A DNA stretch of 36,981 bases from Bacteroidia bacterium. Its GTDB lineage: Bacteria; Bacteroidota; Bacteroidia; B-17B0; Aurantibacillaceae. Below are positions 1-36,981 of the stretch, piece by piece. Within the stretch, counting starts at the first letter, position 1, and every line of letters begins with the position of its first letter. The notes beneath the pieces are model-generated. The model ran no database searches. It was not told the DNA's origin and saw only the letters and a list, made by a program, of their open reading frames with translations. Position numbers and translations under genes: made by a program. The stretch spans positions 1 to 36,981 of the forward strand of contig JANYIQ010000260.1 of the NCBI GenBank assembly GCA_025362575.1, written 5' to 3'.

Positions 1-515
1 GTCCGGGTGTTATCACTGCAGGAGAAGCCAAAGTAGGCATCATGCCCGGTTTCGTTTTTGTGAAAGGCCGTATCGGTATTATTTCAAAATCAGGAACATT
101 AACATACGAAGCTGCCGATCAAATTGCGAAAGCAGGTTTAGGAGTTAGCACCGCCATTGGTATTGGCGGCGACCCTATCATTGGAACACCAACTAAAGAT
201 GCTGTTGAATTATTGATGAACGATCCTGAGACAGATGCCATTGTTATGATTGGTGAAATTGGTGGCAACTACGAAGCTGAAGCGGCGCGTTGGATAAAAG
301 CAAACGGAAATAAAAAACCGGTTGTAGGTTTCATCGCCGGACAAACTGCTCCAAAAGGCCGCACCATGGGTCATGCCGGTGCAATTGTTGGTGGCGCAGA
401 AGATACAGCACAAGCAAAAATGAAGATCATGAAAGAATGTGGCATTCACGTTTGCGAAAGCCCTGCCGATATTGGTAAGACGATGGCGAAGGTGTTGAAA
501 GGTGTTACGGCTTAG
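1..515 (+). CDS. sucD: Succinyl-CoA ligase (ADP/GDP-forming) alpha subunit, C-terminal part
   Basis: The reading frame is already open at the first full codon (base 3, reading P-G-V-I-T), so the gene begins outside the window; 170 residues plus stop are present, against about 290 for the whole family. The enzyme interconverts succinyl-CoA and succinate in the TCA cycle with NTP formation, as an alpha/beta complex in the cytoplasm. Visible family marks are G-x-x-K-V-G-I-M-P-G near the left edge, S-x-S-G-T-L-T-Y-E and, near the C-terminus, G-H-A-G-A-I, whose His is the phosphorylated catalytic residue. Annotators would place an internal ATG at 42, but homology continues upstream of it. A strong hairpin terminator follows at 611-637. 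The sucC partner is not in the window. Confidence 0.97.
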
Positions 516-516
516 T

Positions 517-547
517 TAGTTTAGAGTTCGTGGTTCGGAGTTCGTAC
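517..547 (+). repeat. Dispersed intergenic repeat of the TTAGAGTTCG / GTTCGTAG type, copy 1
   Basis: Immediately after the sucD stop there is a run of GTTCG-like units (TTTAGAGTTCG, TGGTTCGGAG, TTCGTAC). The reverse complement of 17521-17554 carries the same core (GTTTAGAGTTGAG, GTTCGTAGTTCGTAG). Two related copies 17 kb apart, both touching gene 3' ends, suggest a dispersed low-complexity repeat, not regulation. Confidence 0.5.
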
Positions 548-610
548 AAAGCTCCAAACAAAATAAAATTTATATTTTTGAAAGCCCTGTTCGAGAGAAT
601 GGGGTCGAAG

Positions 611-637
611 ATCCGGAGTGAAACCTCCGGATTTTTT
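611..637 (+). terminator. Rho-independent terminator of sucD
   Basis: A perfect 8-bp stem, ATCCGGAG paired with CTCCGGAT, with a six-base loop TGAAAC, is followed directly by a run of T. It lies about 95 bases after the sucD stop and reads in the same direction. Confidence 0.85.
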
Positions 638-725
638 GTTTATTGAAATGTCTTTTTTTCTAAAGTGTTCCTCATAGTTTAAGAAGGATATTAAGCCAGT
701 TCACTTTGAAACTTCATAAAACACA

Positions 726-751
726 GAAGGCCGATCAAATGACCGGCCTTC
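726..751 (-). terminator. Hairpin terminator of the T9SS SBBP gene on the minus strand
   Basis: GAAGGCCG (726-733) pairs perfectly with CGGCCTTC (744-751) around a ten-base loop. It lies about 20 bases beyond the stop of the minus-strand gene and, read on the minus strand, is followed by a T-rich stretch (TGTGTTTTATG). It could also act on the plus strand as a second barrier after sucD. Confidence 0.6.
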
Positions 752-772
752 TTATTTCAATAAAATCAATTT

Positions 773-3523
773 CTACTCTCTTATTATTTTCTTTATTATG
801 GTCGTTTCTGATGTGGATATTCTGATGAAATAAACCCCTTGAGTCATATTTCTCATATCAATGCTATGCGTTTCCATATTCACATTATCGTTGGTTAGAA
901 CTACCTGTCCAATCGAATTAATTACCTGAATTTTTTTAATTATTTCGGAGGCCTGAATATTCAGCAGATTAGTTACAGGATTAGGATAAAGACGCATATC
1001 ATTTGCGCTACCCAATATCTCACCAACAGCACTAAGTGTGCTACAAGCTATAGAAGTAACTACAGTATTTGAAACTGTATTTGTATTTACCGGCGCATTG
1101 AAATCAAAATAAATACTCGAAGTATTTTTGATAATGGTATTGTTTGGTAAACTCGGTTGCGCGTTAACTTCAAAAATAACATAGCCATGGCTCTGTGCTT
1201 CATTTGAAGTACTGTCGGGCAAATTAATATTATCGAAATGAAACTTTAATACATTATTTGGCTTCACTTCGGTATACATTGGATGACTGCTACCCAATAT
1301 TTTTACACTGCTTATATTCAAATTAGTTGAAAGCGAATCTTTCACTACTATGTTAGAAGCTGATGCCGACCCTGTATTTTGAAAACGTATTGTATATGCC
1401 AATGGTTGGTTATTCAAAATATATCCTAATCCACAAGCGCCCGCAGGATTTACTTGTATATCATTAGGATCATAAGCAGCCATTACTAATCTGCAATAGT
1501 TAGTGGTATTGTTAACCGGATTAAAATCTCCTGCAGTTGGCGTTACTGCTAAAGTTACACACACTGTATTACCCAATGCTGTGGTAGTTTTTGTCATTAC
1601 AGTAACTGTTGAAGTGAAATGTGGCATTCCATAAATAAAATTGCTGTAATTCCATATCAAAGTATCACCACTTAAAGTAGCAAGAGGAACAGATGTTTGA
1701 TATTTAGTAAGTGTTGTGTCGAGTCTTAGTTTTATTTTTCCACTCGTTGGCACACAACCATCATTAAAAACATCAACATTTAATTTTGTTGGCCATCCCG
1801 GAAGGTAAACTGAACTCACAACACTACCTCGCATATCAAAACCACTTAAAGTAGCCGGCTGGCTTATTAAAACAGCCGATGTTCGTGAACAACCTAATGC
1901 ATCGTTAACCGTAACTGTATAAATTCCTCCTGCTGTTGGCGATCCGGTAGCAAGCGTTGAAGTTGGTGTAGTCCATGTATAAGTGTATGGAGCATTACCA
2001 AATTGTGGAACAGCTGTAATTGCACCAATACTGTTTGTGCAAGTAATGTGAGCAATCGCCGTAAAACCAAGCGTCATGTTTGAACAAACATTTTGAGACA
2101 ATTTCTGAATAAAAGCATTTTCAAACGAAACAGGCGTCAAATTATAAACACCAATTCCCGGATCGAAATCGCAAATGCCCTGGAATCCACCGCAAGTATA
2201 AATATTATTGCTATTATCTTTTGTAATTGCCCATGCCCAAGTTGTATTGCTCGCGCCAAGACTAGTGGCCCAAACAAAATTACCCAATGTATTTAACTTT
2301 AATGTAAAAGCACTGATAACTGTTGTATTCAAATTATAAATTCCAATGTTAGGATCAAAATCGCCGGTTGCACCAAAATAACCTGTAACATAGGAGTTAC
2401 CGGAAGCATCAACACATATAGCGGTTCCATCTTCAGAGCCACTTGTGCTTCCAACACCTTTTAACCAACCAAAATTACCGTTATTGTCAAACTTACAAAT
2501 AAAAATATCATAACCGCCCGTTGTAACGAGTGTGTTAGTGCCTGTACCGAAATTGATCTGAGTAATGTAATCTCCGGTAGCATAAACGTTTCCAGATGCA
2601 TCAAGGTCGATGGCAGTTGCCTTTGTATTTGGCCCTCCACCCGAACCCTGTGCCCAAAGAAATCCACCCGAAGGAGAAACTTTTAAAATAAATGAGCTGC
2701 TGCTTCCGCCATTTAGCGTGTAAGTTCCAACACCCATGTCAAAATCGTTTACGCCGTTAAAATTTCCACAAGCAAAAACGTTGCCTGCTGCATCAGTTTT
2801 AACAGATAGAACAGGGGAAAAACCTGCACTGGCAATGCTTCCTGCCCAAATAAAATTTCCACTGCTATTCAATTTCAAAATGAATCCTTCCTGGTTTGAA
2901 ACTCCAACTGTTGTAGTAATATTATAAACTCCAACCCCAGGATCAAAATCTACAGTGCCTTGAAATCCACCACCTACAATTACATTATTGCTATTGTCAA
3001 CATGAACACTAATTCCGGCATCAGCTAAGGGCGAACCAATTGACACGGCCCAGACAAAATTACCGGCAGCGTTCAATTTAAGTAAGTACATATCGTTACC
3101 ACCATTAGAAGTAAGATTATATACAGATGCTCCCGGATCAAAATCAACAGTACCGGAATACAATCCGGTTACGTAAATATTTCCTGCATTATCTGTGGCA
3201 ACAGAACTGGCATTATCATTATTAGAAGGCGAACCAACACTTATGGCCCAAACAAAATTACCCAGCGAATCTAGTTTTTGAACGTAAATATCATTTGAGG
3301 CTGCGTTAGAACTTATATTGAACACACCTGCATTGGGATCAAAATCAACAGTACCAAAATAATATCCTGCTGAGATAATATTTTTTGCATTATCTACTTT
3401 TGCGCCAAATACGCGTTTAGCTGCAAAACTTTTCGCGAATGAAAAATTTTGTGCATTAACTTTAGAAGCGACCAAAACAATGGTCACAAATAATAATCTC
3501 ATCTTAAAATTCAATCCTTTCAT
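773..3523 (-). CDS. Secreted T9SS cargo: SBBP beta-propeller, SprB-like and DUF11-like domains
   Basis: A 916-residue protein with a signal peptide (residues 1 to about 24, ending VNA before Gln). Residues about 27-485 hold seven repeats of about 65 residues, each carrying a D-F-D-P-G-like loop and most ending in G-N-F-V-W-A, typical of SBBP (seven-bladed beta-propeller) repeats. A Cys-containing SprB-like repeat follows (about 490-575). Then comes an adhesin-like segment starting at D-P-N-D with T-I-R-F-Q-N-T-G-S-A, similar to the DUF11/DUF7619 region of Bacteroidota surface proteins. The last about 75 residues (Y-P-N-P-V-T-N ... K-K-I-I-R-E) are a T9SS type A sorting domain, so export through T9SS is expected. 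An alternative start is Met8. The specific role is unknown. It is a paralogue of the divergent neighbour at 3834. Confidence 0.9.
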   Translation of the reverse strand: MKGLNFKMRLLFVTIVLVASKVNAQNFSFAKSFAAKRVFGAKVDNAKNIISAGYYFGTVDFDPNAGVFNISSNAASNDIYVQKLDSLGNFVWAISVGSPSNNDNASSVATDNAGNIYVTGLYSGTVDFDPGASVYNLTSNGGNDMYLLKLNAAGNFVWAVSIGSPLADAGISVHVDNSNNVIVGGGFQGTVDFDPGVGVYNITTTVGVSNQEGFILKLNSSGNFIWAGSIASAGFSPVLSVKTDAAGNVFACGNFNGVNDFDMGVGTYTLNGGSSSSFILKVSPSGGFLWAQGSGGGPNTKATAIDLDASGNVYATGDYITQINFGTGTNTLVTTGGYDIFICKFDNNGNFGWLKGVGSTSGSEDGTAICVDASGNSYVTGYFGATGDFDPNIGIYNLNTTVISAFTLKLNTLGNFVWATSLGASNTTWAWAITKDNSNNIYTCGGFQGICDFDPGIGVYNLTPVSFENAFIQKLSQNVCSNMTLGFTAIAHITCTNSIGAITAVPQFGNAPYTYTWTTPTSTLATGSPTAGGIYTVTVNDALGCSRTSAVLISQPATLSGFDMRGSVVSSVYLPGWPTKLNVDVFNDGCVPTSGKIKLRLDTTLTKYQTSVPLATLSGDTLIWNYSNFIYGMPHFTSTVTVMTKTTTALGNTVCVTLAVTPTAGDFNPVNNTTNYCRLVMAAYDPNDIQVNPAGACGLGYILNNQPLAYTIRFQNTGSASASNIVVKDSLSTNLNISSVKILGSSHPMYTEVKPNNVLKFHFDNINLPDSTSNEAQSHGYVIFEVNAQPSLPNNTIIKNTSSIYFDFNAPVNTNTVSNTVVTSIACSTLSAVGEILGSANDMRLYPNPVTNLLNIQASEIIKKIQVINSIGQVVLTNDNVNMETHSIDMRNMTQGVYFIRISTSETTIIKKIIRE

Positions 3524-3833
3524 ATAAATAGTTTATTCACGTTTAGTTTCGCCAAACATACTACTAAATTGTTTTAAAGAACGACCTAATGAGTAAAACA
3601 ATGGTTTTACTTATTGAATGGCCTGACCCTATAAACCGGATAATTTTATTAAGACCTTTTAGTACTGGATTCGGCAGCTTAAAGACCTTAAGGAAACGTG
3701 TTCGAGCCAAAAAATTCAATCACTCATTCATAACAACGATTCACTCACAACCGAATACACTTAAGTAAATCACTTGATTTTAATTTGTTTACAAAGATCT
3801 GAAGAGTACTTTTACGTCAATAAATACATTCAA
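3524..3833. other. Divergent intergenic region between two SBBP T9SS genes
   Basis: About 310 bases without a credible gene. A TAnnTTTG match on the minus strand (3553-3560) could be the -7 element of the left gene. A short upstream extension of the right-hand frame (from 3774) is open but reads as non-coding ahead of the signal peptide. No terminator or clear repeat was seen. Confidence 0.5.
3553..3560 (-). promoter_or_regulatory. Candidate -7 box TATGTTTG for the 916-residue T9SS gene
   Basis: The minus strand reads TATGTTTG, matching the Bacteroidota TAnnTTTG element, about 30 bases upstream of the start codon. No TTG at the expected -33 spacing was found, so this is a weak call. Confidence 0.35.
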
Positions 3834-5606
3834 ATGAAAAGAAATTTCATCCAATTGCTGGTCATAACTTCCGCATTTTGCACTGCTTCATTACTTGCTC
3901 AGATCCCATCCTTAACCTGGGTAAAAAAAGTGGGCGGCAAATACGATGACAGAATTTTGGATGTAAAGATCGACTCACAAAAAAATGTGATCATGGTTGG
4001 TCAAACTAAAGATACCGTTGATTACGATCCGGGACCGGGCGTAAGTAAGCAAGTAACTTTAAGCGGTGGCTTTGTTTGGAAACTCGATTCAATGGGTAAT
4101 TTCATTTGGGCAAAAACATTTAACGGCACCAATTATATTTCACCGAATAGTTTACAATTAGATAATGCCAATAACGTTTATATTGGCGGAGGTTTTTCTG
4201 GGGTTGCTGATTTTGATCCGGGAGCAAGTACATTTATTATGACCTCCGGCGGAGCTGTACCAAAAGGCGATATTTTTGCTGTGAAATTAACAAGTGCCGG
4301 AAATTTTGTATGGGCCAAAAGTATGGGCAGCATTGGAAATGATAATGCCTTTACAATCAATCTAGATAATTCGAATAATATTTATCTGAACGGGCTTTTT
4401 CAAGATACCGTTGATTTTGATCCGGGTGTTGGAACATACACCATTGCCTCAGGTTACAATCCAAATTCAATTTCTTCGCATAGTTTTTACATGAAGTTAG
4501 ATAACAACGGTAATTTTTTATGGGCCGGTGCATTAAACGGAACTGCCAAAAGTTGTGTGAGAGCCAGTGCTATAGACGCCAACAACAACGTTTATTTTAC
4601 AGGAGATTACGCAGGCATCACCGACTTTGACATGACAGCCGGAACTTATACTTTAAATGGTACAGCTCAATCTTCGGCCTTTATTTCTAAATATTCTGCT
4701 ACCGGTACTTTAAAATGGGTACGCAGCAGTACATATTTAAGTGGTCCTAACGGTGAAGGTGATGATATTGCTCTTGATAAATTAGGAAATATTTTTGTAG
4801 TTGGAACTGCCGGGTTAACCATAAATTTTAGTCTAAGCTCAAATACCTATAGCACAGTTTTAGGTGGTAATGATGCCTTCATTACCAAATTCGACACCGC
4901 GGGAAATTATCAATGGCTCAAAGGTTATGGTGCTTATGGAACAGGAGATTATATGGGTTCTATCGTAACTGATAAATACAACGACCTGTACATTACAGGA
5001 AGTTTTGGTTTAGGCAACGGTAATAACGACTTCGATCCCGATGCTGTTGGCACCTATTCACTTCCACATTTTACAGCAGTATCTGCAACAGAAGGATACA
5101 TGTTAAAGTTAGATAATGCCGGTAATTTTAAATGGGCGTTCATGAATTCAATGACCACACCAACCATTACACAGCAACAAATTATTCAATATGCAGGTAC
5201 AGTTGACAACAATGGTAATGTATATTGTATTGGTGGTTTCAATGGTCCCGCCGACTGGAACCCATCTGCAGGAACTTTTACATTCACTACCCTAACCAAT
5301 CAGCCTTGGGATGCTGATGGTTATATCCAAAAATTATCGCAGGGCATTTTTACAGCGATGAAACCATTGGCAAATCCATTTGAAAACGCTTCAGTTTTTC
5401 CGAATCCTACTTCCGGCAGATTTAATATCGTGACAAAAACCAACTCTACCATTTTGGTTACAGATATTTTTGGCCGTGAAATTATATCTGAAAACATTGA
5501 TGCCGGAAGAAATAGTATAGATTTAAGTTCACAAGCAAGTGGCATTTATTTTGTCAAAGCAATAAGTGAAAACGGCCAGGAAGTTTTTAAATTGATCAAA
5601 GAATAG
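3834..5606 (+). CDS. Secreted T9SS cargo with SBBP beta-propeller repeats
   Basis: I start at the ATG at 3834 because it opens a signal peptide (M-K-R-N-F-I-Q-L-L-V ... S-L-L-A-Q); an upstream ATG at 3774 would add 20 implausible residues. The 590-residue protein has seven SBBP-like repeats with D-F-D-P-G loops. The fourth reads D-F-D-M and the fifth I-N-F, exactly the two irregular positions of the divergent 916-residue paralogue. A T9SS type A sorting domain (F-P-N-P-T-S-G ... ending K-L-I-K-E) closes the protein. It lacks the SprB-like and DUF11-like modules. Expected location is the cell surface or medium. Substrate or ligand unknown. Confidence 0.9.
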   Translation: MKRNFIQLLVITSAFCTASLLAQIPSLTWVKKVGGKYDDRILDVKIDSQKNVIMVGQTKDTVDYDPGPGVSKQVTLSGGFVWKLDSMGNFIWAKTFNGTNYISPNSLQLDNANNVYIGGGFSGVADFDPGASTFIMTSGGAVPKGDIFAVKLTSAGNFVWAKSMGSIGNDNAFTINLDNSNNIYLNGLFQDTVDFDPGVGTYTIASGYNPNSISSHSFYMKLDNNGNFLWAGALNGTAKSCVRASAIDANNNVYFTGDYAGITDFDMTAGTYTLNGTAQSSAFISKYSATGTLKWVRSSTYLSGPNGEGDDIALDKLGNIFVVGTAGLTINFSLSSNTYSTVLGGNDAFITKFDTAGNYQWLKGYGAYGTGDYMGSIVTDKYNDLYITGSFGLGNGNNDFDPDAVGTYSLPHFTAVSATEGYMLKLDNAGNFKWAFMNSMTTPTITQQQIIQYAGTVDNNGNVYCIGGFNGPADWNPSAGTFTFTTLTNQPWDADGYIQKLSQGIFTAMKPLANPFENASVFPNPTSGRFNIVTKTNSTILVTDIFGREIISENIDAGRNSIDLSSQASGIYFVKAISENGQEVFKLIKE

Positions 5607-5690
5607 TTAATCGGATTTCATTACTTACCTGCACTTTTAAAAAGATATAATTTTTATACAAAACATAAAACAATTGCATAAATTCCACCC

Positions 5691-8180
5691 ATGAAAAATT
5701 TAAAGATTAACTTGATTGCCTGCTTCATCATTTTTTCGATCACTATGTTGAAGTCACAAACCTATATGGTAAATACCATTACCGGTAATTCGGTTACGCC
5801 GGGTTATAGTGGTGATGGTGGTCCTGCTATCGCTGCAACATTTTCTAATATAAGCAGCGCAATTACAGACATGTCAGGCAACATCTACATTTCAGATGAA
5901 TTAAGTCATTGCATTCGTAAAATAAATCAATCGACCGGAATTATAACTACAATTGCAGGTAACGGCACGCAGGGTTATACCGGCGATGGTGGACCGGCTT
6001 CTCTTGCCACATTAAGCTATCCACTTTCACTGGTATTGAATCCTGCCGGTAATGCCATCCTTTTCGTTGACCAGTCTTACAGCAGGATCCGTAAAATTGA
6101 TTTGATCTCAGGTAACATTAGCACCATTATTGGCTCAGGAAGTAATAATTTCTCAGTTGGTCTCACCGCCGCTTCCTGCTCTTTTTCAGGGGCCAAAAGT
6201 TTGACTTACAATTCAACCGGCGATCTATTTATTTTATTTGCTTCAACCGGAAATTGTAATGTTTACCGTGTTGACAAAACCACCGATCTTATTTCGAAAT
6301 ATGTTGGTACCGGTGGCGGCTGGGGTTATTCTTTTGGCGATGGCGGATTGGCAACTTCTGCGGCCATCGATCTGTCGGGAGGAATTGTTTTTGACGGTTC
6401 GGATAATTTATATATTGCCGAACAACAAAGAGACAAGATCCGCAAAGTTAATAGCGCTGGCATCATTTCAACTCTTGCAGGAGGCATAAGCGGATTTGCT
6501 GGAGATGGCGGACCGGCAGCGGCAGCGCAATTTAAAGTTCCGAGCTCGGTTTGCATTGACAATAACAACAATTTAATAATTGACGATCCGGGAAATTATA
6601 GGATCCGGAGCATCAATTTATCTACCGGAATAATTAATACTTTGATGGGCAATGGCGTTTATGGTGCTACAGGTGATGGTGGAGCAACAACACTAGCAAA
6701 GCACGCCGGCGGAATTGTTTTAAGCAGTTTATACGGCAATGTTTTGTATGCTAATAACGGAACTAACTTGCGTGAAATAAAATTGAATGGATCATCAAAC
6801 CAGATATTTGGTAACGTGTTTGTTGATTGCAATAATAATTGCACAAAACAATCTAATGAAACATACGCTTCTTCTGCCGTTCAATTGATCGCAACAACTG
6901 GAAGTAGCTCTTACACTGTATCTCCGAATGCATACGGTAATTATTCGTTTAGTGGTCTGCCTTCCGGCTTATATACCATTTTGCCTGTTGCTTTAACGAA
7001 TTATTCTCTTTGTTCAAGTGCAAGCTTCACTGCTAACATCACTCCAACTACCAATATAAGTTACAATTTTGCTGTTAAACAAACATCGGCACCAACAAGC
7101 GATTATACTTCATTTCTTACTTTGTCAGGCGCTTCACCCGGACCAGGAGCTGTTCCCGGAGGAACGATCACCTTAAGCGTTTATAACAACATGATGAATG
7201 CTTCTGCCTGCACAACAGTTTCACCTGGTAAATTAAAAATAGTTTTACCTCCTTTTATGACCTATGGAATTGCTGTAGGAACTACTACTGCGCCAAATTC
7301 TATTGTTACCGCTGCTACCGGCGATACCCTTATTTGGAATTCACCGGCACCTAACGATGTGCACCAGTTTACAGCCATTACCGCTACCAATGTTCTTATT
7401 GGAGGAAGTTATTGCATTAGCTCTATCATTTATCCATTAGCGGATGCAGTTCCTGGCAATAACACTTTTACATTTTGCAGAACTTATGGAGGCCCATTCG
7501 ATCCTAACGATAAAACAGCTGAAGCATTAGGAATGTCAGCAAACGGGAACATTTTACCGGCAACTACTGACCTCACCTACACCATTCGTTTTCAAAATAT
7601 GGGCAGCGCTCCGGCTGTAAATGTTTTGGTAAAAGACACTATTGATCTTAATTTAAATATCAACAGCATACAAATATTATCTTCGAGCTACCCTGTTCAA
7701 GCGCAAATAAACAACAGCACCAGGGAAGTTAGTTTTCGCTTCAATACAATTTATCTACCTGCAGCTTCGGTTAACGAACCTGCCAGCCATGGTTACGTTC
7801 GGTATAAGATCAATTTAAATTCAGGCCTGCCTTTAGGTACTATTATAAAAAACCGCGGACAGATCTACTTCGATTATAATTCGGCTGTGGCCACCAACCA
7901 AACTATTAATACCATTGTAGCTACTGGCATTAAAGAATCGGAGTTATCTAAAACAATTTCAGTGTATCCCAATCCAACAAACGGTCATTTAAATATTACA
8001 TCATCAGTGATGATCATCAAAATAGAAGTGATAAATACTGTTGGCCAATTAGAGATATTGCACGAGGGTGTTAATTACACCGAAGGCTCCGTTGATGTGA
8101 GTCGCTTGGCGCAAGGTGTTTATATTTTACAATTATTCACAACCCAAGGCGTGATAACAAAGAAAATAATAAGAGAATAG
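5691..8180 (+). CDS. Secreted T9SS cargo with NHL repeats, SdrD B-like and DUF11-like domains
   Basis: An 829-residue protein. It has a signal peptide (M-K-N-L-K-I ... M-L-K-S-Q), then NHL-type propeller repeats over about residues 25-380, each with an I-x-T-I-A-G-N-G / G-D-G-G-P-A turn (five G-D-G-G copies). A Cys-containing SdrD B-like segment follows (about 380-470, G-N-V-F-V-D-C-N-N-N-C). Then there is the same D-P-N-D ... Y-T-I-R-F-Q-N-M-G-S-A module found in the 916-residue protein upstream, and a T9SS type A sorting domain (Y-P-N-P-T-N-G ... K-K-I-I-R-E). The gene lies 84 bases after the 590-residue T9SS gene, with no clear terminator between. It faces rsmG tail to tail, with two bases between the stop codons. 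Confidence 0.9.
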   Translation: MKNLKINLIACFIIFSITMLKSQTYMVNTITGNSVTPGYSGDGGPAIAATFSNISSAITDMSGNIYISDELSHCIRKINQSTGIITTIAGNGTQGYTGDGGPASLATLSYPLSLVLNPAGNAILFVDQSYSRIRKIDLISGNISTIIGSGSNNFSVGLTAASCSFSGAKSLTYNSTGDLFILFASTGNCNVYRVDKTTDLISKYVGTGGGWGYSFGDGGLATSAAIDLSGGIVFDGSDNLYIAEQQRDKIRKVNSAGIISTLAGGISGFAGDGGPAAAAQFKVPSSVCIDNNNNLIIDDPGNYRIRSINLSTGIINTLMGNGVYGATGDGGATTLAKHAGGIVLSSLYGNVLYANNGTNLREIKLNGSSNQIFGNVFVDCNNNCTKQSNETYASSAVQLIATTGSSSYTVSPNAYGNYSFSGLPSGLYTILPVALTNYSLCSSASFTANITPTTNISYNFAVKQTSAPTSDYTSFLTLSGASPGPGAVPGGTITLSVYNNMMNASACTTVSPGKLKIVLPPFMTYGIAVGTTTAPNSIVTAATGDTLIWNSPAPNDVHQFTAITATNVLIGGSYCISSIIYPLADAVPGNNTFTFCRTYGGPFDPNDKTAEALGMSANGNILPATTDLTYTIRFQNMGSAPAVNVLVKDTIDLNLNINSIQILSSSYPVQAQINNSTREVSFRFNTIYLPAASVNEPASHGYVRYKINLNSGLPLGTIIKNRGQIYFDYNSAVATNQTINTIVATGIKESELSKTISVYPNPTNGHLNITSSVMIIKIEVINTVGQLEILHEGVNYTEGSVDVSRLAQGVYILQLFTTQGVITKKIIRE

Positions 8181-8182
8181 GT

Positions 8183-8806
8183 TTAAAATCTCGGCAAATA
8201 AACCACCTTTTTAGTTTCGAAAAACTCTTCACTAAAAAAATCTTTGAGGTCGTAGAACTTACATTTACGTAGATGCTGTACAAATTCTGCTTTAAGGTCG
8301 CCACCTTTTAAGAATAAGGTACCGTTTTCAAGATCGTTGAACTGCTCTTTCAAAAATTTATCTTTTACCCAATTGTAAAATACAGGAAATTCAGTCACCG
8401 CCCTGCTCACTACAAAATGAAATTTTTCTTCGATTTGCTCGGCACGGATATTTTCGGCTCTCACATTCTTTAATTCCAGAGCTTCGGCTACACCTTTCAC
8501 TACTTTTATTTTTTTACCAATTGAATCGGCTAAATAAAACTCTGCTTCCGGAAATAAAATAGCCAGAGGTATCCCCGGAAAACCGCCACCGGTGCCAACA
8601 TCCAGCACCTTAGTGCCCGGTTTGAACTGAATGACTTTTGCAATTCCTAAAGAATGTAACACATGTCGCTCCATCAGTAGATCGATCTCTTTACGCGAGA
8701 CCACATTGATCTGAGCATTCCAAATTCCGTAAACTTCTTTTAGTTTAGAAAATTGTTGTTTTTGCGTTTCGGTAAGGTTGGGGAAGTATTTTAAGATTAT
8801 GTCCAT
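8183..8806 (-). CDS. rsmG: 16S rRNA (guanine527-N7)-methyltransferase
   Basis: RsmG uses S-adenosylmethionine to methylate N7 of G527 in 16S rRNA. The SAM-binding motif V-L-D-V-G-T-G-G-G-F-P-G-I-P-L-A and the following L-A-D-S-I-x-K-K-I are typical of the family, as are S-R-A-V-T-E-F near the C-terminus and the length of about 207 residues. I choose the ATG at 8806. A GTG three codons upstream (8815) is in frame but lies inside a dispersed repeat. The gene is last in a minus-strand group after the ECF sigma factor, with about 110 bases of repeat-rich spacer between them. Confidence 0.93.
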   Translation of the reverse strand: MDIILKYFPNLTETQKQQFSKLKEVYGIWNAQINVVSRKEIDLLMERHVLHSLGIAKVIQFKPGTKVLDVGTGGGFPGIPLAILFPEAEFYLADSIGKKIKVVKGVAEALELKNVRAENIRAEQIEEKFHFVVSRAVTEFPVFYNWVKDKFLKEQFNDLENGTLFLKGGDLKAEFVQHLRKCKFYDLKDFFSEEFFETKKVVYLPRF

Positions 8807-8809
8807 TAG

Positions 8810-8855
8810 TTTCACGCTGATTTGCGCAGATTAAAAACGCAGATGAACGCAGATT
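8810..8855 (+). repeat. Dispersed CGCTGATTT / CGCAGATT repeat, copy 1
   Basis: TTTCACGCTGATTT, then GCGCAGATTAAAAACGC, then AGATGAACGCAGATT. The 17464-17505 copy matches nearly base for base (TTTCACGCTGATTT, CCGCTGATTAAAAAAG, ATGAAGCAGATT). It is made of short CGCAGAT/CGCTGAT units, lies just upstream of rsmG and supplies that gene's alternative GTG. I recall similar CGCAGAT-unit repeats in other genomes, but could not search for them. Confidence 0.75.
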
Positions 8856-8879
8856 AAATTATTAAAAAAATTCCGCGAA

Positions 8880-8897
8880 TCCCGATAGCTATCAGGA
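8880..8897. repeat. Palindromic element TCCCGATAGCTATCAGGA
   Basis: GATAGCTATC is a perfect 10-base palindrome, extended to 18 bases by TCC/GGA with one mismatched pair. It lies in the spacer between rsmG and the ECF sigma gene, beside the CGCAGAT repeat. It could be a short palindromic repeat or a protein site; only one copy was seen here. Confidence 0.45.
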
Positions 8898-8915
8898 CTG
8901 CGAGAACTGCCTTTA

Positions 8916-9536
8916 TCACATATTCTTCTCAGAGTTCTTCAAAATATTATATAAAAACTCTCTTGCCCTGAACAACTGTGCCTTTATAGTACCAATCGGT
9001 AAATTCAATTTTTGCGAGATCTCTTCATGACTCAATTCCTGATAGTAGAACATTACCACCAACTCTTTGTACTTCGGTTTTAATTTATCTACCACCTCAT
9101 TCAGCATTTCAATTTTTTGCTTTTTTATAAAATATTCTTCGGGATCGGGAGTGCCAGACTTTATGTTCTGAGAAAATTTCTCACCCTCTTCATTTGTATA
9201 CCTGCTATCGATCGAAAATGTTTCTCCCTGTTTCTTCTTCCTTAAATAATCAATGGCATTGTTACTTGCGATCTTGAACAACCATGTGCTGAAAGCGTAA
9301 TTCGGTGTGTACTGATGTAATCGTTTAAACGCTCTTCCAAATGCTTCAATGGTAAGATCATCAGCATCATCCTTGTTTCCGATCATTTTCAGCATCATAA
9401 AATAAACCGATTCGCGGTAACGTTGCAGTAATTCTGCATAAGCTTTCTGGTCGCCATTGTTTAAGGCAGCCTGAACAAGCTTATAATCGTATACAGCTTT
9501 TGTGGTTAATTTATTTTCGTTTACTGGTTCGTCCAC
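8916..9536 (-). CDS. RNA polymerase ECF-type sigma factor
   Basis: A 206-residue sigma70-family protein of the extracytoplasmic function type. Region 2 spans about residues 25-100, with D-D-A-D-D-L-T-I-E-A-F-G-R-A-F and F-S-T-W-L-F-K-I-A-S-N-x-A-I-D-Y-L-R. Region 4 spans about 140-200, with L-S-H-E-E-I-S-Q-K-L-N-L-P-I-G-T-I-K. A longer acidic linker separates the two regions. Its start overlaps the 3' end of the upstream glycosyltransferase gene by 16 bases, so the two are likely co-transcribed and translationally coupled. No anti-sigma gene is adjacent. The target promoters are unknown. Confidence 0.93.
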   Translation of the reverse strand: MDEPVNENKLTTKAVYDYKLVQAALNNGDQKAYAELLQRYRESVYFMMLKMIGNKDDADDLTIEAFGRAFKRLHQYTPNYAFSTWLFKIASNNAIDYLRKKKQGETFSIDSRYTNEEGEKFSQNIKSGTPDPEEYFIKKQKIEMLNEVVDKLKPKYKELVVMFYYQELSHEEISQKLNLPIGTIKAQLFRAREFLYNILKNSEKNM

Positions 9537-10666
9537 TTGTTAGGTCGGTTAAATAATTTAGTTACATGAAAGATCGGATACACCAGCAGCAAAACAAATT
9601 CATAAAAAAATGCAAAAGCCCAAAGGTCTTTCTCATTCATTTTTTTTGATGCTTTATTAAAGATAATCATTTGAAATACAATTTTCAATAAAAATAGACC
9701 AAGGGCCACTAACAGGGTGTTTTGGTGGAAAAACAAGGCGACAAATGACCCATAGAAGAAATACTTTATAAAGATATCCAAGCCTATTCTTGTTTTTGTT
9801 GCTGCATTATATTGAGGAGCCGTGGTTAAATGTCTGTGCTTCTGCCGGCGCCATTCTTTAAACGATGTTTTTGCTTTCGAATAGGTTATTGCAGTGTGAC
9901 TGATGCAAACATTAGTATTCGATTCCGTGGCCGCTTCATTCACAAAAAGATCATCATCGCCCGAAGTAATGTGGTAATGACTCGAAAACCCTTTTAATTT
10001 AAAAAATAAAGATTTCTTGTAGGCCAAGTTTCTTCCTACGCCCATGTAGGCTTTGTTCTTGATTCCTGCCGATAAATAATGTAATGCAATTAAAAAGGTA
10101 TCGAAACGAATTAATTTGTTTAAGAAGCCATCGCGTTTAGTATAAGCGCCGTATCCCAAAACAATTTCCTTTGTTGAAGAGAAGCCCGCCGCCATTTCTT
10201 TCAACCAGTAAATAGATGAAGGATAGCAATCGGCATCGGTAAAGAGTAAGTTTTCGTATTTGGCACCTTTTATTCCCACCATAATGGCAAACTTCTTACC
10301 ATGCTTATAGTAGGCATCTTCTTTAATATTCACTTTTTTAAGATTCGGGAAGATCTTTGCAAACTCATCAATTACGGTTTCCGTATTATCCCATGAACAA
10401 TCATTAACAACGATCACTTCAAACTCAGGATACTCCTGCGTTAACACTTTAGGTAAGTATTCCGTTAAATTTTCGTCTTCGTTCTTAGCGCAAATAATGA
10501 TGGAAACCGGCTCTTGATTTTCATTGGGCGTACTCAAAGTTGTTTTAAGAGTTCCGACCGGCCAGTACACTAAAAAATAATGAATAATTAAAATAATTAA
10601 ACTAATCGCGGCTAAAACCGACAATATCTCTTCAATACCAATATATTTAAACTCCGGGAAGGGCAT
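9521..10666 (-). CDS. Membrane-anchored family 2 glycosyltransferase
   Basis: A 381-residue inverting GT-A enzyme. One transmembrane segment is near the N-terminus (about 13-35) and hydrophobic helices lie at about 300-335 and 350-370. The GT2 core starts with V-S-I-I-I-C-A-K-N-E (about 54-63). The metal/nucleotide-binding T-D-A-D-C is at 143-147, a catalytic-type S-G-D-D-D-L at 235-240, and a Q-K-H-R-H at 275-279 takes the place of the processive QxxRW motif. It probably adds a sugar to a lipid or polysaccharide at the inner membrane. It leads the minus-strand pair with the ECF sigma factor. A TACCTTTG box only six bases upstream hints at a leaderless or near-leaderless transcript. Confidence 0.88.
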   Translation of the reverse strand: MPFPEFKYIGIEEILSVLAAISLIILIIHYFLVYWPVGTLKTTLSTPNENQEPVSIIICAKNEDENLTEYLPKVLTQEYPEFEVIVVNDCSWDNTETVIDEFAKIFPNLKKVNIKEDAYYKHGKKFAIMVGIKGAKYENLLFTDADCYPSSIYWLKEMAAGFSSTKEIVLGYGAYTKRDGFLNKLIRFDTFLIALHYLSAGIKNKAYMGVGRNLAYKKSLFFKLKGFSSHYHITSGDDDLFVNEAATESNTNVCISHTAITYSKAKTSFKEWRRQKHRHLTTAPQYNAATKTRIGLDIFIKYFFYGSFVALFFHQNTLLVALGLFLLKIVFQMIIFNKASKKMNEKDLWAFAFFYEFVLLLVYPIFHVTKLFNRPNKWTNQ

Positions 10667-10671
10667 ACGCG

Positions 10672-10679
10672 CAAAGGTA
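10672..10679 (-). promoter_or_regulatory. Candidate -7 box TACCTTTG for the glycosyltransferase/ECF pair
   Basis: The minus strand reads TACCTTTG five bases before the ATG at 10666. A TTTG at 10699-10696 lies 16 bases upstream, slightly short for the usual spacing. If real, transcription would start at or next to the start codon. Confidence 0.4.
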
Positions 10680-10705
10680 CAAGGGGCACCTAAGCCAAAT
10701 AAAGA

Positions 10706-10713
10706 TATCTTTG
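10706..10713 (+). promoter_or_regulatory. Candidate -7 box TATCTTTG for the HAD phosphatase gene
   Basis: An exact TAnnTTTG match 29 bases upstream of the ATG at 10743, in a 76-base divergent spacer. No -33 TTG was found at ideal distance. Confidence 0.42.
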
Positions 10714-10742
10714 TATTTATTAAACAAAGAAATTAACAATTC

Positions 10743-11390
10743 ATGCAGGGCATTAAAGCTGTTATTTTTGATATGGATGGAGTGATCATCGACTCCGAAC
10801 CCCTTTGGCGACGCGCCATGATCGCTGGTTTTAACGATATTGGCATTGATTTTACCGAGGCCGATTGCCGTAAAACCACCGGAATGCGCTTTAAAGAAGT
10901 GATAGATCATTGGTTTGCACACCACAAAATTGAAGAACATAGTCCGGCCGAACTCGATGCTAAAGTCATTTCACATTTAATTGATCTCATTAATACCGAA
11001 GGCAAGCCCATGACAGGCACTTTGGAAGCCCTGGAGTTTCTAAAAGAAAAGAAGTATCAGATCGGTTTAGCTACTTCCTCAAGCCACAAGCTGGTGGAGA
11101 CGGTTCTTAATAAATTACAGATACGTTCTTATTTTTCAGCCATCACTTCAGCCGAGTTCCTGCAATTTGGCAAACCACACCCCGAAGTGTTTTTAAATTG
11201 CGCTGAAACCTTAAAAATTGCCCCGAAACATTGCCTTGTTATCGAAGATTCCATTAATGGCATAGTGGCCGCCAAAGCCGCGCAAATGAAGGTTGTTGCC
11301 ATACCGGATGCCGAGCATGCCGATAATCCTTTATTTGTGCTTGCCGATCATAATTTTAATAACCTTTTAGAGTTTATTAAATTATTATAA
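10743..11390 (+). CDS. hxpB: HAD-superfamily sugar-phosphate phosphatase, HxpB-like
   Basis: A 215-residue HAD hydrolase of subclass I. The nucleophile motif is F-D-M-D-G-V-I-I-D-S-E-P (Asp10 and Asp12), then L-A-T-S-S-S (motif II), Lys144 in G-K-P-H-P-E-V-F and Glu168-Asp169 in I-E-D-S-I-N-G (Mg binding). The D-S-E-P-L-W-x-R-A start and S-A-E-F/K-P-H-P pattern resemble E. coli YniC (HxpB, which dephosphorylates hexitol and 2-deoxyglucose phosphates) more than beta-phosphoglucomutase. The substrate cannot be fixed from sequence. It is followed after 41 bases by tgt. Confidence 0.8.
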   Translation: MQGIKAVIFDMDGVIIDSEPLWRRAMIAGFNDIGIDFTEADCRKTTGMRFKEVIDHWFAHHKIEEHSPAELDAKVISHLIDLINTEGKPMTGTLEALEFLKEKKYQIGLATSSSHKLVETVLNKLQIRSYFSAITSAEFLQFGKPHPEVFLNCAETLKIAPKHCLVIEDSINGIVAAKAAQMKVVAIPDAEHADNPLFVLADHNFNNLLEFIKLL

Positions 11391-11431
11391 AAAACAGGTA
11401 AATAGGCTCCAATACCTTAAATTTGTAAGGA

Positions 11432-12562
11432 TTGAAATTTACCCTACAACATAACGATACCCAAAGCAAAGCAAGAACCGGATTACTCGAAACCGACCAC
11501 GGTAATATCGAAACTCCCATTTTTATGCCGGTTGGCACTGCGGCAACTGTAAGAGCAGTTCATCAGCGCGAATTAAAGAACGATATCAAAGCTGAAATAA
11601 TTTTAGGGAACACTTACCATTTGTACTTAAGGCCGGGATTAGAGGTTTTAGAACAAGCCGGGGGGTTGCATAAATTTAATGGCTGGGATAAACCGCTGTT
11701 AACGGATAGCGGCGGTTACCAGATCTTTTCATTAGCCAACCAACGAAAGTTAAGTGAAGAAGGCGCTGCATTTACATCTCACATTGATGGAAGTAAACAT
11801 TTTTTTACTCCCGAAAGCGTAATGGATATTGAACGCACCATTGGTGCCGACATTATCATGGCTTTTGATGAGTGTACACCCTACCCTTGCGAATATGCTT
11901 ACGGCAAAAATTCAATGGGCTTAACACACCGCTGGCTCGATCGCTGTGTAAAACGTTTTAATGAAACCGAATCGAAATACGGGTATGAGCAAACGCTTTT
12001 TCCAATTGTACAAGGAAGTGTATATAAAGATCTGAGAATTCAATCTGCAGAATTCATTGCCTCTAAAAATTGTTTTGGAAATGCCATTGGCGGTTTAAGT
12101 GTTGGTGAACCTGCCGAAGATATGTATGCCATGACCGAAGTGGTTTGCAATATTTTACCGAAAGATAAACCACGTTATTTAATGGGCGTTGGTACTCCTG
12201 CCAATATTTTAGAAAGTATTGCTTTAGGAATAGATATGTTTGATTGCGTAATGCCAACAAGGAATGCACGCCATGGTTTGCTGTACACCAAAAACGGGAT
12301 CATTAACATTAAGAACGAAAAGTGGAAAAATGATTTTTCTCCCATTGAAGCCGACAGCTCTTGTTTTGTGGATCTTGAATACAACAAAGCTTACTTAAGG
12401 CATTTACTGGTTTGCAATGAATACCTGGCTTCACAAATTGCAAGTGTTCATAATCTTGCTTTTTATCTGTGGTTAGTTAAAACAGCCCGCGAAAAAATAT
12501 TGGATGGAACTTTTTACGACTGGAAAAATAAAATGGTTGTTCAACTCATGCAACGCTTATAA
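11432..12562 (+). CDS. tgt: tRNA-guanine(34) transglycosylase (queuine tRNA-ribosyltransferase)
   Basis: Tgt swaps guanine 34 for preQ1 in tRNAs with GUN anticodons, on the way to queuosine. The 376-residue protein has T-D-S-G-G-Y-Q (Asp92), G-G-L-S-V-G-E (about 220-226) and the nucleophile region D-C-V-M-P-T-R-N-A-R-H-G (Asp271). It starts with TTG at 11432; the reading M-K-F-T-L fits the family. The structural zinc site is degraded: by alignment with E. coli the C-x-C-x2-C ligands are Ser309, Cys311 and Asp314, with His340 kept. A TAAATTTG lies seven bases before the start. The next gene begins three bases after the stop, so the two are probably coupled. Confidence 0.95.
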   Translation: MKFTLQHNDTQSKARTGLLETDHGNIETPIFMPVGTAATVRAVHQRELKNDIKAEIILGNTYHLYLRPGLEVLEQAGGLHKFNGWDKPLLTDSGGYQIFSLANQRKLSEEGAAFTSHIDGSKHFFTPESVMDIERTIGADIIMAFDECTPYPCEYAYGKNSMGLTHRWLDRCVKRFNETESKYGYEQTLFPIVQGSVYKDLRIQSAEFIASKNCFGNAIGGLSVGEPAEDMYAMTEVVCNILPKDKPRYLMGVGTPANILESIALGIDMFDCVMPTRNARHGLLYTKNGIINIKNEKWKNDFSPIEADSSCFVDLEYNKAYLRHLLVCNEYLASQIASVHNLAFYLWLVKTAREKILDGTFYDWKNKMVVQLMQRL

Positions 12563-12565
12563 ATT

Positions 12566-13684
12566 TTGCTTAAAATACTCGACAAATATATTTTAAAGAA
12601 ATTTTTAGGGACCTTCGTCTTCTCCATTTCCCTGATACTAGCCATTTTCATTGTTTTCGACATTAAAGATAAAATTCAAACTTTTCTTACCAATCAAATT
12701 CCTTTGCGCGAAATTGCTATTGATTACTATTGTATGTTCATTCCTGTTTACGGAAATTTATTCAGTCCGCTTTTCGTTTTCATCTCCATTATCTTCTTCA
12801 CTTCTAAAATGGCGCATCGTACTGAGTTTGTTGCCATACTAAGCAGTGGTGCCGGTTTTAACCGAATTTTAAGGCCATACATCATTGGTGCCTTTATCAT
12901 TGGATTCTCTTCTTTTTTAATGAATCACTTTTTAATTCCTAAAGCCAATAAGGTAAAGATCGGCTTTGAAGATAAATGGATCAATAATGGGTATAATACC
13001 GAAGACCGGAACATTCATAAATTACTTGGCCCCAATAAAATTCTATATATCGAGAGTTATGATAACCGTGTGAATACCGGCTTCAAAATATCTGTTGAAG
13101 AATTCGTGAACCATAAGCAAACCTCAATGCTGAAAGCTGAGACCATGCAGTGGGACAGCGTTGCTAAATTATGGATCCTTAACGATGTATTTGAAAGAAG
13201 AATCACAGAACAAGACCGGCTCGACACCTTAAAGAATACAAAACCCATCTATGTTCAGAAGCACACCTTTTCTCCCACAAAAAAAATAAAACTCGATTTT
13301 ACACCGGCCGACATGTGGCGCTTTGAAAGCAAGATCGAGGTAATGACCACTCCCGAACTAAGAAAATATATTGAGAAAGAAACATTAAAAGGCTCCAATC
13401 AGATCGAATTTTTTGAAGTGGAATTGTACCGACGAACTTCTTTTCCTTTTGCTACATTTATTTTAACCGTCATTGGCGTTTCCATTTCATCGCGTAAAGT
13501 GCGCGGAGGCGTTGGTTTACAGATCGCCTTAGGATTATTTTTAAGTTGCATTTATATCATGCTCATGTATGTTTTTACCACCATTGCCACAACAACCAGT
13601 TTTTCGCCGGCGCTGGCGGTTTGGACACCTAACATTATTTTTTCGTTTGTTGCTTTTTATTTTTATAGAACTGCTCAACAATAG
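12566..13684 (+). CDS. LptF/LptG (YjgP/YjgQ) family permease
   Basis: A 372-residue membrane protein of the family that, with LptB and LptC, extracts lipopolysaccharide from the inner membrane. N-terminal signature I-L-D-K-Y-I-L-K-K-F-L-G-T-F precedes the first helix. Further helices lie at about 55-80 and 100-120, then a large periplasmic beta-jellyroll segment (about 130-285), and three C-terminal helices (about 290-370) with S-R-K-V-R-G-G-V-G. The start is TTG, three bases after the tgt stop. Bacteroidota commonly carry LptG and LptF at separate sites, and I cannot tell which this is. The next gene starts four bases after the stop. Confidence 0.9.
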   Translation: MLKILDKYILKKFLGTFVFSISLILAIFIVFDIKDKIQTFLTNQIPLREIAIDYYCMFIPVYGNLFSPLFVFISIIFFTSKMAHRTEFVAILSSGAGFNRILRPYIIGAFIIGFSSFLMNHFLIPKANKVKIGFEDKWINNGYNTEDRNIHKLLGPNKILYIESYDNRVNTGFKISVEEFVNHKQTSMLKAETMQWDSVAKLWILNDVFERRITEQDRLDTLKNTKPIYVQKHTFSPTKKIKLDFTPADMWRFESKIEVMTTPELRKYIEKETLKGSNQIEFFEVELYRRTSFPFATFILTVIGVSISSRKVRGGVGLQIALGLFLSCIYIMLMYVFTTIATTTSFSPALAVWTPNIIFSFVAFYFYRTAQQ

Positions 13685-13687
13685 AAC

Positions 13688-15235
13688 ATGAAAAAGTTCA
13701 TCAACTATATTAAAACTAACTATACGCCACTGCAAGTTATTTTGGCTCTTGGTATTTTATTTCGTTTGCTTGCAGTTATATTTTCAAAAGGTTTTGGTTG
13801 GCACGATGATCATTTTTTAATTGTTGAATCCAGTCAGAGCTGGGTCGATGGATTTGATTATAATAATTGGTTACCCGATCCTAATTATCCTGATCGCATA
13901 CCGCAAGGTCATTCGCTGTTCTATGTTGGAATTCAATTCTGCATTTTCAAGGTCCTGAAAACTATTGGCATTGCCGATCCTCAGATCAAAATGTATTTTG
14001 TGAGATTATTGCATGCAGCATGGTCGATGCTCATCATTACTTATGGCTACAAGATCGCTGAAAAATTATCCAATAAAAAAACAGCGCTTTATGTTGCAGG
14101 ATTTTTATCACTGTTCTGGTTCATGCCATTTTTAAGTGTACGAAATCTTGCCGAATTTGTTTGCATTCCGCCTTTATTGATCGCCACCTGGTTATTATTA
14201 AAAAAGGAAAAGAGCTTAGACTATTTACTGGCAGGCATCTGGTTAGGAATTGCCTTTTCGATGCGATTTCAAATTGTGTTCTATGCTTTTGGAATGGGGA
14301 TTGCCATGCTGATCAATAGAACAAACATTAAACACATAGTTCTATCGTTAGTAGGTTTTATTTTTATTTTACTTTCTACACAGGGTTTGATCGATTACAT
14401 CATCTGGCACAGGCCATTCGCAGAATTTCAGGAATATGTTCAGTATAATATAGATAATGCCGGCGTTTATGGAAACAATATCTGGCACATGTATCTTGAT
14501 CTGATATTAGGATTACTTATTCCGCCTTTAAGCTTATTGTTATTTGGAGGCTGGATCTTACAATGGAAAAAGATCCCGATGCTGTTCTGGCCCGTTTTTA
14601 TGTACCTGGCTTTTCATACATATTTCCCCAATAAACAGGAACGGTTTATTGTTACTGTTTTACCATCATTGATCATAATAGGCACCATAGGCATGTTTGA
14701 GCTTTATGATAAATACAAAAGCATGATCAATATCAAGACCTTTAAAATTTCGAAACGCTTTGTGATCGGCATTAATCTTATTCTCTTATTTATACTTTCT
14801 GTTTCCTATTCTAAAAAAAATCGTGTGGAATCCATGTATTATCTCTACAAGCAACCCGGTGTGAAATCGCTAATGATAGAAGACGGCAATAAGGAAGATG
14901 ATTTTACAATGCCACCTCTATTTTATTTTGGGAAATGGATCTCTGTAATTGGTATTACTAAGCAGTTTGGGGCTGACAGCGCCTTATATTTCTATGATCA
15001 AACTACTGACAGCATGAAGGCCAACTACGTTGTGTTCTGGCAAGCCGAACATCTAGAGGAAAGAGTTGCTAAGTTTCAAAAATATTTTCCTGGAACAGAA
15101 TATGTGACCACCATTGAACCCAGCCTGATCGATAAAACCCTGCATTGGATGAATCCATTTGGAAACGATAATCAGACCACTTATATTTATAAAATACCTG
15201 CTGAAGCAGAGCGCAGCACGCTTCAGCATAAATAG
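13688..15235 (+). CDS. GT-C fold glycosyltransferase, GT22 (Alg9/PIG-B) mannosyltransferase-like
   Basis: A 515-residue multi-pass membrane protein with about nine to ten hydrophobic helices and a soluble C-terminal part of about 140 residues. After the first helix, H-D-D-H-F (near residue 40) matches the acidic H-P-D-E-x-F catalytic loop of lipid-linked-sugar transferases. H-T-Y-F-P-N-K-Q-E-R-F (about 314-324) matches the H-K-E-x-R-F motif of GT22. This suggests a polyprenyl-phosphate-sugar dependent enzyme in envelope glycan synthesis; the sugar is unknown. It is packed four bases after the LptF/G-type permease, consistent with an envelope role. Confidence 0.75.
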   Translation: MKKFINYIKTNYTPLQVILALGILFRLLAVIFSKGFGWHDDHFLIVESSQSWVDGFDYNNWLPDPNYPDRIPQGHSLFYVGIQFCIFKVLKTIGIADPQIKMYFVRLLHAAWSMLIITYGYKIAEKLSNKKTALYVAGFLSLFWFMPFLSVRNLAEFVCIPPLLIATWLLLKKEKSLDYLLAGIWLGIAFSMRFQIVFYAFGMGIAMLINRTNIKHIVLSLVGFIFILLSTQGLIDYIIWHRPFAEFQEYVQYNIDNAGVYGNNIWHMYLDLILGLLIPPLSLLLFGGWILQWKKIPMLFWPVFMYLAFHTYFPNKQERFIVTVLPSLIIIGTIGMFELYDKYKSMINIKTFKISKRFVIGINLILLFILSVSYSKKNRVESMYYLYKQPGVKSLMIEDGNKEDDFTMPPLFYFGKWISVIGITKQFGADSALYFYDQTTDSMKANYVVFWQAEHLEERVAKFQKYFPGTEYVTTIEPSLIDKTLHWMNPFGNDNQTTYIYKIPAEAERSTLQHK

Positions 15236-15240
15236 AAACA

Positions 15241-15258
15241 GTCACGGGAAGTCGTGAC
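15241..15258 (+). other. Small hairpin between GT-C gene and pyrC
   Basis: GTCACG and CGTGAC form a perfect six-base stem around GGAAGT, 23 bases upstream of the pyrC start. There is no T-run after it, so it is not a standard terminator. It could influence the 5' leader of pyrC. Confidence 0.3.
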
Positions 15259-15280
15259 GATTTAACACAAAAGAATCAAC

Positions 15281-16642
15281 ATGAAAAAGACGATCATAAA
15301 AAATGCTATTGTAGTTAACGAAGGAGAGATAGGAAACTTTGATATTCTGATCAATGGAAACATCATTGAAAAAATTGAACCGCAAATTGATTCAGAAGGT
15401 GCTACTGAAATAAATGCCGAAGGCTTGCATTTGTTTCCGGGTGTGATCGATGATCAGGTGCATTTTCGTGAACCCGGCTTAACTCATAAAGGCGAAATTT
15501 ATACTGAATCCAGAGCGGCAGTAGCAGGAGGCGTTACCAGTTTTATGGATCAACCTAATACTGTTCCGCAAGCGACATCCGTTGAAGAATTAGAAAAGAA
15601 ATACACTCGTGCTTCACAATGTTCCTTAGCTAACTACTCATTCTTTATGGGTGGTACCAATAAAAATATAGAAGAGGTTTTAAAAGTTGATTTCACTAAA
15701 GTTGGGGCTCTAAAATTATTTTTAGGATCCTCAACCGGCGATATGTTGGTAGATAGCGAAAAAGCGAGAGAAGATTTCTTTTCTCAAGTAAATTCTATCA
15801 TTTGCGTTCACTCCGAAGATGATGTTTTGATCAAGGAAACTCAAAAAAGAATTATTGAAGAATACGGAGAAGATATTCCGGCTTACTTCCATCCTATCAT
15901 CAGAAGTGAAGAAGCTTGTTACAATTCAACAAAAAAAGCAGTGGAATTGGCTAAGAAACATAATACTCGTTTACACGTGTTTCACATTTCAACTGCTAAA
16001 GAATTAAGTTTATTCAGCAATAAAATTCCTTTAAAAGATAAATTGATCACCGCAGAAGCCTGCATTCATCATTTATGGTTTTGCGATGAGGATTATAGTA
16101 CTAAAGGCAATTTCATTAAATGGAATCCAGCAGTAAAAACAGCATACGATCGCGATAAAATATTTGAAGCAGTTTTAAATGATACAATAGATGTTGTGGC
16201 GACAGATCATGCTCCTCATACCATTGAAGAAAAAAATCAATCGTATTTAAAAGCACCAAGCGGCGGACCGCTTATTCAGCATAGCTTACAGGCCATGTTG
16301 CAATTTTATAAGCAAGGGAAAATAAGTCTAACCCATATCGCTAAAAAAATGGCTCACGATCCTGCAACTCTATTCAATATAGAAAAACGCGGATTTATTC
16401 GCGAAGGGTATTTTGCAGATCTGGCTTTAGTGAATTTGAAAAAACCGCAGGTCGTAACCAAAGAAAGTTTGTTATACAAATGTGGTTGGAGTCCCTTTGA
16501 GAATTACACCTTCGATTCAACGATCGAAAAAACGTTTGTGAACGGACATTTGGCTTATGATGCTTCGACCTCGCTCAGCACGGGCTTTGGCAAGTTTGAT
16601 GAAAGTCAGTTTGGAGACCGTTTAATATTTGGTAAACGATAA
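15281..16642 (+). CDS. pyrC: Dihydroorotase
   Basis: Cyclises carbamoyl aspartate to dihydroorotate in pyrimidine synthesis. A 453-residue amidohydrolase with D-D-Q-V-H-F-R-E-P-G at 57-66, the candidate carboxylated Lys145 in G-A-L-K-L-F-L-G-S-S-T-G, His177 (C-V-H-S-E-D), His235 (V-F-H-I-S-T) and Asp309 (V-A-T-D-H-A-P-H). The first His of the usual HxH metal motif is Gln59. I recall this Q-V-H form from other Bacteroidota dihydroorotases, so it is likely lineage-typical and not a loss. Allantoinase or hydantoinase is a less likely alternative. The stop overlaps the next start by one base (TAATG). Confidence 0.88.
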   Translation: MKKTIIKNAIVVNEGEIGNFDILINGNIIEKIEPQIDSEGATEINAEGLHLFPGVIDDQVHFREPGLTHKGEIYTESRAAVAGGVTSFMDQPNTVPQATSVEELEKKYTRASQCSLANYSFFMGGTNKNIEEVLKVDFTKVGALKLFLGSSTGDMLVDSEKAREDFFSQVNSIICVHSEDDVLIKETQKRIIEEYGEDIPAYFHPIIRSEEACYNSTKKAVELAKKHNTRLHVFHISTAKELSLFSNKIPLKDKLITAEACIHHLWFCDEDYSTKGNFIKWNPAVKTAYDRDKIFEAVLNDTIDVVATDHAPHTIEEKNQSYLKAPSGGPLIQHSLQAMLQFYKQGKISLTHIAKKMAHDPATLFNIEKRGFIREGYFADLALVNLKKPQVVTKESLLYKCGWSPFENYTFDSTIEKTFVNGHLAYDASTSLSTGFGKFDESQFGDRLIFGKR

Positions 16643-17439
16643 TGGTAATACTTACTTTAAATACAATTCTACCCCATGTGGTACGAACTGCTAAAAGCGC
16701 AGGCGCCTTTATTAAAAAAGAACGTGAAACTTTTTCCTACAAAAAGGTAGAAGTAAAAGGATTGAATGACCTGGTAAGCTATGTGGACAAGACCGCTGAA
16801 GAGATCATCGTTAAAGAATTAAAAGAAATTGTACCCGAGGCCGGTTTTTTAGTTGAAGAAAATTCGGCGAACGAAAAAAAAGAATATAACTGGATCGTTG
16901 ACCCTTTGGATGGCACCACCAATTTTGTACACGGCGTGCCTTGTTATGCGGTAAGTATAGCTTTAGAACATAAAGGCGAGATCATTTTAGGAGTAGTTTA
17001 TGAAGTCAGCCGAAACGAATGCTTTAGCGCGGTTAGAGGCTGTGGTGCTTTTCTGAACAACAATCCCATTAAAGTTTCTGCGAACAAAACTTTAAAAGAC
17101 AGTTTGATCGCAACAGGATTTCCCATTTACAATTTCACAAAGCTTGATAATTATTTAGAGGCTTTAAAATTCTTCATGCAAAATACACACGGCGTAAGAC
17201 GCATTGGTGCAGCGGCCGCAGACCTTTGTTATTTAGCAAGTGGAAGAGTTGACGCTTTTTTTGAATATAATTTAAATCCATGGGATGTTGCTGCAGGTGC
17301 TTTGATCATTAAAGAGGCAGGAGGAACGGTAACTGATTTTAGCGGAGGCGATAATTGGTTATATGGAAAAGAAATAGTTTGTACGAATAATTTAGTGAAA
17401 GATGAATTCTTTGAGGTAATCAGGAGGCGTTTTGTGTAG
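16642..17439 (+). CDS. Inositol-monophosphatase family protein (SuhB-like)
   Basis: A 265-residue Mg-dependent phosphatase of the IMPase/FBPase/CysQ fold. Metal ligands are in V-E-E-N (Glu72), I-V-D-P-L-D-G-T-T-N (Asp87, Asp90) and N-P-W-D-V-A-A-G (Asp215). The order and the N-F-V-H-G-V-P after the second motif match SuhB-type inositol monophosphatases. A role on 3'-phosphoadenosine phosphate or another sugar phosphate cannot be excluded. The start overlaps the pyrC stop by one base, so the two are translationally coupled. Confidence 0.9.
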   Translation: MVILTLNTILPHVVRTAKSAGAFIKKERETFSYKKVEVKGLNDLVSYVDKTAEEIIVKELKEIVPEAGFLVEENSANEKKEYNWIVDPLDGTTNFVHGVPCYAVSIALEHKGEIILGVVYEVSRNECFSAVRGCGAFLNNNPIKVSANKTLKDSLIATGFPIYNFTKLDNYLEALKFFMQNTHGVRRIGAAAADLCYLASGRVDAFFEYNLNPWDVAAGALIIKEAGGTVTDFSGGDNWLYGKEIVCTNNLVKDEFFEVIRRRFV

Positions 17440-17463
17440 GTATCTCGCAGAGTTTCGCAGATG

Positions 17464-17505
17464 TTTCACGCTGATTTCCGCTGATTAAAAAAGATGAAGC
17501 AGATT
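17464..17505 (+). repeat. Dispersed CGCTGATTT / CGCAGATT repeat, copy 2
   Basis: TTTCACGCTGATTT, then CCGCTGATTAAAAAAG, then ATGAAGCAGATT, closely matching 8810-8855. It is preceded by more CGCAGA units (17444-17462). It lies between the converging 3' ends of the IMPase-family and SUMF1 genes. Confidence 0.75.
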
Positions 17506-17520
17506 TTCACTTTTGACTTT

Positions 17521-17554
17521 TCTACGAACTACGAACACTCAACTCTAAACTCTC
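17521..17554 (-). repeat. Dispersed GTTCGTAG / TTTAGAGTT repeat, copy 2
   Basis: On the minus strand it reads GAGAGTTTAGAGTTGAG followed by GTTCGTAGTTCGTAG, related to 517-547. It overlaps the last codons and the TAG stop of the SUMF1 gene, so the repeat appears to have supplied that protein's end. Confidence 0.5.
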
Positions 17555-18339
17555 TTCACCACACAAACGCATCTAAAACCAACCATGGCACTTGGTTTTG
17601 AATAGGGAATTTCCTTTCCTACTTTGCATTCTTCCAAAATGTTTGTCCAGCTGCCACCTTTGCTAATTCCTTTTTCGCTTACCATCTCCGCAACATTTCC
17701 AATCATATTATATAATTTCAAATCGTTTGGCCAATAAGAAAAAACCGGTGCGAATATATCGTTTGAATAATTTGAACCCGCCCTCTCAACATCTTTCATC
17801 AATTCCTCATTATCTTTTGCCCAGCGATGATTGAATGCTACTTGACCTTTCTCATTCCTTCCACCATTCTCTAACATTTTTACACAATCGCTGCTCAAAA
17901 ATTCCCATTCTTTTTCAGAGGGTAATCTGTATGATAAAACGACATTCAAATTCTTTTTATGAGCACCTACAAACTCTTTCACTCTGTCGGTTCTCCAAAT
18001 ACAATACCCAACAACTTGATCATAACTCACGCCAACTACAGGATGATCTTTGTAAGCAGGATGCCTGTAGTAATATTGAACGTAAGGTTCATTATACGAA
18101 ATCTTTTCTCTCCAAACTAAAGTATCAGGTAAAGCCGCAATATGCTCTTTGGAATGAGGGCCATACTTATTTTTCACCCATAATTCATACTCTAACCATG
18201 CAGAATTGCTTATTTCACATTGGTCTGCATAAAGTGAATCGTTAACCTTAACAGTTCCGGGCGGAACGAATTCTTTCTTTTTATTGGCAAAAGCACTTAT
18301 CAAAATAAAGATGCTTAAAGAGAATATAATTTTCTTCAT
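17545..18339 (-). CDS. Secreted SUMF1/FGE-sulfatase-domain protein
   Basis: A 264-residue protein with a signal peptide (M-K-K-I-I-F-S-L ... S-A-F-A) and one formylglycine-generating-enzyme-like domain. Fold marks in order are H-P-V-V-G-V-S-Y-D-Q-V, Y-R-L-P-S-E-K-E-W-E-F, M-I-G-N-V-A-E-M-V, K-G-G-S-W and G-F-R-C-V-C at the end. In Bacteroidota this fold is used by the T9SS/gliding lipoproteins GldJ and GldK as well as by stand-alone proteins. This one has no lipobox and is shorter, so I leave its role open. No sulfatase is in the window. The last codons fall in a dispersed repeat. Confidence 0.82.
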   Translation of the reverse strand: MKKIIFSLSIFILISAFANKKKEFVPPGTVKVNDSLYADQCEISNSAWLEYELWVKNKYGPHSKEHIAALPDTLVWREKISYNEPYVQYYYRHPAYKDHPVVGVSYDQVVGYCIWRTDRVKEFVGAHKKNLNVVLSYRLPSEKEWEFLSSDCVKMLENGGRNEKGQVAFNHRWAKDNEELMKDVERAGSNYSNDIFAPVFSYWPNDLKLYNMIGNVAEMVSEKGISKGGSWTNILEECKVGKEIPYSKPSAMVGFRCVCVVKRV

Positions 18340-18364
18340 ATAAAATATTTGAAATTACAATTTG

Positions 18365-20122
18365 TCAGATACCTATCGCTTTCCTCAGATCAGCCACATC
18401 ATTAACATTATCGTTCAATACTTCCAAAGGAAGTTTCTTTTGCTGGGTTTTTGTAAGATCTGAGAAATTTTCTTTTGAACATGTGTAAATATTCCCATTC
18501 GATATCACACACAAACTATAAATATACTTTGGATCGTAAGAAATAGAACCATAAGGCATTTCATAAACAATGTTCCTTCCGTGTTCAATAAGATATATCT
18601 TACCAATATTTAAAAGCGGAACTCCGTTATTGATCGTAAAAGAAGGCTCTGCATAAGCGCCGGCCGGCATTTTTTGAGCACAATCAGAATTATAGATGCC
18701 GAAATTACTTACCTGAAATAAACGTGTTATTTTTTGCTGATTGCCCATGCTATTGAACTGTTCGGTAAGTTGCTTTTCCATTTGCTGATGAATTCTTATT
18801 TGCTCTTTCAATAAGTCTGCACTTAACTTTTTCTGCTCAGCATAATATGCTTCTTGCTTAGCCTGCATTTCATCCTGCAAACGTTTCTCATCTTGCTGAC
18901 GTTTTTCTAAGCCTGCGTTATAATCGGCAAATTTTTTCTCATAAGTTTTATAAGCACACTCATAATCTGCTCCGCTTAATGCCGGATACACGACAAGTTT
19001 TTCCTGACGCGAACGGGTCTTTAAGGTCAACAAATAATTTCTTCCTTTACTCGGCCCTTCACTGATCTTTGCTTCCGTCCATGTTATGCTTGACAACTCT
19101 TTGGAATAATTCTTATTCTCTTCTCCTACTTCAAACACGGCATTTTTAAAAGCAGTCAATTCAGGAAACTCTTTGTAGTCAACTTCTAACTCAAACTTCG
19201 GACGGCCACCTGACTTTAAAGGTTTCAAAGGTGTTTGCGGTTTTGGAAGGGCTGAGATCTTTTTTGCATAGACCACCTTTTCGTTCTCAATTTTTGGTGG
19301 GATAGCTGCAATCTTTTCTTCAAGAGCTTTTGTTGTTTTATTTCCGGCTACAGCATGAACTTCATCTTTAGGTGTTGGCCCTGCTAACTTCGGTAAAATT
19401 GCTTTATCACGCTTAATGCAGGTCCAGTTTTGTGCAACCGTATCTAATTCGTACTGATTAAAATGATCTTCCGGATTTGTTGAAGCCATTTCAACCGTTA
19501 AGGTTCTATCAGGCTTGATAAAAACAGGCTCACCATTCTGAAAACCTTTCACATCAAACATTCCGGCACTTTCAAAATGATATTTTGTTCCGGCGCTATC
19601 GTAGGTCATGGGTATGCCACTGGCAATAATATCTGCCTGATCATGAAATTCGCGATATTGAATTTCAACATCACCCATAATTTCTTCACCTTTTTTATTT
19701 ACGAAAGCATTTTTAGGAACTTTGACCTTTGATTTAGTGTGGTGTGCAATGTCCCCGCCTTTTTGGGCGTTTACTTTATACGAAGAGTACGGAACATTAA
19801 TTTTTTTGTGAGGTGGTGAAATAAATGCCGTTTTTGTTTCTGCAATTGGTGTTGTTGTATTCTTTAAAGTAGCTGTTTTATCATTTATTGTTTTGTTTGA
19901 GTTAATTTTTGATACTGTGAGATAAGTGAGTGTGCAAACTACGGCTACTCCTGCTATTACCGCTGCGTACGAGATCTTTCCTTTTTTTAAAAATCCCTTG
20001 TCGCTTCTGGCTTTTTCAATGCTTTGTTCTTTGAATTGTTTTACCAGATTGCCAAAATCCTTATTCTTGTTGATCTCTTCATCACTGATCTTTGGTCGAT
20101 CGAGATTAAATTTTGGTTCCAT
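18365..20122 (-). CDS. Large single-pass membrane protein, probable partner of the adjacent ECF sigma factor
   Basis: A 585-residue protein with about 48 charged cytoplasmic residues, one transmembrane helix at about 50-70, and a long periplasmic part. Residues about 115-235 (G-G-D-I-A-H-H ... V-P-K-N-A-F-V, Q-Y-R-E-F-H, I-P-M-T-Y-D) form a beta-rich region I know from Bacteroidota extracellular proteins. Residues about 390-455 are a Gln/Lys/Glu-rich coiled coil. The start codon lies one base after the sigma stop. Size, topology and position suggest an anti-sigma or signal-sensing partner, but the N-terminus shows no recognised anti-sigma motif. The assignment is inference from context. Confidence 0.6.
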   Translation of the reverse strand: MEPKFNLDRPKISDEEINKNKDFGNLVKQFKEQSIEKARSDKGFLKKGKISYAAVIAGVAVVCTLTYLTVSKINSNKTINDKTATLKNTTTPIAETKTAFISPPHKKINVPYSSYKVNAQKGGDIAHHTKSKVKVPKNAFVNKKGEEIMGDVEIQYREFHDQADIIASGIPMTYDSAGTKYHFESAGMFDVKGFQNGEPVFIKPDRTLTVEMASTNPEDHFNQYELDTVAQNWTCIKRDKAILPKLAGPTPKDEVHAVAGNKTTKALEEKIAAIPPKIENEKVVYAKKISALPKPQTPLKPLKSGGRPKFELEVDYKEFPELTAFKNAVFEVGEENKNYSKELSSITWTEAKISEGPSKGRNYLLTLKTRSRQEKLVVYPALSGADYECAYKTYEKKFADYNAGLEKRQQDEKRLQDEMQAKQEAYYAEQKKLSADLLKEQIRIHQQMEKQLTEQFNSMGNQQKITRLFQVSNFGIYNSDCAQKMPAGAYAEPSFTINNGVPLLNIGKIYLIEHGRNIVYEMPYGSISYDPKYIYSLCVISNGNIYTCSKENFSDLTKTQQKKLPLEVLNDNVNDVADLRKAIGI

Positions 20123-20123
20123 A

Positions 20124-20720
20124 CTATAATTTATAATTCGTAATTGACTTTTTTAATTTTTCAAGTATCCTATACATTTTAACTTTGGCGTTGTTTTCGG
20201 TAATATCCAATATCTCAGCAATTTCCTTAAATGGTCGTTTTTCAAAAAAACGTAATTCCACTAATTGAAGGTCGTCTTCCGGCAGCTGCTTTATCAATTG
20301 CTGAATGGCCGGTAAATATTCTTCGAAGAAAGGTTCCTGCACCTCTTCACAAATATTTCTCATGTCACCAACATCAGCATTCACTGCACGTTTGTTCTTC
20401 TGATCACGAAACAACTGCATTACTTCGCTATGTGCAATTCTGAATAACCAGCTTGCAAAAGGCACACCTTTATATTCGTAACGATGAATATTGGTTAGTG
20501 CTTTTAAAAAAACCTGAGAGGTAAGATCGAATGCGGTGTCTTTACAATCCATACGTTGATAAACGTATCCGAAAATTTGTTTGTAGTACTTATCGTAAAG
20601 CGGACCGAAATATTCGGGATTTAACTTTGCGGCCTCTATGATCATTTGCTCTTCCTGCAATTGAGTAGTGGTATGATGGTAGCGGGGATTAAAACTCATA
20701 TCAGCTGCGTTAGTTAACAT
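20124..20720 (-). CDS. RNA polymerase ECF-type sigma factor
   Basis: A 198-residue sigma factor. Region 2 lies at about 38-112 (Y-K-Q-I-F-G-Y-V-Y, D-L-T-S-Q-V-F-L-K-A-L, F-A-S-W-L-F-R-I-A-H-S). Region 4 lies at about 138-195 (L-P-E-D-D-L-Q-L-V-E-L-R-F-F-E, F-K-E-I-A-E-I-L-D-I-T-E-N-N-A-K-V-K). Met8 (20699) is an alternative start. It is coupled to the 585-residue membrane protein, which starts one base after its stop. The 266-base divergent spacer upstream carries imperfect direct repeats. Confidence 0.92.
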   Translation of the reverse strand: MLTNAADMSFNPRYHHTTTQLQEEQMIIEAAKLNPEYFGPLYDKYYKQIFGYVYQRMDCKDTAFDLTSQVFLKALTNIHRYEYKGVPFASWLFRIAHSEVMQLFRDQKNKRAVNADVGDMRNICEEVQEPFFEEYLPAIQQLIKQLPEDDLQLVELRFFEKRPFKEIAEILDITENNAKVKMYRILEKLKKSITNYKL

Positions 20721-20815
20721 ATACCTTATAATGATATATGCCCCTTGGGGTTACGCCAAAATTTCAAATAACTTACAAGATATAACTAAGTATTTGATAA
20801 TCAGTTACAGTATTT

Positions 20816-20876
20816 GTCATTTTATTGAGTGAAACATTGTTAATCTTGGGTGAAATGACATTTTGAATGAGTGAAC
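20816..20876. repeat. Imperfect direct repeats upstream of the ECF sigma gene
   Basis: GTCATTTTATTGAGTGAAAC at 20816-20835 and GACATTTTGAATGAGTGAAC at 20857-20876 align with one or two small gaps; a further GGGTGAA lies between. They lie in the spacer shared by the sigma and carboxylase genes and could be regulator sites. Confidence 0.3.
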
Positions 20877-20957
20877 GACTAGGTTATTCCGTTTTTCAAA
20901 TGCCTATTTTCCAGAAATTATGGGCAATTTCTAGAAAAAAAACCGCTTTCTAAATGC

Positions 20958-20965
20958 TATATTTG
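20958..20965 (+). promoter_or_regulatory. Candidate -7 box TATATTTG for the acyl-CoA carboxylase gene
   Basis: Exact TAnnTTTG match 21 bases upstream of the ATG at 20987. No TTG at the expected upstream distance. Confidence 0.42.
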
Positions 20966-20986
20966 GGAACAAAACAAGAACTATAA

Positions 20987-22615
20987 ATGGACATTGATTT
21001 CAACAAAAACGACGATAAAATGCGTTTGCTCATTTCTCAAATGGAGCAGCGTTTACAAAAAATATATTTAGGTGGTGGGAAAAGCCGCATTGATAAATTG
21101 CATGAGCAAGGAAAAATGAGCGCGCGTGAGCGTATCGATTTTTTATTGGATAAAAACACACCCCGTTTTGAAATGGGCGCTTTCGCAGGATATGAAATGT
21201 ATCCCGAACATGGCGGTTGTCCGGGTGGTGGTGTTGTAATTGTTATAGGTTACGTGAGTGGTAAACAATGTATTGTTGTAGCAAATGATGCTACTGTAAA
21301 AGCAGGTGCCTGGTTCCCAATCACAGGAAAAAAGAATTTGCGTGCACAGGAGATCGCGATGGAAAATAAATTACCCATTATTTATTTAGTGGATAGCGCC
21401 GGAGTTTATTTACCCATGCAAGACGAAATTTTTCCTGACAAAGAACATTTTGGAAGGATCTTCCGTAACAACGCCATCATGAGCAGCATGGGCATTTTGC
21501 AGATCGCTGCGGTAATGGGCTCTTGCGTTGCAGGCGGAGCTTATCTTCCCATTATGAGCGACGAAGCCATGATCGTTGATAAAACAGGTTCGATATTTTT
21601 AGCAGGAAGTTATTTAGTGAAAGCTGCCATCGGTGAGACCATTGATAATGAAACTTTAGGTGGTGCTACAACACATTGCGAAGTAAGCGGTGTAACAGAT
21701 TATAAATGCAAAGATGATGCTGATTGCTTAACACGTATCCGCAATATCATGGGCAAAGTTGGCGATTACGACAAAGCCGGGTTCAATCGCGAAAAAGCAG
21801 TAATGCCTAAAAAAGATGTGAAAGAAGTTTATGGAATTATTCCGGATGCCCGCGATAAACAATTCGACATGCGCGACATCATTGAACGTTTGGTGGATGA
21901 CAGTAAGTTTGATGAGTACAAAGAATTGTACGGACAATCCATTATTTGCGCTTACGCAAGAATTGATGGCTGGGCAGTTGGCATTGTAGCGAATCAACGT
22001 AAAGTTGTGAAAAGCAAAAAAGGTGAGATGCAGTTTGGTGGTGTTATATATAGCGACAGTGCCGATAAAGCAGCGCGTTTCATAATGAATTGCAATCAGA
22101 AAAAAATTCCATTGGTGTTTTTACAGGACGCAACCGGATTCATGGTGGGTTCAAGAAGCGAACAAGGCGGTATCATTAAAGATGGTGCTAAGTTGGTTAA
22201 CGCCATGAGCAATTCAGTGGTGCCGAAATTTACGATCATTATTGGTAACAGTTATGGTGCTGCCAATTATGCCATGTGCGGTAAAGCATACGACCCGCGT
22301 TTGATTGTGGGATGGCCAACTGCACAAATTGCCGTTATGGGCGGTGCGCAGGCTGCGAAGGTATTGGTACAGATCGAAGTTGCATCATTAAAAGGAAAAG
22401 GGGAAGAAATTACTCCTGAAAAAGAAGCTGAATTATATAACAAGATAAAAGACCGTTACGATACTCAAACTACACCTTATTACGCAGCTTCACGTTTGTG
22501 GATAGATGCCATCATTGATCCTGTTGAAACCCGCAAGGTGATCAGCATTGGAGTTGAAATGGCTAACCATTCTCCTATTACAAAACAATATAATGTTGGT
22601 GTACTTCAAACCTAA
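20987..22615 (+). CDS. Acyl-CoA carboxylase, carboxyltransferase (beta) subunit
   Basis: A 542-residue biotin-dependent carboxyltransferase with both crotonase-fold halves: G-K-M-S-A-R-E-R-I-D at about 43-52, C-V-A-G-G-A-Y-L-P near 186, G-S-I-F-L-A-G and L-G-G-A-T-T-H in the N half, then Q-D-A-T-G-F-M-V-G and G-N-S-Y-G-A-A-N-Y-A-M in the C half. The G-G-A-Y-x-P-x-M-S-D-E and I-F-L-A-G-x-x-L-V-K-A-A stretches are closest to methylcrotonoyl-CoA carboxylase beta, pointing to leucine breakdown. Propionyl-CoA or another acyl-CoA is possible. No biotin carboxylase gene is nearby. The next gene starts four bases after the stop codon. Confidence 0.92.
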   Translation: MDIDFNKNDDKMRLLISQMEQRLQKIYLGGGKSRIDKLHEQGKMSARERIDFLLDKNTPRFEMGAFAGYEMYPEHGGCPGGGVVIVIGYVSGKQCIVVANDATVKAGAWFPITGKKNLRAQEIAMENKLPIIYLVDSAGVYLPMQDEIFPDKEHFGRIFRNNAIMSSMGILQIAAVMGSCVAGGAYLPIMSDEAMIVDKTGSIFLAGSYLVKAAIGETIDNETLGGATTHCEVSGVTDYKCKDDADCLTRIRNIMGKVGDYDKAGFNREKAVMPKKDVKEVYGIIPDARDKQFDMRDIIERLVDDSKFDEYKELYGQSIICAYARIDGWAVGIVANQRKVVKSKKGEMQFGGVIYSDSADKAARFIMNCNQKKIPLVFLQDATGFMVGSRSEQGGIIKDGAKLVNAMSNSVVPKFTIIIGNSYGAANYAMCGKAYDPRLIVGWPTAQIAVMGGAQAAKVLVQIEVASLKGKGEEITPEKEAELYNKIKDRYDTQTTPYYAASRLWIDAIIDPVETRKVISIGVEMANHSPITKQYNVGVLQT

Positions 22616-22618
22616 AAC

Positions 22619-23026
22619 ATGTCTTTACTACTTGAGTCAAAAATAGTTAAACAGATCGTTCTGCCTGAAGCAAGCCTAAGCTTAAGAGAAGATGGAATTG
22701 TCATGGTATTTTATAAGAACAACATCCTTCTGGATGTTCCTTTGCAATTGCGAATGGCAGATGCTTTTAATGAAATTGCTGATGGCAAAAAATCACTTTT
22801 TATTTTTGAAGCAGGCGAAAATGTTATTGTTACCAAGGAAGCAAGGGATAACGCTTTAAAACTCGAAGACTCCACCCCTATTCTTGCTTCTGCCGTGGTT
22901 GCCAATAATCTGGCTTATCGCATCATTGCCAATTTTTTTATCAAGGTTCAACGTCCCAAAGGAAAATACAAAGTCGTTGCCAATCGTGAAGAAGCTTTGT
23001 TATGGCTTAAGAGCCTTGAGTTTTAA
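22619..23026 (+). CDS. Small STAS/SpoIIAA-like protein (DUF7793-like)
   Basis: A 135-residue cytoplasmic protein without signal peptide or membrane segment. The pattern of a beta-rich start (L-R-E-D-G-I-V), a central I-V-T-K-E-A-R-D-N-A-L-K, then A-S-A-V-V-A-N-N-L-A-Y-R-I-I-A-N-F-F-I-K and a C-terminal E-E-A-L-x-W-L matches a Bacteroidota family annotated as STAS/SpoIIAA-like; the DUF number is from memory. It is coupled to the carboxylase (three bases between stop and start), which hints at a shared transcript but does not reveal a function. Its last 20 bases overlap the end of the converging glycosyltransferase gene. Confidence 0.75.
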   Translation: MSLLLESKIVKQIVLPEASLSLREDGIVMVFYKNNILLDVPLQLRMADAFNEIADGKKSLFIFEAGENVIVTKEARDNALKLEDSTPILASAVVANNLAYRIIANFFIKVQRPKGKYKVVANREEALLWLKSLEF

Positions 23027-24164
23027 TTTTTGATTCTATTTTCGATACCAGATCTACAACCAATTTTTCCCAAGTAAATTTTTCACGAATAAGATCCAAT
23101 GCGTTTTGCTTTTTCAGATCGATCTGTTCTTTTGGTAATTGAATTGCTATTTCAATTGTCTTCCTAATTAAGCGTACAGAACAGCCGTCCATCAACCACC
23201 CCGTTTGATCACTAACTAAAATATTGGTTGCCCCTACATTTGTAGCCATTACGGCCAATCCATTGGCCATTGCTTCGAAAATTACATTTGGCAAGCCCTC
23301 ACTCCAGCTTGGGCAAATCAAAACATCACAGCTCTTTATTAGTTCTGCAAGTTTGATCTTATCTCGTACTTCTCCATGATAAATTATTTTTTTTGAGTCA
23401 ATCTTCTTTTCATCAGGTATTGGTCCAATGAAATGAAATTCAAAATTTAAATTCGGATCCAATTTTTTAATTGCTGAATTCAACTCTTCAATGCCTTTTC
23501 TTCTTTCGTATCTTCCTAAAAAAACAAATTTTTTAATATCGCCGGTTGGCCTGATGGCATTTAAAACAGTGGCTTCCTCCACTCCCGAGGGCAACTCAAT
23601 GATCTTAGAGCTTTCAACACCAATACTTTTTATGATGTCGGTGATCTTTCCTCCGTACGAAAAAACCATATCCGCTTTTTGAGAAATTTCTTTGACCGGT
23701 TTTTTCAATAACAGGATCTGCTGTAGTTTTGTTTTAAGGTCAGGCGCCTTCTGGAACATTTCGTAACCGTGAAATTTAACAGCCACCGCTGTTTTAAAGG
23801 CTCCTCTGTTCTTTTCTCTTACAAAATGCCATCCGGTAAAACCTTTGGTATAAATAAGATCGTATTCGTTCAACGTATCTTTCACTTTATCATACACATC
23901 TAAAGAATATCGGTATGAGTTGATAAGGTAATGTCCGAACCCCTTTGCGCTGTTCGGAAAAGGAACTATTGTTGAACTAATGTAGCTTCTTTCCTCTTCG
24001 CTGAAAAATTCAAGTTTATCAATATCGTAAGTACTCTGATTAAAATGAAAAAGATGCACCTGAATTTTTTGTTGTGCAAGATATTTACACAGGTAATACG
24101 AATGCTTTTGCATGCCGCCTAAAACATAGGGCCAGATTCCATCGGTGACTAATGCGATCTTCAT
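23007..24164 (-). CDS. Family 4 glycosyltransferase
   Basis: A 385-residue GT-B enzyme. The N-terminal domain begins I-A-L-V-T-D-G-I-W-P-Y-V-L-G-G-M-Q-K-H with the usual Gly-rich acceptor loop. The C-terminal donor domain has F-L-G-R-Y-E-R-R-K-G-I and the retaining E-x7-E motif in S-E-G-L-P-N-V-I-F-E-A (Glu289 and Glu297). It likely transfers a nucleotide-activated sugar in polysaccharide or lipooligosaccharide synthesis at the cytoplasmic membrane. Five bases separate it from the upstream glycosyltransferase gene on the same strand, and the pair forms an operon. Confidence 0.92.
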   Translation of the reverse strand: MKIALVTDGIWPYVLGGMQKHSYYLCKYLAQQKIQVHLFHFNQSTYDIDKLEFFSEEERSYISSTIVPFPNSAKGFGHYLINSYRYSLDVYDKVKDTLNEYDLIYTKGFTGWHFVREKNRGAFKTAVAVKFHGYEMFQKAPDLKTKLQQILLLKKPVKEISQKADMVFSYGGKITDIIKSIGVESSKIIELPSGVEEATVLNAIRPTGDIKKFVFLGRYERRKGIEELNSAIKKLDPNLNFEFHFIGPIPDEKKIDSKKIIYHGEVRDKIKLAELIKSCDVLICPSWSEGLPNVIFEAMANGLAVMATNVGATNILVSDQTGWLMDGCSVRLIRKTIEIAIQLPKEQIDLKKQNALDLIREKFTWEKLVVDLVSKIESKIKTQGS

Positions 24165-24169
24165 TCTAT

Positions 24170-25282
24170 TTAAAACAGTCTCAGATATTCGTTAGTAAAA
24201 TTCTCTTTTGTTAGCTTATCCATGGCTACTTGATGAATGCGAACCTTTTCCTCATACGAAACAGCTTCCATTGTTTCAGGATCAGCCTTCACTTTGCTGG
24301 CTCTTGAAAACCCCGAAAAATCTCCAAGTCCCTCCGAAATAATAACTTTAAGTCCGCAACTTAAATATTCCCCGAACTTTACAGGAGATGCTACTTTATT
24401 GGTAACGGTGGGTTCGCGATAAAGAATTCCGTAATCTGCAATAAGAAGATATTTTCTCACCTCTTCGGGTTCAACCCAGGCCGTTTTTATTTTTTGTTTA
24501 TGATCTTTAAACAGTTCTGTTGTTTCCGGAGTTTTACTGACCAGCATTAACAGTTTCAGTTTAGGGTTTGAATTCATTACCTTCAGTAACAAATTAGTTA
24601 TTAATTTAAACGATTGCCATCCAGCTGATGAGCCCGAGTAGACAATAACAATATCCTCTTCTTTATAACCTAATTGCTTTTTCAAATTGTTTATTTCGGC
24701 TTGTACAGGAAAGGGAAAAATAAATTCCTTACTCAAAGTACAAGGTACAATAATGTGCTCATTTTTATTGTAATCAAAGTTATCCCTCCAATAATTCACC
24801 AAAGCGTTTGACACCGCTAATCTGTAATCCGAAGCCATGAGTGCCTTACGTTCAATTTCCTTTATCTGGGATACAATTCTCTTATTTTCTACAACTTTAT
24901 ATTCCTTCAATTCCGCTTCATAAGCTCCTCTTGCATCAAAAATTACTTTTTTAAACAGTCTGGCTTTTTTCAGCTGCAAAGCAATGCAGGTGGCGAAGGG
25001 GCCTCTTGCCATCACTATTTTATGCTTTGAAAACAAAAAAATAAGGAAAAGAGACAGACTGTTCAGCCTCCACATTCCTACTCCTGGAAACATTGGTATA
25101 ACAGAGCTTGAAGCTGATCCTGCCTTTATTTTTCTGCGGTTCCTAAAAAAACCTCTCATGGATATCAGAGCAACCAATTTTACTTTTTCGGTGCTTTGAA
25201 TGTTATTCAGATACTTCACCACATCAATAACCTGGCTATTATATATGCCGGAAGGTTGGTCGTTATAAGTCAGGTACACCAT
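24170..25282 (-). CDS. GT-B glycosyltransferase-like protein
   Basis: I start at the ATG at 25282 (370 residues), which is preceded by a GAGGG ribosome-binding-like run and opens with M-V-Y-L-T-Y-N-D-Q-P-S-G-I-Y, a typical GT4 acceptor loop. The longer frame to 25381 adds 33 unrelated hydrophobic residues and would collide with the divergent gene. Other marks are K-V-I-F-D-A-R-G-A-Y-E-A-E, V-Y-S-G-S-S-A-G-W-Q-S-F, and P-V-K-F-G-E-Y-L-S-C-G-L-K-V-I in place of the classical E-x7-E. It is the first gene of the operon with the family 4 enzyme. Confidence 0.8.
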   Translation of the reverse strand: MVYLTYNDQPSGIYNSQVIDVVKYLNNIQSTEKVKLVALISMRGFFRNRRKIKAGSASSSVIPMFPGVGMWRLNSLSLFLIFLFSKHKIVMARGPFATCIALQLKKARLFKKVIFDARGAYEAELKEYKVVENKRIVSQIKEIERKALMASDYRLAVSNALVNYWRDNFDYNKNEHIIVPCTLSKEFIFPFPVQAEINNLKKQLGYKEEDIVIVYSGSSAGWQSFKLITNLLLKVMNSNPKLKLLMLVSKTPETTELFKDHKQKIKTAWVEPEEVRKYLLIADYGILYREPTVTNKVASPVKFGEYLSCGLKVIISEGLGDFSGFSRASKVKADPETMEAVSYEEKVRIHQVAMDKLTKENFTNEYLRLF

Positions 25283-25396
25283 TACCCTCAAAAATAGCAA
25301 AGAAATGCTACATAAAAAATGAACAAACACCATAAAAAGAGACTTTATCCAACAATTGTTACAAACAAAGCTACACTCCATTCCGAACTTTGCCTT

Positions 25397-25612
25397 ATGA
25401 AAGACTTATTCCTAAAATACAGATCGGAGTTAATTGGCGTAACATTGGGTACAGTTGCCGGTTGGAGTTACTGGTATTTCATTGGATGCGCCTCAGGCAG
25501 TTGCGCTATTACCTCAAGCCCACTAAACAGCAGTATATACAGTGCTTTTGTAGGCGGTTTCATTGCAAATACCTTTAAAAAAGCTGATGGAAAAGAAAGT
25601 TCAAAACAATAA
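25397..25612 (+). CDS. Small membrane protein, DUF6132 family
   Basis: A 71-residue protein with two hydrophobic segments. The motif Y-W-Y-F-I-G-C-A-S-G-S-C-A-I-T-S-S-P with two Cys is typical of the Bacteroidota DUF6132 family. I start at the ATG at 25397 because the family begins K-D-L-F-L-K-Y-R; an in-frame ATG at 25319 would add 26 unlike residues. Function unknown; the paired Cys could be redox-active or bind metal. It is divergent to the glycosyltransferase operon and 12 bases ahead of the DUF983 gene. Confidence 0.8.
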   Translation: MKDLFLKYRSELIGVTLGTVAGWSYWYFIGCASGSCAITSSPLNSSIYSAFVGGFIANTFKKADGKESSKQ

Positions 25613-25624
25613 AAACGAAAGCTT

Positions 25625-26074
25625 ATGAAAATCCCTGAATTAATTTATTCGACGGTTACCAATACCTGCGCCCGTTGTCATCAAGGTAAAGTATTTGAAA
25701 ATACTAATCCCTACAATTTTAAGAATGCTTTTAAATTGAAAAACTCTTGTTCTGAATGCAACTTAAAGTATGAAAAAGAACCCGGATTCTTTTACGGATC
25801 CTTGTACGTTTCTTATGCATTGTCGTCCGGTTTCTTCATGATATGGTTCTTCATTGATTCGTTTTGGTTACATATGGATGCGATAAATCTGGCTTTAATA
25901 GTAACTGCAACAATTCTGCTAGCCTTTCCATTGGTTCATCAGTATGCAAAATTGATCTGGCTTAATTTTTTCGTGAAATACGATAAGAAATATGCGAAAG
26001 TGAAACAAAAAAAAGAAGATACGACTTCAATTTCTCCTGATACGCGCAATGTTAATGTTCAGGCGGGCAACTAA
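25625..26074 (+). CDS. DUF983 family membrane protein
   Basis: A 149-residue protein with two C-x2-C pairs in the N-terminal part (C-A-R-C-H-Q-G-K-V-F and C-S-E-C-N-L-K-Y-E), a zinc-ribbon-like arrangement, then E-P-G-F-F-Y-G-S-L-Y-V-S-Y-A-L and two to three membrane helices (about 60-80 and 90-120). This order is the DUF983 signature. Function unknown. It is co-directional with DUF6132 (12-base gap). Confidence 0.9.
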   Translation: MKIPELIYSTVTNTCARCHQGKVFENTNPYNFKNAFKLKNSCSECNLKYEKEPGFFYGSLYVSYALSSGFFMIWFFIDSFWLHMDAINLALIVTATILLAFPLVHQYAKLIWLNFFVKYDKKYAKVKQKKEDTTSISPDTRNVNVQAGN

Positions 26075-26177
26075 TTCTATTCGGACTCAAATTATTGGCT
26101 GATTTCTGATATTTATCACTTTCATTTCCGCAAATTTTCACTTTCTTTGAGAAGAAATAAGTGCCAAATCTACTACT

Positions 26178-27092
26178 ATGGAAAATCAGCAGGAATCAGT
26201 GATCAAACGAATTGAAGAAAAATACAAAGCCATAGGTCAGAATCCCGACGTGCATTTGGAAGGTTTGGTATGGGCAAAACCCATAACCTACTGGGATTAT
26301 ATTTTACCGGACGCATTATTGAATCTGCAGGTGCAAAGAACTACCGAGCCTGATGAAATGGTTTTTGTGATGTACCATCAGATAAATGAATTACTTTTTA
26401 AAATGATCTTATGGGAAATTGATCAGGTGAGTAATTGCGAAACAGTAAGCGCACCCTTTTTCACTGAAAAATTAAGGAGGATCAGCAGATATTTTGATAT
26501 GCTTTCCTCTTCTTTTGACATCATGGGAGATGGCATGGAAAAAGAACAGTATATGAAATTCAGAAATACCCTTACACCTGCAAGCGGGTTTCAAAGTGCA
26601 CAATATCGTCTGATCGAATTCTCTTCCACTGAATTAATTAATTTGATAGATTACAGATTCAGAGCCACCATCGATAGGAATACACCTTTTGAATATGCCT
26701 TTGAACATCTTTACTGGCAGGCTGCAGGAAAAGATCATGCTACCGGCAAAAAAAATACAATGCTTGTTCTGTTTGAGCAGCGCTATAAAAAAGAGTTCTT
26801 AGAAAAAATGGAGAGTTATAATACAACTAACCTTTGGACAAAATTCAAGCAATTACCTGATGCCATAAAAAAAGATCCTGAATTGGTAAAAGCCATGCGT
26901 CATTACGATTACACAGTGAATGTAAAATGGGTAATGGCACATTATCATGCTGCCGGAAAATATCTGGGAACATCTGAAGCAACCGGAGGAAGTGATTGGA
27001 GAAAATACATGCATCCAAAATATCAGCGCCGCATTTTCTTCCCTGAACTTTGGAGCAAAGAGGAATTGGAGAATTGGGGAAATGATGTTTAA
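26178..27092 (+). CDS. kynA: Tryptophan 2,3-dioxygenase family protein
   Basis: A heme enzyme that opens the indole ring of L-tryptophan to N-formylkynurenine, the first step of the kynurenine pathway. The 304-residue protein has the distal His67 in Y-H-Q-I-N-E-L-L-F-K, F-E-Y-A-F-E-H-L-Y-W in the middle, and the proximal heme His in H-Y-H-A-A-G-K-Y-L-G (by spacing His255), followed by the substrate loop T-S-E-A-T-G-G-S-D-W. The loop differs from the G-T-G-G-T-x-G of classical enzymes, as is usual for the Bacteroidota branch. No other kynurenine pathway gene is in the window. Confidence 0.9.
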   Translation: MENQQESVIKRIEEKYKAIGQNPDVHLEGLVWAKPITYWDYILPDALLNLQVQRTTEPDEMVFVMYHQINELLFKMILWEIDQVSNCETVSAPFFTEKLRRISRYFDMLSSSFDIMGDGMEKEQYMKFRNTLTPASGFQSAQYRLIEFSSTELINLIDYRFRATIDRNTPFEYAFEHLYWQAAGKDHATGKKNTMLVLFEQRYKKEFLEKMESYNTTNLWTKFKQLPDAIKKDPELVKAMRHYDYTVNVKWVMAHYHAAGKYLGTSEATGGSDWRKYMHPKYQRRIFFPELWSKEELENWGNDV

Positions 27093-27207
27093 TTTTATAC
27101 TGTACAATTGAAGACCCTTACTACACTAAGGCCTTGATTCGGTTTAAAGCCTATTTTGTTTATTCAAAAAAATTATCTACATTTAAGATTGAATTTAAAT
27201 AACAGGC

Positions 27208-28467
27208 ATGAAGAAAATTTACACTCTCACATTTTTATTCGTTCTTTTTTTATCTGCTAACCTGTTTTCACAGGTTCCGGTAATGAATCCCATTTCAGGC
27301 TCAGCGGTTGCATGCGCTGCTCCTTCACCAGCATCCATTTATTCAACATCTGCAAGTAATTCACCAATATCTTATTCGTGGTCGGTAACTCCTTCGGCAG
27401 GCGTACTTATTGGCACTCCGAACGCTTCAGTAACTTCCATTAGTTTTCCAAATTCAAACGCTACTTATACAGTTAGTTGTTCTGCGATGAACGGTTCCGG
27501 AATAAGTACTCCTGTTAAATTCGTAGTTACAGTATTTGAAACCCCTACTGTTACTTTTTCAGGAAACAATAGTTTTTGCCAGGGCTCTTCAACCAATATT
27601 TCCGCAAGCTCTACTTTACTTTCAGCGAGCTCAACTATTTCTTATTTCTGGTCACCGGGCACGGGTTTAAATACAACGCTTGGGCCAAATGTTATCGCTA
27701 ATCCCAGCGTTCCTACAACCTATACGGTTACCGGTACTGTTGGTTTCTGCTCTAATTTTTCATTGATCACCATTACTCCAAAAGCTAATCCTACCATAAC
27801 CACTGTAGTATCTTCCAATCCGGTTTGCTCTGGAAATTCCATTTCCATGGCAGGCCTTGGAGCAAATAGTTATAATTGGAGTGGTGGCGTAATTAACGGC
27901 GTTCTATTTACTCCTACGGTCTCGGGTACATATACAGTAATTGGTCTTGCGGCAAATGGCTGTACTAATTCAGCTATGCAAACTTTAACAGTTGTTCCTT
28001 ATCCAATAGTAACAGTTTCTACAAATTCGGCAGTTATTTGTAAAGGACTTTCTGCTACATTAACGCTTAGCGGCACGGCTTCATCTTATTCATTAAATTT
28101 AATTTCTTCACCAACAAGCGTAATAGTTTCACCAACTATTACAACAACCTATACAGTTACAGGTTCCAATGCACAAGGCTGTATAACTTCGGCAACCATT
28201 ACACAAAGTGTTTCATCGTGTGCAGGCATTCACAACCCTACTGCTCCTTTAGTTAACGGGTTAAGCGTATATCCAAACCCGAGTTCAGATTATCTGAATC
28301 TCAGATCAGGAAAAGATGAAACGGTGAGTATTATCAATGAACTTGGACAGCTCGTTCGAAGCATTGAGTTAAGCGCTGATACCGAAACTACAATTAGCGG
28401 ACTAGCCAACGGAATGTATTATGTTATTTCATCGAATTCTAAATTCAAAATAACAGTACTTCAATAG
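27208..28467 (+). CDS. Secreted T9SS cargo with Ig/PKD-like domains
   Basis: A 419-residue protein with a signal peptide (M-K-K-I-Y-T-L ... N-L-F-S-Q), then four to five Ser/Thr-rich beta-sandwich repeats. Each repeat ends in T-Y-T-V-x-G or T-Y-T-V-S-C and several contain an I-C-x-G / V-C-S-G-N-S-I / F-C-Q-G-S-S turn, the pattern of PKD-like repeats in Bacteroidota gliding and adhesion proteins. The last about 75 residues (Y-P-N-P-S-S-D ... I-T-V-L-Q) are a T9SS type A sorting domain. A surface adhesin role is likely; the ligand is unknown. Confidence 0.85.
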   Translation: MKKIYTLTFLFVLFLSANLFSQVPVMNPISGSAVACAAPSPASIYSTSASNSPISYSWSVTPSAGVLIGTPNASVTSISFPNSNATYTVSCSAMNGSGISTPVKFVVTVFETPTVTFSGNNSFCQGSSTNISASSTLLSASSTISYFWSPGTGLNTTLGPNVIANPSVPTTYTVTGTVGFCSNFSLITITPKANPTITTVVSSNPVCSGNSISMAGLGANSYNWSGGVINGVLFTPTVSGTYTVIGLAANGCTNSAMQTLTVVPYPIVTVSTNSAVICKGLSATLTLSGTASSYSLNLISSPTSVIVSPTITTTYTVTGSNAQGCITSATITQSVSSCAGIHNPTAPLVNGLSVYPNPSSDYLNLRSGKDETVSIINELGQLVRSIELSADTETTISGLANGMYYVISSNSKFKITVLQ

Positions 28468-28503
28468 ACCACTTAATTCAAATTCTCTTAATGCTCTACT
28501 AAC

Positions 28504-30333
28504 TTGGAAAAAAACCTGAAATTCATAAAGGTCTTTCTGATCGGTGTTGCATTATCCATTTTTTCCTTCTCTCCTTTTATTCTGGATCTTACTTTAACCT
28601 CGAGGTTCATTATTTTATCAGCACTCGCTCTTCTTTTGATCATTTTGCTACGCCGATCAGGCAGGCGTTTAGATATTATTATCGACTTACCCCTATTCTT
28701 TTATTTATCCTTCGTTGCTTTTTGCTGCCTGAGTTTAATATGGTCGAATACTCGATCTGAAACTTTGTTCGAAAGCTCTAAACTTATTCTCTCACTTTTT
28801 GTATTTGCATTTACATACCTTGCATTAAAACAGAACTCAGATCTTTTCACAAAAGGCCTTTTCAAACTATCGATCGCCTTTGTTTTTATCAGCTCTGTGT
28901 TTGCAATCTGGCAATTCAGTCGAAGTGCAGGTCTCGACAAAGCCTCATTATACAACATAACCGGCATCAATGGTCATAAAAACTTATACTCCAGTTTTTT
29001 GTTCCTGAACTTATTTTTTCTTATACGTGCCTATTACTCAGTTAAAGGCCTGGAAAAAACCATAAGCGCTGTTTCAATAATACTAACGCTCGCCTTGCTT
29101 ATCTTACTCAAAACAAAAGCCGTTTGGATCGGATCAATTATCACAGGTCTTACCTATGCTATCCTTCATTATTCAAAAAAAATAAATTTTAAACTTAATT
29201 TTTATACTTCATTAATAGGGTGCCTGATCTTTGCCAACCTGTTCTTTTTATTTATTCTTCCTAAGATCGTTGAGAAAGAACTTGGGGCTAATACCCAAGC
29301 TACTTCATTAAGCGTTAATGTCACACAGAAATTAGACATTGAAAGACTTGCACTTTGGGAGAAAACCTATCTGATGATCAAAAAATATCCTGTACTTGGC
29401 GTTGGCATGGGTAACTGGCAAATCCATTTTCCTGAAAACGGATTGAGCGGGATCTGGAGGGCGGAAGATCTTAATTATACTTTTCAAAGGCCCCACAATG
29501 ATTTCTTATGGATACTTTCAGAAACCGGCCTTGTCGGATTTAATCTGTACCTACTTTTTTTATTGAGTATTTTACTTTTATTACTCAAAGCACTTCGGTT
29601 ATACTACAATAAAAACAAACCGGCATTTGAACTCATTTTGTGCTTTGCTTTTATAGTGGGATATTGCTCTATCTCTTTCTTTGATTTCCCAAAGGAACGC
29701 ATCGAACATATGATCTGGATCAGCATCATCTGCGGAACTGCATATTTCTACATCAGAAACAATGCTGAACGTATCATCATCGAAAAAATAGATTCGAACT
29801 CGGTATATACACTATCCTTCATTGCTCTTTTATTTTCTGGCTGCATCGGCATACTAAGATACAAAGGAGAATTTTACACAAGAGAAATGTATAACCATAA
29901 AGCTCTTAAACAGGATGCCAATGCCATTCGTTCGGGATACAAAGCATTGAGTTTCGCTTACAGCATCGACCCTACTTCTGTTCCCATTAATTGGTACACC
30001 GCAAATTCTCATGCCAATCTCGGCAATTATGAAAATGCTCAGAAAGATTTTTTACTGGCACTCAAATTCAATCCGTTCAATAGAAATGTGCTCAATGATC
30101 TTGGCTCATCTTATGCTATGGGCAATAATGACGAACTTGCAAAAAAATATTACTACGAGTCAGCAAGAATAAGTCCCCGCTTCGATGATGCTAAACTAAA
30201 CCTTACCGCTATTTTTATAAAAGAAAAACATTTTAGGCTCGCCGATAGTTGCTTGGGCAAATTGCTTCACGAATCGGAGCGCCAACAGAACTACAAAAAA
30301 ATGGTGGATGCCTTCCGGCAATCAGGATATTAA
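28504..30333 (+). CDS. O-antigen ligase/polymerase-like membrane protein with C-terminal TPRs
   Basis: A 609-residue protein with about ten to twelve membrane helices, then TPR-like repeats from about residue 495 (S-H-A-N-L-G-N-Y-E-N-A, N-D-L-G-S-S-Y-A-M-G-N-N). The central loop G-V-G-M-G-N-W and R-P-H-N-D-F-L-W-I-L-S-E-T-G matches the Wzy_C domain of the O-antigen ligase/Wzy/oligosaccharyltransferase family. Both surface-polysaccharide ligation or polymerisation and glycosylation of secreted proteins are possible. The start is TTG at 28504; no ATG fits. Its stop codon shares TTAA with the stop of the converging response regulator. Confidence 0.87.
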   Translation: MEKNLKFIKVFLIGVALSIFSFSPFILDLTLTSRFIILSALALLLIILLRRSGRRLDIIIDLPLFFYLSFVAFCCLSLIWSNTRSETLFESSKLILSLFVFAFTYLALKQNSDLFTKGLFKLSIAFVFISSVFAIWQFSRSAGLDKASLYNITGINGHKNLYSSFLFLNLFFLIRAYYSVKGLEKTISAVSIILTLALLILLKTKAVWIGSIITGLTYAILHYSKKINFKLNFYTSLIGCLIFANLFFLFILPKIVEKELGANTQATSLSVNVTQKLDIERLALWEKTYLMIKKYPVLGVGMGNWQIHFPENGLSGIWRAEDLNYTFQRPHNDFLWILSETGLVGFNLYLLFLLSILLLLLKALRLYYNKNKPAFELILCFAFIVGYCSISFFDFPKERIEHMIWISIICGTAYFYIRNNAERIIIEKIDSNSVYTLSFIALLFSGCIGILRYKGEFYTREMYNHKALKQDANAIRSGYKALSFAYSIDPTSVPINWYTANSHANLGNYENAQKDFLLALKFNPFNRNVLNDLGSSYAMGNNDELAKKYYYESARISPRFDDAKLNLTAIFIKEKHFRLADSCLGKLLHESERQQNYKKMVDAFRQSGY

Positions 30334-31025
30334 GGCACATTAAAAATAAAACCCACTCCGAAAACATTTTCGATACTTAACGATTGATCTTCTTTAAGAT
30401 ATTTACGGATCTTGGTAATAAACACATCTAAACTTCTGCCCAAAAAATAATCATTCTCGCCCCAAAGATCTTTCAGCATTTCTTCGCGCTTTACTACCTT
30501 ATTTTTACACTTGAATAAATAGTTGAGAATATCGCTTTCCTTTTCAGTGATTCGTTTTGTTGTACCGTTTATTGTCAATGATTGATTATTGAAGTCAAAA
30601 GCATATTTACCGATAGCAATGATTTCATCTGAACTTTCCTTTTTGCTTTCCGGGATCCGGCGAATAACCACTTTTATTTTCCAAAGCAATTCCTCTTCAT
30701 CAAATGGTTTGGTTATGTAATCCTCAGCTCCTAGATCATAACCTTTTAATTTATCCTCTTTTAATGATTTGGCAGTGATGAATAAGATAGGTATTTCTTT
30801 ATCCGCTGATCTTATCTCTTTCGCAAGTGCGAATCCGTCCATTTTTGGCATCATCACATCCAGTAAACACAGATCGAATGAGTTCCCTTGAAATGCTTTT
30901 AACGCAAGCTCCCCATCCTTACATAGTTTTACATCGAAACCCTCTGTTTCTAAATAATCAACCAAAAGAACTCCCAGATTAAGATCATCTTCCGCCAGTA
31001 ATATTTTAAGCCTTTCTTTATGCAT
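30330..31025 (-). CDS. OmpR-family response regulator
   Basis: A 231-residue regulator. The receiver domain (about 6-120) has E-D-D (12-14), phospho-acceptor Asp56 in L-L-D-V-M-M-P, Thr84 and Lys106 in T-K-P-F. The winged-helix DNA-binding domain follows (about 135-230), with I-T-E-K-E-S-D-I-L-N-Y-L and R-S-L-D-V-F-I-T-K-I-R-K-Y-L. It overlaps the histidine kinase gene by eight bases, so the pair is translationally coupled. The arrangement resembles the RprX/RprY pair of Bacteroides. Targets unknown. Confidence 0.95.
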   Translation of the reverse strand: MHKERLKILLAEDDLNLGVLLVDYLETEGFDVKLCKDGELALKAFQGNSFDLCLLDVMMPKMDGFALAKEIRSADKEIPILFITAKSLKEDKLKGYDLGAEDYITKPFDEEELLWKIKVVIRRIPESKKESSDEIIAIGKYAFDFNNQSLTINGTTKRITEKESDILNYLFKCKNKVVKREEMLKDLWGENDYFLGRSLDVFITKIRKYLKEDQSLSIENVFGVGFIFNVP

Positions 31026-32268
31026 TTGCCAAGGTTATGGTGAATGTTGTTCCCTCTTCTTTTGCACTTACTAATTCAATACTTCCCTCATGTAATTCAA
31101 TGATCTTTTTAATGTAGGCTAAGCCAAGACCAAATCCCTTCACGTTATGAACATCACCGGTTGGAACTCTGAAAAATTTATCAAAGACCATTTTTTGATG
31201 CTCCTTTTCTATGCCAATGCCTTTATCGGAAACAACGATAATTAAATTTTCACCGCTGTTAAATGTTTGAATCAATATTTCAGGTCTCATTTTGGAATAC
31301 TTTATCGCATTATCAATGAGGTTACATATCGCGTTTGTAAAATGTGCATTGTCTCCAAACACAACAACATTCTCTGCGTTCAGTTTCAATTTCAGTTCCC
31401 CTTGTTTATTCTCGATCTGAATATTCATAGAGTTCAGAGAATCGCGGATGATCTGATGCATATCCAGTTCAGTTCTTTGCAACGGGATCTCACCTCTTTC
31501 CAAAGCGGTCATGCTTAACATTTGCTCAACGTGAAGCCTTAACTTCTCATTCTCTTCCAGAATTATTCCTGAATAATGTTTTATTTTATCTTCCCGGCCA
31601 ATATTTAGATCCTTTACGATCATCTTACCCGCCAAAGCAATATTGGTTAATGGCGTTTTAAACTCATGTGTCATGTTATTTAAAAAGTCAGTGGTATGTT
31701 CCAGTATTTTTTTCTCTTTCGTAAGCGAGAGAATGGTTCGCCAAAATAAGATCAGCACGATAAGTATCAATATAACAGATCCGATGAATTGAGTTCCCAT
31801 CTCTGCAATAATGAATTGCTTCTTGTCAGGAAATATCAATTTCAATTCCAGTCCGCTTTTACTCACTGCCTCCTCTAAAGGCGTTTTATATACATTACCG
31901 CTAAGCCCCCAAACATTTTTTGCTTTTGCAGCACCCGGCTTTATCAACTCAAATGAATAATCGATATGAAAATTGTAAAGCTTCATATAGTGTCTAAGGA
32001 TGGAATCTATGTTATGAACTGCATTATTATCCAGATTCAAACACACCTCAACATTATCCTTAATACATCCCACTTCCACATTCATGCAAGCTTCTTTATC
32101 CGATCGCAGTGTTTCGGCGGTTCTCGAAAGAACCATATTTGCTTTTTCATTGAATAATTCTTCCTTGATCCTAGCCGTTTCAAAGATCCAGTTCACCTGA
32201 ATAATAAGTACGATCAGTAAAGCAATTGAAGAAATAGCAATAAATATATAAGTTCTGTTTAGTTTCAT
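31018..32268 (-). CDS. Sensor histidine kinase
   Basis: A 416-residue inner-membrane kinase. Transmembrane helices lie at about 7-29 and 160-180, enclosing a periplasmic sensor of about 130 residues with three Cys (61, 68, 76). No HAMP domain is obvious. The HisKA box is N-M-T-H-E-F-K-T-P-L-T-N (His201). The ATPase domain has N-L-I-D-N-A-I-K-Y-S, S-D-K-G-I-G-I and G-F-G-L-G-L-A-Y. It is the first gene of the two-component operon. A TACTTTTG box lies upstream. Confidence 0.95.
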   Translation of the reverse strand: MKLNRTYIFIAISSIALLIVLIIQVNWIFETARIKEELFNEKANMVLSRTAETLRSDKEACMNVEVGCIKDNVEVCLNLDNNAVHNIDSILRHYMKLYNFHIDYSFELIKPGAAKAKNVWGLSGNVYKTPLEEAVSKSGLELKLIFPDKKQFIIAEMGTQFIGSVILILIVLILFWRTILSLTKEKKILEHTTDFLNNMTHEFKTPLTNIALAGKMIVKDLNIGREDKIKHYSGIILEENEKLRLHVEQMLSMTALERGEIPLQRTELDMHQIIRDSLNSMNIQIENKQGELKLKLNAENVVVFGDNAHFTNAICNLIDNAIKYSKMRPEILIQTFNSGENLIIVVSDKGIGIEKEHQKMVFDKFFRVPTGDVHNVKGFGLGLAYIKKIIELHEGSIELVSAKEEGTTFTITLANA

Positions 32269-32278
32269 TCGTGTATTT

Positions 32279-32286
32279 CAAAAGTA
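32279..32286 (-). promoter_or_regulatory. Candidate -7 box TACTTTTG for the two-component operon
   Basis: Minus-strand TAnnTTTG match ten bases upstream of the histidine-kinase start. A TTG at 32303-32301 is 14 bases upstream of it, closer than the usual spacing. Confidence 0.35.
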
Positions 32287-32373
32287 GGCATTTTTCATGG
32301 CAACCGCACTCCATTAACAAGTCATTAACAACACAATAACTAGTCGGTAACAAAATTCCGGTTAAAAAGGAAT

Positions 32374-32381
32374 TACATTTG
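32374..32381 (+). promoter_or_regulatory. Candidate -7 box TACATTTG for the small lipoprotein gene
   Basis: TAnnTTTG match 23 bases upstream of the ATG at 32405. No clear -33 TTG at the usual spacing. Confidence 0.38.
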
Positions 32382-32404
32382 TATAAATTACAAATACTAA
32401 AAAA

Positions 32405-32647
32405 ATGAGAGTATCTTTTATAATTTCGATCTTAACAATGATCACAATGTTTAGTTGTAAAAAAGCCTGTCTTCCTGCAGAACGGGAAAAGGGAACAGAC
32501 CTGCAAGCTCAGGAAGCAACACCAACAGTAAATAACAAAAAGAGTGCTAAAAAATACAAACCCTCTGACTGGACGATCAGGCCGTTTGGTTATGACTTCA
32601 GTGTAAGAAACCTGGAGCTTTTGGGATCTAAAAACAAAGGTTGCTGA
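32405..32647 (+). CDS. Small putative lipoprotein, function unknown
   Basis: An 80-residue protein with a hydrophobic N-terminal helix ending M-F-S-C-K-K, a plausible lipobox (Cys18), then a charged segment (K-K-S-A-K-K-Y-K) and a conserved-looking C-terminal part with D-W-T-I-R-P-F-G-Y-D-F-S-V-R. The second Cys after the lipobox and the terminal Cys could pair. I do not recognise the family. It is the first of three envelope genes in a row, divergent from the histidine kinase. Confidence 0.65.
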   Translation: MRVSFIISILTMITMFSCKKACLPAEREKGTDLQAQEATPTVNNKKSAKKYKPSDWTIRPFGYDFSVRNLELLGSKNKGC

Positions 32648-32755
32648 GAACCCTTCTTATATTTAGGTTAAATGAAGTTAAAAACATAAAAGAACCAAGG
32701 GATCTTAAGACGTAAAAAAATAATTTAATTTACATTGACGAATAATATACAGAAA

Positions 32756-33220
32756 ATGCAAACAACTAAAATAACTTTAATAACCATTAGCGCTTTGATA
32801 ATTGCAGCTTGTACTGCTCACAAAAAAAGCACAACAACTCCTTCCGTTGCCAAAGCGGAAGCAGCGCCTTCAACACCAAGTGTGACAGTAGCATCTCCCA
32901 TTGGCCCGGCGGGGCCAGCTAACCCAACAGTAAAATCTCCTGATGGAGTTTATGCTCCGGGTAACGAAGAGTTAACTGCACTTAAGGCAAAATACCCCAA
33001 TTTAAAAGATGCCAGTTTAGAAAAGCTTCAGCAAGGTCATTTAATTTATACCAAAGGTGCCTGCATTAAATGTCATGGTGCAGATAATATTTATCGGCAT
33101 GATGAATTACAATGGAGCCGTATCATTGGTGACATGGCTTTAAGAGCAAGATTATCCGATGCAGAAAAAGATGCTGTTTTTAATTATGTTATTGCCATAA
33201 AAGCGTCGCAAACAAAATAA
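32756..33220 (+). CDS. Mono-heme cytochrome c-like lipoprotein
   Basis: I start at the ATG at 32756 (154 residues); it opens a lipoprotein signal peptide ending L-I-I-A-A-C. A TTG at 32735 in the same frame would only add seven residues. A Pro/Ala/Thr-rich linker (about residues 20-70) tethers a short c-type domain with one C-I-K-C-H heme site (about residue 100) and a likely distal Met in I-G-D-M-A-L-R-A-R-L-S. A periplasm-facing electron carrier anchored to a membrane is the natural reading. It is followed two bases later by a secreted protein gene. Confidence 0.8.
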   Translation: MQTTKITLITISALIIAACTAHKKSTTTPSVAKAEAAPSTPSVTVASPIGPAGPANPTVKSPDGVYAPGNEELTALKAKYPNLKDASLEKLQQGHLIYTKGACIKCHGADNIYRHDELQWSRIIGDMALRARLSDAEKDAVFNYVIAIKASQTK

Positions 33221-33222
33221 AT

Positions 33223-33747
33223 ATGTTCTGGAAAAACATTTTGATCGTATTCACACTATCCCTGTTGATTTTCGGGACAAGTTTTTCGCAATCTACATTC
33301 CCGTCAGACAGCATTAAAAAATTTGATGCCATCCGGGCTTCGGCCTCAAGTTATACGGCTTCTGCAGACATCAAGGACAAATTTCATGAAGCTGATCGAG
33401 TTCTTCAAAGGAATTTTGCGCCAAATAAAAAAATGATTATTGATCTTAACTATTCAACATTATATAATGTTGTTGATACGGTAAAATCAAATTACTATGT
33501 CATCTTTAATGATAATGTGAGTAATAAATTAATCGTACTTTGGTTTCGCAGAGAATCTAAAGAAATTAATCCGGACTTTATTTCAGCAAAAGAACTTATT
33601 GCACAAATTGAAAATGCAGAAGAAAACTCAAAGCTTAAGTTGGAATTTGAAATTATTCCTGCCGGTGCCCGATCATCGACATTTGTTTATGCTGAAGGCC
33701 AGAAATTATTCATTCACGCTAAATTGCTCGCGGTTACGGTTAAATAA
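33223..33747 (+). CDS. Secreted protein of unknown function
   Basis: A 174-residue protein with a signal peptide (M-F-W-K-N-I-L ... T-S-F-S-Q), so periplasmic or exported. The rest has one Y-Y-V-I-F-N-D-N-V-S-N beta-hairpin-like stretch and a helix around I-A-Q-I-E-N-A-E-E. No Cys in the mature part, no lipobox and no T9SS tail. I do not recognise the family. It starts two bases after the cytochrome stop codon, so it is probably co-expressed with that lipoprotein. Confidence 0.7.
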   Translation: MFWKNILIVFTLSLLIFGTSFSQSTFPSDSIKKFDAIRASASSYTASADIKDKFHEADRVLQRNFAPNKKMIIDLNYSTLYNVVDTVKSNYYVIFNDNVSNKLIVLWFRRESKEINPDFISAKELIAQIENAEENSKLKLEFEIIPAGARSSTFVYAEGQKLFIHAKLLAVTVK

Positions 33748-33818
33748 AAAACTTCAAAAAATTTGACTTTTTTAGAATTTGGGCACTCAAACTAAGGTCT
33801 GTTTCACAAAAGAGATAT

Positions 33819-34093
33819 TTACTTGCTGTTTTTAATCACCATTTTTTCCAACCGCATTTGACCTATTTCAATTTTTGAAATCTCGTTCAAAAGCAATTCA
33901 CCATTCTTTGCAACATAATATTCTCTTCCATATTCTTCAACCCACTTTGTTTGATAATGTTCAGCCCTTTCCTGCCCGTAATCTTTTATAGCAGTGATAT
34001 TTATTTTTCTTTGTTTTCTTGCAACAATAAATAAAACGCAATTGAAAATAGCACGGTAACTATACCTGCTAATATTGGGATAAATTCTTTCAT
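33819..34093 (-). pseudogene. Small single-pass membrane protein gene with a frameshift in an A-run
   Basis: The minus strand starts at an ATG (34093), encodes M-K-E-F-I-P-I-L-A-G and one membrane helix, and stops after 30 residues at 34001. The -1 frame stays open to 33819 with a coding-like hydrophilic sequence (I-N-I-T-A-I-K-D-Y-G ... E-E-Y-G-R-E-Y-Y-V-A-K). One extra A in the A5 run at 34004-34008 would join both into a 91-residue protein. It is either a decayed gene, a sequencing indel, or a programmed -1 slip at the A-run before TAA. It starts four bases after the 60-residue membrane protein gene. No known family was recognised. Confidence 0.55.
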
Positions 34094-34097
34094 AGTA

Positions 34098-34280
34098 TTA
34101 TTTGTTATTTTTAATAATGAGTTTTAAATAAATTCCAAAAGCTAATATTGAAGGGACCCAAATTCCAACAAAAATGGCGGAGTCTGTATCTCCCTTAAAA
34201 TAAAGTGTTTCGGAATACACAAGCGATAAAAACGTAATACCTAATAGTATTTTGTCGGCAGTAGTGATTTTTTTTAACAT
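34098..34280 (-). CDS. Small two-helix membrane protein
   Basis: A 60-residue protein with two hydrophobic helices (about 10-26 and 35-55) separated by F-K-G-D-T-D-S-A-I-F-V-G-I-W. It has a Lys-rich N-terminus (M-L-K-K) and C-terminus (I-I-K-N-N-K). It is the first gene of a minus-strand pair with the frameshifted 91-codon gene. Its start lies seven bases from the nearest box of the double inverted repeat at 34287-34362, and a good TTTG-N20-TACATTTG promoter reads into it. Function unknown. Confidence 0.65.
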   Translation of the reverse strand: MLKKITTADKILLGITFLSLVYSETLYFKGDTDSAIFVGIWVPSILAFGIYLKLIIKNNK

Positions 34281-34286
34281 AATTTA

Positions 34287-34362
34287 TTGTTTAAGGTTTT
34301 TAGTAAAATATTAAACAAATGTAATACTTTTTGTTTAACTTTACAAAAAATATGTTAAACAA
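34287..34362. promoter_or_regulatory. Double inverted-repeat operator, two units of TTGTTTAA-N16-TTAAACAA
   Basis: Four boxes are placed with exact geometry: TTGTTTAA at 34287-34294, TTAAACAA at 34311-34318, TTGTTTAA at 34331-34338 and TTAAACAA at 34355-34362. Boxes 1-2 and 3-4 form identical inverted repeats with 16-base spacers, 44 bases apart (about four DNA turns); boxes 2-3 form the reverse arrangement with a 12-base spacer. A weaker TTAAATCA follows at 34373. The array lies between two divergent gene groups and overlaps the minus-strand promoter, as expected for a repressor or light/stress regulator. The regulator is not in the window. Confidence 0.65.
34316..34347 (-). promoter_or_regulatory. 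Promoter TTTG-N20-TACATTTG for the small membrane protein operon
   Basis: On the minus strand TTTG (34347-34344) and TACATTTG (34323-34316) are separated by 20 bases, fitting the Bacteroidota -33/-7 consensus. The start codon lies 35 bases downstream. The -7 box overlaps box 2 of the inverted-repeat array and the -33 lies in the spacer of unit 2. Confidence 0.65.
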
Positions 34363-34509
34363 AATAAATATGTTAAATCACGCATAATCAACCCAATTGA
34401 TAAAAAGTGAAATAAATACAGTTTGGAATTTTATGAGTTCACCTAAAAATAAGGAAGTCTTTGATTGCCGGTTTAGAGTAGTAAAAAAAATATCTAATTC
34501 TTAGTAGAA
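34363..34509. other. Spacer upstream of the TIGR03643 gene
   Basis: About 150 A/T-rich bases. A near-consensus promoter TTG (34397-34399) with TACAGTTTG (34417-34425) would read right, with one extra base in the -7 box. A 23-codon ORF (34433-34504) ends five bases before the next start and could be a leader peptide; evidence is weak. Confidence 0.3.
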
Positions 34510-34869
34510 ATGCCAGAGCCTAATTTAAATTATTGTTATTACTCCGACTTGCCTTCGCCAATGGCCTATATGCCAAAAGAAGAAAACACCACTATTAAAA
34601 CGCTAACTCCATTTGATATAGACAGGATTATTGAAATGGCTTGGGAAGATAGAACTCCTTTTGATGCGATTTATGAGCAATTTCATTTAAAAGAAGATAA
34701 GGTAAAAGAATTAATGAAAAAAAATTTAAAATTTTCGAGTTACAAACGTTGGCGAATAAGAGTAGAAAATTGCAATACTAAACATGTAAAACTTCGTGTA
34801 GACGCAATCAATCGCTTTAAATGTAATTTACAACGAACAATCACTAAAAATAAAATTTCTAAAAGATAA
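34510..34869 (+). CDS. TIGR03643 family protein
   Basis: A 119-residue basic protein. The core D-I-D-R-I-I-E-M-A-W-E-D-R-T-P-F-D-A-I, then K-V-K-E-L-M-K-K-N-L-K-F-S-S-Y-K-R-W-R-I-R-V and a C-terminal T-K-H match the TIGR03643 family, a short helix-turn-helix-like protein of unknown function often found near photolyase genes. The start is uncertain; internal ATGs at 34561 and 34570 also precede the core. It opens the plus-strand cluster and lies five bases ahead of the SDR gene. Confidence 0.85.
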   Translation: MPEPNLNYCYYSDLPSPMAYMPKEENTTIKTLTPFDIDRIIEMAWEDRTPFDAIYEQFHLKEDKVKELMKKNLKFSSYKRWRIRVENCNTKHVKLRVDAINRFKCNLQRTITKNKISKR

Positions 34870-34874
34870 ACAGT

Positions 34875-35564
34875 ATGCAAAAAACATTTTTATTTGCAGG
34901 TGCATCAAGTGCTATCGCCCTAGCAACAGCTTTACAATTAAAACAACAGGGGCACAAAATAATTGGCATCTCTACTAAACAAACCATTGATGTATATGAT
35001 GAGTTCATTACCATCGAAAAATACGAATCTCCTTATTTTCCTCTATTAAATGAGAAAATCGATGGCTTGGTTTATTTTCCGGGAACAATTAACCTAAAAC
35101 CATTTCATCGTTTAACCAGCCAAGAATTTATAACAGATTACGAAATAAATGCCTTAGGTGCTGTTAAGGTTACTCAACATTATTTATCATTACTCAAAAA
35201 GAGCGAACAAGCAAGCATTGTATATTTTAGCTCAATAGCTGCCCAACAAGGTATGCCGTTTCATACTTCTATTGCAATGGCAAAATCGGCAATTGAAGGT
35301 TTAACAAAATCATTAGCAGCCGAATTAGCACCAAACATAAGAGTAAACTGTATTGCTCCTTCATTAACTAAAACGCCTTTAGCAGATAAGTTTACAAACA
35401 CTCTTGAGAAAATAGAAGCATCAGAAAAACGACATCCACTTAAAAAAATAGGAACGCCCAATGGCATTGCAAACGCACTGATTTTTCTATTATCCGAGCA
35501 ATCATCTTGGATAACCGGTCAGGTATTAGCTATTGATGGAGGAATGAGTACCCTAAAATTATAA
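34875..35564 (+). CDS. Short-chain dehydrogenase/reductase-like protein lacking the catalytic Tyr
   Basis: A 229-residue Rossmann protein. The N-terminal cofactor loop is A-G-A-S-S-A-I-A, the Ser of the active site is in Y-F-S-S-I-A-A, and the C-terminal R-V-N-C-I-A-P-S-L and W-I-T-G-Q-V-L-A-I-D-G-G are typical SDR. In the Y-x3-K position the sequence is I-A-M-A-K, so the catalytic Tyr is Ile while the Lys is kept. Oxidoreductase activity by the usual mechanism is doubtful. I recall similar Tyr-less SDRs in photolyase-linked clusters. It is two bases ahead of the flavin reductase gene. Confidence 0.88.
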   Translation: MQKTFLFAGASSAIALATALQLKQQGHKIIGISTKQTIDVYDEFITIEKYESPYFPLLNEKIDGLVYFPGTINLKPFHRLTSQEFITDYEINALGAVKVTQHYLSLLKKSEQASIVYFSSIAAQQGMPFHTSIAMAKSAIEGLTKSLAAELAPNIRVNCIAPSLTKTPLADKFTNTLEKIEASEKRHPLKKIGTPNGIANALIFLLSEQSSWITGQVLAIDGGMSTLKL

Positions 35565-35566
35565 AT

Positions 35567-36223
35567 ATGGAAACAACTAAAATAAATTTAAACAACATTT
35601 TAAAGTTTGAACAACGTTACCGAGCAACATTTATTAATTCGTTAGGAGGCTTTAAAATGCCTGTTTTAATAGGCACTTGTGATAATCAATGTAACGCAAA
35701 CCTCGCTATTTTTAATTCGCTAATTCACATTGGTGCAACTCCCCCTTCAGTTGGGTTTATTGTAAGACCTGACTCAGTAGATAGACATACCTTACAAAAT
35801 ATTTTAGAAACGAAATTGTTTTCTATCAATCATATTAAAGAAGAGTTTTATAAAAAAGCGCATCAAACATCTGCTCGATATAGCAAAGAACAAAACGAGT
35901 TTAATGAAGTGGGTTTAACGGCAGAATATCATGATGGTTTTATAGCACCATTTGTAAAAGAAAGCTCCGTTAAAATTGCTTTAGAGTTTAAACAAAAAAT
36001 ACATATTGGAATTAACGGAACAATATTGATCATAGGGCAAATAAAGTCAGTAATGGTTCCAACAGATTGGATTAATCAAGATGGATTTGTTGATTTGAAA
36101 AAAGCAGAAAGTATTGCTTCAGTTGGTCTTAATGCGTATTATAATGTAATGCCTATTGCTCGCTTAACTTATGCAAAACCTAATAAAGAAATTGTAGAAC
36201 TAAAATCAAATTTAATTGATTAA
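35567..36223 (+). CDS. Flavin reductase family protein (FMN-binding split barrel)
   Basis: A 218-residue protein with the split-barrel start M-P-V-L-I-G-T-C-D-x-Q-C-N-A-N-L-A, then [10 protein letters not shown] and the helix-turn S-I-N-H-I-K-E-E-F, an order typical of the flavin reductase/FMN-binding family. It may supply reduced flavin or bind FMN for a neighbouring light- or redox-dependent step. The gene starts two bases after the SDR stop. Its last codons overlap the in-frame start region of the photolyase remnant. Confidence 0.87.
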
Positions 36224-36371
36224 AGAAAAAATAAATATTGTTTGGCTTAAGCTTGATTTGAGGTTTACATACCACACTCCTTTGTATGAAGCACAACAAA
36301 GCGATTTTCCTATTTTATTAGTTTACTTAATTGAGTGTGCTAAACGGGATTATTTATACGATTATAATTAA
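36216..36371 (+). pseudogene. Photolyase/cryptochrome N-terminal remnant
   Basis: A 51-codon frame opens around a TTG at 36216 and reads [20 protein letters not shown], then [10 protein letters not shown] and a stop at 36369-36371. This is the first strand-loop-strand of a DNA photolyase/cryptochrome (canonical V-W-x-K-R-D-L-R-x-x-D-H-x-P-L and a Y-x-F-E-P segment). It has changed consensus positions (R to L, D to Y, F-E-P to I-E-C) and lacks the remaining about 400 residues. Photolyase genes usually occur at this place in such clusters, so a deletion is likely. The next start is six bases downstream. Confidence 0.7.
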
Positions 36372-36377
36372 TTTAAA

Positions 36378-36981
36378 ATGAATTTATTTTTAAAAGCATC
36401 TTGGCAGCAAATAATCATGGTAAACTACTCAGTTTCGCCAAATGTGCTTATACCCTTTTTACCAAAGGGTGTTGAACTAGATTTTTATAACGATAAAGTT
36501 TATGTGAGCTTAGTTGGATTTATCTTCAAAAACACCAAACTACTTAATATTCCTATTCCATTACTTGGAACATTTGAAGAAGTTAATTTGCGTTTTTATG
36601 TTATCAGAAAAGAAAATGGCATTACAAAAAGAGGTGTTGTATTTATTAATGAAACAGTTCCCTATAAGGCAGTAGCATGGCTTGCCAATAAATTGTATCA
36701 CGAAAGCTATACTTGCGTGCCAACAAAACATAACTGGGAAATTAAAAAAGACATAAAAACTATTCAATATCAATGGCTTTTAAATGATCAATGGCAAAGC
36801 ATTAAAGTGAATGCTTTAAATGACATTAACGCATTGAGAGATGAAACTTTTGAAGAATTTATATTTCAACATTACTATGGCTATGCTAAAGTAGATGAAA
36901 ACACTACTGAAGAATACGAAGTATTGCATCCTAAATGGGAAACTCAAACAGTTTTAGGTTATGAAATTTCATGCGATTTTG
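36378..36981 (+). CDS. DUF2071 (YqjF-like) protein, N-terminal 201 residues
   Basis: An open frame from the ATG at 36378 runs off the right edge. Family marks are S-W-Q-Q-I-I-M-V-N-Y (about 8-17), L-P-K-G-V-E-L-D-F, V-S-L-V-G-F-I-F-K-N-T and F-E-E-V-N-L-R-F-Y-V, then R-G-V-V-F-I-N-E, all typical of DUF2071/YqjF. The function is unknown; the family recurs in photolyase-linked and ChrR-type stress clusters. It follows the photolyase remnant by six bases. Confidence 0.88.
   Translation, partial: MNLFLKASWQQIIMVNYSVSPNVLIPFLPKGVELDFYNDKVYVSLVGFIFKNTKLLNIPIPLLGTFEEVNLRFYVIRKENGITKRGVVFINETVPYKAVAWLANKLYHESYTCVPTKHNWEIKKDIKTIQYQWLLNDQWQSIKVNALNDINALRDETFEEFIFQHYYGYAKVDENTTEEYEVLHPKWETQTVLGYEISCDF

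Follow-up and report, generated by a model that had tools for sequence, protein, structure and literature searches.

The window considered here, the whole 36,981-nucleotide stretch of contig JANYIQ010000260.1 (Bacteroidia bacterium, assembly GCA_025362575.1), holds near its right end two gene groups that diverge from a short region of repeated boxes. The features of this region are as follows.

34001..34093, minus strand: 30-aa hydrophobic open reading frame (MKEFIPILAGIVTVLFSIAFYLLLQENKEK) downstream of the 60-aa gene, from its translation only
34098..34280, minus strand: 60-aa predicted membrane protein, a conserved orphan without Pfam or NCBIfam match
34287..34318, no strand: unit 1 of the proposed operator, TTGTTTAA-N16-TTAAACAA, boxes exact and conserved class-wide
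34316..34347, minus strand: Bacteroidota-type promoter TTTG-N20-TACATTTG, recognised by eye and by the enrichment of TAnnTTTG beside units
34331..34362, no strand: unit 2 of the proposed operator, TTGTTTAA-N16-TTAAACAA, boxes exact, 44 bp from unit 1
34365..34372, plus strand: weak candidate for a rightward -7 element, TAAATATG, found by eye and differing from TAnnTTTG at one position
34370..34501, plus strand: remnant of an SRPBCC-family gene between the proposed operator and the TIGR03643 gene, from tblastn and blastn
34510..34869, plus strand: TIGR03643/DUF2805 protein, by family match
34875..35564, plus strand: short-chain dehydrogenase (SDR), by family match
35567..36223, plus strand: flavin reductase-like protein, by family match
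36378..36980, plus strand: DUF2071 protein, incomplete at the window end, by family match

The first-pass annotation had described four exact boxes, arranged as two identical inverted repeats around a divergent promoter. The boxes stand as described, their starts following one another at 24, 20 and 24 bp and the second unit being offset from the first by 44 bp, and they do lie between small membrane-protein reading frames on the left and the TIGR03643/DUF2805, SDR, flavin reductase and DUF2071 genes on the right. The embedded TTTG-N20-TACATTTG promoter is also present, but its divergent character holds only in part. It lies on the minus strand, with the -33 TTTG at 34347-34344 and the -7 TACATTTG at 34323-34316, and faces the 60-aa membrane-protein gene on the left (34280-34098) rather than TIGR03643. 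Unit 1 (34287-34318) overlaps both the region where the leftward gene starts and the -7 of this promoter, while unit 2 (34331-34362) covers its -33 region and spacer. For the rightward genes the only promoter element is the imperfect -7 TAAATATG just past unit 2; a rightward promoter is likely to exist, weaker than the leftward one.

The 60-aa membrane protein occurs in 11 of 87 genomes of the family, where its relatives share 55–68% identity and in several cases adjoin TIGR03643 or LitR genes. We considered whether this gene is generally preceded by the operator and rejected the idea, as this is so only at its own locus, at L136/L121, where the site is shared with PTPS, and at L224, where the site has one mismatch. 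On the other side, the SRPBCC remnant retains N- and C-terminal pieces and a stop codon and has lost its middle; the N-terminal piece is clear (tblastn E 4e-9, 28/32 identical by blastn) and the C-terminal piece matches more weakly (E 0.002–0.006). Contig C66 of this genome carries an intact SRPBCC copy. Since only a remnant is left in the window, the operator has outlived the gene it once preceded.

To judge the motif, we counted it against its reversed form in the same genomes. The 4.3-Mb genome to which the window belongs contains three exact copies and none of the control. Within the family, 55 of 87 genomes carry the motif, with 102 exact copies in total compared with two of the control, which bears out the earlier view that the boxes are not an accident of A/T richness; among 396 Bacteroidia genomes the motif occurs in 166 and the control in 8. 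Looser matching is uninformative: the window alone has four matches at three mismatches where 1.8 are expected, which is not unusual, and at up to three mismatches the genome gives 187 motif and 252 control matches, so that the signal is gone. Because the three-mismatch signal drowns in noise, further counts were restricted to exact or one-mismatch sites, except that second units beside an exact site were sought at up to three mismatches, with control. Two one-mismatch sites in the genome, beside a ComEC-like gene (C83:6545) and inside a coding frame (C95:7549), were taken as chance.

A candidate regulator is suggested by the other copies in the same genome. The third exact copy sits between folE-PTPS-MerR (LitR) genes and SRPBCC-TspO-kinase genes, and a one-mismatch copy lies immediately 5' of litR itself. 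The LitR protein, 291 aa and encoded on C66, has an N-terminal MerR winged helix-turn-helix (PF13411, 1e-16), a B12-binding_2 four-helix domain above the Pfam cut-off (PF02607) and a Rossmann B12-binding domain that scores below it (PF02310). Its best PDB match by sequence is Thermus thermophilus CarH, and its predicted fold also matches this protein best (5c8d/5c8e), with a TM score of about 0.6 over the full length and about 0.85 (target-normalised) over the B12 domain.

The first-pass annotation had suggested looking for a co-occurring regulator of MerR/LitR type, and litR, besides having a copy in front of it, tracks the motif across the family. With LitR presence called at E below 1e-30, the exact motif is found in 54 of 59 genomes with LitR and in 1 of 28 without (Fisher p=2e-16); five LitR genomes thus have no exact site, and the single motif-bearing genome without LitR has it in a context unlike the others. 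An independent test used 80 LitR loci that were chosen by protein similarity alone from named genomes, among them Algoriphagus, Pontibacter and Marivirga; 54 of these loci bear a unit with no more than one mismatch. Varying the spacer from 0 to 40 around them gave 74 matches at this stringency for a spacer of 16, six for 17 and zero to four for every other, against none at 16 for the reversed control. MliR, a MerR-type iron regulator in Bizionia, was also checked and shows no link to B12 or the motif.

The architecture of the units recurs as well. Column statistics over 72 sites reveal a symmetrical extension, TTGTTTAAY, and A/T-only tracts that face inward in the N16 (positions 11–14 and 19–22); an inner 11-bp repeat in the N16 was sought in the same statistics and not found. 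A second unit near one of the 111 distinct exact sites is almost always 41–45 or 61–64 bp from it; other distances have isolated cases and the control is nearly empty. The 44 bp of the window falls in the first of these classes. Both distances are close to what would be four and six turns of B-DNA. TAnnTTTG occurs 0–12 bp downstream of a unit 33 times where 2.8 are expected, and further such elements overlap the units themselves. Together with the position of the units in the window, this enrichment matches the overlap with -35 or -10 elements of light-induced promoters that is typical of CarH-type operators; induction by light would be predicted here as well.

The genes beside the motif point in the same direction. 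Among 30 family loci picked by the motif only, 25 border light-regulon genes, a distribution at odds with the random A/T-rich positions that would have spoken against an operator. In 18 of them the unit precedes an ECF sigma factor gene, mostly with photolyase adjoining and lysS on the other side, and in seven it accompanies litR, folE/PTPS, crtI, SRPBCC or TIGR03643. The order LitR, doubled operator, ECF sigma, crtI, crtB (the last recognised by eye from sequence) is found in several other Bacteroidia. Conservation upstream of orthologous clusters, which the first-pass annotation had expected of a real operator, is seen at 18 of 30 TIGR03643 loci, the present genome included, where a unit with at most one mismatch lies within 1.1 kb upstream; the other 12 lack a near-exact unit. 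The unit is often about 520–550 bp upstream of TIGR03643, with an SRPBCC gene in between. In the present genome, no unit was found at the photolyase gene, no phytoene synthase family gene was detectable, and the search for a close orthologue of the ECF sigma factor returned nothing above 32% identity. LitR and perfect operators are kept despite these absences, owing to which the light regulon of this organism, if functional, is a reduced one.

From the sequence evidence we propose, with a probability of about 0.85, that the two units form a tandem operator of the CarH/LitR-type MerR repressor encoded on C66, bound in the dark and released in the light. In the dark, LitR carrying adenosylcobalamin as its chromophore would physically occupy both units, masking the leftward promoter at its -33 and -7 elements as well as the region where the rightward genes start. 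Because both units face almost the same side of the helix, binding would probably be cooperative. Light would then break the cobalt-carbon bond and cause LitR to let go of the operator, allowing expression of the 60-aa membrane protein and, more tentatively, of the TIGR03643-SDR-flavin reductase-DUF2071 genes, together with folE, PTPS, SRPBCC, TspO and litR. We propose dark binding and light release because the units sit on the core promoter, as would suit repression by occlusion, a mode shown for CarH, CarA and Pseudomonas LitR (PMC9758184, PMC9304148, PMC8156234). Against the proposal stand the five LitR genomes without an exact site, the 12 TIGR03643 loci lacking a near-exact unit, the absence of a unit at this genome's photolyase gene, and half-sites that are inverted where known CarH operators have direct repeats.

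It is conceivable, though unlikely, that LitR reads the boxes independently of B12 and is relieved by another light sensor or an anti-repressor. Such members of the family exist, namely Myxococcus CarA with CarS and the Pseudomonas class II LitR with a LOV protein (PMC9758184, PMC9304148). Dependence on B12 is in fact not certain here, because the B12-binding domain scores below the Pfam cut-off and because these LitR proteins have not kept H132, the upper-ligand His that T. thermophilus CarH has after its Trp. Against this, Wx9EH, which has been used to tell CarH from CarA (PMC9304148), is present in this LitR and in 29 of 30 homologues, and the ExH of the lower cobalt ligand motif is found in 29 of 29 full-length homologues. 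Of the full D/ExHxxG motif, the protein encoded here keeps ExH but has Ser at the last position, so that its match to the B12-binding Rossmann domain is ambiguous.

Another factor that shares the light regulon, such as a TetR-, CRP- or Rrf2-like protein, might instead own the boxes, and we hold this to be very unlikely. In its favour, MerR operators usually have closer half-sites; nevertheless, the strict co-occurrence of motif and LitR, the unit directly before litR and the CarH-like half-site speak for LitR itself. Less credence still is due to the idea that the boxes are promoter elements of the clusters' ECF sigma factor rather than a repressor operator. The frequency with which units precede an ECF gene and adjoin -7-like elements would suit it, yet the boxes are perfect in the present genome without a close sigma orthologue, sites also occur in clusters without an ECF gene (L025, L026, L118, L127), and symmetry with a fixed spacer fits a dimeric DNA-binding protein. 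Chance palindromes within A/T-rich intergenic DNA, for which the abundance of loose matches might be cited, can practically be dismissed given a roughly fifty-fold excess of exact matches over the reversed control in the family and an enrichment at spacer 16 only.

Returning to LitR as the regulator, how does its proposed operator compare with known ones? The annotator of the first pass knew of no operator with this geometry, and we likewise found no report of such an arrangement, nor any description of the motif or of a Bacteroidota LitR operator, in a literature search that covered mainly open-access papers. CarH recognises the half-site TnnACA, and its operators in T. thermophilus and Bacillus megaterium are tandem 11-bp direct repeats, nnnnTnnACAn (PMC9304148), not inverted pairs (PMC9304148, PMC8156234). 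The box TTAAACAA contains TnnACA as defined by that consensus (PMC9304148), and the Bacteroidia system further resembles CarH in that its regulator belongs to the same family with the domains in the same order, in promoter overlap and in its carotenoid and light genes. Unlike in CarH operators, the half-sites are inverted and 24 bp apart around an A/T-only inner tract, the units are paired at about four or six helical turns, and over the 72 sites there are no three or four tandem 11-bp direct repeats, nor any second TnnACA at 11 bp. The regulator fits CarH/LitR in all sequence features tested except the Rossmann B12-binding domain, where the match is ambiguous, and the operator is best called CarH-operator-like in its presumed working but lacking a defining trait, the direct 11-bp repeats.

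Similarities to other family members are also evident. The sites of Pseudomonas class II LitR (PplR1, PmlR2) read T(G/A)TACA-N12-TGTA(C/T)A (PMC9758184); as here, there are two per promoter, at -35 and near the start, and the targets also include folE, photolyase and LitR itself. The TGTACA-N12-TGTACA pattern was not found at the Bacteroidia sites, where box and spacer differ (TTGTTTAA/TTAAACAA and spacer 16 as opposed to TGTACA and spacer 12), and both B12 domains are predicted in the Bacteroidia regulator whereas the Pseudomonas protein lacks the second. The Myxococcus CarA operator likewise has inverted elements, located at -35, and works by promoter occlusion, with two dimers binding cooperatively over about 55 bp, as we propose here; its sequence is different, however, and CarA is restricted to Cystobacterineae and lacks the Trp of Wx9EH. 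In Chryseobacterium lacus, also a member of Bacteroidota, carotenoid genes are light-induced and a regulator gene beside crtB was suspected to be CarA/LitR-like (PMC7064467), a study that gave no operator or mechanism.

A broader generalisation, to which we give about even odds, is that CarH/LitR proteins of Bacteroidia bind inverted half-sites, 24 bp apart, as dimers with two-fold symmetry, that pairs of these dimers are locked at four or six helical turns, and that the light regulon they govern throughout the class takes in uncharacterised families (TIGR03643, DUF4397 and the 60-aa membrane protein); such DNA reading would set them apart from the solved CarH complexes. If a CarH-like protein does bind this inverted geometry, the family would have at least one more assembly mode beyond the direct-repeat mode of the T. 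thermophilus crystal structure. With the motif as a query, light control could also be searched for across much of the Bacteroidia and the regulons of many genomes read off their sequence, and motif-bearing families of unknown function would gain a testable role.

Copies of the operator were also seen before or near genes for secreted proteins at eight loci in several genomes (L022, L029, L122, L125, L130, L131, L132, L181). The protein at L022 was tested and is a DUF4397 protein, and those at the other seven are look-alikes; secreted proteins behind the operator would belong to the light regulon. In one family genome, a SpoIIE-type phosphatase gene (L024, 594-1547, minus strand) has a unit close to its start.
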